Source of the DNA: Acidocella aquatica
Lineage (GTDB): Bacteria; Pseudomonadota; Alphaproteobacteria; Acetobacterales; Acetobacteraceae
DNA length: 64,000 nt
Direction: 5' to 3'
Assembly: GCF_030160635.1 (NCBI RefSeq)
Contig: NZ_BSOS01000007.1
Span: 62,001-126,000, forward strand
Shown here: one piece after another, positions 1 through 64,000 of the stretch
Layout: each line of letters opens with the position of its first letter
Numbering within the stretch: position 1 is the first letter of the stretch
Position numbers and translations under genes: made by a program
Notes under the pieces: model-generated
What the model saw: the letters and a program-made list of their open reading frames with translations, nothing else
Told to the model about the DNA's origin: nothing
The model's database searches: none

Positions 1-384
1 GGCGATGCCGAGGCCATAAATAAAGCCGGAGCAGGCTGCCGCAATGTCAAACCCGAACGCATTTTTGGCGCCCAGCATCCCCTGCACATGCACGGCGGTT
101 GAGGGAAATGCCTGGTCAGGCGTGGAGGTCGCGAGGATGATGGCGCCAACATCCTCAGGCGCCACGCCAGCCGTCGCCAGAGCCCCGCGCGCGGCGGCGG
201 CGCCCATGAAGGCGCAGGTTTCATGCCGGCCGGCAAAATGGCGCTGGCGGATGCCGGTACGCTCCACGATCCACTCGTCGGAGGTGTCCACGCGCTCCGC
301 CATTTCGGCGTTGGAGACGATTTTTTCCGGCAAATAGGTGCCGATGCCAGCCAGGATCGCGCGGCGGCGCAAGGGTTCAGACAT
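1..384 (-). CDS. fabH: Beta-ketoacyl-ACP synthase III, N-terminal part (cut by window edge)
   Basis: FabH condenses acetyl-CoA with malonyl-ACP to start type II fatty-acid synthesis in the cytoplasm. Only the first 128 codons are in the window. The translation begins MSEPLRRRAILAGIGTYLPE, contains the DTSDEWIVERTGI stretch typical of FabH, and ends just past the active-site context AAACSGF, with the catalytic Cys at about residue 118. The ATG at 384 overlaps the plsX stop by 8 nt, so the two are translationally coupled. The order rpmF-plsX-fabH is the usual proteobacterial one. The rest of the gene lies left of base 1. Confidence 0.95.
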   Translation of the reverse strand, partial: MSEPLRRRAILAGIGTYLPEKIVSNAEMAERVDTSDEWIVERTGIRQRHFAGRHETCAFMGAAAARGALATAGVAPEDVGAIILATSTPDQAFPSTAVHVQGMLGAKNAFGFDIAAACSGFIYGLGIA

Positions 385-1429
385 CGGGGCTGCCGGCCTG
401 CTCGGTGGCGAGAATCGCGCTGTCCATCGCAGCCAGCCCTTCGGCGATGCGGCTGTTGAAGTCGTTGGTTATCATATCCATCGCCACATCCACCGCATGC
501 GCAAATCCTTCAGCATCCGTTCCGCCGTGGGATTTCACCACAACGCCGTTTAATCCCAGCAGCACCGCGCCGTTATAGCGGCGGGGGTCGAGCAACTCGC
601 GCAGGCGCCTGAGGGCGCCCCGGGCCAGCATGTAACCGGCTTTGGCCAGCGGGCCGGAGGTGAACACCCGCTTGAGCAGGTCGCCAACCAGCTTGAAGGC
701 GCCCTCCCCGGTTTTCAGCGCGACGTTGCCGGTGAAACCATCGGTGACGATAACATTCACAGTGCCCGCGGTGATGTCATGGCCTTCGATGAAGCCGTGA
801 AACTGCGCGCCGATCGGGCTTTCGCGCAATGTGGCGGCGGCGGCGCGGAGGATGTCGTTCCCCTTGCCTTCCTCGGAGCCGACATTGAGCAGGCCGATGG
901 TAGGTGCTGGCAGGCCCAGCACGATTTTGGCGAACATCTCACCCATCAGGGCGAATTCAACCAGATTGCGGGAGTCGCAGACCACGTTGAGGCCGAGATC
1001 AAGCATCACCACATCGCCCTTGGCCGAGGGGGCGGTAGCCGCCATCGCCGGGCGGTCGATGCCTTGCATGGTCTTGAGGACAATTTTGGACAGGGCGAGC
1101 AGCGCCCCTGTGTTGCCTGCCGAGATCACCCCGGCGGCCTCGTTATGGTGCACGGCATCGATCGCGCGGCGCATCGAGGAGTCGCGCATGCGCAACGCCA
1201 CGGTGGGCTTCATATCCCCGGTGACGATGGCGCCGGCATGGTGCAGCGTGCTCTGGGCCTTGAGCCGCCTGGTTTTGGCAACCAGCGGCGCCAGCACCGC
1301 CTCGTCGCCAAACAACAGGAAGCGGGCCAGCGGATGCCGTACAGAGGCAATTTCGAGCCCGGCGATAATCGCCTCGGGCGCGTGATCCCCCCCCATGGCA
1401 TCCACAGCCAGTATGTTGCTCCGGCTCAT
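377..1429 (-). CDS. plsX: Phosphate acyltransferase PlsX
   Basis: PlsX converts acyl-ACP to acyl-phosphate, the donor for PlsY in phosphatidic-acid synthesis; it is a peripheral membrane enzyme. The 350-residue product has the expected length, starts MSRSNILAVDAMGGDHAP (the conserved N-terminal DAMGGDHAP motif), and contains SAGNTGALLA and GFTGNVALKTGEG, both family signatures. An AAGGG ribosome-binding site precedes the ATG. It lies between rpmF and fabH and overlaps fabH by 8 nt, the standard lipid-synthesis cluster. Confidence 0.97.
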   Translation of the reverse strand: MSRSNILAVDAMGGDHAPEAIIAGLEIASVRHPLARFLLFGDEAVLAPLVAKTRRLKAQSTLHHAGAIVTGDMKPTVALRMRDSSMRRAIDAVHHNEAAGVISAGNTGALLALSKIVLKTMQGIDRPAMAATAPSAKGDVVMLDLGLNVVCDSRNLVEFALMGEMFAKIVLGLPAPTIGLLNVGSEEGKGNDILRAAAATLRESPIGAQFHGFIEGHDITAGTVNVIVTDGFTGNVALKTGEGAFKLVGDLLKRVFTSGPLAKAGYMLARGALRRLRELLDPRRYNGAVLLGLNGVVVKSHGGTDAEGFAHAVDVAMDMITNDFNSRIAEGLAAMDSAILATEQAGSPDV

Positions 1430-1480
1430 TGCATACCCTTGGGGGAGTTTCCTGTTGCCGATTTTACCGAAAGGAAGGCG

Positions 1481-1684
1481 CTAGACGCGAACGACGCCCT
1501 TGGCGGTCTTGCCGGAGGCAACGACTTCACGGTTATCGTAATGGCCGCAATGGGCGCAGACATGGTGCGGGCGCTTGAGTTCACCGCAGTTGCCGCATTC
1601 CGCATGCGCTTCCGCGCGCAGGGCCAGATGGCTGCGGCGCATGCCGGCGCGCGAGGGGGAGGTTTTACGTTTAGGAACGGCCAT
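1481..1684 (-). CDS. rpmF: 50S ribosomal protein L32
   Basis: Component of the large ribosomal subunit. The 67-residue product starts [19 protein letters not shown], the invariant L32 N-terminus, and carries two Cys pairs (CGNC and CAHC) consistent with a zinc-ribbon form. An open frame continues 25 codons upstream, but the MAVPKRK start is family-conserved and was chosen. It follows the DUF177 gene and precedes plsX, matching the conserved yceD-rpmF-plsX-fabH block. Confidence 0.97.
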
Positions 1685-1808
1685 AGCTGCTGCAACCTTA
1701 AAAAATACGGTAAAGAGGAACGAGAGGCGCGGCGTAGCAGAGGCGCCGCCGTGTCGCAAGTCATAGATGCCACGCGAAGCCGGAAGGGCTGGCGCCGGGC
1801 CTAATTAT

Positions 1809-2330
1809 TTAAGTATCCAAGCCGCCTTTACGGGCCTTGAGCACGGCAAACGGGTTCTCCGGCTCGCCTGTGAACTCATCCGGGAGGGTGGCGCCGGGCT
1901 TGCGCGGATAGGGATCGAGCGCCAGGGCGAGCTGTTCGGCCAGGGCCTCACCGAGGTCGAGCAGGTCGGCTGTGTAGGGGATTTCGTCAGGGCCTTCGAG
2001 GGTTTCCGGGTCCAGCTCCACCCCCTCTGACTCCGGCAGGCTTTGCGCCGGGACGAATCGCAGCTCACATTCCTCGTCGATGCGGGCATCGAAAGGCTCC
2101 AGCGTGAGGACGCAGGTTTGCGTGACCTTGGCCTGCATGCGCAGGCGCGCCGCGATAACCCCGGCGCGCTCATGGCGCAGCGTGAACTCGCCCCGCAGCA
2201 GGGCGATGCCCGGCAGGCTGAAGCGTGACGCCAGCTCACCGCGCGTGGCCTCGTCAGCCAGCAGTATATGTTCCTGCGTGGCGTCTTTAATGTGTGAGGC
2301 CCTGATGGGCCGGTGAAAATTCTGTTCCAT
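1809..2330 (-). CDS. yceD: YceD/DUF177 family protein
   Basis: DUF177 proteins sit next to rpmF across bacteria and are linked to 23S rRNA accumulation in plants and E. coli; the exact activity is unsettled. The 173-residue product has the family's central element LRMQAKVTQTCVLTLEPF (the conserved Cys following alternating hydrophobics) and the acidic C-terminal part ending DPYPRKPGATLPDEF. It is transcribed with rpmF and diverges from bamE across a 96-bp gap that should hold both promoters. Confidence 0.88.
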   Translation of the reverse strand: MEQNFHRPIRASHIKDATQEHILLADEATRGELASRFSLPGIALLRGEFTLRHERAGVIAARLRMQAKVTQTCVLTLEPFDARIDEECELRFVPAQSLPESEGVELDPETLEGPDEIPYTADLLDLGEALAEQLALALDPYPRKPGATLPDEFTGEPENPFAVLKARKGGLDT

Positions 2331-2426
2331 GCCCTAGATATAGACTGACTGCATTGACACGGAAGCCCCTGCCGTGAGACCCAACCGCCTGAGATACCCT
2401 CTCCAAGCTCTTTAAGGACCTTAAGC

Positions 2427-2963
2427 GTGCGCCCTGCCCCGCTGACATTAACGACCCTGCTCTGCGCGATGCTGGCCTTGCCGGGCTGCGCCGTGTTTTC
2501 GGATGCGCCGCACTACCGTGGTATCGCCGTGTCGCAGCACGATCTGAACGAGCTGACGCCTGGCATTTCCAGCCAGACCGATGCGCAGGCGCTCCTGGGG
2601 CCGCCAACCTTCGTCGAACAGTTCGACAACAACAACTGGGACTATGTCAGCCAGGTCACGAAAATCCGCATCGGCCAGACCGAAGGGGTCAAGCAACAGC
2701 ATGTCGTGGTGCTGAGCTTTGATAATAACGGCATTTTACAGGGCGTTTCGCAAAAAGACCTGAAAGACGGCGTGCGTGTGGCCATGGATGGCGCGCAGAC
2801 GCCGGTGCCGGGCGGCAAGCCCGGATTCTTGCGCCAGCTGATCGGCGGGGTCGGCAGCTATAACCCGCTGGGAAGCGCCTCGGACACCAGCAGCGCCCGA
2901 TCGAGCGCCAGTGGGCTTGGCGGCGCCGGTGCTGGCGCCCCCGGCAGCAGCAGCGGATTCTAG
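2427..2963 (+). CDS. bamE: Outer-membrane assembly lipoprotein BamE (SmpA/OmlA)
   Basis: BamE is the small lipoprotein of the BAM complex that inserts beta-barrels into the outer membrane. The GTG start at 2427 is supported by AAGGA 8 nt upstream. The N-terminus is a lipoprotein signal with lipobox LPGC (Cys near residue 21). The SmpA/OmlA fold follows (GISSQTDAQALLGPPTF, then the YVSQV strand). The protein is longer than E. coli BamE: from about residue 125 it has a Gly/Ser/Ala-rich low-complexity tail, as seen in some alphaproteobacteria. The next gene starts 3 nt after its stop. Confidence 0.9.
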   Translation: MRPAPLTLTTLLCAMLALPGCAVFSDAPHYRGIAVSQHDLNELTPGISSQTDAQALLGPPTFVEQFDNNNWDYVSQVTKIRIGQTEGVKQQHVVVLSFDNNGILQGVSQKDLKDGVRVAMDGAQTPVPGGKPGFLRQLIGGVGSYNPLGSASDTSSARSSASGLGGAGAGAPGSSSGF

Positions 2964-2966
2964 CCG

Positions 2967-4586
2967 ATGAAACGGCGGGATCTGCTTAACGGCCTCTCAC
3001 TCGCCACCCTCTCAATTACCAGCGCGCGGGCGCAGTCGATGCTGGGCGTTTCCAGCGCGCCCGCCCCCTCGGTGCCAGCCCCCGCCGCGCCGCTTGCGGC
3101 AGCGGCGCAAACGCAGGCGCCCAAACTCGACGATACCGTGGGCGCCGGGTTCAATCGCATTGTGATCGCCCGCTGGGGCGATGCCCTGTTGCCCGATGCA
3201 CCGGCATTCAACCCGAACGCGCTCACCGCCGATCAGGCGCGCTCGCAATTTCCCTATGATGCCGTGATCGCCGGGCTGATCGCCCCTCCCCCGGCGCAGG
3301 ATGGCATTCCCCGGCTGGTCATGGTCGTGGCCAACCCCACGGCCCCGGCCAGAATGGTGTTCCCCGGCGGGGTTGATATTCCCGATGTGGCCGGGCGGCT
3401 GCAGGGGGCGACCATCCTGAACCTGCAATACATGTCCGGCCGCTGGGTGACGGTGGATGGCGGCTATCAGTCGCGCCGCATCTCGGACGGCACGCTCTGC
3501 GAGATAACCGGGCCGGTGGCGGCCGTGATCGGGAGCACCGTGCAGGGATTGCTGGCGCCGCAGGCGGGATGCGCCACGCCCTGGGGCAATGCGCTGCTGG
3601 CCGAGGGCAACGCCGCCCCCTGGCTGAAGCGCCTCGCCGGGGTGGGTTATGGCTATGACGACCCGGCGCAGGCGCCGCGCTTTGGCTGGGTGGCGGAGCT
3701 GAACGCGCTCGACCCCGGGGCATTTCCGATTAAACGCACGGCACTGGGGCGGTTCGCGCGCGCGGGCATCGCCGCCACGGCAACGCAGGACGGGCGGGCG
3801 GTTATATTCATGAGCCAGGATGCGCCCGGCGGGTATCTGTTCCGCTTTATCGCCGCAACCGCCGCGACCGACGGCACGGCGCTGGATTCCGGCACGCTGG
3901 CGGTGGCACAGATTACCGGTGATGGCATCGGCTGGATTGATTTGCCCAATACGGTTCCGGCCCTGGTGGGAGCGGTGGACGCCGCCGCCAATGCCGGAGG
4001 CTCGCCCTTTGATGCGCCAGGCGGGATCGCCATCGCCACGGATAACAGCGCCATCTATCTTGCCTGCGGCGGCAACGCCGCGCGCACCGTGCCTGATGCG
4101 CTCAACCCGCGCACGGGCGATGACAACGGGCATATCGTGGCGCTAACCCCGCCGGGCGGCGATGTGACCGCGAAGAGTTTCGCCGGGAAGGTTGTCCTGA
4201 GCGCGGGCAACCCGGCCACCACGCCGGGCACGGACTATGCGGCAGGCTCCAACGGCTGGCTGCGCAAGCCGCGCACGCTCAATCTGGCCCCCTCGGGGGC
4301 GTTGTGGATCGGCACCGACCAGAAAGGCGATACCAGCCTGGGGGCGGATGGGTTGTTCATAATGCAGACCGGCGGCCCCAGCCCTTATCTGCTCTCAACC
4401 GCCTATCTGGCGCCCATCGGCGCGGCGATGGGCGGCGTGGGGTTTGGCGGCAAGACTGTTTTTGCCGCTGTGCGTCACCCCGGCGCGACGCCGGGTGCAA
4501 GCTTCAACGCGCCCGCGACACGCTGGCCGACACTGCGGCCGGACATGCCGCCGCAGACCACCATTATCGGGCTGGTGCGGGTTTAA
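2967..4586 (+). CDS. PhoX-family (DUF839) secreted phosphatase-like protein
   Basis: PhoX enzymes are periplasmic Ca/Fe-dependent alkaline phosphatases exported by Tat. The product is 539 residues. The N-terminus MKRRDLLNG followed by a hydrophobic stretch and ARAQ looks like a Tat signal. Family-like segments include RFGWVAELNALDPGAFPIKR, ALGRFARAG, FMSQDAPGGYLFRF and, late in the protein, LWIGTDQKGD. It begins 3 nt after bamE, so it is likely co-transcribed, and its 3' end overlaps the convergent thioesterase gene by 23 bp. Family assignment is good; the substrate is unknown. Confidence 0.8.
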   Translation: MKRRDLLNGLSLATLSITSARAQSMLGVSSAPAPSVPAPAAPLAAAAQTQAPKLDDTVGAGFNRIVIARWGDALLPDAPAFNPNALTADQARSQFPYDAVIAGLIAPPPAQDGIPRLVMVVANPTAPARMVFPGGVDIPDVAGRLQGATILNLQYMSGRWVTVDGGYQSRRISDGTLCEITGPVAAVIGSTVQGLLAPQAGCATPWGNALLAEGNAAPWLKRLAGVGYGYDDPAQAPRFGWVAELNALDPGAFPIKRTALGRFARAGIAATATQDGRAVIFMSQDAPGGYLFRFIAATAATDGTALDSGTLAVAQITGDGIGWIDLPNTVPALVGAVDAAANAGGSPFDAPGGIAIATDNSAIYLACGGNAARTVPDALNPRTGDDNGHIVALTPPGGDVTAKSFAGKVVLSAGNPATTPGTDYAAGSNGWLRKPRTLNLAPSGALWIGTDQKGDTSLGADGLFIMQTGGPSPYLLSTAYLAPIGAAMGGVGFGGKTVFAAVRHPGATPGASFNAPATRWPTLRPDMPPQTTIIGLVRV

Positions 4587-5001
4587 GCCGCAGGGCATTA
4601 TAAGCCTCCCGCAGGGCGGGGCTGAGCGGCACCGAGCGGCGCGCCTGAGGGTCAACCTGGACCATCACCGCCTCCGCCGTGGCCACGCAGCGCCCGTGCT
4701 GGAACAAGGCCTGCACCACGGTGAGCGAACTATTGCCCACGGATTTTACCGCCGTGCCGATTTCCACGGTGCCGGGCCAGGTGATTTCAGCCAGGTAATC
4801 AACCGTGATGCGGGCCAGCACGAAATTATAGCCTGGTTCGCTCAGCGGCCTGTCCCCGGCCTCGAGTACCGCGATGCGCCCGGTCTCGAACAATGTGGTG
4901 AACACGGCATTGTTGACATGGCCCTGGCGGTCGGTATCGCCATAACGGAGCTTGTCATAAGTCTGGGAGGGGAAATCCGTCAGCAGCGAGTGGGAGGTCA
5001 T
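4564..5001 (-). CDS. Acyl-CoA thioesterase, 4HBT hotdog family
   Basis: The 145-residue protein has the hotdog signature of YbgC/FadM-type thioesterases: LRYGDTDRQGHVNNAVF near residues 18-34, where the Asp is the usual catalytic residue. It probably hydrolyses acyl-CoA thioesters in the cytoplasm; chain-length preference cannot be read from the sequence. The ATG abuts the stop of the upstream FAD oxidase gene with no gap, indicating an operon. It is distinct from the ybgC at 58.4 kb. Confidence 0.85.
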   Translation of the reverse strand: MTSHSLLTDFPSQTYDKLRYGDTDRQGHVNNAVFTTLFETGRIAVLEAGDRPLSEPGYNFVLARITVDYLAEITWPGTVEIGTAVKSVGNSSLTVVQALFQHGRCVATAEAVMVQVDPQARRSVPLSPALREAYNALRLKPAPAR

Positions 5002-6417
5002 TCAGCTCAGGTCTTTCACTGGCAGCAGTTTGCCCGGATTGAGGAGGTTTTGCGGGTCCAGCGCGGCCTTGAGGGCGCGCATGAGGTCGAGTTCCACCGC
5101 TGATTTATGCGCGCGCATGCCCGCGAGGCGGAACTGGCCGATGCCATGCTCGGCGGAGAAACTGCCGCCACGGGCCACCGCCAGGGCTTCGACATCGATG
5201 GTGATGGCGGTTTTGCGGGTGGCAAGGCTGGCGAGGGTCTGGCCCGCCGGCGGGCGGATGTTGATGTGCAGATTGCCATCGCCCAGATGGCCGAAAATGT
5301 TCAGGCGGCAGTCCGGGTATTTTGTTGCCACCAGGGTTTCGATGGCGGCCACGGTTTCAGGGATGGCTGCCAGAGGCACGGCGATGTCATGCTTGACCGC
5401 GCCGCCCTCGCGCAACTCCCCCTCGGAGACAGCCTCGCGCATGGCGATGAACCCCTGCGCCTCGCGCGTGGACTGGGCGATCACGGCATTCTGGGCGAGG
5501 CCGGATTCGAGGGCTTCCGCCAACAGGCGCTCCAGCGTGGCGGCGGGGGTGGCGGCGGCATCAAGGGCTGAGAGTTCGAGCAAAACATAGGCGGGCGCGC
5601 CAAAGGGCAGCCGCCCGCCCGGGGTGTGGGCGGCGCCGAGCTGCATCGCCGGGCCGTCGATGAACTCGCATAAGGTAAGCGCGGGGCCGCATTGATGGCG
5701 AAGCCGCGTGAACAGCTCCAGCGCCGCCGCGACATCCGCCACCCCCGCCAGGGCGCAGGCCTGGGCGCTTGGCGCGGGGTAGAGCCGCAGGGTGGCCGCG
5801 GTGATGATGCCGAGCGTGCCCTCCGCGCCGATGAAAATCTGCTTGAGGTCGAGGCCGGTGTTGTCCTTGCGCAGGGCGCCGAGGCCATTCCAGATGCGGC
5901 CATCGGCCAGCACGGCCTCCAGCCCCAGCACCTGGGCGCGGGTGGAGCCGTAGGAGAGCACCTGCATGCCACCGGCATTGGTGGAGATGATCCCGCCGAT
6001 CTGGGCCGAACCCTCCGCGCCGAAGCTGATGGGGAAAAGCTTGTTCGCGCGCGCCGCCGCCTCGCGCACCGCGTGCAGGGTTGCACCTGCCTCGGCGGTG
6101 ATGGTGTCACCCACAGGGTCCAACGCGCGGATTTGGTGCAACCGGCGCAGGTTGAGGATGATCTGGTTGCCGCCAGGGGCTGGCACACCGCCCGCGACGA
6201 GGCCCGTATTGCCGCCCTGGGGGACGATTTTGACCCCGTTGTCCGCGCATAATTTCACAATTTCAGTGACTTGTGCTGTGGTTTGAGGAAATATGACGGC
6301 CACGGCTGGATTTTGCGCCAGCCCGCGCCAGTCGCGCTCAAACGGCGCGCGGTCTTCTGGGCCCGTGAGAACTGCGGAGTCGCCAAGAGCGGCGCGCAAG
6401 GCGTTGATGAGCTGCAT
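5002..6417 (-). CDS. FAD-binding oxidoreductase, D-2-hydroxyglutarate/D-lactate dehydrogenase type
   Basis: 471 residues. The N-terminal PCMH-type FAD-binding domain (about residues 35-215) contains PQGGNTGLVAGG, GGIISTNAGGMQVLSYGSTR and GAEGTLGIITAATL. The C-terminal FAD-oxidase domain ends with FGHLGDGNLHINI, SAEHGIGQ and ALDPQNLLNPGK, typical of D-2-hydroxyacid dehydrogenases of the DLD/D2HGDH group. It is likely a flavoprotein passing electrons from a D-2-hydroxyacid to a carrier. D-2-hydroxyglutarate is the best guess; D-lactate is possible. The thioesterase gene follows directly. Confidence 0.85.
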   Translation of the reverse strand: MQLINALRAALGDSAVLTGPEDRAPFERDWRGLAQNPAVAVIFPQTTAQVTEIVKLCADNGVKIVPQGGNTGLVAGGVPAPGGNQIILNLRRLHQIRALDPVGDTITAEAGATLHAVREAAARANKLFPISFGAEGSAQIGGIISTNAGGMQVLSYGSTRAQVLGLEAVLADGRIWNGLGALRKDNTGLDLKQIFIGAEGTLGIITAATLRLYPAPSAQACALAGVADVAAALELFTRLRHQCGPALTLCEFIDGPAMQLGAAHTPGGRLPFGAPAYVLLELSALDAAATPAATLERLLAEALESGLAQNAVIAQSTREAQGFIAMREAVSEGELREGGAVKHDIAVPLAAIPETVAAIETLVATKYPDCRLNIFGHLGDGNLHINIRPPAGQTLASLATRKTAITIDVEALAVARGGSFSAEHGIGQFRLAGMRAHKSAVELDLMRALKAALDPQNLLNPGKLLPVKDLS

Positions 6418-6450
6418 GGTAGTGTGCCTGACGCTAGAGGCTGACTTGAT

Positions 6451-6738
6451 CTAATGCCCGGCGCAAGCAACTGTGCCGCCGTTGGGGTTAAGTCCTGACC
6501 CACAAATTACGCTGAGCAAAGTATCTTCGTTAGATGAAATAACAGGCACCGCATCGGTGTTTGATTTAACGTCGGATACGTCACTTGCTATGCTGTCTAA
6601 GTCACGTTGAATTGTGGATATATCCGGGGCGCCTGGCTGGGAGTTCACCGCGTTCAGCGTCATCACGGTAATAGCTACATTTACCCATATCCCGCATGCA
6701 ATAACAGCAAGTAAAACCCTGGTTGAACGGTCAGCCAT
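6451..6738 (-). CDS. Small membrane-anchored protein of unknown function
   Basis: I do not recognise this 95-residue protein. It has one N-terminal membrane segment (about residues 8-30) followed by an exported Ser/Asp-rich tail with two late Cys (VICGSG, VACAGH) that could form a disulfide. The ATG at 6738 was chosen because it follows an AAGGG-like site and begins with MADRSTR just before the membrane helix; an upstream ATG at 6882 would run back into pyrE. Base composition is visibly more AT-rich than its neighbours. It lies between pyrE and the FAD oxidase gene. Confidence 0.6.
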   Translation of the reverse strand: MADRSTRVLLAVIACGIWVNVAITVMTLNAVNSQPGAPDISTIQRDLDSIASDVSDVKSNTDAVPVISSNEDTLLSVICGSGLNPNGGTVACAGH

Positions 6739-6811
6739 CTCTATTTTCCCTTTATAAAGGCATACCCACTGACGCAGGTATACCGGGGAGCGTGAGTTTG
6801 AAAATCTTAGT

Positions 6812-7570
6812 CTATCCGGCCGGTTTCGCGGCTTTGCCCAGTTTATGGGCCAGAGCCTCCTCCGCCGTGCCGACGCCGCCATGCGCCGCCGACCAGGCCA
6901 TGGGGTTCTCCAAAAACTTGCGCACGCCGGTGAGCGCCGAGTCGGAGAAATAGGGCTGGCTCTTGGCTGCCTCCAGAACGTCCCACCAGGTGCATAGGTG
7001 ATGCAGCGAAATATCCATGCTCGCCAGGGTCTCGAAGCTGCCGGGGAAGACGCCGTAGAAAAACACCACGAAGGTATGGTTGCAGATGGCCCCGGCGTCG
7101 CGCAGGGCCTTGGCGAACTGGATTTTGGAGCCGCCGTCGGTGGTTAAATCCTCCACCAGCAGGGTGTTCATGCCCTCCGGCACATCGCCCTCGATGAGGG
7201 AATTACGGCCAAAACCCTTGGGTTGCTTGCGGATATAGGCCATGGGGGCGCTCATGCGCTCGGCGATCCAGGCGGCGAAGGGAATGCCCGCGGTCTCGCC
7301 GCCAGCCACGGCCTGGATGGCCTCATAGCCGATATGGCGGCTGATTTTCTCGACCGCGAGGTCACAGATTTTGGCGCGCGCGCGGGGGAAGAAGATGATC
7401 TTGCGGCAGTCGATATAAACAGGCGATTTCCAGCCGGAGGTGAGCGTATATGGCTCCTCCGGGCGGAAGTTCACCGCCTTGATCTCCAGCAGCAGCTTGG
7501 CTGTGGTCAGCGCCGCGTCCCTGTCCCAGTCGCTCGCCCAGTCAATTTTCGCCGCAATCCGCCCACTCAT
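6812..7570 (-). CDS. pyrE: Orotate phosphoribosyltransferase
   Basis: PyrE joins orotate to PRPP to form OMP in pyrimidine synthesis. The 252-residue product has the PRPP-binding motif LLVEDLTTDGGSK and the N-terminal YTLTSGWKSPVYIDCRK element that binds substrate. It is somewhat longer at both ends than E. coli PyrE (213 residues), as in many alphaproteobacteria. It diverges from icd across a 137-bp gap. Confidence 0.93.
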   Translation of the reverse strand: MSGRIAAKIDWASDWDRDAALTTAKLLLEIKAVNFRPEEPYTLTSGWKSPVYIDCRKIIFFPRARAKICDLAVEKISRHIGYEAIQAVAGGETAGIPFAAWIAERMSAPMAYIRKQPKGFGRNSLIEGDVPEGMNTLLVEDLTTDGGSKIQFAKALRDAGAICNHTFVVFFYGVFPGSFETLASMDISLHHLCTWWDVLEAAKSQPYFSDSALTGVRKFLENPMAWSAAHGGVGTAEEALAHKLGKAAKPAG

Positions 7571-7707
7571 GGTTCAACTCCTCAGAATCCTGGGGTTTTC
7601 CTATCCCGAGTTGCGCAACCCGTCCATGCGGGGGCTGACCCTTGGGCAGGCTTGTCTCCCCGGCCTGGAATGATATGGAAGTTGCCATAATACAAGGAGC
7701 GTTGCGC

Positions 7708-8922
7708 ATGGCGAAAATCAAGGTAAAAACCCCGGTCGTGGAGATGGACGGCGATGAGATGACCCGGATCATCTGGGGGTTCATCAAGGAGAAGCTGATC
7801 CTCCCGTATCTCGACATCGACCTGAAATATTACGACCTCGGCATTGAATATCGCGACCAGACCGACGACCAGGTGACGCTGGATGCCGCCCATGCCACCA
7901 AAAAATACGGCGTGGGCGTTAAATGCGCGACCATTACGCCTGACGAGGCGCGGGTTGTTGAATTTGGCCTGAAGAAGATGTGGCGCAGCCCGAACGGGAC
8001 CATCCGCAACGTGCTGGACGGAACCATCTTCCGCGAGCCGATCATCTGCAAGAACGTGCCGCGCCTGGTGCCGCACTGGTCAGAGCCGATCGTGATCGGC
8101 CGCCACGCCTATGGCGATATTTACCGCGCGGTTGAGATGAAAATCCCCGGCGCCGGCAAGGTGGAGCTGACCTACACCCCCGCCGATGGCGGCGCGCCCG
8201 TGAGCCTGGAAGTGCATGACTTCAAAGGTGCGGGCGTGACCATGGGCATGCACAACACCCTGGCCTCGATCGAGGGGTTCGCGCGCGCCAGCTTCAACTA
8301 CGGGCTGATGCGCAAATACCCGGTTTATCTCTCGACCAAGAACACGATTTTGAAAGCCTATGACGGCACCTTCAAGGATGCCTTCGAGGCGATCTTCAAC
8401 AACGAGTTCAAGGCGAAATACGATGCCGCCGGGCTGACCTATGAGCACCGGCTGATCGACGACATGGTCGCCTGCGCGCTGAAGTGGAGCGGCGGGTATC
8501 TGTGGGCCTGCAAGAACTACGATGGCGATGTGCAGTCAGACATCGTGGCGCAGGGCTTTGGCTCGCTCGGGCTGATGACCTCGGTGCTGCTCAGCCCCGA
8601 TGGCCAGACCGTTGAGGCCGAGGCCGCGCACGGCACGGTGACGCGCCATTACCGCGACCACCAGAAGGGCAAGCAGACCTCGACCAACCCGATCGCCAGC
8701 ATTTTCGCCTGGACGCGCGGGTTGATCTATCGCGGCCAGTTTGACGGCACGCCAGATGTGGTGGCCTTTGCCGAGACGCTGGAGAAGGTCTGCGTGCAGA
8801 CGGTGGAAGCCGGGTTCATGACCAAGGATCTGGCAACGCTGATCTCCAAGGATGCACCCTGGATGAACACCCAGGACTTCCTCGACAAGCTCGACAGCAA
8901 CCTGAAAATCGCGATGAAATAG
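7708..8922 (+). CDS. icd: NADP-dependent isocitrate dehydrogenase
   Basis: This TCA-cycle enzyme decarboxylates isocitrate to 2-oxoglutarate. The 404-residue product belongs to the eukaryotic/alphaproteobacterial homodimeric type: [20 protein letters not shown] at the start, then [28 protein letters not shown] and [14 protein letters not shown]. The ATG at 7708 has AAGGAG 8 nt upstream; the open frame extends further but is not needed. A clear terminator follows. The product feeds glutamate synthesis through gltBD in this window. Confidence 0.96.
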
Positions 8923-8928
8923 CCCCTG

Positions 8929-8972
8929 CCCTGGCCGCCGGTTTTTGCCGGTGGCCAGGGAGTTGTTTTTTA
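8929..8972 (+). terminator. Rho-independent terminator of icd
   Basis: A 13-bp stem (8929-8941 with 8948-8960, one G-T wobble) closes a 6-nt loop. It is followed, after AGTTG, by a run of T from 8966. It starts 7 nt after the icd stop and abuts the end of convergent thrS. Confidence 0.9.
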
Positions 8973-10892
8973 ACGAAGGTCAGGCGGGGTTGCTTCGGCC
9001 TTGAGCAGGGCGATGGCTTCGGCCAAAGGCAAAACTTGCTGCGCGGCACCGCCTAGGCGGCGGATGGCGACCGTGCGTTCCTCAGCCTCCTTGCGGCCCA
9101 CCACCAATATGTTGGGAACATAATGCAGGGAATGGTCGCGGATTTTTGCGTTGATCTTCTGGTTGGAGACATCAGCCTCGGCGGCAAGACCGGCGGCGCG
9201 TAATGCGGCCACCACCTCCTCGGCATAGGCATCAGCATCGGAGACGATGGTGGCGACGACGGCCTGTGTCGGCGCCAGCCAGAGCGGGAAGCGGCCCGCG
9301 TAGTTCTCGATGAGGATGCCGATGAAACGCTCGAAACTGCCGATGATGGCGCGGTGGAGCATGACCGGGCGGGCGCGGGTCGATTCGGCGGTGACGTATT
9401 CCGCGTCGAGACGCTCGGGCAGCACGAAATCAACCTGGATGGTGCCGCATTGCCAGTCACGGCCGATGGCGTCGCGCAGGACGAATTCCAGTTTCGGGCC
9501 GTAGAAGGCGCCCTCGCCGGGATTAAGCTCATAGGAGACACCGGCGGCTTCGCAGGCGGTTTTCAGCGCGGCTTCGGCGCGGTCCCACACATCGTCAGCC
9601 CCGGCGCGCTCGTCCGGACGGTCGGAGAATTTGACCGCGAAGCTCTCGAAGCCGAAATCCTTATAGACGGATTCGAGCAATTCCACGAATTTGACCGTCT
9701 CCGAGGCGATCTGGTCCTCGGTGCAGAAAATATGCGCGTCGTCCTGCGTGAAGGCGCGCACGCGCATGATGCCGTGCAGCGCGCCTGAAGGCTCGAAGCG
9801 GTGGCAGGCGCCAAATTCGGCCATGCGCAGCGGGAGCTGGCGGTAGGAGCGCAGGCCCTGCTTGAAGATTTGCACATGGCAGGGGCAGTTCATCGGCTTG
9901 AGCGCCAGGGTGGATTCTTCGTCCACGACTTCGGCGATGAACATGTGTTTGCGGTATTTGTCCCAGTGGCCGGATTTTTCCCACAGCCTGCGGTCAACCA
10001 GCTGCGGGGTGCGCACTTCTTCATAACCCGAGGCATCGAGGCGGCGGCGGATGTAGGACTCCACCGTGCGGTAGAGTTTCCAGCCCTTCTGGTGCCAGAA
10101 GATGCTGCCCACGGCCTCTTCCTGAATGTGGAAGAGGTCCATCTCACGGCCGATGCGGCGGTGGTCGCGGCGCTCGGCTTCCTCGAGTTGCAGCAGATAG
10201 GCGTCCAACTCCTTCTGGTCGCGCCAGGCCGTGCCGTAGATGCGGCTGAGCATGGGGTTTTTGGAATCGCCACGCCAATAGGCGCCCGCGGTTTTCATCA
10301 GCTTGAAGGCGGTGCCGATGTCGCCGGTGGTGCGCAGATGCGGGCCACGGCAGAGGTCGAACCAGCCGCCCTGGTGGTAGATGGTGATGGTCTGGTCAGC
10401 CGGCAGGTCGCGGATCAGCTCGGCTTTGAAACGCTCGCCCTTGCTCTCGAACAAAGCAATGGCGTCGTCGCGGGCGATGACTTCGCGGGTGAAGGGCGTG
10501 TTGGCGGCGATGAGTTCGCGCATTTTGGCTTCGATGGCCGGGAAGTCATCAGGGGTGAACGGCTCGTCACGGGCGAAATCGTAATAGAAGCCGTTCTCGA
10601 TGGAGGGGCCGATGGTGACCTGGGTGCCGGGGAAAAGCGCCTGCACGGCGGCGGCCAGCACATGCGCGGTGTCATGGCGGATCAGCTCAAGGGCGGCATC
10701 ATCCTTGCGGGTGATGAACTTCACCGAGGCATCCTCGGTGATTTCGCGGGCAATGTCCTGCTCGGCGCCGTTGACAACCATCGCCAGCGCCGCGCGGGCA
10801 AGGCCGGGGCCGATAGCGGCGGCAATATCCGTGCCCGTAACGGCACCGTCGAACTGGCGTGTGCTTCCGTCGGGCAGGGTGATGACAGGCAT
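8970..10892 (-). CDS. thrS: Threonyl-tRNA synthetase
   Basis: Charges tRNA-Thr in the cytoplasm. The 640-residue product has the full domain order: a TGS domain (about 1-60, starting [14 protein letters not shown]), the [12 protein letters not shown] editing/second additional domain, the class II catalytic core with MNCPCH and motif 2 FRY-like region, and a C-terminal anticodon-binding domain ([17 protein letters not shown]). The 29-nt space to the upstream glycosyltransferase gene is too short for a T-box or similar leader, so it is probably transcribed with the glycosyltransferases. Confidence 0.97.
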
Positions 10893-10921
10893 ATGAACTC
10901 TCAGATGTTAAGGATGGCGCG

Positions 10922-11806
10922 TTATGGCAGGGAGGCGAGCACCTGCGCAACCGGGAGATCGCGCAGGTTTGGCGCGCGGAGAATGACGGGCCAGCCGCCA
11001 TCGGGGTAGCGCGGGGCGGTGAGTGCGGGATCAGACGCGGCGGAGAACAGCACGACCGAGGGGATGCCCAGCACCGCCGCGAGGTGCATGGGGCCGGTGT
11101 CGTTGCCGATGGCGAGCGACGCGCGGGCGGTGATGGCGGCAAGTTCAAAAAAATCCGTCTGCCCCGCGAGGTTGAGGCCGGGGATGGCGCGCGCGAGTTC
11201 AACCTCCGCCTTGCCACCCACGATGACGGCGGGCAGCGGCAGGGATTGCGCCAGCTTAGCGAAATTTTGCTCCGGCCAGCGTTTTTCCGGCCGGTGCGGG
11301 GCGGCGCCGGGAACCAGCAGGATGAATTGTTCCGGCAGGTTGAAGCCGGAGATGTCAGCGCGCAGGAGCCAGGAGAGGTTGGGCGCGGGCAGACCGGCGA
11401 TCCCGGCGGCGCGCATCTGGCCCTCCAGGCGCTCGCGGGTGTGGGTTGTCTCGCGGGCGGGGTCAGCATCGGGAAAGGCGCAGCCCTTGGCGATGCCCGA
11501 CCAGGGCGGGCGCCCGGCCAGGGTGAAATAACCTGAGCTGCGGCCGGAGGTTTGCAGGTCATACACCATGGCGAAGCCGCGCAGCTGGCGGCGCAGGCGC
11601 CACAGGGCCGGCAGGTTCCAGAATTTGGGGCGGGCGTCGGTCTCGATCGCGTCAAACCAGGGGCTCGCGGCCAGCAGCGGCGCGAAGGGCCTGGTGGTGA
11701 GCAGGGTGATATGCGCCCGCGGATGGGCGGCGCGGATGGCGGCCATGGCGGGCAGGCTGAGCAATATGTCACCCAATGCGCCGTGCTTGATGACGAGGAT
11801 TTTCAT
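10922..11806 (-). CDS. Glycosyltransferase family 9 (heptosyltransferase-like)
   Basis: The 294-residue protein has the GT9 layout of ADP-heptose:LPS heptosyltransferases. The N-terminal Rossmann segment is MKILVIKHGALGDILLSLPA, and the C-terminal nucleotide-binding domain has LVPGAAPHRPEKRW, then IGNDTGPMHLAAVLGIPSVVLFS, the family signature. It likely adds a core sugar to LPS on the inner face of the inner membrane; the sugar cannot be assigned. It overlaps the upstream GT4 gene by 4 nt and precedes thrS. Confidence 0.85.
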   Translation of the reverse strand: MKILVIKHGALGDILLSLPAMAAIRAAHPRAHITLLTTRPFAPLLAASPWFDAIETDARPKFWNLPALWRLRRQLRGFAMVYDLQTSGRSSGYFTLAGRPPWSGIAKGCAFPDADPARETTHTRERLEGQMRAAGIAGLPAPNLSWLLRADISGFNLPEQFILLVPGAAPHRPEKRWPEQNFAKLAQSLPLPAVIVGGKAEVELARAIPGLNLAGQTDFFELAAITARASLAIGNDTGPMHLAAVLGIPSVVLFSAASDPALTAPRYPDGGWPVILRAPNLRDLPVAQVLASLP

Positions 11807-12939
11807 GCCAGCAGCTCCGCGTAGACGTTGAGCACCGCCTGCTGCATGGCGGCGATTGAATGATGGCGCAGGATATGGTCGCGGGCGTGGCGGCCCCAGG
11901 CGATGCGTTCACCGGCTGACATGTCCAGTGCCGCGTCAATGGCCTGCGCCAGGGCGGCGGCATCGCCGGGCGGGACGAGGAAGCCGGTCTCGCCGGGGAT
12001 GATCGTCTCGCGCGCGCCGCCATGGTCAGTGGCGATGACGATCCGGCCCATGGCCTGCGCCTCGACGATGGTGCGCCCGAAGGCCTCGGGGTTGGTGGAG
12101 GCGTTGACCACGATGTCAGCCAGCATCATGGCGGCGGGCATGTCCTCATTATGCCCCACGATGCGCAGGCGCCCCGCCACGCCAAGGCTTTCAGCCAGCG
12201 CGGTGAGGCTGGCGGCATAGGCGCCGCGCCCCTGGTCGCCGCCGGCGAGAATGGCGATGGCATCCGCATGGCGCAGCCGGGCCAGGGCGGCGATGAGGGT
12301 TTTCTGGCCCTTCCAGGAGGTGAGCCGGCCGGGGAGCATGATGAGGGGTTTGTCCATATCCACCCGCCAGTCACGGCTCAGGCGGGAGACGCGGTCGCCC
12401 AGAACGCTTGCGGGATCAAATTTTACCGTGTCGACGCCGCCGAGGATGACGCGGAGCCTATCACTGCCAAGGCCGTAGCGGGAGTGGATGAGTTCCGCCA
12501 CGTAGGCGCTGACGGCGATCACCCGCTCGCCGCGCGCCATGACCGCATTATAACGGTGCTTGAAGGCGTTATTTTCGCTGTAGACGCCGTGATAGGTGGT
12601 GACAAACGGGGTGTGCGTGCGCCGCGTGGCCCAGTAGGCGGACCAGGCGGGCGCGCGCGAATGGGCATGCACGAGATCCACCCTGTGTTCGCGGATCAGC
12701 TTTTCCAGCCGTTTGGCGTTGCGGCGGATGGTGAAGGGCGATTTGCTGGCCAGCGGCAGGTTGATGATCCGCGCCCCCGTGCGCAGGGCCGCGTTGCTGA
12801 GCGCGCCGGGTTCGGCGGCGATGAGCGCGATATGCCCGCAGGACTGCACGGCCTCGGCGATTTCGATCACGACCCGTTCGGCGCCGCCGGTATCGAGCTT
12901 GGGCAGCACCTGGAGAATCGTCATGGGTCGATCAATCAT
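11803..12939 (-). CDS. Glycosyltransferase family 4
   Basis: 378 residues with the GT-B fold. The N-terminal motif LQVLPKLDTGGAERVV and the acceptor-side HAHSRAPAW lead to the C-terminal donor site with LPGRLTSWKGQKTLI and the E-x7-E element EAFGRTIVEAQAMG. It probably acts in LPS core or another surface glycan with the adjacent GT9. The start could also be the second Met (12924); neither has a strong Shine-Dalgarno. It diverges from the hydrolase gene over 43 bp. Confidence 0.85.
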   Translation of the reverse strand: MIDRPMTILQVLPKLDTGGAERVVIEIAEAVQSCGHIALIAAEPGALSNAALRTGARIINLPLASKSPFTIRRNAKRLEKLIREHRVDLVHAHSRAPAWSAYWATRRTHTPFVTTYHGVYSENNAFKHRYNAVMARGERVIAVSAYVAELIHSRYGLGSDRLRVILGGVDTVKFDPASVLGDRVSRLSRDWRVDMDKPLIMLPGRLTSWKGQKTLIAALARLRHADAIAILAGGDQGRGAYAASLTALAESLGVAGRLRIVGHNEDMPAAMMLADIVVNASTNPEAFGRTIVEAQAMGRIVIATDHGGARETIIPGETGFLVPPGDAAALAQAIDAALDMSAGERIAWGRHARDHILRHHSIAAMQQAVLNVYAELLA

Positions 12940-12982
12940 GGCGGGGGCGCTATCACGGATTGCAGCTTAAGGGGAGATTACA

Positions 12983-13729
12983 GTGGCGGTAACATTCCGG
13001 GTGCCTGATATGGCGCTGGCGTATGAGTTTTTGGAGGGTGCGGGGCCGGTTGTGGTGTTCTGCCCCGGGTTTGCCTCCGACATGGGCGGGACCAAGGCGA
13101 TGGCGCTGTGGGAGATGTGCCGCGCGCGCGGGCAGGCGATGCTGCGGTTTGATTATGGGGGGCATGGTCAGTCAGCCGGGGCGTTTGAGGATGGCTGCAT
13201 CGGTGACTGGGCGGCGGATGCGGCGCATGTGGTGGAGGTGGCCACGGCGGGGCGGGAACTGCTGTTGGTGGGGTCCTCGATGGGCGGATGGATCGCGCTG
13301 CTGCTGGCGCGCGCGCTGGCGCAGGTGCGGGCGATGGTGCTGGTGGCCCCTGCCCCGGATTTCACCGAGCTGCTGATGAAGCCGCTGCTGGGCGAAGCGG
13401 AATGGGCGGAGCTGCGCGCCAAAGGGGTGATCTACCAGCCCAGCGAATACGGCGCGCCAACGCCGCTGACGCTGAAACTGCTGGAGGATGGCGCCCGCAA
13501 CCTGGTGCTGGAGGCGCCGATCGGCTTCAACGGCCCGGTGCGGGTGCTGCATGGCATGCGCGATGCCGATGTGCCCTGGCGGCACAGCCTGCTGCTGGCG
13601 GAGCGGCTGGCGAGCGAGGATGTGAGGCTGGTGTTCGTGAAGGATGGAGACCACCGGCTCTCACGGGAGGGGGATTTGGCGTTGTTATGCGCGAGCGTTG
13701 GCGCGTTCCTCGGCGAGGATGGCGGCTAA
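12983..13729 (+). CDS. Alpha/beta hydrolase (ABHD10-like)
   Basis: 248 residues. Oxyanion region FCPGFASDM, nucleophile elbow GSSMGG with Ser at residue 99, a probable acid in HGMRDADVPW and a catalytic His in DGDHRLS give a complete triad. The length and the RFDYGGHGQS segment resemble bacterial homologues of ABHD10, a thioesterase/carboxylesterase; the substrate is unknown. The GTG start at 12983 follows GGGGAG. Its last 45 bp overlap the convergent SDR gene. Confidence 0.82.
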   Translation: MAVTFRVPDMALAYEFLEGAGPVVVFCPGFASDMGGTKAMALWEMCRARGQAMLRFDYGGHGQSAGAFEDGCIGDWAADAAHVVEVATAGRELLLVGSSMGGWIALLLARALAQVRAMVLVAPAPDFTELLMKPLLGEAEWAELRAKGVIYQPSEYGAPTPLTLKLLEDGARNLVLEAPIGFNGPVRVLHGMRDADVPWRHSLLLAERLASEDVRLVFVKDGDHRLSREGDLALLCASVGAFLGEDGG

Positions 13730-14647
13730 CCCTTCCCGGTAGGTCGGGTAGAGCCATTCAAGCTGTAAGGCCGCCTTGGTTTTTTTGTTGGAAACGCGGC
13801 GGTTCTCGGCCCAGAAGCTCAGGCCCATGGGGGTCATCTTTGGCGCGGCTTGTTCAAATGGAACAGGCGCTGGCGGCGGGACGCCGAGCAGGCGGGCGGC
13901 TTCCACCACGACATCCGCGCTGGCGGCGGGTTCGTCGTCGGAGAAATTGAAGATGTTGACGCCGGGTTTAGCCGGGCGCCGCATGGCCTTGAGCACGCCC
14001 GAAGCGATGTCGTCACGGTGGATGCGCCCGAACAGATGGCCGGGTTTGACGACGCGCCGGGCGCTGCCTTCGCGCAGATCATCGAACATCGAGCGGCCGG
14101 GGCCGTAGATGCCGGCGAGGCGGAAGATGTCGAGGGTGATGGGGGTTGAGGGCGCGGGGATGCCAGCCTTCGCTGGCATGACGGGGGAGGCCGGCATGAC
14201 GGAAGGGGCCGGCATGACGGGGGAGGCTGGCGTGGCGGGAGCGAGGCGGCTCCATGCCTGTTCGGCGGCGGCGCGGCGTTGCGCGCGCGGCGATTGCGGG
14301 TTGGGGGGGGTGTCTTCATCCACCCAGGCGCCGCCCGCGTCGCCATAAACCCCGGTGGTGGAGAGATAGCCGATATAGCGCAGGTTTTGCGCGGCGGCGA
14401 TTTGCGCGGCGTAGCGGGCCAGCACCGGGTCGCCGTTTTCATCCGGCGCGGCGGTGGCGATGATATGGGTGGCGGCGGCGATGGCGGGGGCGGCGGCATC
14501 GAAGGCGATGACGCTGACACCGGGTTGCACCCCCTGCCCCGCCGGGTTGCGCGATGTGGCGATAACGGTGAAACCAGCGGCAACGGCGGCGGTTGCGATG
14601 GCCCGGCCGGAATAGCCAAGGCCGAAGATGAGGAGGGTTTGGCTCAA
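13685..14647 (-). CDS. NAD(P)-binding SDR-family protein (YeeZ-like) with a repeat-derived insertion
   Basis: 320 residues. The nucleotide-binding Rossmann start is LLIFGLGYSGRAI, followed by YLSTTGVYGDAGGAWVDE (SDR serine/tyrosine region) and RLAGIYGPGRSMFDDL, as in YeeZ-like extended SDRs. The substrate is unknown. About residues 139-165 consist of low-complexity units such as SPVMPA and the string VMPAKAGIP. That string is the translation of a palindromic repeat with three 18-bp tandem units, inserted in frame between the NAD domain and the rest. It overlaps fzlA-like by 4 nt upstream and the hydrolase gene downstream. Confidence 0.8.
   Translation of the reverse strand: MSQTLLIFGLGYSGRAIATAAVAAGFTVIATSRNPAGQGVQPGVSVIAFDAAAPAIAAATHIIATAAPDENGDPVLARYAAQIAAAQNLRYIGYLSTTGVYGDAGGAWVDEDTPPNPQSPRAQRRAAAEQAWSRLAPATPASPVMPAPSVMPASPVMPAKAGIPAPSTPITLDIFRLAGIYGPGRSMFDDLREGSARRVVKPGHLFGRIHRDDIASGVLKAMRRPAKPGVNIFNFSDDEPAASADVVVEAARLLGVPPPAPVPFEQAAPKMTPMGLSFWAENRRVSNKKTKAALQLEWLYPTYREGLAAILAEERANARA
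14160..14233. repeat. Palindrome plus three 18-bp tandem units inside a coding sequence
   Basis: Bases 14160-14167 and 14172-14179 are an exact 8-bp inverted repeat around a CTTC loop. Directly next to it are three imperfect 18-bp direct units (14180-14197, 14198-14215, 14216-14233) of the form GACGGGGGAGGCCGGCAT. Being multiples of 6 codons, they keep the host frame open. The coding strand reads as repeated MPA-containing hexapeptides ending VMPAKAGIP, a peptide known from palindromic intergenic repeats in proteobacteria. Confidence 0.85.
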
Positions 14648-15312
14648 AAATCCAAATCCGCGTAATGCGGCGGCGGGGCCTGGCCGTTGATGCGGTCCGC
14701 CAGCACGGCGCGGAAGGCGGGGCGGGATTTCATGCGCGCATACCAGTCCTTGGCGGCGGGAGAGACGCTCCAGTCAACATCGCCAATGAAATCCAGCGAG
14801 GAGAGCTGCGCGGCGGCGGCGAAATCGGCCAGGGAGAGGTTTTCACCCGCCAGCCAGCGGCGGTGCTCAGCCAGCCAGCCGATGTAGAGCAGATGCTGCT
14901 TGAGGTTCGCATAGCCCGCGCGCAGGGCGCCAGCCTCCGGCGCGCCCAGCCGCAGCGCCTGTTTCATGGTTTTTTCCCAGAGGAGGTTGCGGGTGACCTC
15001 GGCGAAGAATTTCTCGTCGAACCATTTGACCAGGCGGCGCGATTCCACGCGCTCGGGCATGTTCAGGCCCAGCAGGGTCATGTCCGGGTAGGCTTCTTCC
15101 AGATATTCGCAGATGACCGCTGAATCGGGGACGACCAAACCGCTGTCCTCAACCAGCGTGGGCACCGTGCAGGCCGGGTTCAGCTCCAGATATTCCGGGC
15201 GGCGCTCCCAGACTTTTTCCAACCGAAGCTCGAAGGGCAGCCGCCGTTCGGCCAGGACCAGACGCACTTTGCGGGCGAAGGGCGACAGAGGCAGATGATA
15301 CAGGACTCGCAT
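14644..15312 (-). CDS. fzlA: GST-fold protein, probable cell-division regulator FzlA
   Basis: 222 residues with a thioredoxin-like N-terminal GST domain (MRVLYHLPLSPFARKVRLVL, WERRPEYLELNP, TVPTLVEDSGLVVPDSAVICEYLEE) and an all-helical C-terminal domain (LSLADFAAAAQLSSLDFIGDVDW). Plain bacterial GSTs share this, but the C-terminus PPHYADLDF matches my memory of the conserved tail of alphaproteobacterial FzlA, which binds FtsZ and activates septal wall synthesis. Identification as FzlA is therefore an inference; a detoxifying GST is the alternative. It lies 57 nt downstream of gltB and overlaps the SDR gene by 4 nt. Confidence 0.7.
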   Translation of the reverse strand: MRVLYHLPLSPFARKVRLVLAERRLPFELRLEKVWERRPEYLELNPACTVPTLVEDSGLVVPDSAVICEYLEEAYPDMTLLGLNMPERVESRRLVKWFDEKFFAEVTRNLLWEKTMKQALRLGAPEAGALRAGYANLKQHLLYIGWLAEHRRWLAGENLSLADFAAAAQLSSLDFIGDVDWSVSPAAKDWYARMKSRPAFRAVLADRINGQAPPPHYADLDF

Positions 15313-15331
15313 GGCTGACTTTATGCCATCA

Positions 15332-15360
15332 GAGCGGGCGCACTTAAAGTGAGCCCGCTC
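15332..15360 (-). terminator. Hairpin between gltB and fzlA, possible terminator
   Basis: Eight-bp GC-rich arms (15332-15339 with 15353-15360) enclose a second short inverted repeat CACTT/AGTG. No T-run follows on the minus strand, so this may be a weak or factor-dependent terminator, or an mRNA-stabilising end for gltB. Confidence 0.5.
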
Positions 15361-15369
15361 CGGCGCTGC

Positions 15370-18300
15370 TTACGCGCTTTTTTCGGCGGCTTCGTCAGAC
15401 AGGGGCGCTGGCAGGTATTTTACGTATTCCTTAGGCACGACCTGCCAAAAATGCCCTGATTCACGCGACCAGCCGTTGAGGATGGCAGCGGCGTAGCGGC
15501 TTTGCGTCTCCGCGGCGTGGCGCTCGACGAGGGATTTGAGCACCCCCTCCCAATGCGGCGTGGCGACTCGCTGCCAGGTGAGCGATTCAGGGTTGAGCCG
15601 CAGCTCAAACTGCTTGGCGGGGTCGTAGACAAAGGCCATGCCGCCGGTGAAGCCGGCGCCGAAATTATCGCCCACCTCGCCCAGCACCACGACCGTGCCG
15701 CCGGTCATGTATTCGCAACCGTTGGAGCCGATGCCCTCGACCACCGCGGTGCCGCCGGAGTTGCGCACCGCGAAGCGCTCGCCCGCGCGGCCGGCGGCGA
15801 AGAGATTGCCCGAGGTGGCGCCATAGAGGCAGGTGTTGCCCACAATCGTGTTTTCGTTGGTCTTGAGCTTGGAGGACGGCACCGGGCGGACCACGATGGT
15901 CGCCCCGGAAAGCCCCTTGCCGACATAATCATTGGAGTCGCCAAACACTTCCAGCTTCAGCCCGGCCACCGCGAAGGCGCCGAGCGACTGCCCGGCGGAG
16001 CCGCGCAGGCGCACTGTCACATGGTCAGGCTGCAGCTTCGCCTTGCGGTATCTGGCGACGATCTGCGAGCTGAACTTGGTGCCGATGGCGCGGTGCGTGT
16101 TGCGGATGTTGTATTGCAACTGCATCTTCTCGCCGTTCTGGAAGAAGGGCTGGGCGTCGGCTATCATCTGCGCGTCCAGCGTCTCGGGCACCTCGTTGCG
16201 GCCGATGCGGGTGCAGTAGCGCGCGTGCGGGCCGGGGTCGGCCTGGGCGAGGATGGGGTTGAGGTCGAGGTCATCAAGGTAGTCAGCGCCGCGGCTGACC
16301 TGATGCAGCAGATCGGTGCGGCCGATGATCTCTTTCAGCGATTTGAAGCCGAGCGAGGCCAGGATGCCGCGCACGTCCTCGGCGATGAAGGAGAACAGGT
16401 TGATGACCTTCTCGGGCGTGCCCTCGAATTTTTTGCGCAGCTCCTCATCCTGCACGCAGACGCCGACCGGGCAGGTGTTGGAGTGGCACTGGCGGACCAT
16501 GATGCAGCCCATGGCGACCAGCGAGGCGGTGCCGATGCCGTATTCCTCGGCGCCGAGCATGGCGGCGATGACGACATCGCGCCCGGTTTTGATCCCGCCG
16601 TCAGCCCGCAGGGTGACCTGATGGCGCAGGCGGTTGAGCATGAGCACCTGATGCGCCTCGGAGAGGCCCATCTCCCACGGCATGCCCGCGTATTTGACTG
16701 AGGATTGCGGCGAGGCGCCGGTGCCGCCGACATGGCCGGAGATGAGAATGGCATCCGCCTTGGCCTTGGCAACGCCGGCGGCGATGGTGCCGATGCCCGA
16801 GCGCGAGACCAGCTTGACGCAGACGGTGGCGCGCGGGTTGATCTGCTTGAGATCGTAGATGAGCTGCGCCAGATCCTCGATGGAGTAGATATCGTGGTGC
16901 GGCGGCGGGCTGATGAGCGTGACGCCGGGGGTGGCGTGGCGCAGTTTGGCGATCAGCTCCGTCACCTTGAAGCCGGGCAGCTGCCCGCCCTCGCCCGGTT
17001 TCGCGCCCTGGGCGATCTTGATCTCGATCTCCTTGCAGTCGTTCAGATATTCGGCGGTGACGCCAAAGCGCCCGGAGGCGATCTGCTTGATGGCGGAGGA
17101 GGCGTTGTCGCCATTGGGGCGCGGCTCGGCGCGGGAGGGGTCTTCGCCGCCCTCGCCGGAATCCGAGCGCGCGCCGATGCGGTTCATCGCGATGGAGAGG
17201 GTCTCATGCGCCTCGGGGCTGAGCGCACCCAGAGAAATGCCCGGCGCGAGCAGAACCTTGCGGATTTCGGTGATGCTCTCGACATCGTCGACCGGGATGG
17301 GGGTGAGGCCGTCGGTGCGGAAATCCAGCAGGTCGCGCAGCGCGATCGGGCGTTGCTGGCGCACGGATTCAGCGTAGCGGCGGTAGAGCTGGTAGCTGTT
17401 GGTGCCAACCGCGGTTTGCAGCAGATGGATGGCGTTGTTGTCGAAGGCATGCGCCTCGCCGGCGCGGCGCAGGCGGTACATGCCGCCGATTTCCAGCGGC
17501 ACGATGTTGCCGCCCCAGGCGGCCTCGTGCAGCCCCAGCACCTTATGCGCAATGCCGGGAAGGCCGATGCCGGAAATGCGCGAGTTCATGCCGGGGAAAA
17601 ACTCGCCGACCAGCGCGCGTGAGAGGCCGATGGCCTCGAAATTATAGCCGCCGCGATAGGAGGCGATGACGGAGATGCCAAGCTTGCTCATGATCTTGAG
17701 CAGGCCCTTGTCCACCGCTTTTTTATAGCGATAGACGCATTCCTTTAGGGAAAGCTTGCCAAACAGCCCGCGCGCGTGGCGGTCGGCGATGCACTCCTGG
17801 GCCAGATAGGCGTTGATGGTGGTGGCGCCCACGCCGACCAGCACGGCGAAATAATGCACATCGAGGCACTCGGCCGAGCGGACATTGAGGCTGGTGAAGG
17901 TACGCAAGGATTGGCGGACCAGATGGGTATGCACCGCGCCGGTGGCGAGGATCATCGGGATGGTCGCGCGCTCCGGCGAGATCGCCTCATCGGTGAGGAT
18001 GACATGGGTGCAACCGGCGCGCACACCTTCCTCGGCCTCGCGGCGGATGCGCTTGATGGCGCGGCGCAGGCCATCCTCGCCGTTGATGACCTTGAAGGTG
18101 CAGTCCACCACGCAGGCGTTGCTGCCCATGGTCTTGCGCATCGCCTCGAACTCGGCGGTGGAGAGCACGGGGCTGTCAAGCTGCAACAGGTCGCACTGCT
18201 CGGAGTCTTCATCGAGCACGTTGCCGAGATTGCCCAGCCGGGTTTTCAGCGACATCACGCGGGTTTCACGCAGGGAGTCGATGGCCGGGTTGGTGACCTG

Positions 18301-19902
18301 GGAGAAGCTCTGGCGGAAAAAATGATGCAGGCCGCGGTATTTGTCGGAGAGCACGGCGAGCGGCGTGTCATCGCCCATGGAGCCGGTGGCTTCCTGTGCG
18401 TCATCCACCATCGGGTGCAGCAACAGCTCCATGTCCTCCAGCGTGAAGCCGACGGCGAGCTGGCGGCGGCGCAGGGCGAGCGCGTCGAGGCGGACCGGCT
18501 CAGGGGCGTCGGTTTTCACGATATGGTCGATGACGGTGATGCGCTTCACCCAGGCGCCAAAATCCTGGCGGGCGGCCAGCATGTCCTTGATTTCAGCGTC
18601 GTGGTAGAATTTCGCGGCGGCGAGGTCGACGCCGATGGATTGGCCGGGGCCGACATGGCCCTTCTCGACAATGTTATCCTCATCCAGCTTCACCATGCCG
18701 GTCTCGGAGCCGACGATGAGCATGTTGTGGCGCGTGACGGTGTAGCGCAGCGGGCGCAGGCCGTTACGGTCCAGCCCGGCGAGGACGAAATTGCCATCCG
18801 TGGCGGCGACCGCCGCCGGGCCGTCCCAGGGTTCCATCACCGCGTTGCAATAGCTGAACAGGTCGCGGTGGGCCTTGGGCATTGTCGCGTCGTTGGCGAT
18901 GGAGGGCGGGATCATCAGGGTTTTGGCCATCGGCGCGTCGCGCCCGGCGCGCACCAGCAGCTCGAACACGTTATCAAGCGCGGCGGTGTCCGATCCGCCG
19001 GCCTGCACCACGGGTTTCACGTAGTTGAGGAAGTCGTCCAGCCCTTCGGCGGCGAGCCGTGTCTCATGGCTCTGCATCCAGTTGATGTTGCCGGCGACGG
19101 TGTTGATCTCGCCGTTATGCGCCAGCATGCGGAAGGGTTGCGCCAGCTTCCAGGTGGGGAAGGTGTTGGTGGAATAGCGCTGGTGATAGATGGCGAAGCG
19201 CGAGATGAAGCGCTGGTCCAGCAGATCGGGATAGAAATCGGTCAGCGAGGCGGCGAGGAACATGCCCTTGTAGATGATTGAGCGGCAGGACAGCGAGCAG
19301 AGATAAAGCTCGGGGATCTGCGCCTCGATCGCGGCCTTCTCGATTTTGCGGCGGATGATGTAGAGTTCGCGCTCAAACACGTCCTCTGGCACGCCGCGCG
19401 CGTTCCAGAGCATGATCTGCTCGATCTCCGGGCGGGTGGCGTTGGCCTTCTCGCCGATGCATTCGACATTGATGGGCACCTGGCGCCAGCCGTAGATGCG
19501 GTAGCCGAAGTCGAGAATCTCGGTCTCGACGATCTGGCGGCAGCGCTCCTGGGCGCCGAGGTCGGTCTTGGGCAAAAACACCATGCCGAGGGCGATCGGC
19601 CCCTCGCGCAGGCCATCGCCCGAGCGGCGGACCTCGGCGGCGAAGAAATCCTGCGGAATTTCAATATGGATGCCAGCCCCGTCGCCGGTCTTGCCGTCGG
19701 CGTCCACGGCGCCGCGGTGCCAGACGGCCTTCAGCGCGTCGATGCCGGCCTGCACGATGTCGCGGCGCTTTTTGCCGTCGAGCGCGGCGACCATGCCGAC
19801 GCCGCAGTTGTCGTGCTCTTGCCCCTGGTTATAGGTTTCTTTTAAAATCTGAGCATTGGCGGACCAAGCCGCGAGAAATTCCGCACCGGTTTCATGGGTC
19901 AT
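15370..19902 (-). CDS. gltB: Glutamate synthase [NADPH] large subunit
   Basis: GltB makes two glutamates from glutamine and 2-oxoglutarate using electrons delivered by GltD. The 1510-residue product has the full order: an Ntn amidotransferase domain, whose nucleophile is Cys33 after a short propeptide (DNCGVGMVAAL), a central domain, the FMN/Fe-S synthase domain (GGIKTGRDVVIAAMLGAEEYG and the Cys cluster CIMVRQCHSNTCPVGVC), and the GXGXG C-terminal domain (GGTVVVLGEVGDNFGAGFTGG). Only 5 nt separate it from gltD. Confidence 0.97.
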   Translation of the reverse strand: MTHETGAEFLAAWSANAQILKETYNQGQEHDNCGVGMVAALDGKKRRDIVQAGIDALKAVWHRGAVDADGKTGDGAGIHIEIPQDFFAAEVRRSGDGLREGPIALGMVFLPKTDLGAQERCRQIVETEILDFGYRIYGWRQVPINVECIGEKANATRPEIEQIMLWNARGVPEDVFERELYIIRRKIEKAAIEAQIPELYLCSLSCRSIIYKGMFLAASLTDFYPDLLDQRFISRFAIYHQRYSTNTFPTWKLAQPFRMLAHNGEINTVAGNINWMQSHETRLAAEGLDDFLNYVKPVVQAGGSDTAALDNVFELLVRAGRDAPMAKTLMIPPSIANDATMPKAHRDLFSYCNAVMEPWDGPAAVAATDGNFVLAGLDRNGLRPLRYTVTRHNMLIVGSETGMVKLDEDNIVEKGHVGPGQSIGVDLAAAKFYHDAEIKDMLAARQDFGAWVKRITVIDHIVKTDAPEPVRLDALALRRRQLAVGFTLEDMELLLHPMVDDAQEATGSMGDDTPLAVLSDKYRGLHHFFRQSFSQVTNPAIDSLRETRVMSLKTRLGNLGNVLDEDSEQCDLLQLDSPVLSTAEFEAMRKTMGSNACVVDCTFKVINGEDGLRRAIKRIRREAEEGVRAGCTHVILTDEAISPERATIPMILATGAVHTHLVRQSLRTFTSLNVRSAECLDVHYFAVLVGVGATTINAYLAQECIADRHARGLFGKLSLKECVYRYKKAVDKGLLKIMSKLGISVIASYRGGYNFEAIGLSRALVGEFFPGMNSRISGIGLPGIAHKVLGLHEAAWGGNIVPLEIGGMYRLRRAGEAHAFDNNAIHLLQTAVGTNSYQLYRRYAESVRQQRPIALRDLLDFRTDGLTPIPVDDVESITEIRKVLLAPGISLGALSPEAHETLSIAMNRIGARSDSGEGGEDPSRAEPRPNGDNASSAIKQIASGRFGVTAEYLNDCKEIEIKIAQGAKPGEGGQLPGFKVTELIAKLRHATPGVTLISPPPHHDIYSIEDLAQLIYDLKQINPRATVCVKLVSRSGIGTIAAGVAKAKADAILISGHVGGTGASPQSSVKYAGMPWEMGLSEAHQVLMLNRLRHQVTLRADGGIKTGRDVVIAAMLGAEEYGIGTASLVAMGCIMVRQCHSNTCPVGVCVQDEELRKKFEGTPEKVINLFSFIAEDVRGILASLGFKSLKEIIGRTDLLHQVSRGADYLDDLDLNPILAQADPGPHARYCTRIGRNEVPETLDAQMIADAQPFFQNGEKMQLQYNIRNTHRAIGTKFSSQIVARYRKAKLQPDHVTVRLRGSAGQSLGAFAVAGLKLEVFGDSNDYVGKGLSGATIVVRPVPSSKLKTNENTIVGNTCLYGATSGNLFAAGRAGERFAVRNSGGTAVVEGIGSNGCEYMTGGTVVVLGEVGDNFGAGFTGGMAFVYDPAKQFELRLNPESLTWQRVATPHWEGVLKSLVERHAAETQSRYAAAILNGWSRESGHFWQVVPKEYVKYLPAPLSDEAAEKSA

Positions 19903-19907
19903 GTGTG

Positions 19908-21341
19908 TTACTCCGCAGCCTGGGAAAGGCTTTGCGCCTTGAAATACTGTTGGATGGAGGCGGCGGCGTCACGGCCGTCGCGGATGGCCCAGACAACCAG
20001 CGAGGCGCCGCGCACGATATCGCCAGCGGCAAACACGCCAGGCAGGCTGGTCTCGAAGGTTTTGGGATTGGTCTTGAGCGTGCCCCAGGCGGTAAGCTTG
20101 AGGAAAGGATCGTTGAAGGCGCCTGGCATGTCCTCGGGGTCGAACCCAAGCGCCTTGATGACCAGATCCGCCGGGAGGGTGAAGGACGACCCCTCAATGG
20201 CCTCGACCGATTGGCGGCCGGAGGCATCGGGCAGGCCCAGATGCATTTTTATCGCGCGCACGGCGGTGACGCCGATGTCGCCCAAAAACGCCTCGGGTGC
20301 CGCGAGCCAGCTGAAGATCACGCCTTCATCCTCGGCATTGGCGACCTCGCGCAGGGAGCCGGGCATGTTTTGCTTGTCGCGGCGGTAGAGGCAGGTGACT
20401 GATTTGGCGCCTTGGCGGATGGCGGTGCGCACACAGTCCATCGCCGTGTCGCCGCCGCCGATGACCACCACGTTTTTGCCCGCCGCGTTGAACTTGCCGG
20501 AGTCGAATTCCGGCACCGCATCGCCCAGGCTCTTGCGGTTGGAGGTGATGAGATAATCCAGCGCGGGCACGATGCCGGGCAGGCCAGAGCCGGGGGCGGC
20601 GATTTCGCGCGGCTTGTACACGCCGGTCGCGACCAGCACCGCGCCATGTTGCGCGCGCAGCGCGGCGAAGCTGATCTTGCCGCCGATGTCAGCGTTCAGC
20701 ACAAATTTGACGCCGCCTTCCTCCAGCCATTTCCAGCGGCGCAACACGATGTCCTTCTCCAGCTTGAAGCCAGGGATGCCGTAGATGAGCAGGCCGCCGA
20801 CGCGATCGTGGCGGTCATAAACCGTTACCTGATAGCCCTGCTGGCGCAGCGCCTCGGCGGCGGCGAGGCCGGCCGGGCCGGCGCCGATGATGCCGACTGA
20901 TTCAGCGCGCTCATGGCGGGGCTGGATCGGCTTGACCCAGCCCTGCTCGAAGGCGGTGTCGGTGATGTAGCGCTCGACCGCGCCGATGGTGACGGATTCG
21001 AAGCCTTTTTCGATAACGCAATTGCCTTCGCACAGCCGGTCCTGCGGGCAGATGCGGCCGCAAATCTCGGGAAATGTGTTGGTTGCGGAAGAAAGCTCAT
21101 ACGCTTCCTCAAGCCGCCCCTCGGCTGTGAGCTTCAGCCAGTCAGGGATGTTGTTGGAGAGCGGGCAGTGGATCGAGCAGAAGGGGATGCCGCACTGGCT
21201 GCACCGGCTGGCCTGTGCCTTGGCCGATTGCACGTCGAAGCGCTTGTAGATTTCCTCGAAATCGGCGCGGCGTTCCAGGGCTTCACGCTTTTCCGGCGTT
21301 TGCTGGGGCAGATGGGTAAATTGCAGCATACGCTCGGCCAT
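19908..21341 (-). CDS. gltD: Glutamate synthase [NADPH] small subunit
   Basis: GltD carries NADPH electrons through FAD and Fe-S to GltB. The 477-residue product starts with a ferredoxin-like Cys-rich domain (SRCSQCGIPFCSIHCPLSNNIP and ICPQDRLCEGNCV), followed by the FAD site VGIIGAGPAGLAAAEALR and the NADPH site VVVIGGGDTAMDCVRTA. It is first in the gltD-gltB order; the 236-bp upstream gap should contain the operon promoter. No regulator site was recognised there. Confidence 0.97.
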   Translation of the reverse strand: MAERMLQFTHLPQQTPEKREALERRADFEEIYKRFDVQSAKAQASRCSQCGIPFCSIHCPLSNNIPDWLKLTAEGRLEEAYELSSATNTFPEICGRICPQDRLCEGNCVIEKGFESVTIGAVERYITDTAFEQGWVKPIQPRHERAESVGIIGAGPAGLAAAEALRQQGYQVTVYDRHDRVGGLLIYGIPGFKLEKDIVLRRWKWLEEGGVKFVLNADIGGKISFAALRAQHGAVLVATGVYKPREIAAPGSGLPGIVPALDYLITSNRKSLGDAVPEFDSGKFNAAGKNVVVIGGGDTAMDCVRTAIRQGAKSVTCLYRRDKQNMPGSLREVANAEDEGVIFSWLAAPEAFLGDIGVTAVRAIKMHLGLPDASGRQSVEAIEGSSFTLPADLVIKALGFDPEDMPGAFNDPFLKLTAWGTLKTNPKTFETSLPGVFAAGDIVRGASLVVWAIRDGRDAAASIQQYFKAQSLSQAAE

Positions 21342-21577
21342 GTTTTCGGTCCCGCCTCATCAAGCATAGTGACAAGCCGCGCGGCGTTTGGGGCCGCGCA
21401 GCCAATTGATGCAGGGTCTTAACCGAGTTTTTGGCAGGATACCAGCGGTTTTTTCAGTATAAGACAACAAAGCTGACTTATAATCAGAGAAAAATTCCAG
21501 CGAGAGGCGCAAACCAGATATGCTTGAGGAAAATTACGTCCGCTTTAAACCCTATATTATTTCACAGCCCCCGGAAT

Positions 21578-22504
21578 TCAGCTCCTCTTGCGAAAACGCG
21601 CGAGGTAGCGCGGCACGATCATATCCATCGGGGTGGGTATGATACCGAGGGTGGACAGGCCAGGAGCGTCGTCTGAAACGACATTGTCGCTCTGGAGCAG
21701 CTTGACCTGATCCCTGGTCAGCAGCTTGCCCGGCAGCCGCTCAAGGAACAGCGCCTGGAAGCTGGCGAGGCCCGGCGGCAGGTCCAGCACCCAGCCCTTC
21801 CGGTTGATGATATTTAACATGAATTCAATGAGTTCCTTGAAACTTTTCACATCAGGTCCGCCAAGCTCGAAGGTCTGGCCCTGGGCGGCGGGGGAGAGGG
21901 AGGCGAGCACGGCATCGGCCACGTCACCGGCATAAACCGGTTGAAATTTCACGCCGCCGCCGGTGATGGGGATCACCGGGAACAGGCTGGCCATGGCGGC
22001 GAAGCGGTTGAAGAAATGGTCCTCGGGGCCAAAGATGATCGAGGGGCGCAGGATGACGGCGGCGGGAAAGGCGGAGCGCACCGCGGCCTCGCCGGCGGCC
22101 TTGCTCTGGGCATAGAGGCTGGGGCTGGCGGGATTCGCGCCGATGGCGGAGATATGCACCAGATGGCGGACACCCGAACTACCGGCGATGCGGGCGATGC
22201 GCCCTGCCCCTTCGGCATGGGTGCGCATGAAATCGCCCTTGCGGCGCTCGGCCAGAATGCCGGTGAGGTTGACCACCACTTCGGCGCCCTCGATGGCGCG
22301 GGCGGCCTGGGCTTCGGCATGCAGCGGCGCGTAAAGCGGCACGATCTGGCCGGGGCCGCCCATCGGGCGCAGCGTTTTGGCGGATTCGGTGTCGCGCACC
22401 GCGATTCGCACGATATAACCCTGGTCAGCCAGACGCTTGACCACATAATGGCCGAGAAACCCTGACCCGCCGAAAACTGTCGCAATTCTATGTGCTGCCG
22501 CCAT
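21578..22504 (-). CDS. Complex I NDUFA9-subunit-type NAD(P)-binding protein
   Basis: 308 residues. The Rossmann motif VFGGSGFLG lies at residues 10-18, followed by VVNLTGIL, HISAIGANP and SPSLYAQSKAAGEAAVR, the layout of the atypical SDRs related to NDUFA9 of respiratory complex I. In alphaproteobacteria these are presumed complex I accessory or quinone-related proteins; no reaction is established. The start at 22504 was chosen over the longer frame (22657) because AGGGGG lies 6 nt upstream and the protein then begins directly at the Rossmann fold. Confidence 0.82.
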   Translation of the reverse strand: MAAAHRIATVFGGSGFLGHYVVKRLADQGYIVRIAVRDTESAKTLRPMGGPGQIVPLYAPLHAEAQAARAIEGAEVVVNLTGILAERRKGDFMRTHAEGAGRIARIAGSSGVRHLVHISAIGANPASPSLYAQSKAAGEAAVRSAFPAAVILRPSIIFGPEDHFFNRFAAMASLFPVIPITGGGVKFQPVYAGDVADAVLASLSPAAQGQTFELGGPDVKSFKELIEFMLNIINRKGWVLDLPPGLASFQALFLERLPGKLLTRDQVKLLQSDNVVSDDAPGLSTLGIIPTPMDMIVPRYLARFRKRS

Positions 22505-22630
22505 ATCAACCCCCTGTTGCCGCCGTGGCGTTGTAGGCGCGCGTAACAACTCACTCAAGCCATGGTTGACGGCACTGATTCGTGGGGCTAAAGCCCGCCA
22601 CGGCGTTCCTTCGGGACGCAAAATTGGACT

Positions 22631-22716
22631 GCCCAGGTGGCGAAATGGTAGACGCACTAGCTTCAGGTGCTAGCGATCGCAAGGTCATGGAAGTTCGAGT
22701 CTTCTCCTGGGCACCA
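22631..22716 (+). tRNA. tRNA-Leu (anticodon CAG)
   Basis: The 86-nt class II tRNA has a 7-bp acceptor stem GCCCAGG/CCTGGGC (22631-22637 with 22706-22712), discriminator A and encoded CCA at 22714-22716. The anticodon stem CTAGC/GCTAG encloses TTCAGGT, giving CAG. A long variable arm and a TTCGAGT T-loop are present. The ribonuclease D gene starts 62 nt downstream, suggesting possible co-transcription with a tRNA-processing enzyme. Confidence 0.97.
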
Positions 22717-22778
22717 ATTTTCCTCACAACATTCTGTCCGCGCGGCGGACCAGGCGCCCTGCGCTTTGCAAGGTCTCA

Positions 22779-23408
22779 ATGAGCAATATCCAGCTGCATA
22801 AGCACGACCTGCCGGCCGGGCTGAGCCTGGGGCCGGTTGTTGCCGTCGATACCGAGACCATGGGCCTTGACCCCAGGCGCGACCGGCTGTGCCTGGTGCA
22901 GCTCTCCTCGGGTGATGGCAGCGCGCATCTGGTGCAGATCATCCCCGAGCGCCTCGGCGGCCAGGGGGCAAACTGCCCGAACCTGAAGGCGCTGCTGGCC
23001 GACCCGGCGGTGACCAAGCTGTTCCATTTCGCGCGGTTTGACATCGCGGCGATGCTCAACGGCCTGGGCGTGCTTACAGCGCCGGTCATCTGCACCAAAA
23101 TCGCCTCGAAGCTGGTGCGCACCTATACTGACCGGCATGGCCTGAAAGACCTCTGCCGCGACCTCGCCGGGGTGGAAATTTCCAAGCAGCAGCAAACCAG
23201 CGACTGGGGCGCGCTTGAGCTGACGCCCGAGCAACTGACCTATGCGGCGTCGGATGTGCTGTATCTGCACAAAATATGGTCCAGGCTGGAGGCCCTGCTC
23301 CTGCGCGAGGGGCGCATGGACATCGCCCAGGCGGCCTATGCATTTTTGCCCACGCTGGCGAAGCTCGACCTGCTTGGCTACGCCGACCCGGATTTGTTTC
23401 ACCACTGA
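22779..23408 (+). CDS. rnd: Ribonuclease D, short form
   Basis: 3'-5' exonuclease that trims tRNA and other stable RNA precursors. The 209-residue product has only the DEDDy nuclease domain: Exo I VDTET (Asp24, Glu26), Exo II FHFARFDIAAM and Exo III YAASDVLYL. The HRDC domains of E. coli RNase D are absent, as usual for short alphaproteobacterial forms. It lies directly after tRNA-Leu. Confidence 0.92.
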   Translation: MSNIQLHKHDLPAGLSLGPVVAVDTETMGLDPRRDRLCLVQLSSGDGSAHLVQIIPERLGGQGANCPNLKALLADPAVTKLFHFARFDIAAMLNGLGVLTAPVICTKIASKLVRTYTDRHGLKDLCRDLAGVEISKQQQTSDWGALELTPEQLTYAASDVLYLHKIWSRLEALLLREGRMDIAQAAYAFLPTLAKLDLLGYADPDLFHH

Positions 23409-23516
23409 GATTTTCCGGCGTCCCGGCCGCGCCGGACGCCCCCTCCCCGGCTCCGGCAAATTTATTTACGCGGCGCTCTTGCACCGCTCAGGCTGGTTCT
23501 ATATCTTTTCTCTAGT

Positions 23517-23537
23517 TGCGAATGATTTGCATTTGCA
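23517..23537 (+). promoter_or_regulatory. Fur-box-like operator upstream of the FTR1 gene
   Basis: The 21-bp imperfect palindrome has half-sites TGCGAATG and CATTTGCA. Its core AATGATTTGCATT matches 10 of 13 positions of the Fur consensus core AATGATAATCATT. It lies 27 bp before an iron-permease start codon, as expected for iron repression. No binding data; inferred from sequence and context. Confidence 0.65.
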
Positions 23538-23563
23538 GTTCTTGACGCGGAGCGGGCCAGGGC

Positions 23564-24697
23564 ATGTTTGTGAGTATGATCATCGTTTTTCGGGAAGCGA
23601 TGGAAGCGGGGCTGATCATCGGGATCATCCTGGCTGCCACCGAAGGCGTTGCCGGCCGGCGGCGCTGGATCGCCGGGGGTGTCGCCGCCGGGCTGGCCGG
23701 GGCGAGCCTTGTCGCGGTGTTCGCCAGCCGCCTCTCCAACCTCTTCGAGGGCGCCGGGCAGGAGGTTTTCACCGCCTCCATTCTCTGCTTCGCCGTGGTC
23801 ATGCTGAGCTGGCACATATTGTTCATGTCCCGCCACGCCCGCGAGATGACGCGCGACATGCGCGACCTTGGCGCATCGGTGCAGCTTGGCCAACGCTCGC
23901 TCGCGGCGCTGGCCGCGGTGGTCGCGGTGGCGGTGCTGCGCGAGGGCACCGAGGTGGTGCTGTTTTTATACGGCATCCTCATGGGCTCGGGCGTTGCCGG
24001 GATGCAGCTGGGGCTTGGCGGCGTGGCCGGGCTGGCGCTGGCGGCCGGGCTCTCGTTCCTGCTTTATCGCGGGCTTGTCGTCATCCCGCTCGCGCGCCTG
24101 TTTTCAGTCACCAATGCGCTCATCGCGCTGCTCGCCGCCGGCATGGCCGGACAGGCGGCGGCGCTGCTGAGTTCGGTGGATATTCTGCCCGCCTGGGGCC
24201 AGCAATTATGGAACTCCAGCGGCTTTATCGCCGATAACAGCTTTGCCGGGCGCAGCCTGCATGCGCTGGTGGGCTATTCGGCGCGGCCCTCGGGCATTCA
24301 ACTGGCGGCCTGGGCGGCCACGCTGGCGCTGCTGCTGGGCGCTGCCCGGCTGATCAGCCGCCTGCCGCCGCCAAAACTGGCGCCGGCGGTGCTGCTGGGC
24401 GTTATGGCGCTGGGGTTTCATCCGGCGCATGCGGATGATCCGCCGCTGGTGGTGTTCAAGAACCACCGCTTCGTGCCCGCCACGATCAACGTGCCGGCGG
24501 GGCGCAGGTTCAAGCTGCATGTGATGAACAGCGACAACACCGCCGATGAGTTCGAGAGCACCGACCTCAACCGCGAGATATTGGTGCCGCCGGGGAGCAC
24601 CATCACCGTGTTTCTCGGCCCGCTGGACCCGGGAAGCTATAAATTCTTCGGCGATTTCCATCAGGATACGGCGCAGGGCGTGGTGGTGGCGAAGTGA
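23564..24697 (+). CDS. FTR1-family iron permease fused to a C-terminal cupredoxin domain
   Basis: 377 residues. Residues 1-265 form a multi-pass FTR1 permease with two REXXE iron-binding motifs, REAME (10-14) and REGTE (126-130), plus the family segments MLSWHILFMSRH and LPAWGQQLWNSSG. Residues 272-290 form a further hydrophobic segment ending PAHAD that looks like a leftover signal peptide. Residues 294-377 form a cupredoxin-like domain (FVPATINVPAG, DEFESTDLNRE, PGSYKFFGDFHQD). In FtrABCD-type systems the permease and cupredoxin are separate proteins. The likely role is high-affinity iron uptake with periplasmic oxidation or handover. The next gene overlaps by 4 nt. Confidence 0.85.
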   Translation: MFVSMIIVFREAMEAGLIIGIILAATEGVAGRRRWIAGGVAAGLAGASLVAVFASRLSNLFEGAGQEVFTASILCFAVVMLSWHILFMSRHAREMTRDMRDLGASVQLGQRSLAALAAVVAVAVLREGTEVVLFLYGILMGSGVAGMQLGLGGVAGLALAAGLSFLLYRGLVVIPLARLFSVTNALIALLAAGMAGQAAALLSSVDILPAWGQQLWNSSGFIADNSFAGRSLHALVGYSARPSGIQLAAWAATLALLLGAARLISRLPPPKLAPAVLLGVMALGFHPAHADDPPLVVFKNHRFVPATINVPAGRRFKLHVMNSDNTADEFESTDLNREILVPPGSTITVFLGPLDPGSYKFFGDFHQDTAQGVVVAK

Positions 24698-25473
24698 GGC
24701 GCTGGATTTTGGCCGGGCTGGCGGCCACGGCGCTGGCAGCGCCAAAACCGGCCGCCGCCGATTATCATGTGACCTCGCCCTATGAGATCGACCTGGGCGA
24801 GCTGGAGATCGAGACCAATGGCGATGCGGTGTTCGACCAGCGCCAGGACCAGAAGGCCGCCGCCAGCTACACCGCCGAGCTTGGCACCGGGCTTACGCCC
24901 TGGTGGCACAGCGAGCTGGAGCTTGGCTTCAACCGTGCCCCCGGCGGCAACCAGCCGGTGCTGCTTACCCAGGCGGTGTCGGAGAATACCTTCGAGCTGA
25001 CCTCGCCGGGTGAGGATTTCGCCGACTGGGGGTTCTATTTCGAGTATGGCCAATACACGGCCACCGGCCGCCATGCGGGCGCCAACGAGGTGACCTTCGG
25101 ACCGCTGATCGCCAAGGACATCGGCCACACCACGGAGACGGTGAATTTATACCTGACCCGCCAGTTCGGGCCGGACCAAAGCGCGCAGGGGCTGGATTTC
25201 AGCTACGCGCTGCAAAGCCGATGGAATCTCTGGACCCCGCTTTCCCCCGCCGTCGAGGTGTATGGTGACACCGGCGTGGTGGGGAACAGCCCGCGCGTCT
25301 CGCGTCAGCAACTTCTGGTTGGGCCGGTGGCCATGGGGCTGATGCGGCTGAGCGCTCTGGGACTCGGCAATGCGGGCCAGGTGAAATATGAGCTGGGCTG
25401 GCTCTTTGGCGCGACTCCCGCCAGCCCGCGCGGCGTTTTGCGCTGGCGGCTGGAGCTGGAAATACCATTCTGA
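24694..25473 (+). CDS. Predicted outer-membrane beta-barrel protein, iron-module partner
   Basis: 259 residues with a Sec signal (MRRWILAGLAATALAAPKPAAAD) and then alternating amphipathic strands such as AASYTAELGTGLTPWWHSELELGF and DWGFYFEYGQY, ending in LEIPF; the C-terminal Phe is the usual barrel-recognition residue. It contains no TonB box that I can see. I cannot name the family. The GTG start overlaps the FTR1-cupredoxin stop, so it is translationally coupled and under the same Fur-like site, suggesting a role in iron passage or assembly of the system. Confidence 0.7.
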   Translation: MRRWILAGLAATALAAPKPAAADYHVTSPYEIDLGELEIETNGDAVFDQRQDQKAAASYTAELGTGLTPWWHSELELGFNRAPGGNQPVLLTQAVSENTFELTSPGEDFADWGFYFEYGQYTATGRHAGANEVTFGPLIAKDIGHTTETVNLYLTRQFGPDQSAQGLDFSYALQSRWNLWTPLSPAVEVYGDTGVVGNSPRVSRQQLLVGPVAMGLMRLSALGLGNAGQVKYELGWLFGATPASPRGVLRWRLELEIPF

Positions 25474-25565
25474 GGCTGGGTTTATTCCGGCGGGCAAGTG
25501 CGCCGTTACCCTGCGTTGCCAATACATCAGTTGACCGGCGGGGCGGCGCTGTTCATACCGCTCCC

Positions 25566-26540
25566 ATGTCTGACGATCTCCATGATGATCTTGCCATCGC
25601 GAGAGATGTTCTTACGACCGAAGCTGCGGCGCTGAGCGCCCTGGGTGCCGGCCTCGGGGAAGATTTCCGCGCCGCTGTTAATCAACTCATCGCCATCCCC
25701 GGCCGCGTCGTGGTGACGGGCATGGGCAAATCCGGCCATGTGGCGCGCAAAATCGCCGCGACCCTGGCCTCCACCGGCACCCCCGCGCTCTTCGTACATC
25801 CGGCCGAGGCGGCGCATGGCGATCTGGGCATGATCATCGCCGGGGACGCGGTGATCGCGCTCTCCAACTCCGGCGAGGCCACGGAGCTTGCCGCGATCGT
25901 GGCGCATGCCAGCCGCATCGGCCTGCCGCTGATCGGCATCACCGCTGTGGCGGGCAGCACGCTGGGCACCGCTTCCACCATCGCGCTCATCCTCCCCCCC
26001 GCCCCGGAGGCCGGGCCGATCGGCCTGGCGCCGACCACCAGCACGACCATGCAGATGGCCCTGGGCGACGCGCTGGCCGTGGTGCTGCTGGCGCGGCGCG
26101 GGTTTTCGGCGCGCGATTTCAGGGATATTCACCCCGGCGGCAAACTCGGCGCGCGGCTGAAGCGCGTGCGCGACCTGATGCACAAGGGCGGCGAGCTGCC
26201 CCTGGTTTCCCCCGGCACGACCATGGACCGCGCGCTGATCACCATGACCGCGAAGCGTTTTGGCGCGCTGGGTGTGGTGGACGGCGCCGGCAAATTGCTC
26301 GGTGTGGTGACGGACGGCGATTTGCGCCGCGCCATGGGGCCGGACCTGCTCGGCCGCAATGTCGAGGATATCATGAACGCCAGCCCGCGCACCATCGGCC
26401 CGGAGGCCCTGGCCGAAGAGGCGCTGCGCGAGATGAACAGCGAAACCCGCCCCGTTACCGCCTTATTTGTGGTGGATGACGCGCGGATGATTAAGGGCAT
26501 CCTGCATATCCATGACCTTTTGCGCGCGGGACTGGCATGA
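25566..26540 (+). CDS. kdsD: Arabinose-5-phosphate isomerase (KdsD/KpsF)
   Basis: Converts ribulose-5-phosphate to arabinose-5-phosphate, the first step to Kdo of LPS. The 324-residue product has an N-terminal SIS domain (VVVTGMGKSGHVARKIAATLASTGTP, ALSNSGEATEL, PTTSTTMQMALGDALA) and two CBS domains (about 200-324; RVRDLMHK and GVVTDGDLRRAM). It heads the kdsD-lptC-lptA-lptB run and overlaps lptC by 4 nt. Confidence 0.95.
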   Translation: MSDDLHDDLAIARDVLTTEAAALSALGAGLGEDFRAAVNQLIAIPGRVVVTGMGKSGHVARKIAATLASTGTPALFVHPAEAAHGDLGMIIAGDAVIALSNSGEATELAAIVAHASRIGLPLIGITAVAGSTLGTASTIALILPPAPEAGPIGLAPTTSTTMQMALGDALAVVLLARRGFSARDFRDIHPGGKLGARLKRVRDLMHKGGELPLVSPGTTMDRALITMTAKRFGALGVVDGAGKLLGVVTDGDLRRAMGPDLLGRNVEDIMNASPRTIGPEALAEEALREMNSETRPVTALFVVDDARMIKGILHIHDLLRAGLA

Positions 26541-27190
26541 GCCGGATCGCGCGCGAGCGGTTGCTGGACGGGTTGCGCCGGCACAACCCGGAGCAAATCG
26601 CCAGCATCACGCGGCGCAGCCTGACCGTGACCACGCTGAAGAAGCTGTTGCCCGTGGCGGCGGTGCTGCTGTTGCTGGCGCTGGCGCTGGCGCCCTCGTG
26701 GCACGCCGGGCCGGATGCGAACCGCGTGAGCTACCATATTCAGAATACAGCGCCGCAGAGCACTGCCTCGCACATGCAGGGCGCGCAGTATCGCGGCACG
26801 GATGACCAGGGCCAGCCCTTCAACCTGACCGCCACCAGCGCCGACGAACAGGGCGACGGCAATGTCGTGCTGCAGGCGCCCAATGGCGACCTGACCCTCA
26901 AATCCGGCGCCTGGCTGCTGCTGAAATCAGATACCGGGCTGTATCACCAAAAAACCGATACGCTGGGGCTGACCGGCAATGTCATGCTGTATCGCAATGA
27001 CGGCACGACCATGACGGTTGAACATGTACGGATCGATCTGCATGCGGGCAGCGCCACCAGCACCAACCCCGTGCAGGTGCAGGGGCCGTTTGGCACGCTG
27101 AACGCCGCCAACGGCTTTACGCTGACCAATCACGGCACGGATATAACCTTCAACGGTCCGGCGGCGATGACGCTGACACAGGCGCAATGA
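26537..27190 (+). CDS. lptC: LPS export protein LptC
   Basis: LptC is the single-pass inner-membrane protein that passes LPS from LptBFG to LptA. The 217-residue product has one membrane helix (about residues 36-54, LLPVAAVLLLLALALAP) and a periplasmic beta-jellyroll with GAQYRGTDDQGQPFNLTA and HVRIDLHAGSA, as in LptC/YrbK. It is coupled by 4-nt overlaps to kdsD and lptA. Confidence 0.9.
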   Translation: MSRIARERLLDGLRRHNPEQIASITRRSLTVTTLKKLLPVAAVLLLLALALAPSWHAGPDANRVSYHIQNTAPQSTASHMQGAQYRGTDDQGQPFNLTATSADEQGDGNVVLQAPNGDLTLKSGAWLLLKSDTGLYHQKTDTLGLTGNVMLYRNDGTTMTVEHVRIDLHAGSATSTNPVQVQGPFGTLNAANGFTLTNHGTDITFNGPAAMTLTQAQ

Positions 27191-28095
27191 TGAAATTTCG
27201 CTCCCTTGGCGCGGGTCTGATTCTGGGCGCGGCGCTGGCCGTGCCCGCGGGCGCGCAGAGTCTCGACCTTGGCGGCACGCCCGGTGCGGCGCCGCAGCCG
27301 ATCCAGATTACCGCGTCCCAGGGCATTCAGTGGCAACAGGAAAATCAGGTTGTCATCGCCATGGGCAACGCCAAGGCCGTGCGCGGCGATGTGACGGTGA
27401 CGGCTGACCAGCTGATCGCGCATTACCGCAAAAAGGCCACGGCAGCGGCTGACGCCAAGGCCGCGCCGGGCGCCGCCACCGACATCCTCAACCAGGGCAA
27501 CACCTCGCTTTATGAAATCGAGGCGAGCGGGCATGTGCATATCTATACCGCGACCGATAACGCCTGGGCCGACCACGCGGTTTACAGCATGGACGACGCG
27601 GTGCTGGTGCTGACCGGGCAGCATCTGAAGCTGACGACGCCGCATGACACCATCACGGCGCGTGATTCGGTTGAATATTACGCGGCCAAACGCCAGGCGG
27701 TGGCGCGCGGCAATGCGTTGATCGTGGCTGATGACGGCCGCTCGATCGCCGCCGATACGCTGATTGGCGATCTCGCCCCCGCGGTATCCTCCCCTGCCCC
27801 GGCGGCACCCGGCGCCGATGCGCTAGCCCAGGCCGGGCAGTTGCAGAAGGTCGAGGCAATCGGCCATGTGGTGATCCGCACCACGGAAGACACCGCCACC
27901 GGCGACACCGGCGTGTATCTGCCGCAACAAGGCCGCGCGCGCCTCGGCGGGGATGTGCATATCATCCAGGGGCCAAACGAAATGAGCGGCAGCGATGCGC
28001 TGGTTGACATGAAGACCGGCATCGCCACCCTGTTGGCTGGCCCCGGCGGGCAGGTCGCGGGGACCATCACCCCCGGTTCGGCGCCCCAGAAATGA
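27187..28095 (+). CDS. lptA: LPS transport periplasmic protein LptA
   Basis: LptA forms the periplasmic bridge for LPS. The 302-residue product has a Sec signal (MMKFRSLGAGLILGAALAVPAGAQ) and the OstA fold: ITASQGIQWQQENQVVIAMGNAKAVRGDVTVTADQL, then a second repeat-like half with RQAVARGNALI and LGGDVHIIQGPNEMSG. It is longer than E. coli LptA (185 residues), as in other alphaproteobacteria. Overlaps of 4 nt join it to lptC and lptB. Confidence 0.92.
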   Translation: MMKFRSLGAGLILGAALAVPAGAQSLDLGGTPGAAPQPIQITASQGIQWQQENQVVIAMGNAKAVRGDVTVTADQLIAHYRKKATAAADAKAAPGAATDILNQGNTSLYEIEASGHVHIYTATDNAWADHAVYSMDDAVLVLTGQHLKLTTPHDTITARDSVEYYAAKRQAVARGNALIVADDGRSIAADTLIGDLAPAVSSPAPAAPGADALAQAGQLQKVEAIGHVVIRTTEDTATGDTGVYLPQQGRARLGGDVHIIQGPNEMSGSDALVDMKTGIATLLAGPGGQVAGTITPGSAPQK

Positions 28096-28835
28096 GCGGA
28101 TCGGCATTGGACCACGGCGGGCTGGTCGCAACTGGCATCGGCAAGCGTTTTAAAAAACGCCCGGTGGTGCGCAACGTCTCCATCTCGGTAAAACGCGGCG
28201 AGGCGGTGGGGCTGCTCGGGCCGAATGGCGCCGGCAAGACCACGACTTTCTATATGATCGTCGGGCTGATCGCGCCCGATAGCGGCACCATCACCCTCGA
28301 TGGCGCGGAAATCTCGGGCCTGCCGATGTATCGGCGCGCGCGCTTAGGGATCGGCTACCTGCCGCAGGAAGCCAGTATTTTCCGCGGCCTGAACGTGGAA
28401 CAGAATATCATGGCGGCGCTGGAAGTGGTGGAGCCGGAGCGCGACCAGCGCGAGGCCCTGCTGAACGAGCTGCTGGCCGAATTCGGCATTACCCATCTGC
28501 GCCGCACCCCGGCGCTGGCGCTCTCCGGCGGGGAGCGCCGCCGGGTGGAAATCGCCCGCGCGCTGGCGACGGCCCCCAACTACATCCTGCTCGATGAACC
28601 ACTGGCCGGAATCGACCCCATCGCCGTGGGCGAAATCCGCGATCTTGTCTCGCATTTGAAACACCGGGGTCTCGGCGTACTGATTACCGACCATAACGTG
28701 CGCGAGACACTGGAAATCATCGACCGGGCCTATATCCTCTATGACGGCGAAGTGCTGATGGAGGGCAAGCCGGACGCCGTGGTTGCGCACCAGGACGTGC
28801 GGCGCGTTTATTTAGGCGAGAAATTCAGCCTTTGA
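28092..28835 (+). CDS. lptB: LPS export ABC transporter ATPase LptB
   Basis: ATPase that powers LPS extraction from the inner membrane. The 247-residue product has Walker A GPNGAGKTT, a Q-loop in IGYLPQEASIFRGL, signature LSGGERRRVEIARAL, Walker B YILLDEPLAGIDP and switch His in ITDHNVRE. A GC hairpin (28842-28860) and then a 105-bp repeat element follow. In many proteobacteria rpoN comes next; here it does not. Confidence 0.97.
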   Translation: MSGSALDHGGLVATGIGKRFKKRPVVRNVSISVKRGEAVGLLGPNGAGKTTTFYMIVGLIAPDSGTITLDGAEISGLPMYRRARLGIGYLPQEASIFRGLNVEQNIMAALEVVEPERDQREALLNELLAEFGITHLRRTPALALSGGERRRVEIARALATAPNYILLDEPLAGIDPIAVGEIRDLVSHLKHRGLGVLITDHNVRETLEIIDRAYILYDGEVLMEGKPDAVVAHQDVRRVYLGEKFSL

Positions 28836-28841
28836 GGCGAT

Positions 28842-28860
28842 GCCGGGGGGCTGCCCCGGC
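28842..28860 (+). terminator. GC-rich hairpin after lptB, possible terminator
   Basis: Seven-bp arms GCCGGGG/CCCCGGC enclose a 5-nt loop 6 nt after the lptB stop. There is no T-run after it, so intrinsic termination would be weak. Confidence 0.45.
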
Positions 28861-28876
28861 TCATCCAATGTTGAAC

Positions 28877-28981
28877 TAGAGTGTCTTTCAGCCGATGAAA
28901 AACACTCTAACTTTGTTTGAGCGAGCAATTTCAATCATCTGATATGAACCGGCCGGTTCATATCAGATGATTATTGCTCTA
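28877..28981. repeat. TAGAG-ended palindromic element (copy C) with a 40-bp perfect palindrome
   Basis: The 105-bp element starts TAGAG (28877) and ends CTCTA (28981). It contains a hairpin (28878-28908, 13-bp stem with one mismatch) and a perfect 40-bp palindrome at 28933-28972 centred on CCGGCCGG. The terminal CTCTA supplies the TAG stop of the leftward LpxR-like gene. It separates convergent lptB and lpxR-like, so the stems may also act as a bidirectional terminator. Size, two-hairpin layout and ends match the elements at 31150 and 40149; internal sequence similarity is low. Confidence 0.75.
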
Positions 28982-29986
28982 AAACCTCCCGGAAATCGCG
29001 ATCGAGCCGTATTGGAACGCCGGGGCGGAGTGGTGGAATTGCGGGGATTCAAGGACCTCGGTGGCGGAGATACGCAGGCCATAGAGGATTACGGCGGCGC
29101 CGATTTCCGCTTCACCCTGCAGCGGCGTGAGAGCCACATGGCGGCTGGAGCGGAAGTCGTTGCCCTGGACAAAAATATCATGCCCGACCAGGCGGCCATC
29201 AGCCCCGGCGAAGATATACCAGACCAGGGGCTGCGACGGCGTGTAGGCATCCGTGCCGTTCAGGCCGTTGCCGAGCAGCGAGGGGCCAAAATCGGAGTCC
29301 AGCCCCTGGCCGAGGCGCACAAGGCCGCCGGCCTGGGCATAGATTTCCGTATTGCCGGCCTGGGCGGAGACCTGCGGCAAAATCTGCAGGCCAAGGGCGC
29401 CGCCGCAAAGGGTGGCGATATCCTCGCGCCAGATGCGGCTGCCGAAGAGGTCGAGCGTCGGCTCGTCATGCAGCTGATAATGCCAGCCGCGATTGGGCGT
29501 CTGGCCGATCAGCTCGTGGAACCCGTTCTGCACCGACTGGCCGAGCGCGGCCGGCCCCACCACGCCAAGGCTCAACCCCGCGACGCTGCGCGTGGCCGTG
29601 GTGTCCTGGATCAGGCTGGTGCTCAGGGCCAGATGGCCGGAATAGGGCATGTCGCGCGGGTTGGGATTATAGAGCTGGGTGTTGCTCGGCGTGAAAATCA
29701 CCTGTTCCAGGCTGAACTCGAGCCGCTGCGTGCCATCCCCGAACAGATCGTTGCCGAACTGGCTGAGGAAACCGGGCAGCACGCCGGTCGGGGTGACGTA
29801 ACCCAGGCGCGCGCCGGCGGTATATAACTCGTCCGTGCTGGGAAGAGAAAATGCATCGTTCTCCCCCTGGATGGTGAGAATGCTCCCGGGATCCTGCGGC
29901 GGGCTGCTGGCCCATGCCAGGCAGGTGGACCCCAGCAACAAGCCGATGGAAACGGTGGCGCTACGAACACAATGCATCTTTCTCAT
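28979..29986 (-). CDS. LpxR-family (DUF2219) lipid A 3'-O-deacylase-like outer-membrane protein
   Basis: 335 residues with a Sec signal (to about residue 27) and a barrel-type body ending IAISGRF. Family features are the QGENDAFSLPSTDELYTAG segment (Asn/Asp near 43-44 and the Y-T-x-G pattern), QNGFHELIGQTPNRGWHYQLHDEP and a late FVQGNDFRSSRHVAL. LpxR enzymes are Ca-dependent outer-membrane phospholipases that remove the 3'-acyloxyacyl chain of lipid A. The family assignment is good; activity is inferred. Its stop codon comes from the adjoining repeat element. Confidence 0.82.
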   Translation of the reverse strand: MRKMHCVRSATVSIGLLLGSTCLAWASSPPQDPGSILTIQGENDAFSLPSTDELYTAGARLGYVTPTGVLPGFLSQFGNDLFGDGTQRLEFSLEQVIFTPSNTQLYNPNPRDMPYSGHLALSTSLIQDTTATRSVAGLSLGVVGPAALGQSVQNGFHELIGQTPNRGWHYQLHDEPTLDLFGSRIWREDIATLCGGALGLQILPQVSAQAGNTEIYAQAGGLVRLGQGLDSDFGPSLLGNGLNGTDAYTPSQPLVWYIFAGADGRLVGHDIFVQGNDFRSSRHVALTPLQGEAEIGAAVILYGLRISATEVLESPQFHHSAPAFQYGSIAISGRF

Positions 29987-30058
29987 CGGCTTTTCATGAC
30001 TCTCATCGGTTTAAAACCGTTTAATTCCAAGTTTAACTGGCGGACATGTCATGGAATA

Positions 30059-30727
30059 TCACCGCTCACGGCTGGTGCAAGTGGCGAGGTCCAGCAATCG
30101 CTCCAGCACCTCGGTTTCCTGTGCCCCGGCGATGGCGTGGTCGCCGTCGATTACAAAACAGGGCACACCATTAATCCCCAGGCGGTGCGCGTGCAGATTT
30201 TCAGAATGCACCACATCCGCCCCCTCGTTGGAGGCCAGAAACAGCCCGGTTGCGGCTTGGTCCATGCCCTGCCCCGCTGCCAGGGCCTTGAGTGTTGCAT
30301 GGCTGCCGATATCGGCGCCATCGACAAAATGCGCGTGAAAAATACTCTTCACCAGCCCGTCCGCCGCGCCGTGCTGAGCGGCATAACGCACCAGCCGGTG
30401 GGCATCCACGCTGCTCGGCGTGCGCCGGATGGCCGCGAAATTAAACATGATGCCCTCCGCCGCGCCAAGCTCGGCGATAGAGGCATACAGGCGCCGCGCA
30501 CGGTCCTCGGCGCCAAATTTGCGGATCATGTAATCAGCGCGCGACATGCCGGTGCGCGGCATGTCCGGGTTGAGCAAAAATGGCCGCCAGAGCAGTTCCA
30601 CGGCAAGATCCTGCCGCCGTTCCAGCAGAAAGGACAGGCGCTTGATGCCCAGATAGCACCAGGGGCAGACGAAATCGAAAACGACTTCAACCACCAGCCG
30701 CGCCGGGAGAGGGGCGAGGATATTCAT
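30059..30727 (-). CDS. DsbA-family oxidoreductase (FrnE-like)
   Basis: 222 residues, no signal peptide. The thioredoxin-fold start VVEVVFDFVCPWCYLG gives a CPWC redox motif (Cys21, Cys24), and the late GINGVPCFVIDG holds the cis-Pro loop. The HLVRYAA-like helical insert resembles FrnE/2-hydroxychromene-2-carboxylate isomerase relatives of DsbA. It is probably a cytoplasmic dithiol oxidoreductase; the partner is unknown. Confidence 0.83.
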   Translation of the reverse strand: MNILAPLPARLVVEVVFDFVCPWCYLGIKRLSFLLERRQDLAVELLWRPFLLNPDMPRTGMSRADYMIRKFGAEDRARRLYASIAELGAAEGIMFNFAAIRRTPSSVDAHRLVRYAAQHGAADGLVKSIFHAHFVDGADIGSHATLKALAAGQGMDQAATGLFLASNEGADVVHSENLHAHRLGINGVPCFVIDGDHAIAGAQETEVLERLLDLATCTSRER

Positions 30728-30855
30728 GATAAAATCTTAGTCCGGATTTTGCCTTTCCGCGAGACAGTGTTTTCGGAGCCTGCCATGACTTGACGCCGCC
30801 GCGCGGAGCGCGATGATGCGGCTTGGCGGACATTGCCGGCTTTGGAGATAAAGTA

Positions 30856-31152
30856 TTGAATATCAAATGGTTGTGTGTTGTTTTCGCTGCCGTGTGCGGC
30901 GTTGGGGCGGCCCAGGCCCGCCAGCCTCCCAACCCGCCACCTTCGGGCGAAGTGGTGCATCTGTTCGGCCCTGGTTCGCTTGCCACCCATTTTCTCCCCA
31001 GCGGCAATGGCGCCGCCCCGGCCGGCGCCAGCGGGGAGAACAATTATGTCGAACCCAGCACGAGCGATATTCTCCATCAGATGTTCGTGACGGGCGACCC
31101 CAATCTGAAACCGGGACAGGCCGTCTCCAAAGGCCGGAACGGCGGGAACTAG
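30856..31152 (+). CDS. Small secreted protein of unknown function
   Basis: I do not recognise this protein. The TTG at 30856 is preceded 7 nt upstream by TGGAGA and yields a 98-residue product starting with a good Sec signal (MNIKWLCVVFAAVCGVGAAQA). An in-frame ATG at 30823 would put 11 residues ahead of the signal. The mature part is Pro/Gly-rich then SDILHQMFVTGDPNLKPGQAVSKG. The stop TAG at 31150 is the first base triplet of a repeat element whose hairpin and T-run can terminate transcription. Confidence 0.6.
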   Translation: MNIKWLCVVFAAVCGVGAAQARQPPNPPPSGEVVHLFGPGSLATHFLPSGNGAAPAGASGENNYVEPSTSDILHQMFVTGDPNLKPGQAVSKGRNGGN

Positions 31153-31252
31153 AGCGTAATTGACGTGAGGCAATCACGCTCTGGCCATTTTTTGAGGGCG
31201 ATTCACGCTTTCGGCTCGCTCGGTTGAGCGAACCTCAAACGATCGCACTCTA
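31150..31252. repeat. TAGAG-ended element (copy A), with terminator-like first hairpin
   Basis: The 103-bp element runs from TAGAGCG to CACTCTA. The first hairpin (31151-31182, 12-bp arms with one mismatch) is followed by a T-run at 31188-31193 and probably ends the upstream small gene. The 60-bp core 31193-31252 differs at only 4 positions from 40194-40253 and folds as a second hairpin (TTTGAGG with CCTCAAA, inner CTCGCTC/GAGCGA). The leading TAG is the stop codon of the upstream gene. Confidence 0.85.
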
Positions 31253-31288
31253 AAGCGATCCTGCATCACAATAAAAGCATTTTAAACA

Positions 31289-31320
31289 AAAACCCGCCGG
31301 GATCGCTCCTGGCGGGTTTT
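31289..31320 (-). terminator. Rho-independent terminator of infC
   Basis: Perfect 10-bp arms AAAACCCGCC/GGCGGGTTTT with a 12-nt loop; on the minus strand the T-run continues as TTTTTGTTT. It lies 77 nt beyond the infC stop. Confidence 0.9.
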
Positions 31321-31396
31321 GCAATATCCACGCCTTAGCGGCGGATTCAGACCCCAGATTGGCCCGCAAAGCGGGTCAGTCTGCGGTCATCGCATT

Positions 31397-31936
31397 TTAG
31401 CGCGGGGTGAGCACCATGACCATTTGCCGGTTTTCCATTTTCGGCATCTGCTCGACCTTGGTTTCCACGTCCATATCGGCGCGAATGCGCTCCAGCACCT
31501 TAACACCCAGCTCCTGATGCGCCATTTCACGGCCACGGAAGCGCAAGGTCACCTTCACCTTATCGCCCTCGCCGATGAAGCTCTTCATCGCGCGCAGTTT
31601 CACCTGGTAATCATTCTCGTCGATATTCGGGCGGACTTTAACTTCCTTGATCTCGACAACCTTCTGCTTCTTGCGAGCTTCGTTGCGCTTTTTCTGCTGC
31701 TCGTACTTGAACTTGCCGTAGTCGAGAATTTTGGCGACCGGGGGTTCGGCGTTCGGGCTGATCTCAACCAGGTCGAGACCTACGGCAAAAGCGCGCGCAA
31801 TGGCTTCGCGGGTGCTCATCACCCCCTGCATTTCGCCGTCCTGGTCGATGAGACGTACCTGCGGAATTCTGATTTCATCGTTGACCCGGGGTCCTTCACG
31901 CGAGGGAGGGGCGGGTGGCGCTGGCGGTCTGGCTAT
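31397..31936 (-). CDS. infC: Translation initiation factor IF-3
   Basis: IF-3 binds the 30S subunit and rejects non-canonical initiation. The first ATG (31831) would truncate the protein. Reading upstream in frame gives [22 protein letters not shown], the conserved IF-3 N-terminus, back to an ATA codon at 31936 with AGGAG 5-6 nt upstream. With the ATA start the product is 179 residues, the normal length, ending with [14 protein letters not shown]. An unusual start codon in infC is the known basis of IF-3 autoregulation in E. coli (AUU). It is not next to rpmI/rplT here. Confidence 0.93.
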
Positions 31937-32120
31937 GGAAGTCTCCTGTAAGGGTTACGGGACACCGGCTTAGTGCAAAATGGTCAACAAATGCAATCGC
32001 CTGCGCCGCGCGCCCCAGAGATTCATAAAATTTCCGCGACTTTTCGTAAGTTTTACGCTAATTTGGCGCCACTTACCGATAATGCCCGGAAGACACGGGC
32101 GAGGTCAGAAGGATCCGAAC

Positions 32121-33038
32121 ATGCATATTCGCAATCCAATGGAGTGGATAGCCGGGCAGATCAGCTCAACCAACGTCATCGGCAGCGCGACTCCGCAGGA
32201 GTATTGGCCGGTCAGCAGCGGCGGCGCGATGCCGGTGGTGCGCAAAATCACCGTTGAGGACGTGCGCGACGCAATCCGGCGCGGGCTGGATGATTTCGCC
32301 GCGGCGCGCACCGATGTCATATTCCTGTGCATGATCTATCCGCTCATCGGGGTGTTGATCTCGATGGCCGAGGCCCATGGCCGCCTGTTGCCGCTGCTGT
32401 TCCCCACGGCGGCGGGCTTTGCGCTGGTCGGGCCGCTGGCGGCGGTCGGGCTGTATGAAATGAGCCGCCAGCGTGAACTCACCGGCAAAATAAGCTGGCT
32501 TGACACCTTCAAGGTCATCCGCTCGCCATCGATTGGCGCCATCACCGGGCTCGGCCTGCTGCTGATCGGCCTGTATTTCGCCTGGCTGGCGGTGGCGCAG
32601 GTGATCTACGATTTTACCATGGGGCCGATGCCGCCCGCCTCGGCGCGGCTGTTCATCGAAGGTATGTTCACCACTTCAGCCGGGTGGACGATGATGATCG
32701 CCGGGCTGGCCGCCGGAACCATGTTCGGGGCCGGGGTGGTGGCGATCAGCGTGGTCTCCTTCCCCCTGATGCTGGACCGCCCGGTGGGCTTTTCCACCGC
32801 CATCGCCACCTCCGTGCAGGTTTTGTTGCGCAACCCGGGGCCGCTCACCGTGTGGAGCCTCATCGTCGCCGCGAGCCTGTTTGTGGGCGCCCTGCCCTTC
32901 TTTATCGGGCTGATCGTGGTGCTGCCGGTTCTGGGCCACGCGACCTGGCATTTATACCGCAAGGTTGTCGTGCCGCCCGCGGGGATGAATGCAATCAATT
33001 CAGGGCGCGATCAGGAGACGCAGACATCCGGCGCATAA
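32121..33038 (+). CDS. DUF2189 multi-pass membrane protein
   Basis: 305 residues from the ATG at 32121, which follows AGAAGGA; the frame is open further upstream but lacks a comparable site. After a soluble N-terminal part (VRKITVEDVRDAIRRGLDDFAAARTDV) there are about six hydrophobic helices, including FLCMIYPLIGVLISMAEA and PFFIGLIVVLPVLGHATWHLYRKVV, the layout of DUF2189. Function is unknown; the family is often found near respiratory genes in alphaproteobacteria. An FNR-type site follows 16 nt after its stop. Confidence 0.8.
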   Translation: MHIRNPMEWIAGQISSTNVIGSATPQEYWPVSSGGAMPVVRKITVEDVRDAIRRGLDDFAAARTDVIFLCMIYPLIGVLISMAEAHGRLLPLLFPTAAGFALVGPLAAVGLYEMSRQRELTGKISWLDTFKVIRSPSIGAITGLGLLLIGLYFAWLAVAQVIYDFTMGPMPPASARLFIEGMFTTSAGWTMMIAGLAAGTMFGAGVVAISVVSFPLMLDRPVGFSTAIATSVQVLLRNPGPLTVWSLIVAASLFVGALPFFIGLIVVLPVLGHATWHLYRKVVVPPAGMNAINSGRDQETQTSGA

Positions 33039-33053
33039 AAAATCCGCCCGTTT

Positions 33054-33067
33054 TTGATTTAGGTCAA
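33054..33067 (+). promoter_or_regulatory. FNR/CRP-family site upstream of the candidate sRNA
   Basis: TTGATTTAGGTCAA matches the FNR consensus TTGAT-N4-ATCAA at 9 of 10 fixed positions. A -10-like TATTCT lies at 33092-33097. A start near 33104 would put the site centre at about -43, close to the class II activator position of -41.5. Confidence 0.6.
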
Positions 33068-33103
33068 CGACGAGGGATCAAAACAGGTGTTTATTCTGTT
33101 TAT

Positions 33104-33164
33104 CCGAAAGCGGATACACTCCCCACACTGGCCCTGCCGCAGAAATGCGCGCAGGGCTTTTTTT
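33104..33164 (+). ncRNA. Candidate FNR-controlled small RNA
   Basis: The gap 33039-33307 has no credible gene, but it holds an ordered set of signals: an FNR-type site, a -10-like hexamer, a short stem TCCG/CGGA, a single-stranded C/A-rich stretch (TACACTCCCCACACT), and a strong intrinsic terminator (33131-33137 pairing with 33151-33157, inner CGC/GCG, then seven T). The predicted transcript is about 60 nt. It could instead be only the terminator of the DUF2189 gene, but that would leave the FNR site without a target. Confidence 0.5.
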
Positions 33165-33307
33165 GCCGCGAGCGTTTCCAACCGATCCTGATTGGGCATG
33201 CCTGTTTGCAAATGTTTCGCATTCCGAACGCACCGCAAAACGCGCATCATCCGCAACAAACCGGCTGTTAATTTATTTGATCATTGATGCGCGCCGCTAC
33301 GCCGCCG

Positions 33308-34672
33308 CTACACCGCCACGGCATGGCGCGGGGATGACGTTTGCTGCGCCAGATACTGGTCGAACAATGCCGCGACATTGCGCACAAACGGCCGGCCGGC
33401 CTCGGTCACCTCAATGCGCGTGCCGTCCCAGTTCACCAGCCCGTCGGCCTTGAAGCCCGCCAGCGCCCGCGCATCGGCCAGCAGCGGTGCCGGGTCGGCG
33501 CCAAAGGCTCCGGCCTGCGCCAGCAAATCCACCTCCAGCTCACACATGATGCTCTCGATCACCGCGCGGCGCAGCCTGTCATCGGGGTTGAGGGCGGCGC
33601 CACGGCTGGTTGCCAGCCTGTCCTCGTTGATGGCGGCGCTATAGCCGGGCACGCCGGAGGCATTCTGCACATAGCCCTGCGGCAGGCTGCCAATCGCGCT
33701 CGCCCCCAGGCCGATGAGGGCCGGTGCTGCGTCGGTGGTGTAACCCTGGAAGCTGCGGTGCAGCTGCCTGCCCAGCGCCGCCTGCGCCATGGCATCGCCG
33801 GGGCGGGCGAAATGGTCCAGCCCGACCGGAATATAGCCCCCTTCGCGCTCCAACACCCGGCGCACCATTTTCGCCTGCGCGAAGCGCGCCCGCGCGCCCG
33901 GCAGCGAGGCTTCGGGGATCAGCGACTGGTGCTTCTTCATCCATGGCACATGCGCGTAGCCGAACACGGCCACCCGGTCGGCGCGCAGCGCCAGCGCCTG
34001 CCGCGCGGTCCGCTCCAGCGATTCCTCGCTCTGGTGCGGCAGGCCATAGATCAGGTCCAGGTTGAGCGAGGTTATGCCGATCCCGCGCAATGCCTGCGCG
34101 CAGGCCGCGGTTTCCTCAAAGCTCTGCTGGCGGCCGATGGCGTCCTGCACCGCCTGGTCAAAATCCTGCACGCCCAGGCTGGCGCGGTTGATGCCCATTT
34201 GCGCCAGCGCCGCCAGGCGGTCCGGCGACAGCGATGTGGGGTCGATCTCGATGGCGATCTCGGCATCGGGGAGCAGCTCGAAATGGCCGCGCACGCTCTC
34301 CATGATATCGGTAAGGCAATCGGGCGGCAGCACCGTGGGCGTGCCCCCGCCCCAATGCACATGCGAGACCTGCAAGCGCCGCCCCACGGTCCGCGCAACC
34401 AGCGCGATCTCACGCATCAGCGTCCTGGCGTAAATGCGCTTGGGGCGCTCCAGATGCACGACCGAGGTGTTGCAGCCGCAATACAAACACAGCCGGTCGC
34501 AGAACGGCACATGCAGATAGAGCGAAACCGGCCCCGCCTCCGGCAGGTTCGCCAGCCACCCGGCATAAGTCTGCGCTCCTACCTCGGGGGTAAAATGCGG
34601 CGCGGTCGGGTAGCTCGTATAGCGCGGCACGCGGCCATCGTAGCGGGCAATCAGGTCTGCATCTGTCATCAT
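33308..34672 (-). CDS. hemN: Oxygen-independent coproporphyrinogen III oxidase
   Basis: Radical SAM enzyme that makes protoporphyrinogen IX without oxygen. The 454-residue product has the cluster CxxxCxxC (Cys58, Cys62, Cys65) followed by Cys67, the HemN-specific extra Cys, then HVHWGGGTPTVL and the late GLGASAIGSLPQGYVQN. The start RVPRYTSYPTAPHF is typical of HemN rather than the heme chaperone HemW. An FNR-type site lies 34 nt upstream, consistent with low-oxygen induction. Confidence 0.95.
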   Translation of the reverse strand: MMTDADLIARYDGRVPRYTSYPTAPHFTPEVGAQTYAGWLANLPEAGPVSLYLHVPFCDRLCLYCGCNTSVVHLERPKRIYARTLMREIALVARTVGRRLQVSHVHWGGGTPTVLPPDCLTDIMESVRGHFELLPDAEIAIEIDPTSLSPDRLAALAQMGINRASLGVQDFDQAVQDAIGRQQSFEETAACAQALRGIGITSLNLDLIYGLPHQSEESLERTARQALALRADRVAVFGYAHVPWMKKHQSLIPEASLPGARARFAQAKMVRRVLEREGGYIPVGLDHFARPGDAMAQAALGRQLHRSFQGYTTDAAPALIGLGASAIGSLPQGYVQNASGVPGYSAAINEDRLATSRGAALNPDDRLRRAVIESIMCELEVDLLAQAGAFGADPAPLLADARALAGFKADGLVNWDGTRIEVTEAGRPFVRNVAALFDQYLAQQTSSPRHAVAV

Positions 34673-34706
34673 GGGCTTCTTTTGAACGGATGCAGCCCCG
34701 CGCTCA

Positions 34707-34720
34707 TTGATTCAGGTCAA
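34707..34720 (-). promoter_or_regulatory. FNR-type site upstream of hemN
   Basis: On the minus strand the site reads TTGACCTGAATCAA, 9 of 10 fixed positions of TTGAT-N4-ATCAA. It is centred about 41 nt before the hemN ATG, in the 61-bp gap after cysK. hemN is a classic FNR target in other bacteria. Confidence 0.7.
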
Positions 34721-34733
34721 ACCGGCAGCATGT

Positions 34734-35648
34734 TCACGCCGGCAAAAACTCCGGCACCGAGAGGTAGCGCTCGCCGGTGTCATAATTGAAGCCGAGGATT
34801 TTCGCCCCGGCGGGCAGTTCCGGCAGCTTCTTGGCGATTGCCGCCAGCGTCGCGCCGGAGGAGACGCCAACCAGCAGCCCCTCCTGCCGGGCGGAGCGGC
34901 GGCCGTATTCGCGCGCCTCCTCGGCATCCACCAAAATCACCCCATCCAGCGCCGCGACATGCAGATTGACCGGAATGAACCCGGCGCCGATCCCCTGGAT
35001 CGGGTGCGGCCCTGGCGCGCCGCCCGAAATTACCGGCGAGAGAGCAGGCTCCACGGCAAAGACCTTCAGATTTGGCCAGTGTTTTTTCAGCTCCTCCGCG
35101 CAGCCGGTGATATGCCCGCCGGTGCCGACGCCGGTAATCAACACATCCAGCCCCTCGGGGAAGTCCACCAGAATTTCACGCGCGGTGGTGCGGGCATGCA
35201 CCTCAATATTCGCCGGATTCTCGAATTGCTGGGGAATCCACGCGCCCGGATTCTCCGCCGCCAGCACGGTGGCGCGCGCGATGGCGCCCTTCATGCCCAG
35301 TTCCTTGGGCGTCAGGTCAAAGCTCGCTCCGTAAGCCTGCATCAGGCGGCGCCGCTCGACCGACATGGACTCCGGCATCACCAGAATCAACCGGTATCCC
35401 TTCACCGCCGCCACCAGCGCCAGGCCGATGCCGGTATTGCCCGAGGTCGGCTCGATAATCAGCCCGCCGGGCTTGAGCGCGCCCGAGGCCTCCGCCGCCT
35501 CCACCATGGCGAGCGCGATACGGTCCTTGATCGAGCCGCCAGGGTTGGTGCGCTCTGATTTGACCCAGACCTGCGCCGAGGGAAACATCCGCGCCAGACG
35601 AATATGCGGGGTTTTGCCGATGGTTTCGAGAACGCTGCTGGCTTTCAT
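34734..35648 (-). CDS. cysK: Cysteine synthase A (O-acetylserine sulfhydrylase)
   Basis: PLP enzyme that forms cysteine from O-acetylserine and sulfide. The 304-residue product has the PLP lysine in NPGGSIKDR, the Asn-loop [11 protein letters not shown], the phosphate loop [10 protein letters not shown] and the C-terminal GVSSGAT. The length and the absence of a CBS domain fit CysK rather than a cystathionine synthase. Confidence 0.94.
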
Positions 35649-35736
35649 GCTCTGGCTCCTTGGGGTGTTTCACGCCGTTGCAACCAAGATGCCCCGATTT
35701 ATGCGAAGTGCAAGCCCCGGCCCGGATCGTTGCGCA

Positions 35737-35773
35737 CAACAAAAAGCCGGAACGGCACACTGCCGCCCCGGCT
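35737..35773 (-). terminator. Rho-independent terminator of the Hint-domain gene
   Basis: Arms AGCCGG/CCGGCT plus the inner ACGGCA/TGCCG stem (35745-35773) are followed on the minus strand by TTTTTGTTG. It lies about 25 nt after the stop of the upstream gene. Confidence 0.75.
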
Positions 35774-35798
35774 GTCGCTAATATCGCCGCGCCTGAAT

Positions 35799-37028
35799 TC
35801 AGGCGGCAGCGGCGTCCTGGAACGCCAGCGCGCGTGCCGCCAGCAGCGCACGCACGGCAACCGGCACCTGGCGCTGCGACTTGGCGCGCGGAATGTCCAT
35901 TTCCTCAATCGGCGCGGTCTCGCCCAGGGCCTCGTGCTCGGCCCAGTTGGCAAAACCCATGCGGTCCACATTGTCAACGAAGCTCTCAGTTGCCGCGCCC
36001 TCGGCCAGCAACAGCTCGTGGGTGGCAAGCTCCACATGGTAATAGGTGAAGCACTCCGGCACATCAGCCTCGCGGATGATGCTGCTGCCATTCACCATTG
36101 CCCCGGCCTGCACCAGCACGCCGCCAATGAACATGGCGTGGTCCGGCGAGACCAGCAGGTCGCGCAGCGGCAGGCTCTCGCCCAGGGCACCGGCCTTGAT
36201 ACGGATCGGCAAAACGCGCAGCGGATCAGCAAAGCGGGTGGAAACTTCGGAGCGCCCAAGCCAGCGCACCGGCTTGATCTCGCCCGAGGCGGTCTTCATC
36301 CGCGTCGCGGCGGTAATATCCTCCACCGCGATATCTCCATCCGCCGTGGCCAGGCGTGTACCGGCGTAGAAGCAGGGCGGGGCGCCGTTGTATAAGAGGG
36401 TGCCGCCCGAACTTATGAAATTACTTGGCGCGGTGCCGGGAGCCAAGGTTACATTGCTGGAAACAACCGTTGAATAGCTGCCGCCATGGTCATCGGTGAG
36501 CGTATAAACCGACGTGCTGCCGGCGTTCAACGTCAGCGACATCGTGTTTCCACTACCTAGCCTGATTTGGTCGCCAAAGCCGAGGTTTTGCAGGACCAGC
36601 CCCTTGCTCTGGTCCGTGACTGCCAGAATATTGGCGCTCCCGCTGCTGCTCACGGAGTCAAAAATAAACGTCCCCGTCGCGGCCGAACCGCCGCCGGTCA
36701 CCGTGGCGCCGTTGAGGGTTATGGTGCCGCCGTTTGCCACGCCGAGCGGCGAGGTGGTCGAGAATTTGGTGGCGCTCAGCGTCACGTTATAGCCAGCGGG
36801 CGGTGTAAGGCCGTTGTTGAAGGAGAATGAGCCACCGGCGAGCGTCACGGTTCCGGCGGGACCCGTCATCACCAGGCCATCCAGAGTAGCCTGGTTGCCA
36901 AATGGCACAACAATGGTTGTTCCGGTTGGAACCGCAATCGTCCCGTAGGTCGGGACTGCGAGGGGGTTCCAGTTCGCCGCCAGAAAAAAATTCCCCGAAG
37001 CGCCGCCAACCCAAGTAAAATCAGCCAT
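35799..37028 (-). CDS. Secreted-type protein with C-terminal Hint (Hedgehog/intein-like) domain
   Basis: 409 residues. Residues 1-218 are Gly/Thr/Ser-rich and beta-repetitive with no Sec signal, resembling type I-secreted or surface passenger regions. From Cys219 a Hint_2-type domain follows: PCFYAGTRLATADGDIAVEDI, KPVRWLGRSEV, PLRDLLVSPDHAMFIGG and GSSIIREADVPECFTYYHVEL, including the conserved Cys nucleophile and SPDH motif. Hint domains self-cleave in other contexts; here processing of the N-terminal passenger is an inference. Such proteins are frequent in Acetobacteraceae. No secretion genes are adjacent. Confidence 0.75.
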   Translation of the reverse strand: MADFTWVGGASGNFFLAANWNPLAVPTYGTIAVPTGTTIVVPFGNQATLDGLVMTGPAGTVTLAGGSFSFNNGLTPPAGYNVTLSATKFSTTSPLGVANGGTITLNGATVTGGGSAATGTFIFDSVSSSGSANILAVTDQSKGLVLQNLGFGDQIRLGSGNTMSLTLNAGSTSVYTLTDDHGGSYSTVVSSNVTLAPGTAPSNFISSGGTLLYNGAPPCFYAGTRLATADGDIAVEDITAATRMKTASGEIKPVRWLGRSEVSTRFADPLRVLPIRIKAGALGESLPLRDLLVSPDHAMFIGGVLVQAGAMVNGSSIIREADVPECFTYYHVELATHELLLAEGAATESFVDNVDRMGFANWAEHEALGETAPIEEMDIPRAKSQRQVPVAVRALLAARALAFQDAAAA

Positions 37029-37107
37029 TTATATTACATCCCCAAAAAGCAACGCCCGCGCCCGGCCCGGCATCCGTAACGCAGCCGCCGGGCCAAAAAT
37101 TCCGCGA

Positions 37108-37123
37108 AACGATATGTATCGTT
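37108..37123. promoter_or_regulatory. Small perfect palindrome upstream of the Hint gene
   Basis: AACGATATGTATCGTT has 7-bp arms around TG and lies 80 bp before the Hint-gene start, in an AT-rich 258-bp gap that otherwise holds no gene. It is a candidate operator for that gene; no regulator is identified. Confidence 0.4.
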
Positions 37124-37286
37124 GCCTTTGTCACCTTATCGGAGAGAAATCGTCTCAAAAAATCGTGATTAACGTATTCGTGACACCGATAAACATTTTG
37201 TGATACATTGTTTACCGATGTTAGAATGCCGTACGGCCGCCTGTCAGACGGGCAGCCTCAAGCCTGAATCAAATTTTTTGAATGAC

Positions 37287-38375
37287 TTATAGCGGTTTCA
37301 AGGCCGCCAGCATGGTTTGCGCCATGGCGGCCCAGTCCGCTGACGCATCCACCGGCCCCCGGCCTCCCGCCAACATGGCAGCACCGGCTAAATCCACCGT
37401 TAGTTGTATCAGGCCGCGGGCAATGGCGGCGGCGGTGGGCGCGCACAGGCTCGCACCGGGCACCCCGGCCAGTTGCTCGGGCAGCCCCCCCACTTCGGTC
37501 GCCAGTACATACCGCCCGGCCGCTATCGCCAGGGCCGCCACGCCGGACTGGCTCGCCTCCTGGTAGGGCAGCACCACCGCGTCGGCCCAGGCCAGCAGGG
37601 CTGGCACTTCCTCCTCGCCGACCCAGCGCTGCTCCACCCTCACCCCCGGCATCGCGCGCAGCCGCTTGAGCCCCGGCGAATCCGGGCCATCGCCACACAC
37701 ACGAAGCTGGAGCGGAACATCCGGCGCGATGCGCTCCATGGCTTCAGCCAGCAGATCAAGCCCCTTGTAGGGCAGCAGCCGCCCGAAATAGAGCAGCCGG
37801 GGCGGCCCGCCATGCGCCATCACCGGCGCCATGGCCCCCAGGCTGATCGGCGGATGCCAGAGCTTGACCACACGCTGCCCCGGCCCGCCAAACCCCTGAC
37901 GGCGCAGAGCATCCTCCACATGCCGGGTCAGCGCAAACAGCACCCGCGCATCCCGCTGCTGGCGCCACTGCCCCATGATACGGAAGTTAAGCGCCTCGCC
38001 CGGGTGCGCCGCGGCATCATGAACAACCATGGCGTAAGGAATACCCGCGCGGCGCAGGGCCATGGTCATGCGCGGGTCCAGCAGGGCGGGCATGGCGCAG
38101 ATGGCAAAATCGGGCCGGTCTTCCATGAGGCGGCGGGTCACACGGCCGCGAACCAGCGGCCCTGTCAGGCGCTGCACCGCATAGCCCAGCGCATTGTCAT
38201 AAGTCGGCTCACGCCAGCCGCATAAAGGCGCCGCCGCGCCCGCGAGGATTTCCGCCCCCCCCGCCAGCGACAGGCGCACGTTCAACCCCGGAATATCCCC
38301 CAGAGCCGCGGCCAGACGCAATGTGAACAACGGCCCCCCGCCGCGGCGCCCCCAATGCCAGACCAGCAGCTTCAT
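37287..38375 (-). CDS. Glycosyltransferase family 4-like protein
   Basis: 362 residues with a GT-B fold. The N-terminus MKLLVWHWGRRGGGPLFTLRLA resembles GT4 acceptor domains. The C-terminal donor domain has LYFGRLLPYKGLDLLAEAM, LRVCGDGPDSPGLKRL and VVLPYQEASQSGVAALAIAAGR, the E-x7-type region. Substrate unknown. It lies 10 nt downstream of the sulfotransferase gene, suggesting a joint role in building a sulfated surface glycan or lipid. Confidence 0.82.
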   Translation of the reverse strand: MKLLVWHWGRRGGGPLFTLRLAAALGDIPGLNVRLSLAGGAEILAGAAAPLCGWREPTYDNALGYAVQRLTGPLVRGRVTRRLMEDRPDFAICAMPALLDPRMTMALRRAGIPYAMVVHDAAAHPGEALNFRIMGQWRQQRDARVLFALTRHVEDALRRQGFGGPGQRVVKLWHPPISLGAMAPVMAHGGPPRLLYFGRLLPYKGLDLLAEAMERIAPDVPLQLRVCGDGPDSPGLKRLRAMPGVRVEQRWVGEEEVPALLAWADAVVLPYQEASQSGVAALAIAAGRYVLATEVGGLPEQLAGVPGASLCAPTAAAIARGLIQLTVDLAGAAMLAGGRGPVDASADWAAMAQTMLAALKPL

Positions 38376-38385
38376 GCGCGCGCTC

Positions 38386-39597
38386 TCACCCCCCAGCCGC
38401 GCCGCAATGCTGGCTCACATAAGGGCCAAACCGTTTTTGCAGGGCCGCCGGGCTGAGTTTGAAACTTTCCAGCGAATAAGGCGCATGTTTCGCGTACCCT
38501 CCGCGCGGCTTGGCCGCGATCTGGCGTGACATCGCCCCCCTCGCCTCGTCACGAAGCGGCAGGCCGAACCGGGCATAAATCCGCGCGATGACAGCCAGCG
38601 GCGCGCGGGCCAATTCATCGTAATGAATATGAATTTTCCGCTCCGGCTCAACATCCGCGCGCCGGTCAAAATCCAGCAGCCGGTTGGCCCCCTCAATCCA
38701 GCGCTCCGAAACCTGCGCGCCGATCTCGGCGAGATCGATCTTGCGCAGAAAAGGCTTACGTAAAATCCAGGTGAGCCGCGCCACCGAGGCCAGCACCGCG
38801 ATGGGATCGCGATGCACGACGACAAAACGCGCATCCGGATAAACGCGCAATATCGCATCCAGCGTGAAGGTATGGTCCGGGCATTTGAGCACCCAGCGCC
38901 CTGGCTCACCGTTTTGCAAAAACTGCAGGAATTTTTTGTGGAAATGAAAAGCCGGGAGATGCCCGTGCGCCTCCAGCCAGGCAAAATAGGAGGGCACGCG
39001 GTGCGTGGCATCGAAGCGCAGGCTCTGAAACACATGCGCCATAATCTCGGTGCATTCCTGCGGGCTGTCCGCCGTGATCGGGTGCAGCTCCGAAAATCCT
39101 GGCGCCAGCCCTGCGAAAACCCGCAACTGCCGGTCAACGGCGCGCACCCGCTCGTCCCGCGCGGGGTTGAAACCGGCGGGGCGCGGCGCGGGGTAGATGG
39201 TCTGCCAGTTGCGCGGCACCAGGCTCTCGCTGTCCTGCGCCATCAGCTCATGCAAAAACGTGGTCCCGCTGCGGGGCAGGCCGAGGATGAACACCGGCTG
39301 GCTGATGGGCGCGCGCGCCAGGGCCGGGTTGGCGCGGTGCGCATGCTCCACCATTTCCGCGTTGCGCAGCAGCCGCAGCGCATCCCAATGCAGCGAAATC
39401 CTGCCGAAAAAGCTCAAATCGGACTCCGCCGTGATGGACGCCATGAGCCGCTCCAGCCCCGCGCGCGCATCCGGCCCCGGGTTGGCGCCAGCGGCGGCGA
39501 TCAGCGCCGCCGGCTCAAGCCCGGGCAGCCAGGATTTGGGCACCACGGCATCGGCAGCGCCAAAGCCCAGACTTAGGGCCCGGTACAGCGTATCCAT
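38386..39597 (-). CDS. PAPS-dependent sulfotransferase-family protein
   Basis: 403 residues. The PAPS 5'-phosphosulfate loop LPRSGTTF is at 107-114, and the 3'-phosphate site VVHRDPIAVLASVARL lies near residue 260. The N-terminal helical extension and the HYDELARAPLAVIARIYARFGLPL tail match the Sulfotransfer_3 group. It transfers sulfate to an unknown acceptor, possibly a sugar made by the adjacent glycosyltransferase. It is 4 nt downstream of gloA. Confidence 0.85.
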   Translation of the reverse strand: MDTLYRALSLGFGAADAVVPKSWLPGLEPAALIAAAGANPGPDARAGLERLMASITAESDLSFFGRISLHWDALRLLRNAEMVEHAHRANPALARAPISQPVFILGLPRSGTTFLHELMAQDSESLVPRNWQTIYPAPRPAGFNPARDERVRAVDRQLRVFAGLAPGFSELHPITADSPQECTEIMAHVFQSLRFDATHRVPSYFAWLEAHGHLPAFHFHKKFLQFLQNGEPGRWVLKCPDHTFTLDAILRVYPDARFVVVHRDPIAVLASVARLTWILRKPFLRKIDLAEIGAQVSERWIEGANRLLDFDRRADVEPERKIHIHYDELARAPLAVIARIYARFGLPLRDEARGAMSRQIAAKPRGGYAKHAPYSLESFKLSPAALQKRFGPYVSQHCGAAGG

Positions 39598-39601
39598 GGT
39601 T

Positions 39602-40003
39602 TTACTTCGGTTTGCGTTCGATCAGCTCGATCTTGTAGCCGTCCGGGTCCTCGACGAAGGCGATGATCGTGGTGCCGAACTTCACTGGCCCCGGTTCGCG
39701 GGGGATTTTTGCCCCGGCGGCGCGCAATTTGTCGCAGGTCGCGTAAATATCCGGCACGCCGATGGCCAGATGCCCAAAGGCTGTGCCCAGCTCATAGGAG
39801 GAAACGCCCCAGTTATAGGTGAGCTCAAGCACGGTATGGGTTTTCTCATCGCCATAGCCAAGAAACGCCAGCGTATATTTTCCCTCTGGCACCTCGGTGC
39901 GGCGCAGCTCGCGCATGCCCAGCAGGCTGGTGTAGAAATTGACACTGGCATCCAGGTTCCCGACCCGCAGCATCGTGTGAAGATAAGAGAAATTTTCGCT
40001 CAT
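39602..40003 (-). CDS. gloA: Lactoylglutathione lyase (glyoxalase I)
   Basis: Converts the methylglyoxal-glutathione hemithioacetal to S-lactoylglutathione. The 133-residue product has two vicinal-oxygen-chelate halves with metal ligands in [11 protein letters not shown] (His9), [17 protein letters not shown] and YKIELIER, the usual His/Glu/His/Glu set. Length and NFYTSLLGM fit the Ni-type bacterial enzyme. It is first in the gloA-sulfotransferase-glycosyltransferase run. Confidence 0.95.
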
Positions 40004-40082
40004 GGTCCCGCCTTCAGGTTAAATTCCGACCACCTTTGGCCCGCGCGCCTTGCGCGGCAGCCGTGGGCGTGAATCGGCCTAT

Positions 40083-40110
40083 ATGAAACAATTAAAATGA
40101 AACAATTAAA
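40083..40110. repeat. Tandem 14-bp duplication
   Basis: ATGAAACAATTAAA occurs twice in perfect tandem (40083-40096, 40097-40110) in the AT-rich gap upstream of gloA. It may be part of the gloA promoter or only a slippage product. Confidence 0.8.
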
Positions 40111-40148
40111 ACATAAAACCATTACGCTCATCGAAATGCTGAATGCCT

Positions 40149-40253
40149 TAGCACCTGATTGCTTTAAGTGCGATCAGGCGTTAGCCGTTTTTCTGAGGGT
40201 GATTCACGCTTTCAGCTTGCCCGGTTGAGCGAACCTCAAACGATCGCACTCTA
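40149..40253. repeat. TAGAG-type element (copy B) at the end of lpxI
   Basis: The 105-bp element has a first hairpin (CCTGATTGC with GCGATCAGG), a T-rich spacer, and a 60-bp core 40194-40253 that differs from 31193-31252 at 4 positions, with the last 31 bp identical. Its end CTCTA provides the TAG stop of lpxI on the minus strand. The opposite end reads TAGCAC, a degraded version of TAGAGCG. Confidence 0.85.
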
Positions 40254-41072
40254 GGGCTGCACCCCCAGCAAAAACATCCCCGCCTCGTCAGCCGCCTCGA
40301 TCATAGACCTCCTGTCCGCCAAGATAGTCCCGCCCGCTTCAAATGCCACGCCCAGCAGCCCGGCTTCCCGCGCATGGCGGATGGTCGCCACGCCGATGGT
40401 CGGCATATCCGCGCGCAGCTCCTGCCCTGGCTTGGCCAGTTTCACCAGCACCCCCGCCGGGCCTGGCCGCGCCACCGATGGAATGCGCGCCAGCATCGCA
40501 TCAGTGCCCTCCACCGCCTCCACCGCCAGCACAATGCCCTGTTGCACCACGCAGGCCTGGCCGATATCCGCCGCGCCGATGATCTTGAGCACCGCGATGC
40601 CGCGCTCGATATCCGCCAGCGCCGCCGCATCCGGCGCGCGGGTGGTGAGCAGCCCCGGCGGCGCCAGCACGTCGCTCAAAATATCGTGCGCGCCCAGCAC
40701 ATGGAACCCTTCCTCGCTTAGCACGCGCACCACAGCGGCCAGCAGCCCGTCATCCCCGGCAAAGGCCGCGCGGCCGATTTTGGCGAGCAGCCGCGCGCCC
40801 TCGGCATCCGGGCGCAGCGCCAGCAGCGAGGGCCGCTTGACCGGGCCGATCATCACCAGATCAACGCAATGGGCCTCCTCGACCGCGCGGCGGATGGCCC
40901 CGATCGCGCCAAGGCGAAAAAACCGGTGCGGATAGGGCGCCACCACCGCAGGCTCGGCAAATCCCTCGAGCGCGGCGATAAACACCGGCCGCCCCAACGC
41001 CCGCGCGGCGGCGGCAACCTGGCCCGGCAGCGCGCCGCCGCCAGCAATAATGCCCAGGGGCGTCGCATTCAT
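40251..41072 (-). CDS. lpxI: UDP-2,3-diacylglucosamine pyrophosphatase LpxI
   Basis: LpxI hydrolyses UDP-diacylglucosamine to lipid X in lipid A synthesis and replaces LpxH in alphaproteobacteria. The 273-residue product starts PLGIIAGGGALPGQVA and contains GAIGAIRRAVEEAHC, MIGPVKRPSL, GDDGLLAAVVRVLSEEGFHVLGAHDI and the C-terminal GVATIRHAREAGLLGVAFEAGGTI. It follows lpxA by 12 nt. lpxB, usually the next gene, is missing; a repeat element begins at its stop codon. Confidence 0.93.
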   Translation of the reverse strand: MNATPLGIIAGGGALPGQVAAAARALGRPVFIAALEGFAEPAVVAPYPHRFFRLGAIGAIRRAVEEAHCVDLVMIGPVKRPSLLALRPDAEGARLLAKIGRAAFAGDDGLLAAVVRVLSEEGFHVLGAHDILSDVLAPPGLLTTRAPDAAALADIERGIAVLKIIGAADIGQACVVQQGIVLAVEAVEGTDAMLARIPSVARPGPAGVLVKLAKPGQELRADMPTIGVATIRHAREAGLLGVAFEAGGTILADRRSMIEAADEAGMFLLGVQP

Positions 41073-41084
41073 ATCAGTGGCTGC

Positions 41085-41912
41085 CTATTCGTCGCTCTGC
41101 CCGCTGGCACGCGCCACGTTGGTGAGAATACCGTGCCGCCCTGGGCTGGCGATGAAGTCGAGCATTTCCGCCACATAGACGTTGCCGCCATATTCACCGC
41201 GCGCGGCGGCCACACGCTCGGCGAACACGCCGGGGCCGGAGAAGATGAACTTATGCGCGGCGCGGATTTCATGCAGCTGCGCCTTGGTCAGCCCGCGCCG
41301 GCGCAGGCCGACGACATTCAGCCCCACCATCTGCGCGCGCGGCCCGAACACGAAGCAATAAGGCGTGACATCACTCGGCACGCCGCTCAAACCGCCGATC
41401 ATGGCGCCGGCACCGATCCGCACAAACTGCAAAATCGCCGCCGCGCCGCCGATCACCGCGCGATTGCCCACTTCGACATGCCCGCCCATGACGACATTGT
41501 TGGAAATCACCACGCCGTCGCCGATTTCACAGTCATGCGCGACATGCACCACCGCCATCAGCAGGCAATCCGCGCCGATTTTGGTAATGCCGGTGCCGGT
41601 GACCGTGCCGCGATGGATCGAGCAATGCTCGCGGATCTGCGTGCGCGGCCCGATGCTGGTCTCGGTTTCCTCGCCGTTATATTTCAGATCCTGCGGCGCC
41701 AGGCCGACCGTGCAGAAGGGAAACAATTTTGCCCCGGCGCCGATGCGGGTCTTGCCGTCCACGACGACATGGGAGACCAGCTCAACCCCGTCCTCCAGCA
41801 CCACCTGCGCGCCTACCGTGCAGAACGGGCCGATTTTCACCCCGGCGCCGATCACGGCACCTTCGGCGATGATGGCGGTCGGGTGGATCATCTCATGCAC
41901 CGGCTTCAACAT
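41085..41912 (-). CDS. lpxA: UDP-N-acetylglucosamine O-acyltransferase
   Basis: First lipid A enzyme, adding a 3-hydroxyacyl chain from ACP to UDP-GlcNAc. It is a left-handed beta-helix built of hexapeptide repeats (HPTAIIAEGAVIGAGVKIGPFC onward) with the conserved catalytic region HVAHDCEIGDGVVISNNVVMGGHVEVG and a C-terminal helical part LNVVGLRRRG. The start is uncertain among TTG 41924, ATG 41912 and ATG 41891; the middle one, with GGA 7 nt upstream, is used here (275 residues). fabZ ends 117 nt upstream. Confidence 0.95.
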   Translation of the reverse strand: MLKPVHEMIHPTAIIAEGAVIGAGVKIGPFCTVGAQVVLEDGVELVSHVVVDGKTRIGAGAKLFPFCTVGLAPQDLKYNGEETETSIGPRTQIREHCSIHRGTVTGTGITKIGADCLLMAVVHVAHDCEIGDGVVISNNVVMGGHVEVGNRAVIGGAAAILQFVRIGAGAMIGGLSGVPSDVTPYCFVFGPRAQMVGLNVVGLRRRGLTKAQLHEIRAAHKFIFSGPGVFAERVAAARGEYGGNVYVAEMLDFIASPGRHGILTNVARASGQSDE

Positions 41913-42029
41913 TCTCTGGTCCAACTCTCATTGCGCCGCTTGCTGTAAAGCGGCGCCCGAAGCACCGCCAGTCAATCATTGTTTCCGTCCATTTCCGTAT
42001 CAACATGCCGGAAACCGCGCCCGTATGGC

Positions 42030-42521
42030 TCAGACCTCGTCCATGATCATAGCCGTGATCGAGGCTTCCGCCACCACCACGCCATCGACCCGCGCGGTGC
42101 CGTTAAAGCGCCAGACATTGCCGCGCTTGCGGTCCTTCACGAGTTCCAGCCTGAGCTGGTCGCCAGGGGTGACCGGCTTGCGGAACTTCGCGTTCTCGAT
42201 CGACATGAAATACACAATCGGCGAGCCAGCCTTCGGCCCCAGCCCGCTGATGACCAGCGCCGCCGCCGTCTGCGCCATGCTCTCGATGATCAGCACGCCC
42301 GGCATGACCGGATGCCCCGGGAAATGCCCCTGGAAAAACGGCTCATTCATGGTGACGTTCTTGATCCCCGTCGCCGAATGGCCGTAGCGGACATCCACCA
42401 TGCGGTCGAGCAGCATGAAGGGGTAACGATGCGGGATCAGCTGCAAAAGCTGTTTCACATCGAAAGCGCTTACATCCACCGGGGGGAGATCAGCCTGGGG
42501 CACGTCGTTCATGGGTTTCAA
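42030..42521 (-). CDS. fabZ: 3-hydroxyacyl-ACP dehydratase FabZ
   Basis: Dehydrates 3-hydroxyacyl-ACP in fatty-acid elongation and balances acyl flow against LpxA/LpxD. The 163-residue hotdog protein has LLQLIPHRYPFMLLDRM and the active-site segment GHFPGHPVMPGVLIIESMAQ. It overlaps lpxD by 4 nt in the standard lpxD-fabZ-lpxA order. Confidence 0.97.
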   Translation of the reverse strand: MKPMNDVPQADLPPVDVSAFDVKQLLQLIPHRYPFMLLDRMVDVRYGHSATGIKNVTMNEPFFQGHFPGHPVMPGVLIIESMAQTAAALVISGLGPKAGSPIVYFMSIENAKFRKPVTPGDQLRLELVKDRKRGNVWRFNGTARVDGVVVAEASITAMIMDEV

Positions 42522-43567
42522 CCACCTGCTTTTTTAGGTTTGCGGCCATATTGGGCCAGTTTACGAAGCGTTATAACTTCTCTGAAAAAGGTTTTCGACG
42601 GCTGCGACGGTGAACCCATGACTTCCTCGCCGGGGCCTATATCCGTCATCACGCCCGCCTGCGCGCCAATGCGCGCGCCGCGCCCGATGGTCAGATGCCC
42701 GGTCAGCCCGGCCTGCGCGGCGATCATAACCTGAGGACCGATCGTCGTCGACCCTGAAACACCCGCCTGCGCGACGATCACGGTATGCGCACCGATGTTC
42801 ACGTTATGGCCGATCTGCGCAAGATTATCGATATGCACGCCGGGCCCGATCACGGTATCCTGTGCTGAGCCACGGTCGATGCAGGTATTCGCGCCAATTT
42901 CCGCGCCGTCGCCGATCAGCACCCGGCCCAACTGCGGCACCGGGGTGAAGCCGGTGGGGCTGATGGCGAAGCCGAAACCATCCTGGCCGATCCGCGCGCC
43001 CGGATAGAGCACGACGCGATTGCCGATGATGGCATGCGAGACCGAAACCTGGGCATGAATCCGGCACTGGGCGCCGATGATTACCCCCTCGGCGATCGAG
43101 GTCAGGGGCCCGACAATGGTCTCAGCACCGATCTCCACCCGCGCGCCGATGACGGCATTGGCGCCGATCTCAGCGGTGGGGTCTATCGTCGCGGAAGGAT
43201 CGATCACCGCGCTGGCGTGGATACCGGGCTTGGCCCGCGGAAAGGGATGAAACAAGGTTGAAATTTTGGCCCAGCCCACATAAGGCTCCCGCGTTACCAG
43301 GGCCGCGGTCCCTTCCGGCACACGCGCCGCGAGGTCTGGATGCACGATCACCGCACCAGCCTTGATGCCGGGCAGCAGATCGGCGTAGCGCCGGTTATCC
43401 AGAAACGTCACATCCCGCGGCCCCGCCGTCTGCAGCGGCGCCACGCCGTAAATCAGCCGTTCCGGCGCTTGCGTTTGCGCGCCTGTCAGCTCGGCGAGGG
43501 TTTGCAGGCTATGCGGCCCGGTGCGCTCGAAAAATCGGGCATCACCGGGTTTTCCAACGTCAGTCAT
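42518..43567 (-). CDS. lpxD: UDP-3-O-(3-hydroxyacyl)glucosamine N-acyltransferase
   Basis: Third lipid A enzyme. The 349-residue product has the N-terminal uridine-binding domain (LAELTGAQT, DVTFLDNRRY) and a beta-helix of hexapeptide repeats with the catalytic region IDNLAQIGHNVNIGAHT. The ATG at 43567, 4 nt after the skp stop, was preferred to an upstream in-frame start at 43597 that would lie inside skp. Confidence 0.95.
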   Translation of the reverse strand: MTDVGKPGDARFFERTGPHSLQTLAELTGAQTQAPERLIYGVAPLQTAGPRDVTFLDNRRYADLLPGIKAGAVIVHPDLAARVPEGTAALVTREPYVGWAKISTLFHPFPRAKPGIHASAVIDPSATIDPTAEIGANAVIGARVEIGAETIVGPLTSIAEGVIIGAQCRIHAQVSVSHAIIGNRVVLYPGARIGQDGFGFAISPTGFTPVPQLGRVLIGDGAEIGANTCIDRGSAQDTVIGPGVHIDNLAQIGHNVNIGAHTVIVAQAGVSGSTTIGPQVMIAAQAGLTGHLTIGRGARIGAQAGVMTDIGPGEEVMGSPSQPSKTFFREVITLRKLAQYGRKPKKAGG

Positions 43568-43571
43568 CAGA

Positions 43572-44330
43572 CTACTGGCCGGCGCCCTGGTCGCCACTCT
43601 GGTCCGGCGGGTTAACCGCCATGCCGGGGGTCACCACGCTGGGGGGCACAGGCACGGAAGGCAGCAGCTTGTTGAGCTGCTTCACCACATCGCCGGTGAT
43701 GTCGAACGCATCGACATTCAGCGCGACCTGCTCACGGTGCAGCACCAGATTCATGCCGCGCGCCTCCGCCTCCTGGCGGATGATGGCGATCAGCTCGGAT
43801 TCGATGATCCCCAGCGCCGCCTGGCCGGAGTTCTGGATCGCCTGGTTGCGCTCCTGGAACGAGGTCTGCGTCGCGGCGACTTCATCGCGCAGCGCCTGTT
43901 CCTTGGCTTCAAGCTGGGTGTCGGTCAGTGTCGAACGATCGGCCTCGATCTGCGCCTGCTCGGCCTGGATTTTCGCCCGCGCGGTCTGCGCCTCCTTGGC
44001 CAGCGCGTCCTGGCGCTGGCGGATCACCGCCTGCACGCCTTGCGCCGCGGTGGATTTCTGCATCACCTCAGGCACGCTGAGCACGCCGATGACGGCAACC
44101 GGCGGCGGCGCGCCCTTGGGCAGGGCCGGAAGCTGGGGAATGGCTGGAACCTGCGCCTGAGCCTGCGGCGCGGGTGCCGGGGCGGGCGCGGGCGCATGCG
44201 CTGGTGCGGAGGCAGGCGCCTGGCTCGGCGGGATGAAATAACCCGGCGACGACTGCGCAAGCGCGGCCGGTGCCACGGCGAGAGACGCGAAGGCAACAAG
44301 AACCGGAGAGAATCGGGTGAAAAATGCCAC
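43572..44330 (-). CDS. skp: Periplasmic chaperone Skp/OmpH
   Basis: Skp holds unfolded outer-membrane proteins for BamA. The 252-residue product has a Sec signal ending ALAQ (about 26), an Ala/Pro-rich insert at about residues 35-77, and the OmpH body: IGVLSVPEVMQKSTAAQGVQAVI, a long charged coiled coil (AQTARAKIQAEQAQIEADRSTL onward) and the closing LVLHREQVALNVDAFDITGDVVKQLN. It is larger than E. coli Skp (161 residues) because of the insert and a C-terminal tail. The start codon abuts the bamA stop. Confidence 0.9.
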   Translation of the reverse strand: MAFFTRFSPVLVAFASLAVAPAALAQSSPGYFIPPSQAPASAPAHAPAPAPAPAPQAQAQVPAIPQLPALPKGAPPPVAVIGVLSVPEVMQKSTAAQGVQAVIRQRQDALAKEAQTARAKIQAEQAQIEADRSTLTDTQLEAKEQALRDEVAATQTSFQERNQAIQNSGQAALGIIESELIAIIRQEAEARGMNLVLHREQVALNVDAFDITGDVVKQLNKLLPSVPVPPSVVTPGMAVNPPDQSGDQGAGQ

Positions 44331-46718
44331 TTAGAACCTCGTACCAAAAGAAACGCGGAATTGCTGTGTCTGGTCGCCCTTCTGCTTCACAACAGGATCG
44401 GCGAGCGAAAGATTGATCAGGCCGAACGGCGTGTTCCAGGAGAGCCCAACACCCGCGCCCACACGCGGCGCCGTGGTGTTGTTGAGCGGTTGGGGGCCGT
44501 AGCTCCCGCCCGATATCTGCCGGGCGCCAGAGAGCGAGCCGACATCGACGAAGGCAAACCCGCTCAGCCCCAGGTCAGGCGAGACCGGCAAGGGGAACTT
44601 TACTTCCGTCGACTGCGTCCACATCACCCGGCCGCCCACCGACTGCCCACCGTAATTGACCCCCGCCGCGCTATCGGCCGCCGTTTGCACGGTCGTCGGC
44701 CCGACGCCGCCATCGGCAAAGCCGCGCAGCGAATCGCCACCCAGGAAGAAGCGGTCCGTGATGCGGTCATGATAGCCAAACAGCGGGATAAGATCGCCGC
44801 CGGTGGCCGAGAGCTTGAGCACCCAGTCGTTGGAGCCGAAGATGCGCTCCAGCGGAATGTAGAAGGTGATATCCGGGCTGATACGGACAAATTTGGCGGT
44901 GCCGCCGGCGCCTGCGAAATCCGTGGTCAGGTCCGCCAGCAGGCCGCTGGTCGGGTTCAGATCGTCATCGACATAGTCAAACGTCATCGTCTGGCTGATC
45001 TGGCTCAGGCTGGAGACGCCCTGCTCACTCGTAATATAAATACTGGAACCAGCCGGAACGTTGTAAACATTACGCTCGCTGATCGTGTAGCTGAACGACT
45101 GGCGCACATGATCGTTGAAGCGGTAGCCAAGCCGCGCATCAGCGCCGATGTCGCTCTCGGAATAGCTGTAGCTGGTCGACTGCGCGGTGTAGGAATAGGT
45201 CGACGAGCGGAACAGATCGAACCCGGCGATCAGGTTGCGGTCCAGGAAATAGGGGTTGGTCACGCCCAGGTTAACCTGCGTGCCGCGCTGTGCGAGCATG
45301 GCGTTGATCGAGGTGTTAACACCCGTCCCCAGGAAGTTGTTCTGGCTCAGGCCGGTATTGAGCAACGCCCCAAGGCTGCTGGAATAACCGCCGCCCAGCG
45401 AGAACTGCCCGGTCGCCTGTTCGGTGACCGCGGTGTTGAGGATCACCTGCTGCGGCGTCGAGCCTGGCGAGGAGGTGATCTTCTCATCCTTGAAGAAGCC
45501 AAGATCCTTCAGATGCTTGGTGGATTGGTCAATCTTCGCCTGGTTGTAGCCATCGCCCTCGGCCACGGTCAGCTCGCGGCGGATCACCTTATCCTCGGTA
45601 CGGGTATTACCGGTGATATCGATACGCTGAATATAAACGCGCGGGCCGTTGATGACGTTGAGCGTGATGGCGACGGTCTTGTTCACCGGGTCGCTCTGCA
45701 CCTGCGGGTTCACCTGGGCAAAGGCGTAGCCAAGGTTGAGCGCGCGGGTGTTGAGCGCGGTCACGCCTTCCACCAGCGCATCACCATCGAACCAGTCCCC
45801 GGCTGAGAGCGGCACCAGCCCGCTCAGATCCTTGCCGGTAAGGGTACGGATGCCCGAGACGATCTTGAGGCTGCTCACGCGGTAGCGCGGGCCTTCATGA
45901 ATATCATACGTCAGATAGAAGGACTTACGGTCGGGGCTCAGCTCCGCATTGGCACTGATCACGCTAAAATCAACGTAGCCCTTGTGCAGATAGAACTTGC
46001 GCAGAAGATATTCGTCATACTCAATCCGGTCCGGGTTATACTGGTCCGAGCTGGAGAGAAAGCGGAACCACGCCGACTGGCGGGTTGAAACCACCTCACG
46101 CAATGCACCCTGGCTGAAATGCTCGTTGCCGATGAAGGCGATGCGGCTGATCTTCGTCTGCACGCCATCGCTGCACTGAAACACAACATTGACGCGATTA
46201 TCGGGCAACTGAATGTAATTGGGCGTCACCGTCGCGTTGAAATAGCCTTTTTTTGCATAGGCATCGAGCAAAGCCTGGCGATCGGCCTCGGCGGCCTCAG
46301 GGGTAAACACCGAACGGGATTTCAGCGACACCGCCGCCTGCGCGTCCTTATCGGCGATCGCCTTGTTGCCACTGAACAGCACCTGATCGACGGTCGGGTT
46401 TTCCACCACCGCGACATCGAGATTGTTGCCCGCGCGCGTGATCGAAACCGTTTTGAACAGGCCGGTCGCATAAAGTGTCTTCAGCGATTCGTTGATCCGC
46501 TGCGGGTCGAACGGATCGCCCGGCTGAACCACCATGTAGGAGGTGATCGTATCGGTCTGGATCCGGCGGTTGCCGCTGACATTAATCGCCGCGATGCTTC
46601 CGCCAGGAGCCACCTGGGCGGAGACCGTTTGAGCAAGGGCGCCACCATGCGGGCCGCAGACCAGCAAAACCGGCAGAAGACAGACGGAGGCCAAAAGGAC
46701 CGAGCGCGGCTTAAGCAA
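44331..46718 (-). CDS. bamA: Outer-membrane assembly factor BamA
   Basis: Central barrel of the BAM complex. POTRA repeats begin INVSGNRRIQTDTI and continue through VDQVLFSGNKAIADKD, KISRIAFIGNEHFSQGALR and VYIQRIDITGNTRTEDKVIRREL. The barrel follows, with FFLGGDSLRGFADGGVGP (the conserved L6 VRGF/Y-like motif) and C-terminus FRVSFGTRF. The TTG at 46718 is chosen: GGGAG lies 8 nt upstream and the protein then starts with a clean signal peptide (MLKPRSVLLASVCLLPVL...ALAQ). The longer frame from 46847 adds 43 basic residues before the signal and overlaps rseP. Confidence 0.93.
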   Translation of the reverse strand: MLKPRSVLLASVCLLPVLLVCGPHGGALAQTVSAQVAPGGSIAAINVSGNRRIQTDTITSYMVVQPGDPFDPQRINESLKTLYATGLFKTVSITRAGNNLDVAVVENPTVDQVLFSGNKAIADKDAQAAVSLKSRSVFTPEAAEADRQALLDAYAKKGYFNATVTPNYIQLPDNRVNVVFQCSDGVQTKISRIAFIGNEHFSQGALREVVSTRQSAWFRFLSSSDQYNPDRIEYDEYLLRKFYLHKGYVDFSVISANAELSPDRKSFYLTYDIHEGPRYRVSSLKIVSGIRTLTGKDLSGLVPLSAGDWFDGDALVEGVTALNTRALNLGYAFAQVNPQVQSDPVNKTVAITLNVINGPRVYIQRIDITGNTRTEDKVIRRELTVAEGDGYNQAKIDQSTKHLKDLGFFKDEKITSSPGSTPQQVILNTAVTEQATGQFSLGGGYSSSLGALLNTGLSQNNFLGTGVNTSINAMLAQRGTQVNLGVTNPYFLDRNLIAGFDLFRSSTYSYTAQSTSYSYSESDIGADARLGYRFNDHVRQSFSYTISERNVYNVPAGSSIYITSEQGVSSLSQISQTMTFDYVDDDLNPTSGLLADLTTDFAGAGGTAKFVRISPDITFYIPLERIFGSNDWVLKLSATGGDLIPLFGYHDRITDRFFLGGDSLRGFADGGVGPTTVQTAADSAAGVNYGGQSVGGRVMWTQSTEVKFPLPVSPDLGLSGFAFVDVGSLSGARQISGGSYGPQPLNNTTAPRVGAGVGLSWNTPFGLINLSLADPVVKQKGDQTQQFRVSFGTRF

Positions 46719-46839
46719 CAGATAATCTCCCAAACCATACAGGCCTCCGGCGCGCCGGAGTGTTTTCGCTGTGGCGCGTTTGGCACGGGCCGGGCTTATC
46801 GGCAAGGCCAACCGCTTAAAGTACCGGCCGCGAAGCCGG

Positions 46840-47922
46840 CTATCCAAACAGATGCATTACCCAGTTGACCGCGCCCATCCGGCTCAGATCGTTGAAAGTC
46901 GTCAGGAAAAACAACGAGATGATGAGTGCGGCGCCAAAGCGCAGCCCGATGTCCATGGCGCGCGCGGGCAGCGGCCGGCCGTAGATGGCTTCCGCCAGAT
47001 AAAACAATAGATGCCCGCCGTCCAAAATAGGAATGGGCACCAGATTGATCAGGCCAAGATTGATCGAGAGAAACGCGATGAAGCTGATGACGCTGATGAT
47101 CCCCAGCGCGGCAACCTGGCCCGTCACCTCGGCAATCCCCAGCGGCCCGGCCAGCTGCCCCAGCCCCTGGCGATGCACCGCCAGATTATAAAGCCCGGCC
47201 AGCATGCCGGAGCCGTCATGCCACGTCTCCACCGCCGCCGCCGCCACCGCCTCGGGGGGGGAGAAATGCTGGATGCTGGAGACACTGCCCGCCACACCCA
47301 GATGCCCTATTTTCGTGCCGTCCAGCGTGACATCGCCCAGCGTCACCTGCTGGTCGATCACCTTCCCCTGCCGCAGCAGGGTAAAATCCATCGAAACATC
47401 GGGATGCTGGCTGACAATATCCTGCAACCGGTTGAAGGTTTTTACCTGCTCGCCATCAACCGCCAAAACCCGGTCTCCGGCGCGCAAACCAGCCGCCGCC
47501 GCGGGAGACGCAGGCTCCACGGTGCTGAACACCGGCTGCACCACGACTCGCCCGACCGTCATGAACAATCCCGAAAACAGCACGAACGCGAGCAGCAGAT
47601 TGGCCAGCGGACCGGCCGCGACGATAAACGCCTTGGAGCCCAGCGACGCCCCGGCAAACGAACCAGGGACCGGCGGCGCCGGATCGTTCGGCTCGCCCCA
47701 GCCCTGCATTTTTACATAGCCGCCCAAGGGCAGCACCGAAACCTTCCACACAGTGCCCGATTTCGCCCGCCAGGAGACCAGCGCCGGGCCAAAGCCGACG
47801 GAGAACACCTCCACCACCACGCCGCGCGCGCGCGCCGCCAGATAATGGCCAAGCTCGTGAAAAAACACGAGCACGCCAAGTACAAAAGCATAGGTCAGAA
47901 TTGTGCGTGCGGTATCGAACAT
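46840..47922 (-). CDS. rseP: Site-2 protease RseP
   Basis: Intramembrane zinc metalloprotease that clears anti-sigma factors and signal-peptide remnants. The 360-residue product has HELGH (His22-His26) in the first membrane helix, a periplasmic PDZ domain (about 125-210; SPAAAAGLRAGDRVLAVDGE), and the second catalytic motif NLVPIPILDGGHLLFYLAEA. It overlaps the dxr stop by one base and precedes bamA. Confidence 0.95.
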   Translation of the reverse strand: MFDTARTILTYAFVLGVLVFFHELGHYLAARARGVVVEVFSVGFGPALVSWRAKSGTVWKVSVLPLGGYVKMQGWGEPNDPAPPVPGSFAGASLGSKAFIVAAGPLANLLLAFVLFSGLFMTVGRVVVQPVFSTVEPASPAAAAGLRAGDRVLAVDGEQVKTFNRLQDIVSQHPDVSMDFTLLRQGKVIDQQVTLGDVTLDGTKIGHLGVAGSVSSIQHFSPPEAVAAAAVETWHDGSGMLAGLYNLAVHRQGLGQLAGPLGIAEVTGQVAALGIISVISFIAFLSINLGLINLVPIPILDGGHLLFYLAEAIYGRPLPARAMDIGLRFGAALIISLFFLTTFNDLSRMGAVNWVMHLFG

Positions 47923-49085
47923 CAGGCGGCCCTTGCTGTCGCCAGCCCGTTGGCGGCGGTGCGCGCGGCCGCATCCAGCGCCAGCACGGCCTCAAGATCA
48001 GGCACCGGCGGCGCGCCCAGCTGTTGCAACACCTGCTCCACGATCCCCGCAATGTCGAGAAAGCCGATCTTGCGCTCCAGGAAGGCCGCGACCGCGATCT
48101 CATTGGCCGCATTCAACACCGTCGGCGCCCCGGCTCCGGCCTCCAGCGCCGCGCGGGCGAGGCGCAGCGCCGGGAAGCGGATTTCATCGGGGGCGGAGAA
48201 CTCCAGCTTCATCACAGCGGCCAGATCAAGCCGCGGCGCGGCCGTGGCAATCCGCTGCGGCCAGGCCAGGGTATGGGCGATGGGGATGCGCATGTCAGGC
48301 GAGCCAAGCTGCGCCAGCACTGAGCCATCGGCGTAGCAGACCATGCCGTGGATCACCGATTGCGGATGCACCAAAACCTCGATCTTCTCCGAGGTCAACC
48401 CAAATAATCTTGCAGCCTCAATAACTTCCAAACCCTTATTCATCATCGTGGCGCTATCGATGGAAATCTTCGCGCCCATCGACCACACCGGATGGCGCAG
48501 CGCCGCTTCGGGGGTAATGCCGCGCATGTCCTCAAACCCATGATTCCTGAACGGCCCGCCCGAGGCGGTGAGGATTATCTTGTCGATGGATTTGGCATTG
48601 CCGTCGGCCATTGCTTGCATAATGGCGTTATGTTCGGAATCCACCGGCAACAGCGTCGCCTTCGCCTCGGCCACGGCGCGCAAAAACACATCGCCGGCTG
48701 AAACCAGCGCCTCCTTGTTGGCGAACGCGATGGTCCCGCCATGTTTCACCGCCGCCAGCGTCGGCTCCAGGCCGATCACCCCGGTAATCGCCGACATCGT
48801 CCAGTCCACCGGCATCGCCGCGGCTTCGAGCACAGCCGCGCGCCCGGCCGCGCAGGCCAGCCCGGTGCCGGCCAAAGCCAAGCGCAACGCACCCAGCAGC
48901 GATTCTTCCGCGATCACAGTGAGTTCCGGCCGAAACTGCTTCGCCTGCGCCGCCAGCAGCGCCACATTGCGCCCGCCCACCAGCGCGCGGAGCTGATAAC
49001 CGTTTTGGTTTTCAGCTATAATATCAAGGGTTTGTGTGCCGACGCTCCCCGTGGAGCCGAGCACCGATAAAATCTTTACCCCCAT
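47922..49085 (-). CDS. dxr: 1-deoxy-D-xylulose-5-phosphate reductoisomerase
   Basis: Second step of the MEP isoprenoid pathway, supplying precursors to UppS. The 387-residue product has NADPH motif VLGSTGSVGTQTLD at the N-terminus, metal/substrate sites LLPVDSEHNAI and TASGGPFRNH, and WSMGAKISIDSATMMNKGLE. It overlaps cdsA by 10 nt. Confidence 0.97.
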   Translation of the reverse strand: MGVKILSVLGSTGSVGTQTLDIIAENQNGYQLRALVGGRNVALLAAQAKQFRPELTVIAEESLLGALRLALAGTGLACAAGRAAVLEAAAMPVDWTMSAITGVIGLEPTLAAVKHGGTIAFANKEALVSAGDVFLRAVAEAKATLLPVDSEHNAIMQAMADGNAKSIDKIILTASGGPFRNHGFEDMRGITPEAALRHPVWSMGAKISIDSATMMNKGLEVIEAARLFGLTSEKIEVLVHPQSVIHGMVCYADGSVLAQLGSPDMRIPIAHTLAWPQRIATAAPRLDLAAVMKLEFSAPDEIRFPALRLARAALEAGAGAPTVLNAANEIAVAAFLERKIGFLDIAGIVEQVLQQLGAPPVPDLEAVLALDAAARTAANGLATARAA

Positions 49086-49879
49086 AACGGCAAGCCTCCA
49101 TGGACGCTGAGCGCCAATATCGCCGCCACCGGAGCGGCCGCCAGAAAACCATCCAACCGGTCGAACAATCCACCATGACCGGGGATGGTTCGTCCAGAAT
49201 CCTTAACCCCCAGTTTGCGCTTTATCCAGCTTTCCAGCAAATCCCCCGCCTGCGCAAACAGGCTCAAGGCGAAGCCAGCCGGCAGAGCGGCCAAATCCAC
49301 CCCATGCCCCTCGGCGGCCAGCATGGCCGCGGCCAGTCCGCCGATCAACAATCCGCCGATCGAGCCGCTCCAGGTTTTGCCCGGTGAGATTTTTGGCGCG
49401 AGTTTTTTGCCCCCGGCCAGCCGCCCGACCAGATACGCGCCGATATCGGTGCTCCAGATCACCACGACCAGAAACATCGTATCGTAGAGCCCATGCGCGG
49501 GCTGCAGGCGCAGCCACAGCAGCGAAAGCGCGCCAACACCGGCATAAGGGATCCCCGCGGCGGCAAACCAGCCGCAGCTCAACCCCGCAATCCCCGTGGC
49601 CAGCGCCAACGCCGCGAACCCAAAAATCACCCCGAAATGCCCCAGCGCCAGCGCGGCCAGCAGCCCGGCCACGATCAGCCACGTCCCGGCATTATTCAGC
49701 CCCAGCGAGGCCAGCTTCGCCCACTCAAATCCCATGCCCGCAACGGCCGCCGCTATAAAGAGCGACCACGCCAACCCGCCATGCCACAAACAGAGCAGCG
49801 CGATGGGCCCCAGCACCATGGCCGAGGCCAGGCGCACGCCAAAATCAGCCCAGCGGCCGCTCGTCTGCGGTGCCTGCAT
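49076..49879 (-). CDS. cdsA: Phosphatidate cytidylyltransferase
   Basis: Makes CDP-diacylglycerol from phosphatidic acid in the inner membrane. The 267-residue product (start MQAPQTSGRW, one base from the uppS stop) is a multi-pass membrane protein with the CDS signature: WSTDIGAYLVGRLAGGKKLAPKISPGKTWSG followed by KRKLGVKDSGRTIPGHGGLFDRLDG. The longer open frame from 49975 lies inside uppS and was rejected. Confidence 0.96.
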   Translation of the reverse strand: MQAPQTSGRWADFGVRLASAMVLGPIALLCLWHGGLAWSLFIAAAVAGMGFEWAKLASLGLNNAGTWLIVAGLLAALALGHFGVIFGFAALALATGIAGLSCGWFAAAGIPYAGVGALSLLWLRLQPAHGLYDTMFLVVVIWSTDIGAYLVGRLAGGKKLAPKISPGKTWSGSIGGLLIGGLAAAMLAAEGHGVDLAALPAGFALSLFAQAGDLLESWIKRKLGVKDSGRTIPGHGGLFDRLDGFLAAAPVAAILALSVHGGLPLWG

Positions 49880-49880
49880 C

Positions 49881-50591
49881 TCAGGCCGGACGGGCGCCAA
49901 AGCGCCGCTCCCGCGTGGCGAATTCGTCCAGCGCGGCGGCAAATTCGGCAGCGCCAAAGTCGGGCCACAGCACATCGGTGAACAGCAGTTCGGAATAGGC
50001 CGTCTGCCACAGCAGGAAATTGGAAATCCGCAGCTCCCCGCTGGTACGGATCAGCAAATCCGGGTCAGGAATGCCATCGGTCGCCAGCAGTGCCGCAAAA
50101 TTCTGCTCGGTCAGCGCCTCTGGCGCCATGCCCGCGGCAATTGCCTTGCGCGCCGCCGCCACAATATCCGCCCGCCCGCCGTAGGAGAGCGCCATCACCA
50201 GCGTCAGCCGGGTGTTATTCGCCGTTTTCGCCTCGGCGGCGGCCAGTTCTCCGGTCAAATTCGGGCCAAAGCGCTCCCGCTCGCCGATAATCTTCAGGCA
50301 CACGCCCTGCTCATGCATCTCATTCAGTTCGCTGCGCAGATAATGCTTCAGCAAAAAGGTCAGGTCCGCGACCTCTCCCGGCGGGCGCTGCCAGTTCTCC
50401 GAGGAAAAGGCGAACAGCGTGAGATAGCGCACCCCCTGCGCGATCGCCGCTTCCACGATGCGGCGCACAGCCTTCGCACCCTCCCGGTGGCCCGCGACGC
50501 GCGGAAGAGCGCGCGCGGTAGCCCAGCGCCCGTTGCCATCCATGATGATCGCCACATGCTGCGGGACCGGGCGTGGTAAAAGATCCGGCAT
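49881..50591 (-). CDS. uppS: Undecaprenyl (isoprenyl) diphosphate synthase
   Basis: Cis-prenyltransferase producing undecaprenyl diphosphate for peptidoglycan and LPS carriers. The 236-residue product has the active-site Asp in HVAIIMDGNGRWATARALPR, FAFSSENWQRP and the late LLIRTSGELRISNFLLWQTAYSEL. Its start overlaps the frr stop by one base. Confidence 0.97.
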   Translation of the reverse strand: MPDLLPRPVPQHVAIIMDGNGRWATARALPRVAGHREGAKAVRRIVEAAIAQGVRYLTLFAFSSENWQRPPGEVADLTFLLKHYLRSELNEMHEQGVCLKIIGERERFGPNLTGELAAAEAKTANNTRLTLVMALSYGGRADIVAAARKAIAAGMAPEALTEQNFAALLATDGIPDPDLLIRTSGELRISNFLLWQTAYSELLFTDVLWPDFGAAEFAAALDEFATRERRFGARPA

Positions 50592-51157
50592 CAGACTTGG
50601 CGGATGTCCTTCTCTTTTTCGGCCAGGCTGGCGTCGAGGCGCTTGATGTACTCATCCGTCAGCTTCTGAATCTGCTCCAGCCAGTCGCGCTCATCGTCCT
50701 CGCTGATCTCGTGTTTCTTCTGCAGCGCCTTGGTCTGCTCCATGCCATCGCGGCGCACGCCGCGCACGGCGATGCGCGCGTTCTCGGCGTATTTGGCGGC
50801 GGTCTTGGCCAGTTCGTTGCGGCGCTCCTCGGTCAGCATCGGCAGCGGCACGCGCACCATCTGGCCGTCGGGCTGCGGGTTGAGCCCCAGCCCGCAATCG
50901 CGGATGGCGGCAACCACTGAATTGACCATGGAGCGGTCCCACACCTGCACGGTGAGCATGCGCGATTCCGGCACGGCGACGGTGGCAACCTGGTTGATCG
51001 GCATCATCTGCCCATATGCCTCGACCTTGATCGGGTCGAACAGCGCCGGGCTGGCGCGCCCGGTGCGCAACCCGCCAAACTCGCGGCGGAGGGCTTCCAG
51101 CGCGCCATCCATGCGGCGGGTGAGATCAGCTTTAAGCGCGGAGATATCGGCGGGCAT
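50591..51157 (-). CDS. frr: Ribosome recycling factor
   Basis: Splits post-termination ribosomes with EF-G. The 188-residue product has the family's GLRTGRASPALFDPIKVEAYG and VWDRSMVNSVVAAIRDCGLGLNPQ, then RNELAKTAAKYAENARIAVRGVRRDG. It lies 10 nt after pyrH in the rpsB-tsf-pyrH-frr order. Confidence 0.98.
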   Translation of the reverse strand: MPADISALKADLTRRMDGALEALRREFGGLRTGRASPALFDPIKVEAYGQMMPINQVATVAVPESRMLTVQVWDRSMVNSVVAAIRDCGLGLNPQPDGQMVRVPLPMLTEERRNELAKTAAKYAENARIAVRGVRRDGMEQTKALQKKHEISEDDERDWLEQIQKLTDEYIKRLDASLAEKEKDIRQV

Positions 51158-51167
51158 GTGTCAGTCC

Positions 51168-51896
51168 TTACTGGTTCGGTTCCACGATCCGGGTGAACAG
51201 CCCCTCGCCGCGCATCACGGCGGCGAAGGCTCCTGGCGCATGGATGTTAAAAACAATGATCGGCAGCTTGTTCTCGCGCGAGAGGCTGATGGCCGAGGCA
51301 TCCATCACGTTCAAATCGCGTGACAGCACGTCCAGATATGTCAGCGTCTCGAAACGCTCGGCATTTTTCACCTTGCGCGGATCGGCGGAATAGACGCCGT
51401 CCACCTGCGTGCCCTTGAGCAGCGCGTCGCATTTCATCTCGGCCGCGCGCAGCGCCGCCGCCGTGTCGGTGGTGAAAAACGGGTTGCCGGTTCCGGCGGC
51501 GAAAATAACCACCCTGCCCTTCTCCATATGCCGCTCGGCACGGCGGCGGATATAGGGTTCGCAGACCGAGGCCATGGGAATCGCCGACTGCACCCGAGTC
51601 GGCACATCGCGCTTCTCCAGCGCTGACTGCATGGCCAGCGCGTTCATCACGGTCGCCAGCATGCCCATGTAATCCGCCTGCGCCCGGTCCATGCCGCTGG
51701 CCGCCCCCGCCACGCCGCGGAAGATGTTGCCCCCGCCGATCACCAGCGAAACCTCCACCCCCATGGCCACCACATCGCCCACATCAGCGGCGATGGCGTT
51801 CACCGTGTCGGTGTCCAGCCCGTATTCCCGCTTGCCCATCAGGGCCTCGCCGGAGACTTTGAGCAGCACGCGCTTATATTGAGGGATCGAGGTCAT
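51168..51896 (-). CDS. pyrH: UMP kinase
   Basis: Phosphorylates UMP to UDP. The 242-residue product has [23 protein letters not shown] and the late [19 protein letters not shown] and KLPIIVFNI of bacterial UMP kinases. A terminator for tsf sits 27 nt upstream of the ATG, so pyrH is likely transcribed from its own promoter or by read-through. Confidence 0.98.
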
Positions 51897-51922
51897 GAAA
51901 CATCCATACAGGTGAGCGGCTT

Positions 51923-51966
51923 CTAAAGAAAAGGGGCGGTCCAGGCTAATTGCCCGAACCGCCCCT
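51923..51966 (-). terminator. Rho-independent terminator of tsf
   Basis: Nine-bp arms AGGGGCGGT/ACCGCCCCT (51932-51940, 51958-51966) are followed on the minus strand by TTTTCTTTAG. It lies about 24 nt after the tsf stop and separates rpsB-tsf from pyrH-frr. Confidence 0.85.
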
Positions 51967-51989
51967 GATTAGTCCAGCCGGGAGTAGAC

Positions 51990-52895
51990 TTAAACCCCGG
52001 CCGCCGCCGCGACTTCCGCCGCGAAATCGGTGACTTCCTTCTCGATGCCCTCGCCAAGGTGGAAGCGCACGAAACGGGTGATCTTCGCCCCGGCCTTCTC
52101 GACGACAGCCTTCACCTTGCTCTCGCCATCATGCACCCAGACCTGCTCCAGCAGCACCACATCCTCGTAGAATTTCTTCACGCGGCCTTCGACCATCTTC
52201 TCGATGATGGCTTCGGGCTTGCCTGACGCGCGCGCCTGGTCGGAGAGCACGTTCTTCTCGCGTTCCAGCGTCGCCGGGTCCACCTCGGCAATGCTCAGCG
52301 CCTCGGGGCGAGTCGCGGCCACATGCATGCCGATCTGGCGGCCCAGAGTCTCAATCGCCTCATCCGCCTTGCCCGACAGCCCGACGATCACGCCGATCTT
52401 GCCCAGGCCCGGCTTCAGCGCGCCATGAATATAGGCCGCCGCAACGCCACCCGGCACTTCGATGACGGCAACGCGCCGCACGGTCATGTTCTCGCCGATG
52501 GTGGCGACCAGATGCACGATCTCCTCGGCAACGCTGCGCCCGGTGCCGGGATAAGCGGCGGCCTTCAGGGCCTCCACATCCTCACCGGTCTCCAGCGCCA
52601 GCTTCGCCACGGTCTCGACGAATGCCTGGAAGGCCTCGTTGCGCGCCACGAAATCGGTCTCGGCGTTGATCTCGACCATCGCCACCTTGCCGGGGGCCAT
52701 GGCAACACCAACCAGGCCCTCAGATGCCACGCGGCCGGATTTTTTGGCGGCGGCGGAAAGCCCCTTCTTGCGCAGCCAGTCGATCGCGCCCTGAATGTCG
52801 CCATCGCTCTCCACCAGCGCCTTCTTGCAATCCATCATGCCGGCGCCGGTTGTCTCGCGCAGGTCTTTCACCAGCGCCGCGGTAATTTCAGCCAT
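51990..52895 (-). CDS. tsf: Translation elongation factor Ts
   Basis: Exchanges nucleotide on EF-Tu. The 301-residue product starts [27 protein letters not shown] (UBA-like N-domain), continues with [25 protein letters not shown] containing the TDFVAR exchange motif, and has the normal alphaproteobacterial length. It lies downstream of rpsB across a structured 110-bp gap. Confidence 0.98.
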
Positions 52896-52918
52896 GTTTT
52901 TGCTCCTTAGATCAATAT

Positions 52919-53008
52919 GCGATTAGCTTGAACCAGAAGGTTCGCGCTAATCGTATGAAATTGATCGCTAAAATATAAATTTAACATTCATCTAAAAGAT
53001 GAATGTTA
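52919..53008 (-). promoter_or_regulatory. AT-rich rpsB-tsf spacer with two inverted repeats
   Basis: The first repeat is a perfect 12-bp inverted repeat TAACATTCATCT/AGATGAATGTTA (52982-52993, 52997-53008, 3-nt loop) that begins in the rpsB stop codon. The second pairs CGATTAGC with GCTAATCG around an inner GAACC/GGTTC stem (about 52920-52954). Neither has a strict T-run on the minus strand (AATTTATATTTTAG follows the first). They may act as a partial terminator or RNA-processing site setting the S2 to EF-Ts ratio. Confidence 0.6.
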
Positions 53009-53782
53009 GGCTTGAACGGAAGACTCAATGGGTTCCGGCAGCGCTTCCAGGATCGGCTCGGCGGCGGCGCCAAGATCAACCCCCGAAGACCCCAGCTCGG
53101 CGCTGATGCCATCCAGCACCGCGCCGGAGATCAGGTCGCAATACAAAGTAATGGCGCGGATCGCGTCATCATTGCCCGGAACCGGGAAGGTAACGCCCGT
53201 CGGGTCAGAGTTGGAATCAAGGATCGCGATGACCGGAATGCCGAGCTTGTTGGCTTCCTCAACCGCGAGCTTCTCCTTGTTGGTGTCGATGATGAACAGG
53301 ATGTCCGGCAGGCCGCCCATGTCCTTGATGCCGCCCAGCGCGCGTTCCAGCTTCTCGCGGTCGCGCGTCAGGTTCAGAATTTCCTTCTTGGTCAGGCCCT
53401 GGACTTCGCCAGCCAGCATCTCGTCCATCTGGCGCAGGCGCTTGATGGAGCCGGTGATGGTCTTCCAGTTGGTCAGCATGCCGCCGAGCCAGCGATGGTT
53501 CACATAATACTGGCCGCAACGCTGCGCGGATTCAGCCACATAATCAGCCGCGGCGCGCTTGGTGCCGACGAAGAGCACGCGGCCACCGGCGGCGGTCACG
53601 TCGCGCACCTGCTTCAGGGCGCGCTCAAGCAACGGCACGGTCTGCTGCAGGTCGATGATGTGCACCTGGTTGCGCACGCCAAACAGGTAGGGCGCCATGC
53701 GCGGGTTCCAACGGCGGGTATGATGCCCGAAATGGACGCCCGATTCGAGCAGATGACGCAGGGAAACTTCAGGTAATGCCAT
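53006..53782 (-). CDS. rpsB: 30S ribosomal protein S2
   Basis: Small-subunit ribosomal protein. The 258-residue product starts [29 protein letters not shown], with [16 protein letters not shown] and [14 protein letters not shown], all S2 hallmarks. It heads the rpsB-tsf unit and is preceded by a structured leader. Confidence 0.98.
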
Positions 53783-53900
53783 GGCAAAACTTCTCCAAAA
53801 ATCCGGTTAAAACCTCCGCAGGGCTGAGCCTCTCAGCACCGGACCTAAGGGAAAACCCCAGGATAAGCGCCCTGCGTGTGAATTATCGGCACCATGCCGA
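53783..53900 (-). promoter_or_regulatory. Structured leader upstream of rpsB, candidate S2 autoregulatory region
   Basis: Two mutually exclusive pairings are visible: a long-range stem of 53817-53824 with 53869-53876 (CGCAGGGC/GCCCTGCG) and a local hairpin 53823-53828 with 53832-53837 (GCTGAG/CTCAGC). A possible promoter on the minus strand (TTGCAA, 17-nt spacer, GATACG) lies just upstream. rpsB leaders are S2-regulated in other proteobacteria; application here is inferred. Confidence 0.45.
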
Positions 53901-53947
53901 CGCGCGGCGTATCGCAAATCACCCGCCAAATTGCAAGCCACGCGCGC

Positions 53948-53985
53948 AAAAAAGGGCTGAACCGCGCGGTCCAGCCCCTTCTTTT
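53948..53985 (-). terminator. Terminator of ompW (possibly bidirectional)
   Basis: Stem GGGCTG plus ACC with GGT plus CAGCCC (53954-53963, 53968-53977) around GCGC. On the minus strand TTTTTT follows; on the plus side CTTCTTTT follows. It ends the ompW transcript before rpsB. Confidence 0.85.
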
Positions 53986-54008
53986 GGCTTAAGCCTGGGC
54001 GCGCGGGC

Positions 54009-54677
54009 TTAAAACAGATAGCCCACGCCAGCGCCGACAACAGTGGGGTCGAGCTCGGTATGCGCGCCGATCAGCCCGTTATCCACATGCGTGCCGGTGA
54101 CGATGAAAATCTGCTTCACGTCGACATTGGCGAACCAGTTGCCGGCAATCGGCACGTCAAACCCGGCATCCAGCGCCGGGCCAATGCCCGTCGACAACCC
54201 GCCGAACTTGGTGATGCCCGCCGCCGCATGCTGGTTATAAAAGAACGCCACGGTCAGGCCGACACCCGCATACGGGCGGATGCCATCAATCTCCGGCAGG
54301 TGATATTGCAGCGTCACGGTCGGCGGCAGAACCCAGGCGCTGCCGACCTTGGCGTCCAGCGGGCCGGTCACCTTCACATTATGCCGGCTGGTCGCCGCGA
54401 TCACCTGCACCGACCACTCCGGCGTGAAGAAATACGAGCCATCGAGCTCGGGCGAGATGCCGGAGGAAACGCTCACATGCTCATTGGGCACAACAGTGTT
54501 GCCCACCCTGACAGCACTGTTCAAATCCTCGGGGATCACCCCGATTAAACTGACATGCACCATTATGTCGCCAGCCTGATAGCCGGTCGGCTGGCTGAAA
54601 TAGCCCTGCGCCGCGGCAGGCGTGACCATGGCCGCAGCCAAAAGGCCCGCAAGGCCCAGGCGGAATGAAGTTGTCAT
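54009..54677 (-). CDS. ompW: Outer-membrane protein OmpW family
   Basis: 222 residues from the ATG at 54677 (GGGAGA upstream), with a Sec signal MTTSFRLGLAGLLAAAMVTPAAAQ and an eight-strand barrel typical of OmpW: PELDGSYFFTPEWSVQVIAATSRHNV, LPPTVTLQYHLPEIDGIRPYAGVGL, FANVDVKQIFI, and terminal GYLF. OmpW barrels are small hydrophobic-solute channels. A perfect FNR site upstream agrees with the known oxygen control of ompW in enterobacteria. Confidence 0.9.
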   Translation of the reverse strand: MTTSFRLGLAGLLAAAMVTPAAAQGYFSQPTGYQAGDIMVHVSLIGVIPEDLNSAVRVGNTVVPNEHVSVSSGISPELDGSYFFTPEWSVQVIAATSRHNVKVTGPLDAKVGSAWVLPPTVTLQYHLPEIDGIRPYAGVGLTVAFFYNQHAAAGITKFGGLSTGIGPALDAGFDVPIAGNWFANVDVKQIFIVTGTHVDNGLIGAHTELDPTVVGAGVGYLF

Positions 54678-54738
54678 AGCATAGTCTCCCAGTTTTATTG
54701 ACGATAAGCCTGGGTACGACGCCTCACTTTTCTGAAAT

Positions 54739-54752
54739 TTGATATTAATCAA
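54739..54752 (-). promoter_or_regulatory. Perfect FNR-type site upstream of ompW
   Basis: TTGATATTAATCAA is a perfect palindrome and matches TTGAT-N4-ATCAA at all 10 fixed positions. It is centred about 68 nt before the ompW ATG, leaving room for a transcript start 25-30 nt ahead of the gene. Confidence 0.75.
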
Positions 54753-54796
54753 ATGAGTCAGGCGTCCATCGCATATCCGTCCTGCGCAACGCGCAC

Positions 54797-54826
54797 AAAA
54801 AAGGGGGCGATTGCGCGCCCCCTTTT
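54797..54826 (-). terminator. Bidirectional terminator after tolB
   Basis: Seven-bp GC arms GGGGGCG/CGCCCCC (54803-54809, 54816-54822), flanked by six A on one side and four T on the other. It lies 24 nt after the tolB stop, so the tol operon appears to end with tolB. Confidence 0.9.
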
Positions 54827-54850
54827 AAAAAATTCTTAAAAAATAACCAG

Positions 54851-56251
54851 TTACGCCAGCAGCGGCCCCCAGGCCGGGTCTGATGCATAAGAAGGCGTCG
54901 GCACCAACCTCTCGTTGAAACCATCGATGCCGATGGTCACCAGGCGCGAGTCATGCCCGTCAGCGGTCGGGGTCGAACGGGAGAACATGACGACGCGGCC
55001 GTTCGGGCAGAAGGTGGAAGCCTCCACCAGGAAGCCCTGGGAGAGAATGCGCTCGCCCGAACCATCCGGCGCCATCACGCCGATGGTGAACCCGCCGACA
55101 TCGCTGCCCCAGAACGTATAGCTGATAAGGTCGCCACGCGGCGACCACGCGGGCTCGGCATACCGGCCCGCGCCAAAGCTGATCCGCTTAACGCCCGAGC
55201 CATCGGCATTCATCACGAAAAGCTGCTGATTACCATCGCGGTCGGAGTTGAAGACAATCTGCGAACCATCCGGCGAGTAACAGGGGGTGACGTTGATCGA
55301 GGAGGAATCGGTCAACTCAACCATGCCGCCCCCGCTCAGGTCCACCTTCACAATCGCGGCCCCGCCATTGCGCGAGACCGACATCAGCAGCGAATTGCCG
55401 TCCGGCGAGAAACGCGGGCCGATGGTCAGGTCGCCATAGGAGCCGATCATCCGCTGCGAGCCTGTCTGCAGGTCGAACAGATAGACGCGCGGGGTGTTGC
55501 TCTGGAAGCTCACGAAGGCAAGCTGCTGGCGCGTCGGGTTATATTGCGGCGAAAGCGCCATAGAGGAGCCGTCAGTCAGGAACTGGTTGTTGGCGCCGTC
55601 GTAATCCATCACCGCCAGGCGGCGTATCCGGCTGGTCACCGGCCCGGCCTCGGAGATATAGGCCACCCGCGAGTCAAAATAGCCCTTCTCGCCGATCATC
55701 TGCTGATACACCACATCGCCGATGATATGCGCGATCCGGCGCCAGTTATCGACGGTGGTGGTATAAGCGGTGCCCTGCACCTGGCTCTGCTGCGCCACGT
55801 TCCAGAGCCGGAACTCCACGCGCAACTGCCCGCCGCCCTGGTCCGCCACATCGCCGGTCACCAGCGCCTGGGCCCCCAGAATATTCCAGTTCTGCCACAC
55901 CGGCGTGCCGTTGGCGACCGAATTGGGCACGAAGCTGGCTGGGTCGATGGCGCGAAAGAGGCCCGAATGGCCCAGATCGTCACTCAGCACGCTGGTGATC
56001 TGCCCGCCATACTGGGAAGCATTTCCCGATGGATCGGTGAAAGGCGCAATCGCGATGGGAATGGGCGCACTCTGCGCGCCGGACACCGTGATGGCCGGCC
56101 CGTTGTTGGCGTTGGCGCCGGCCGGGGCCGGGGCCGTATCAGTGCCGCCGCCCAGAACGCTCTGCGCGAAGGCGCCCGGCGCGATCGCCGAGGCCGCGCC
56201 TGCACCAAGAACACCACGGCGGGAGAGTAGCGGAATTTTAAAACGCGTCAT
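54851..56251 (-). CDS. tolB: Tol-Pal system periplasmic protein TolB
   Basis: TolB binds Pal and links TolA to the outer membrane during envelope constriction. The 466-residue product has an export signal with a twin-Arg-like RRGVLGAG, an N-terminal domain (PIAIAPFTDPSGNA, LFRAIDPASF), and a six-bladed propeller seen in repeats such as PRFSPDGNSLLMSVSRNG and PCYSPDGSQIVFNSDRDGNQQLFVMNADG. It is the last gene of ybgC-tolQRAB; pal does not follow. Confidence 0.95.
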   Translation of the reverse strand: MTRFKIPLLSRRGVLGAGAASAIAPGAFAQSVLGGGTDTAPAPAGANANNGPAITVSGAQSAPIPIAIAPFTDPSGNASQYGGQITSVLSDDLGHSGLFRAIDPASFVPNSVANGTPVWQNWNILGAQALVTGDVADQGGGQLRVEFRLWNVAQQSQVQGTAYTTTVDNWRRIAHIIGDVVYQQMIGEKGYFDSRVAYISEAGPVTSRIRRLAVMDYDGANNQFLTDGSSMALSPQYNPTRQQLAFVSFQSNTPRVYLFDLQTGSQRMIGSYGDLTIGPRFSPDGNSLLMSVSRNGGAAIVKVDLSGGGMVELTDSSSINVTPCYSPDGSQIVFNSDRDGNQQLFVMNADGSGVKRISFGAGRYAEPAWSPRGDLISYTFWGSDVGGFTIGVMAPDGSGERILSQGFLVEASTFCPNGRVVMFSRSTPTADGHDSRLVTIGIDGFNERLVPTPSYASDPAWGPLLA

Positions 56252-56260
56252 GGAGACCCC

Positions 56261-57214
56261 TTACGGCGTAAAATTGAACAGGAATGTCTGATTTTTGCCC
56301 AGCATATAGGAGGGCAGCGGCAGCGTCGCGCATTGCACGTTCATCACCGCGTTAATGGCATCGTTGGCAAAAGCGGCAAAAATAGGGTCGCCGAGCTTGT
56401 TCTGGTCCTGCGGCGCCACCACGGCCATGCGCACCGTGCCGGTGGGGTCGGTCGTCACCATCAGATTAACGCTGAAGGTCGCAAGCCCCGGCGCCCCGGC
56501 GTCAACATTCCAGCAGGGCCGCACGTGGCTGCCGATCGCGGAGCGGTCCGCCCCGGTCAGCCCCGAGTTGGCCGTGCTCTGCGTGCTGCCCCCGCCATTG
56601 GGCGCGCCGCCCTGGTCAGGATTATACTGCGCCGTCGGCGCCTTCGTCTGCGGCTGCAACGCCTGCAATTTCAACAGCGTGTTGAGCACGCTCTTGCTTA
56701 AAGGCGCCGGATTCTTGGTGATGTTCTGCTGGTGCGTCGGACTCTGCGACGGCGCCGGCGGCTGCGGCACCGGCGGCAGCGGCAGCTTGGGCTGCACGAC
56801 TGTGCTCGTCGTCGGCTTGGGCGGCTGCGGCGGCGGCGGCGGCATCGGGGTTGCGTTGGGGCTCAGCGTTGGCGGCGGCGGTGGCGGCGCGGGCGCGGGC
56901 GGCTTGGCCGCCGGTTTCTGGTTGGGCGAGGGTGGCGGTGGCGGCGGCGGCGGCGGCGGCGCCTCGATCGGCTGCGGCTTGGGCTGCTTCACGGCCAGCG
57001 CCGATTTGTCCACCACCGGCGTGTTCGCCGGTGCCGCGACCTTGCCGGCCTGCATCGCCTCCTGCGGCGCGGAAGGGCCGATCAGGTCAACGCTCACGCT
57101 ATCATCGGCCGATGAATTAAGTTTCATCGGCGGCAGCGAAAGGATCGCCGCCAGCACAATGGCCAGATGAATGCCAAATGAGATCAGCGCGCTGCGGCGC
57201 ATATCCCGTTCCAA
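56261..57214 (-). CDS. tolA: TolA with a proline-rich periplasmic linker
   Basis: 317 residues: one N-terminal membrane helix (about 9-28), then a Pro-rich region at about residues 78-157 with runs of up to ten Pro, and a C-terminal TonB/TolA-like domain (SAIGSHVRPCWNVDAGAPGLATFSVNLMV). Enterobacterial TolA has a long Lys/Ala helical middle domain; here a polyproline linker takes its place. The TTG start at 57214 is supported by AGGGG 8 nt upstream and by an identical start region at tolQ. Confidence 0.85.
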   Translation of the reverse strand: MERDMRRSALISFGIHLAIVLAAILSLPPMKLNSSADDSVSVDLIGPSAPQEAMQAGKVAAPANTPVVDKSALAVKQPKPQPIEAPPPPPPPPPPSPNQKPAAKPPAPAPPPPPPTLSPNATPMPPPPPQPPKPTTSTVVQPKLPLPPVPQPPAPSQSPTHQQNITKNPAPLSKSVLNTLLKLQALQPQTKAPTAQYNPDQGGAPNGGGSTQSTANSGLTGADRSAIGSHVRPCWNVDAGAPGLATFSVNLMVTTDPTGTVRMAVVAPQDQNKLGDPIFAAFANDAINAVMNVQCATLPLPSYMLGKNQTFLFNFTP

Positions 57215-57227
57215 AATACTATCCCCT
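57211..57227 (-). promoter_or_regulatory. Translation start region of tolA, identical to that of tolQ
   Basis: CCAAAATACTATCCCCT on the plus strand (minus strand AGGGGATAGTATTTTGG) occurs here and again at 58387-58403. In both places it provides an AGGGG ribosome site, an 8-nt spacer and a TTG start. This decides the tolA start at 57214. Confidence 0.8.
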
Positions 57228-57238
57228 CTCCGCTCGGG

Positions 57239-57673
57239 TTACTGGCCCGCCCCAGGTGGCTGGGCAAGCAGCGCCACTTTGGTGAAACCGCCCTGGGTGA
57301 TGGTCGCCATCACCTGCAACATGTCGCCATAGCTCACATCCTTGTCGCCGCGCACGAACACCCGCTCATCAGGGTTATTCTGCGAAATCTGCTGCAAGGT
57401 CGCCACCAGCCCGGTCAGCTGCACCTGTGAATTCTGCAGAAAAATCTGCCCCTGCGCATTCACCGTGATGGTGATCGGCTTGGAATCATTGCTCGCCGCC
57501 TTGGCGCTGGCCTGGGGCAGGTTCACGTTAACCGACGAGGTGATCATCGGCGCCGTGATCATGAACACGATCAGCAGCACCAGCATCACGTCCACCAGCG
57601 GGGTGACGTTGATCTCCGCCATCGCCTTGTAGCGCCTGCGGCCATTGCCGCCGCCGATCATGCCCCCGGCCAT
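57239..57673 (-). CDS. tolR: TolR (ExbD family)
   Basis: Inner-membrane proton-channel partner of TolQ. The 144-residue product has one membrane helix with the key Asp in INVTPLVDVMLVLLIVFMITAP and a periplasmic domain (TITVNAQGQIFLQN, VFVRGDKDVSYGDMLQVM). A Gly/Arg-rich stretch precedes the helix. It abuts the tolQ stop. Confidence 0.95.
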   Translation of the reverse strand: MAGGMIGGGNGRRRYKAMAEINVTPLVDVMLVLLIVFMITAPMITSSVNVNLPQASAKAASNDSKPITITVNAQGQIFLQNSQVQLTGLVATLQQISQNNPDERVFVRGDKDVSYGDMLQVMATITQGGFTKVALLAQPPGAGQ

Positions 57674-58390
57674 TTATTTACGCTCCTCGGCCTGGCGCGA
57701 GAGAATGGCGGAAAACTCCGAGCCAAACCCCTCCAGCCGCGCGGCGAAGCGCGAAAGATCGTTGCTGATCTTGTTATAAGCCAGCACCGAGGGAATCGCC
57801 GCGACAAGGCCCATGGCGGTGGCGAACAGCGCCTCGGCAATGCCCGGCGCCACCACCGCAAGGTCGGTATTATGCATGGCGGCAATGGCCGAGAACGAGT
57901 GCATGATGCCCCAGACCGTGCCGAACAGGCCCACGAACGGCGCGGTCGCGCCCACCGAGGCGAGGAAGATCATCCAGCGCTCCAGCCGGTCCATCTCGCG
58001 CATGATGGTCACGTTCATCGCCCGGTCGATCCGCTCCTTCACCGCGGTGTTCACCACATCCAGCCCGGCGATGCGCACGCTGCGCTTCCACTCGCTCATC
58101 GCAGCGCCGAACACGGCGGCGATCGGGTGAGCCGGGTCGGCGCCCTCACTGGTGTACAGATCATCCAGGCTGCCGCCGGACCAGAACGAATCCTCAAACG
58201 CATTCGCCTCGCGGTTGACCCGGCGCATGGTGATGGTTTTCTCGATGATGATCGCCCAGACCCAGACGCTGGCCAGCAGCAAAATCAGCATCACCAGCTG
58301 CACGACGATATCGGCCTGCGTGAACAACCCCCATAGCGACAGATTCGATGCAGGCGCGGCCAATGCCGCCGTGTTCACCGTTTGATCCAA
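57674..58390 (-). CDS. tolQ: TolQ (ExbB/MotA family)
   Basis: Proton-channel component energising TolA. The 238-residue product has three membrane helices; helices 2 and 3 carry FLASVGATAPFVGLFGTVWGIMHSF and AEALFATAMGLVAAIPSVLAYN, the ExbB/TolQ signature. Translation begins at TTG 58390 (MDQTVNTAAL), with AGGGG 8 nt upstream in a region copied exactly at tolA. Confidence 0.95.
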   Translation of the reverse strand: MDQTVNTAALAAPASNLSLWGLFTQADIVVQLVMLILLLASVWVWAIIIEKTITMRRVNREANAFEDSFWSGGSLDDLYTSEGADPAHPIAAVFGAAMSEWKRSVRIAGLDVVNTAVKERIDRAMNVTIMREMDRLERWMIFLASVGATAPFVGLFGTVWGIMHSFSAIAAMHNTDLAVVAPGIAEALFATAMGLVAAIPSVLAYNKISNDLSRFAARLEGFGSEFSAILSRQAEERK

Positions 58391-58403
58391 AATACTATCC
58401 CCT
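58387..58403 (-). promoter_or_regulatory. Translation start region of tolQ, identical to that of tolA
   Basis: Second copy of the 17-bp sequence described at 57211. It overlaps the ybgC stop at 58403 and supports the TTG start of tolQ. Confidence 0.8.
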
Positions 58404-58798
58404 TATGCCCTTAATTTTCTCGCCCAATCCGCCGGTATCCGCGCGGCTCTGCCGTCGGACACGCGAATGCAACCCAGGCCCAGCTCCAGCACGGCCAGCG
58501 AGTCGCTGTCTCGCCAGAAATGTTGAAGTAGTGTTACCGATGCGCCGCTGACCTCGTGAAACACGGTTTCGACCCTGATCACATCCTCCAGCCTCGCCGG
58601 GCGCTGATAATGCAAATTGACGCGCCGCACCACAAACATAACGCCATGCTCGGCCACCATTTGCGCATGCGGGGTGCCACGCTCGCGCAGAGCCTCGGTC
58701 CGCGCCCGCTCGGCGAAGGCCAGATAATTGGCGTGATACACAATGCCGCCCGCATCCGTGTCCTGGTAATACACGCGCAGCTCGTAGGAATGCTTCAA
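58403..58798 (-). CDS. ybgC: Tol-Pal-associated acyl-CoA thioesterase YbgC
   Basis: The 131-residue hotdog protein has [29 protein letters not shown] (catalytic Asp in QDTDAGG), the signature of YbgC, an inner-membrane-associated acyl-CoA thioesterase encoded at the head of tol operons. It overlaps ruvB by 4 nt and leads into tolQ. Confidence 0.96.
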
Positions 58799-59838
58799 AT
58801 CTCGTCACCACCCAATAAGTCAGGCTGATCGGGGCGATTCTGTGGCGGCTTCAGGCCCAGGTGCCGCCACCCGGCCTCGCCCAGCATCCGCCCCCGGCTG
58901 GTGCGCAGCAAAAACCCCTCCTGGATGAGATAAGGCTCCACCACATCCTCCAGCGTGTCGCGCGCCTCCGCCAGCGCGGCGGCCAGCGTCTCCACCCCCA
59001 CCGGCCCGCCGCTGTGATGCTCCGCCAGGCGCCGCAAATAGCGGATATCCATGGCATCCAGCCCCACATGGTCCACATCCAGCCGGCTCAACGCCGCATC
59101 GGCCACCTCGCGGTCGATAATTTTCGCCCCCGCGACCAGCGCGAAATCGCGTATCCGCCGCGTCAGCCGCCCTGCCACACGCGGCGTCCCGCGCGCGCGC
59201 CGGGCAATCTCGCCCGCCCCCTCGCGCGTCAAATTCATCTCCAGCTTGTCCGCCAGCCGGGCGATGATTCGCGTCAGCTCCTCGGCGGTGTAGAAGATCA
59301 GCCGCAGCGGAATACCAAAACGGTCCCGCAAGGGGGTCGCCAGCAGGCCCGAGCGCGTGGTGGCGCCGACCAGGGTGAAGGGCGGCAAATCAATGCGCAC
59401 CGTGCGCGCCCCCGGCCCCTCGCCGATGATCAGATCGAGCTGGAAATCCTCCATCGCCGGATAGAGTATCTCCTCGATCGCCGGTTGCAGCCGGTGAATC
59501 TCATCGATGAACAACACGTCGCGCGGTTGCAGATTGGTCAAAATCGCAGCCAGATCGCCAGCCTTCTGGATGACCGGGCCGGAGGTCGCGCGGAAGCCCA
59601 CCCCCAGCTCGCGCGAGACGATCTGGGCCAGCGTTGTTTTGCCCAATCCGGGCGGGCCGTGCAGCAATACATGATCAAGCGCCTCACCGCGGGATTTCGC
59701 GGCGGCGATAAATACCTTTAAATTCTCGCGGCTGGCTTTCTGCCCGGTGAAATCTTCGAGAGATTGCGGCCGCAGCGCGGTCTCGCCCGCATCATCGGCC
59801 AGACGCTCGCCCGAGGTGATCCGCTCGTCATCGCTCAT
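58795..59838 (-). CDS. ruvB: Holliday-junction helicase RuvB
   Basis: AAA+ motor for branch migration. The 347-residue product has Walker [13 protein letters not shown], Walker [11 protein letters not shown], sensor 1 [11 protein letters not shown] and the C-terminal winged helix [16 protein letters not shown]. It overlaps ruvA and ybgC by 4 nt each. Confidence 0.98.
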
Positions 59839-60437
59839 TTCGCCAGCGCCTTCAGCCCGGCGCGGATCAACACATCCAACGCCGCCCCCTCGCCATGTTC
59901 ATCAGCCGCCCGCGCCAGCGCCGCCTCCGCCTCCGCGCGCCGGTAGCCCAGGTTGGTGAGCGCCGAGAGCGCGTCCGCCACATTGCCTCTCATGACTGTT
60001 AGGTTTGCCGCGAGAACCACGCCGCCGCCGCCCGGCATCCCCCCCGCCTTCTCACGCAATTCCGTGCAAATGCGTATCGCCAGCTTCGGCCCCACGCCCG
60101 GCGTGCGTGTCAGCGCCGCCTTATCGCCAGTGGCGATCGCCGCGATCAACTGGTCCGGCGAGAGCGCCGAGAGCAGCGCCAGCGCCACCTTCGCCCCCAC
60201 GCCCTGCACCGTGGTCAGCAGCCGGAACCATTCGCGCTCAGCCGAAGTGCCAAACCCATACAACGCGATCGCATCCTCGCGCACCTGTGTCTCTATCAAG
60301 AGCGTCGCCACCCCCGCGGCCGGCAGCGCCCCCAGCGTCCGCGACGAGCAAAACACCAGATACCCCACGCCCCCCACATCCATGATGCAGCGCCCGTCCT
60401 CAATCCCCTCCACAATGCCGCGCAGCCGGGCGATCAT
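59835..60437 (-). CDS. ruvA: Holliday-junction-binding protein RuvA
   Basis: Tetrameric protein that loads RuvB on four-way junctions. The 200-residue product starts [13 protein letters not shown] and contains the helix-hairpin-helix segments [18 protein letters not shown] and [17 protein letters not shown], plus a C-terminal RuvB-binding domain ([20 protein letters not shown]). The ATG at 60437 overlaps the ruvC stop; the upstream start at 60452 was rejected. Confidence 0.97.
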
Positions 60438-60931
60438 GCCGGCACACTCCACGCCGCCTGGCTGGCCCGCCGGTGCGCATGGCAGATCGCCACCGCCAGC
60501 GCATCCGCCGCATCAGCGCGCTTGCTCACCGCACCGGGCAACAGGCGGCGCACCATCAGCCCCACCTGCACCTTATCGGCATTGCCCGTGCCCACCACCG
60601 AGAGCTTCACCGTCTTCGCGCCATACTCAAACACCGGAATCCCCACCCTTGCAGGTGCGAGCAGCGCCACCCCGCGCGCATACCCCAGCTTCAGCGTGGC
60701 GGTGGCGTTCCGGTTCACATAAGTCTCTTCCACCGCCGCCTCATCGGGCTGATAAACCGCCAAAATCCGCGCCAGCTCGTCATCCAGAGCTTTCAGCCGC
60801 AGCGGCACATCCGCGATATCCGCCGTGGAGATCACCCCATCGGCGACATGGCGCAACCTGTTCCCCTCGGACTCCAAAATCCCCCAGCCCGTAAACCTCA
60901 GGCCCGGATCGATGCCGAGGATACGGGTCAA
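60434..60931 (-). CDS. ruvC: Holliday-junction resolvase RuvC
   Basis: Endonuclease that resolves four-way junctions. The 165-residue product has the acidic residues in [13 protein letters not shown] (Asp8), [21 protein letters not shown] and [12 protein letters not shown]. It overlaps yebC and ruvA by 4 nt. Confidence 0.97.
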
Positions 60932-61677
60932 GCTGAGAGTTTCGCCAGAACCTCGTCGGGCACCTCAAAATTGGCGTAAACATTCTGGACGTCGTCGTCA
61001 TCTTCCAGAACATCAAGCAATTTCAGCACCGAGGCGGCTTTGTCCTCGTCCAGCGTCACGGTCATATTCGGCTGCCACTCCACCCCCGCCTCCGCCGGAT
61101 CACCGAATTTCGCCACCAGCGCGTCGCGCACGGCAAAGAAATTCTCGATCGTGGTCTGCACCTCGTGGCCATCCTCATTGCTCACCACCTCGTCGGCCCC
61201 CGCCTCGATGGCGGCTTCCAGCATGGCATCGGCCGAGGCGGTGGCCGCCGGATAGCGAATTGCCGCCAGGCGGTTGAACATGAAGGAAACGGAGTTGGTC
61301 TCGCCCAGCGCCCCGCCGGACTTGTTGAACGCGGCGCGGATGACGGATGCCGTGCGGTTGCGGTTATCCGTCAACGCCTCCACGATAACCGCCACCCCCG
61401 CCGGGCCATACCCCTCGTAGCGCACCGCTTCATAATGCTCCTGCGCCCCGGCGCCCGTCGCCTTCTTAATGGCGCGGTCGATGGCGTCGCGCGTCATGTT
61501 CTGCTTCAGCGCCGCGCCGATGCCCGCGCGCAATCGCGGGTTAAAGGCCGGGTCAGGCAACCCCTCCTTCGCCGCCACGGTGATCTCACGAATGAGTTTC
61601 GCATAAATGCGCGCGCGCTTGGCGTCCTGCGCACCCTTGCGGTGCATGATGTTCTTAGCGTGTGAATGTCCAGCCAT
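60928..61677 (-). CDS. yebC: YebC/PmpR-family DNA-binding regulator
   Basis: 249 residues starting [22 protein letters not shown], with the conserved [24 protein letters not shown] and the C-terminal [29 protein letters not shown]. YebC proteins act as transcriptional regulators and, in recent work, as factors that relieve ribosome stalling. It heads the yebC-ruvCAB operon. Confidence 0.97.
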
Positions 61678-61731
61678 TTACACCGTTTAGCAGCCTCCGC
61701 GCCGCGCCGGAAGAAGGGGGGCCCCGTCGCC

Positions 61732-61761
61732 TTGACAGGCACCGCCGCCCCGTCCTATCCC
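61732..61761 (+). promoter_or_regulatory. Promoter of tRNA-Val
   Basis: A consensus -35 TTGACA (61732-61737) and TATCCC (61756-61761) with an 18-bp spacer place the start a few bases before the tRNA at 61772. Confidence 0.6.
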
Positions 61762-61771
61762 CTGCCCCACC

Positions 61772-61846
61772 GGGCGCGTAGCTCAGCGGTAGAGCATTCG
61801 CTTCACACGCGAAGGGTCACAGGTTCAATCCCTGTCGCGCCCACCA
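61772..61846 (+). tRNA. tRNA-Val (anticodon CAC)
   Basis: The 75-nt tRNA has acceptor stem GGGCGCG/CGCGCCC (61772-61778 with 61836-61842), discriminator A and encoded CCA. The D-arm is GCTCAGCGGTAGAGC. The anticodon arm TTCGC/GCGAA encloses TTCACAC, giving CAC, and the T-arm contains GGTTCAATCC. Confidence 0.97.
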
Positions 61847-61866
61847 TTTTCCAGCCCAGGAAAGCA

Positions 61867-61888
61867 GCAGCTTTTTGAAAAAAGCTGC
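61867..61888 (+). terminator. Hairpin terminator region after tRNA-Val
   Basis: Perfect 10-bp arms GCAGCTTTTT/AAAAAGCTGC with a 2-nt loop, followed by ACCAAAAATTTTTG. Outer AGCCCAG/CTGGGCT arms can extend the structure. It probably ends the tRNA transcript. Confidence 0.65.
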
Positions 61889-62012
61889 ACCAAAAATTTT
61901 TGATTTTCTGGGCTTGGGCGTTGGCGGCTTTTTAGCCCCATACCTAATCTCCGCCACGGTCTTTGATTTTTGTCAGCAGACGGTCAGGCCGCGAATAGCA
62001 GATTACCGGAAG

Positions 62013-62543
62013 CTAACGTGATGTTTTGGAAGTGGACCTCTCGGAAAGGTCATCCAGCTTTAAAAATGGTTCAAATTTTTCAGCTAAGACCGGTAAAACC
62101 TTGGAAAGCGTTCCGAAATTTTGAATTTTTTTTACCTCAAGCCGACGAAAATCATCTGTTGGAATATCTTTTTTCCCTCTATGCCTCCCCTCTTCCATAT
62201 ACATTACAAATACATTTGTTTGGAGTTCTTTTAGATATTGCTCCATTTCAGAGTTTAATACGAACGAACTCTGGAGTGACGCTACAAATACTTGATCCAA
62301 AGCTCTTTTAATCTCATCCGAATTTTCCTTCCCAAGATATGAACTGATCATATTTTCAAAGGCCATATAAATTGCAAAACGACGGTCATAAAGATCATGT
62401 CGCAGTTTCTCTTTTGAGACCCGCGTCTGATCTTTCGCATTACGGATGCCAAAAAACGTTAAAGCCAACGCAAATAGCGGCAAGCCGAGCGCCTGGACAT
62501 ACATAACCCAAAGAGGAAGGGACTGTTGCGACGATTGTAACAT
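62013..62543 (-). CDS. AT-rich orphan membrane-anchored protein
   Basis: I do not recognise the family. The 176-residue product has one N-terminal membrane helix (about 10-31, LWVMYVQALGLPLFALALTFFG) followed by a charged helical domain with LRHDLYDRRFAIYMAFENMISSYLG and SEMEQYLKELQTNVFVMYMEEG. This N-terminal helix followed by a DLYDRRFAIY-like segment is a pattern I know from hypothetical proteins scattered among genomes. Base composition and codon use are much more AT-rich than the neighbours, and it lies beside tRNA-Val, suggesting recent acquisition. Confidence 0.7.
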   Translation of the reverse strand: MLQSSQQSLPLWVMYVQALGLPLFALALTFFGIRNAKDQTRVSKEKLRHDLYDRRFAIYMAFENMISSYLGKENSDEIKRALDQVFVASLQSSFVLNSEMEQYLKELQTNVFVMYMEEGRHRGKKDIPTDDFRRLEVKKIQNFGTLSKVLPVLAEKFEPFLKLDDLSERSTSKTSR

Positions 62544-62642
62544 TACGGCCTCTTGGCTGAATTCCTAATCAGATCGCCTCAAAGATGCACCGCCCATAAA
62601 ATTAACGCGAATCCCAACAATATTCCAACGCCCGCAGCTATC

Positions 62643-62673
62643 AAAAAAACGGCGCCCCACCCAGAGCGCCGTT
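62643..62673 (-). terminator. Rho-independent terminator of acnA
   Basis: Eight-bp arms AACGGCGC/GCGCCGTT (62648-62655, 62666-62673) with a 10-nt loop, followed on the minus strand by a run of T. It lies about 90 nt after the acnA stop. Confidence 0.9.
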
Positions 62674-62689
62674 CTTTGTAATCGGGGTC

Positions 62690-62759
62690 AGGGGCCAGCC
62701 GGCCCCTGTGGGGTTCCAAGGGGCAGCGCCCCTTGGTGGGGTTCTTAGGGGCGAAGCCC

Positions 62760-62764
<5 letters not shown>
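62690..62764 (-). repeat. Three GGGGC hairpins in tandem at the acnA 3' end
   Basis: Three inverted repeats: AGGGGCC/GGCCCCT (62690-62696, 62701-62707), CCAAGGGGC/GCCCCTTGG (62716-62724, 62728-62736) and CTTAGGGGC/GCCCCTAAG (62744-62752, 62756-62764). The last includes the acnA stop codon. The second and third have 9-bp perfect arms with 3-nt loops. Confidence 0.85.

Positions 62765-64000
<1,236 letters not shown>

What the first reader, a model, noticed from the sequence alone, without database searches (positions are those of the whole stretch)
33054..33164. Candidate anaerobically induced small RNA with its own FNR-type promoter and terminator
A gene-free gap contains, in order and at workable spacings, a 9/10 FNR site (33054-33067), a -10-like TATTCT (33092-33097), a short stem-loop TCCG-AAAG-CGGA, an unpaired C/A-rich stretch, and a strong hairpin with seven T (33131-33164). 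This mirrors the logic of the enterobacterial FnrS sRNA without evident sequence similarity. Two other FNR-type sites in the window (hemN, ompW) suggest an active FNR-family regulator.
Basis: partly seen in the sequence, partly recalled or inferred. Interest (0 to 1): 0.7.

Follow-up and report, generated by a model that had tools for sequence, protein, structure and literature searches.

The report
Low-oxygen small RNA in Acidocella
A short regulatory RNA gene, apparently switched on by a low-oxygen sensor protein, is conserved across many species of the acid-loving bacterium Acidocella and looks like a rewired copy of a small RNA family known from related bacteria.

Summary
The window comes from an Acidocella genome. 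The FNR-type site (33054-33067), -10-like box, stem-loop, C-rich single strand and terminator are all there, and 25 of 38 Acidocella genomes have the unit. In these 25 loci TTGAN6TCAA lies 41.5 bp (19) or 40.5 bp (6) upstream of the RNA's first conserved base, the class II FNR position reported for E. coli and gonococcal fnrS. The spacer between site and RNA is mostly unconserved; both helices show compensatory changes. The unit is convergent to hemN at 23 of 25 loci while the upstream gene varies, so it is a stand-alone gene.

It scores far below Rfam's cut-off, so it is a probable diverged sibling, not a formal member. Likely action: anti-Shine-Dalgarno pairing that represses mRNAs at low oxygen. 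I found no convincing conserved target.

The parts
33054..33067 (+). FNR-type site TTGATTTAGGTCAA, centre 33060.5, 41.5 bp upstream of 33102
   Evidence: TTGAN6TCAA at 41.5 or 40.5 bp in 25 of 25 loci
33092..33097 (+). -10-like hexamer TATTCT
   Evidence: partly conserved position in the footprint of 16 loci
33102..33102 (+). predicted transcription start (33102, possibly 33102-33104)
   Evidence: Inference: class II spacing; block-wise conservation starts at this base. No transcript data
33102..33115 (+). 5' stem-loop ATCCG-AAAG-CGGAT
   Evidence: in 25 sequences all scored cells of this helix pair, one pair with changes on both sides
33116..33129 (+). unpaired C-rich core ACACTCCCCACACT, proposed seed
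   Evidence: alignment with alpha-R8 core
33130..33164 (+). Rho-independent terminator: hairpin 33130-33158 and T run to 33164
   Evidence: 8 of 11 pairs with changes on both sides in relatives
32121..33038 (+). upstream neighbour, DUF2189 membrane protein (start uncertain: open frame from 31980)
   Evidence: direct upstream neighbour in 4 genomes only
33308..34672 (-). hemN (radical SAM, HemN_C), convergent neighbour at 23 of 25 loci
34707..34720 (-). FNR-type site TTGATTCAGGTCAA upstream of hemN
   Evidence: comparable sites upstream of hemN in L113, L114, L116

Best explanation
The segment is a stand-alone gene for a small RNA of about 63 nt (33102-33164), with its own class II FNR promoter and Rho-independent terminator. 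When oxygen is low, the FnrL-type regulator binds the site at -41.5 and recruits RNA polymerase (inferred from site, spacing and gene content; not measured). The RNA is most likely a diverged sibling of the alphaproteobacterial alpha-R8 (suhB/MmgR/SisA) RNAs. It keeps their layout (weak 5' hairpin, unpaired C-rich core, terminator) and most of the core, but the seed has changed from UUUCCUCCCU to ACACUCCCC. By analogy with SisA it probably pairs with Shine-Dalgarno regions, with Hfq, and represses a set of mRNAs unwanted at low oxygen (inferred; targets unknown).
For: Conservation: 20 loci (the window's own included) from a DNA search of 61 genomes, four more from a covariance-model search of 38 Acidocella genomes and one beside hemN, in all 25 of 38 genomes. 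For L007-L020 (14 of 14) the match that fetched them did not cover the FNR site, so its presence there is independent. Fixed 41.5/40.5 spacing in 25 of 25. Footprint: over 16 loci TTGAT and TCAA are invariant, the spacer mostly is not, and strong conservation resumes at the predicted +1. Covariation: 9 of 15 pairs with changes on both sides, score 0.282 against 0.152 in shuffles, 0 of 500 as high (alignment fitted to the model). Varying upstream genes. Class II -41.5 in known fnrS genes. Alpha-R8 link: full-length sub-threshold RF00519 matches at the RNA in the window and two relatives (15.4, 21.9, 20.1 bits); the model built only from FNR RNAs hit a true RF00519 RNA in another alphaproteobacterium (34.3 bits); A. 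aromatica has a true RF00519 RNA (46.8 bits) and a near-threshold one (39.2 bits) with a closely similar core in the same place before the terminator.
Against: No transcript, start site or oxygen response is shown. The alpha-R8 matches stay far below the Rfam cut-off of 41 bits, and their E-values (0.38, 1.2, 3.5) are not significant alone. In the 136-bp scan another sRNA family scored higher (SdsR, 16.2 bits) and an unrelated one had a lower E-value (0.11). RF00519 was not listed for L048, L049, L050, L019, nor for L001, the window's own copy, in the larger scan. In 1.6 Mb of A. aromatica the FNR-RNA model ranks the true alpha-R8 RNA only third, E 5.7. The canonical 10-mer UUUCCUCCCU is not kept, and the window's own core matches the A. 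aromatica alpha-R8 core at only 11 of 14 with a deletion (counted by hand). A short anti-Shine-Dalgarno core could arise twice. Seed pairing at translation starts was not better than for permuted seeds (82 of 944 ORFs at -12 kcal/mol or lower; coding control 60; permuted mean 68, max 159). The nuoF candidate failed. Hfq was not looked for. 13 of 38 Acidocella genomes lack the unit, six of them with a strong FnrL relative.
Confidence: 0.72

Rival explanations
1. It is an FNR-controlled small RNA that arose independently; the likeness to alpha-R8 is convergence on an anti-Shine-Dalgarno core next to a terminator.
For: Rfam scores below threshold; weak reciprocal score for the A. aromatica alpha-R8 copy; the 10-mer is only 6 of 10 identical (by hand); the FNR-RNA model found nothing at 26 hemN loci of other Acetobacteraceae.
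Against: Identity continues beyond the anti-SD part (AAACUUGG) in the same register before the terminator: 13 of 14 bases in A. aminolytica and A. facilis. 20 permuted cores gave on average 0.3 (at most 2) matches with at most one mismatch in 1.6 Mb, both strands.
Confidence: 0.22
2. The segment is only the 3' end and terminator of the upstream DUF2189 transcript, perhaps giving a 3' UTR-derived RNA; the FNR site is incidental.
For: In the window the terminator lies about 90-125 bp behind DUF2189 on the same strand, so read-through would end there.
Against: DUF2189 is the direct neighbour in only 4 genomes (G000, G010, G015, G022); elsewhere other genes lie upstream while site, spacing and RNA stay; the spacer is mostly unconserved but the site is invariant.
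Confidence: 0.03
3. The RNA acts mainly in cis, antisense to the 3' end of a long hemN transcript, since both are FNR-controlled and convergent.
For: Convergent to hemN at 23 of the 25 counted loci; hemN has its own FNR-type site.
Against: In several loci (L072, L073, L081, L085) the RNA lies about 570-850 bp from hemN; the near-invariant part is the 5' loop and unpaired core, not the whole stretch; L050 has no hemN within 1.5 kb, nor its genome at E 1e-80.
Confidence: 0.06
4. The RNA encodes a tiny protein or works as a protein-binding decoy rather than a pairing RNA.
For: None direct; targets remain unknown.
Against: No ATG or GTG in the conserved 5' part (a TTG occurs in ACTTGG of many relatives); conservation sits in an unpaired C-rich core and in compensated stems.
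Confidence: 0.05

Closest known systems
Alpha-R8 / suhB / MmgR RNAs (Rfam RF00519; MmgR in Sinorhizobium, SisA-D in Caulobacter)
   Same: Alphaproteobacterial; about the same size; weak 5' hairpin, unpaired CUCCC core directly before a Rho-independent terminator; several siblings with unrelated promoters in Caulobacter (PMC12559287: section 7 read, other passages seen)
   Different: Below the Rfam cut-off; seed changed from UUUCCUCCCU to ACACUCCCC; FNR promoter. The two A. aromatica copies (L376, L374) show no TTGAN6TCAA in the roughly 100 nt upstream that I printed, judged by eye. MmgR is described as induced by nitrogen depletion (passages of PMC9049629)
FnrS of enterobacteria and the FnrS of Neisseria gonorrhoeae
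   Same: Own promoter with FNR site at -41.5, presumed low-oxygen induction; terminator in the gonococcal one (passages of PMC3032703; E. coli targets from passages of PMC8139620)
   Different: No FnrS match in Rfam scans; hosts of other classes of bacteria; about 63 nt against 108 nt in gonococcus
PcrZ of Rhodobacter sphaeroides
   Same: Alphaproteobacterial sRNA induced at low oxygen, dependent on FnrL (passages of PMC8139620)
   Different: PrrA site, FnrL control possibly indirect; photosynthesis targets; no sequence comparison made here

Membership tests
Alpha-R8 / suhB (RF00519) | Score at or above Rfam gathering cut-off (41 bits) | tested here: not met
   15.4 bits window, 21.9 L009, 20.1 L018; not listed for L048, L049, L050, L019, L001
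Alpha-R8 / suhB (RF00519) | Unpaired 10-mer UUUCCUCCCU | tested here: not met
   ACACUCCCC or ACUUUCCC at this place; L048 and L049 have ACACUUUCCUCC
Alpha-R8 / suhB (RF00519) | Weak hairpin 5' of the core | tested here: met
Alpha-R8 / suhB (RF00519) | Rho-independent terminator directly behind the core | tested here: met
Alpha-R8 / suhB (RF00519) | Hfq association and anti-SD pairing | not testable with these tools
   Needs experiment; seed statistics not better than permuted seeds; hfq gene not searched
Class II FNR-dependent promoter | FNR site centred near -41.5 from +1 | tested here: met
   41.5 (19) or 40.5 (6) of 25 relative to the first conserved base; +1 itself is predicted
Class II FNR-dependent promoter | O2-sensing FNR-type regulator in the genome | tested here: met
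   G000:C90 protein 60% identical to an FnrL-type protein; the query scored 154.1 bits to NCBIfam FnrL, below that model's cut-off of 300; iron-sulfur cluster not testable
Class II FNR-dependent promoter | FNR-dependent expression at low oxygen | not testable with these tools
   No expression data
FnrS (enterobacterial) | Sequence or covariance-model similarity | tested here: not met
   No FnrS family match at gathering or at E up to 10 in the 136-bp region

The most novel reading that the evidence does not exclude
In the ancestor of Acidocella an alpha-R8 RNA was copied to the hemN locus and put under a class II FNR promoter, and its seed then changed. The result is a low-oxygen small RNA with a target set distinct from its siblings: FnrS logic evolved a further time, in alphaproteobacteria, from an unrelated RNA family.
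Probability: 0.5. Interest if true: 0.65.

Novelty: new variant of a known kind. Interest (0 to 1): 0.52.

Why it matters
FNR-activated small RNAs are described from enterobacteria and Neisseria; of the alphaproteobacterial cases I came across, PcrZ may be only indirectly controlled by FnrL. A direct, genus-wide FNR small RNA in an acidophile would give a clean test of post-transcriptional control of the oxygen shift there. If it is an alpha-R8 sibling, it also shows how a widespread RNA family is recruited to a new signal by promoter and seed change, which can be tested by swapping promoters and seeds among siblings.

Tried and rejected
Long complementary targets: TGGGGAGTGT occurs at 16 places outside the RNA in 9 Acidocella genomes, against 17 for the reversed control, and nowhere else in the window's genome. 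TGGGGAGTGTATCC with up to 2 mismatches: 80 places outside the RNA in 11 genomes, control 46. I inspected all 16 of the first and 19 of the 80: no orthologous pair at a convincing gene start; one homologous pair (L132/L134) looks like coding sequence by eye.

Seed-plus-start search GGGGAGT-N2-11-ATG in 8 genomes: the listing was cut. I took the listed hits of G034, G061 and G000 (one of G000 left out), two more of G024, and the loci returned with the search. 62 of 110 loci gave an ORF of 60 aa or more. nuoF was rejected: only 6 of 30 genomes have GGGGAGT there, two of them without the RNA, and it overlaps the end of the preceding coding frame. A secretin-like gene (5 loci) was rejected because the site looks like the end of the upstream coding frame (inference). 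hmgA stays a lead only: 3 of the 4 genomes that have the gene carry GGGGAGT before its start. benB likewise, 2 genomes. A response regulator and an isochorismatase-like gene, two genomes each, were not followed.

Pairing on 944 ORFs of about half of A. aromatica: not better than permuted seeds, although 37 starts against 18 coding controls reach -14 kcal/mol.

Distribution outside the genus (large searches used stricter filters that lose weak matches): 13 of 200 genomes of the order had hits, eight of them Acidocella; the other five lack the FNR site. Of 9 of 385 in the class, one is the window's own; the other eight lack the site, and one of these (L065) proved to be a true suhB RNA. hemN was found in 121 of 200 family genomes, but only 30 loci were returned; at 26 of other genera, and at L113, L114, L116, the model found nothing. 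A script scan of 28 loci plus these three found only G007 (an Acidocella) and missed G061, a known positive among them, because its T run is interrupted, so it is not sensitive. Paenibacillus hit L086: no FNR site, reads as chance. Five model hits within the genus (L051, L052, L055, L057, L058) lack the site and were not counted. Exact core pattern: none in viral contigs; no plasmid match.

Mistake mended: the DUF2189 query was translated one base out of frame; one search repeats it in frame with the same loci found (L044 was not repeated; its contig is covered by L079).

Papers: searches listed no report of this RNA or of an FNR-controlled alpha-R8 RNA. For most papers I saw only listings and abstract starts; passages of PMC8139620, PMC3032703, PMC9049629; one section and passages of PMC12559287.

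Full report
What is there. The gap between a DUF2189 gene (ends 33038) and hemN (ends 33308) holds, on the + strand, TTGATTTAGGTCAA (33054-33067), TATTCT (33092-33097), a stem-loop ATCCG-AAAG-CGGAT (33102-33115), an unpaired ACACTCCCCACACT (33116-33129) and a hairpin with seven T (33130-33164). The RNA from 33102 folds into these two hairpins, z = -3.96. Rfam has no match at its thresholds.

Origin. The window is G000:C7:62001-126000 of a 4.03-Mb genome.

Conservation. A DNA search of 61 genomes gave 20 loci with the core, including the window's own. All 20 carry TTGAN6TCAA, its centre 41.5 bp (16) or 40.5 bp (4) from the A of ATCC. A covariance model from 10 of them (R1), which does not contain the promoter, found 28 places in 38 Acidocella genomes at E up to 0.01. 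23 places have the site, five weak ones do not. With one more locus beside hemN in G027, 25 of 38 genomes have site plus RNA: 41.5 in 19, 40.5 in 6. L048 and L049 were not caught by the pattern; their spacing is read. G061, G005, G001, G004 and G027 were accepted partly because they have the site, so the least circular figure is L007-L020: 14 of 14, where the fetching match did not cover the site.

Footprint. In an ungapped stack of 16 loci with the 41.5 spacing, the columns of TTGAT and TCAA are invariant, as are a G and an A column just behind; the next 17 or so columns carry little information; the -10 region is intermediate; strong conservation resumes exactly at the predicted +1. This is what a class II activator site and a functional RNA would leave. 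Over 25 sequences 9 of 15 pairs show changes on both sides, eight in the terminator and one in the 5' stem. That alignment was fitted to the model; an independent MAFFT alignment of 10 gave 5 such pairs, none in the 5' stem.

Surroundings. The RNA is convergent to hemN at 23 of the 25 counted loci. L019 and L050 show no hemN in the stretch held. The upstream neighbour is DUF2189 in 4 genomes (G000, G010, G015, G022; in G032 it lies about 2.2 kb away). Elsewhere it is a GAF/sigma-54 activator (family search on L078), a CBS/BON-domain protein (L081), or, in the third group, an FnrL-type regulator followed by ompW (G006 by family search; the others by ORF likeness). So the RNA has its own transcription unit. 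Of the 13 Acidocella genomes without the unit, 10 also lack hemN at E 1e-80. 24 of the 25 with the unit have a strong FnrL relative (E below 1e-80) against 6 of 13 without. Incomplete draft genomes weaken such counts.

The alpha-R8 link. A permissive Rfam scan of the 136-bp region gave six sub-threshold matches; suhB/MmgR (RF00519) was one, 15.4 bits, full-length, E 0.38; SdsR scored 16.2 bits and an unrelated element had E 0.11. RF00519 recurred at the same place in L009 (21.9 bits) and L018 (20.1), but was not listed for L048, L049, L050, L019, nor for L001, the window's own copy, in that larger scan. The shared stretch is CUCCC(U/C)AGACUU next to the terminator. R1 had hit G560 at 34.3 bits (L065), which I first dismissed for want of an FNR site; Rfam confirms it as a true suhB RNA, 59.9 bits. 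In 1.6 Mb of A. aromatica I found a true suhB RNA (L376:17415-17488, 46.8 bits) and a second just under threshold (L374:13184-13263, 39.2 bits, E 9.5e-5). Their cores read CTCCCTAAACTTGG and CTCCCTGAACTTGG. The FNR RNA of A. aminolytica and A. facilis reads CTCCCCAAACTTGG (13 of 14), that of A. aromatica CTCCCCAGACTTGG (12 of 14), that of the window CTCCCCACACTGG (11 of 14 with a deletion) (counted by hand). Against this, R1 ranks the A. aromatica copy only third in 1.6 Mb at E 5.7. PMC12559287 (section 7 read, other passages seen) describes alpha-R8 RNAs as a weak hairpin, an unpaired UUUCCUCCCU and a terminator, with Caulobacter siblings SisA-D having unrelated promoters and acting with Hfq through an anti-Shine-Dalgarno motif. 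The FNR RNA meets the layout but not the exact 10-mer or the Rfam score. I call it a probable diverged sibling, not a member.

Mechanism. Shown by sequence: promoter layout, predicted RNA structure, conservation, a suitable regulator. Inferred: start near 33102, activation by FnrL at low oxygen (as for fnrS in E. coli and gonococcus, both with the site at -41.5; passages of PMC3032703), Hfq binding, pairing of ACUCCCC with G-rich ribosome binding sites, repression. Target searches gave no convincing conserved target. hmgA and benB, both oxygen-dependent dioxygenases, are leads only.

Novelty. No Rfam family covers it at threshold. The paper searches listed in Tried and rejected turned up no description. 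It combines two known kinds: FNR-activated small RNA and alpha-R8-like RNA. I rate it a new variant of a known kind. My odds: about 0.93 that it is an FNR-controlled small RNA gene, about 0.65 that it is an alpha-R8 sibling, about 0.6 that it represses by anti-SD pairing.

Noticed in passing
L374:13184-13263 and L376:17415-17488: A. aromatica has two alpha-R8-type RNAs (one just under the Rfam cut-off) besides the FNR one, so an Acidocella sibling set like SisA-D is likely; L376's copy lies between an ispF-like ORF (by eye) and the tmRNA.
   Followed up: partly
L396:8288: An exact copy of the 14-base alpha-R8 core CTCCCTAAACTTGG without a terminator behind it.
   Followed up: no
L396:12917-13097: A manganese riboswitch (yybP-ykoY, 71.8 bits) in A. 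aromatica.
   Followed up: no
window 34707-34720 and 54739-54752: Two further TTGAN6TCAA sites, upstream of hemN and at the start of an OmpW-family ORF, consistent with an FNR regulon.
   Followed up: partly
L255:1215-2833: In the third sequence group an FnrL-type regulator gene and ompW lie directly upstream of the small RNA.
   Followed up: partly
L290-L292 (start of hmgA): Homogentisate dioxygenase starts are preceded by GGGGAGT in 3 of 4 Acidocella genomes that have the gene; possible target.
   Followed up: partly
L384:995-3013: Best single predicted duplex (-21.8 kcal/mol) in the A. aromatica stretches is at the start of a GAF/sigma-54 activator gene, the same kind of gene that lies upstream of the RNA in L078.
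   Followed up: no
G015 contigs C125 and C165 (L044, L002): One draft genome has the small RNA on two short contigs, a real duplication or a mixed assembly.
   Followed up: no
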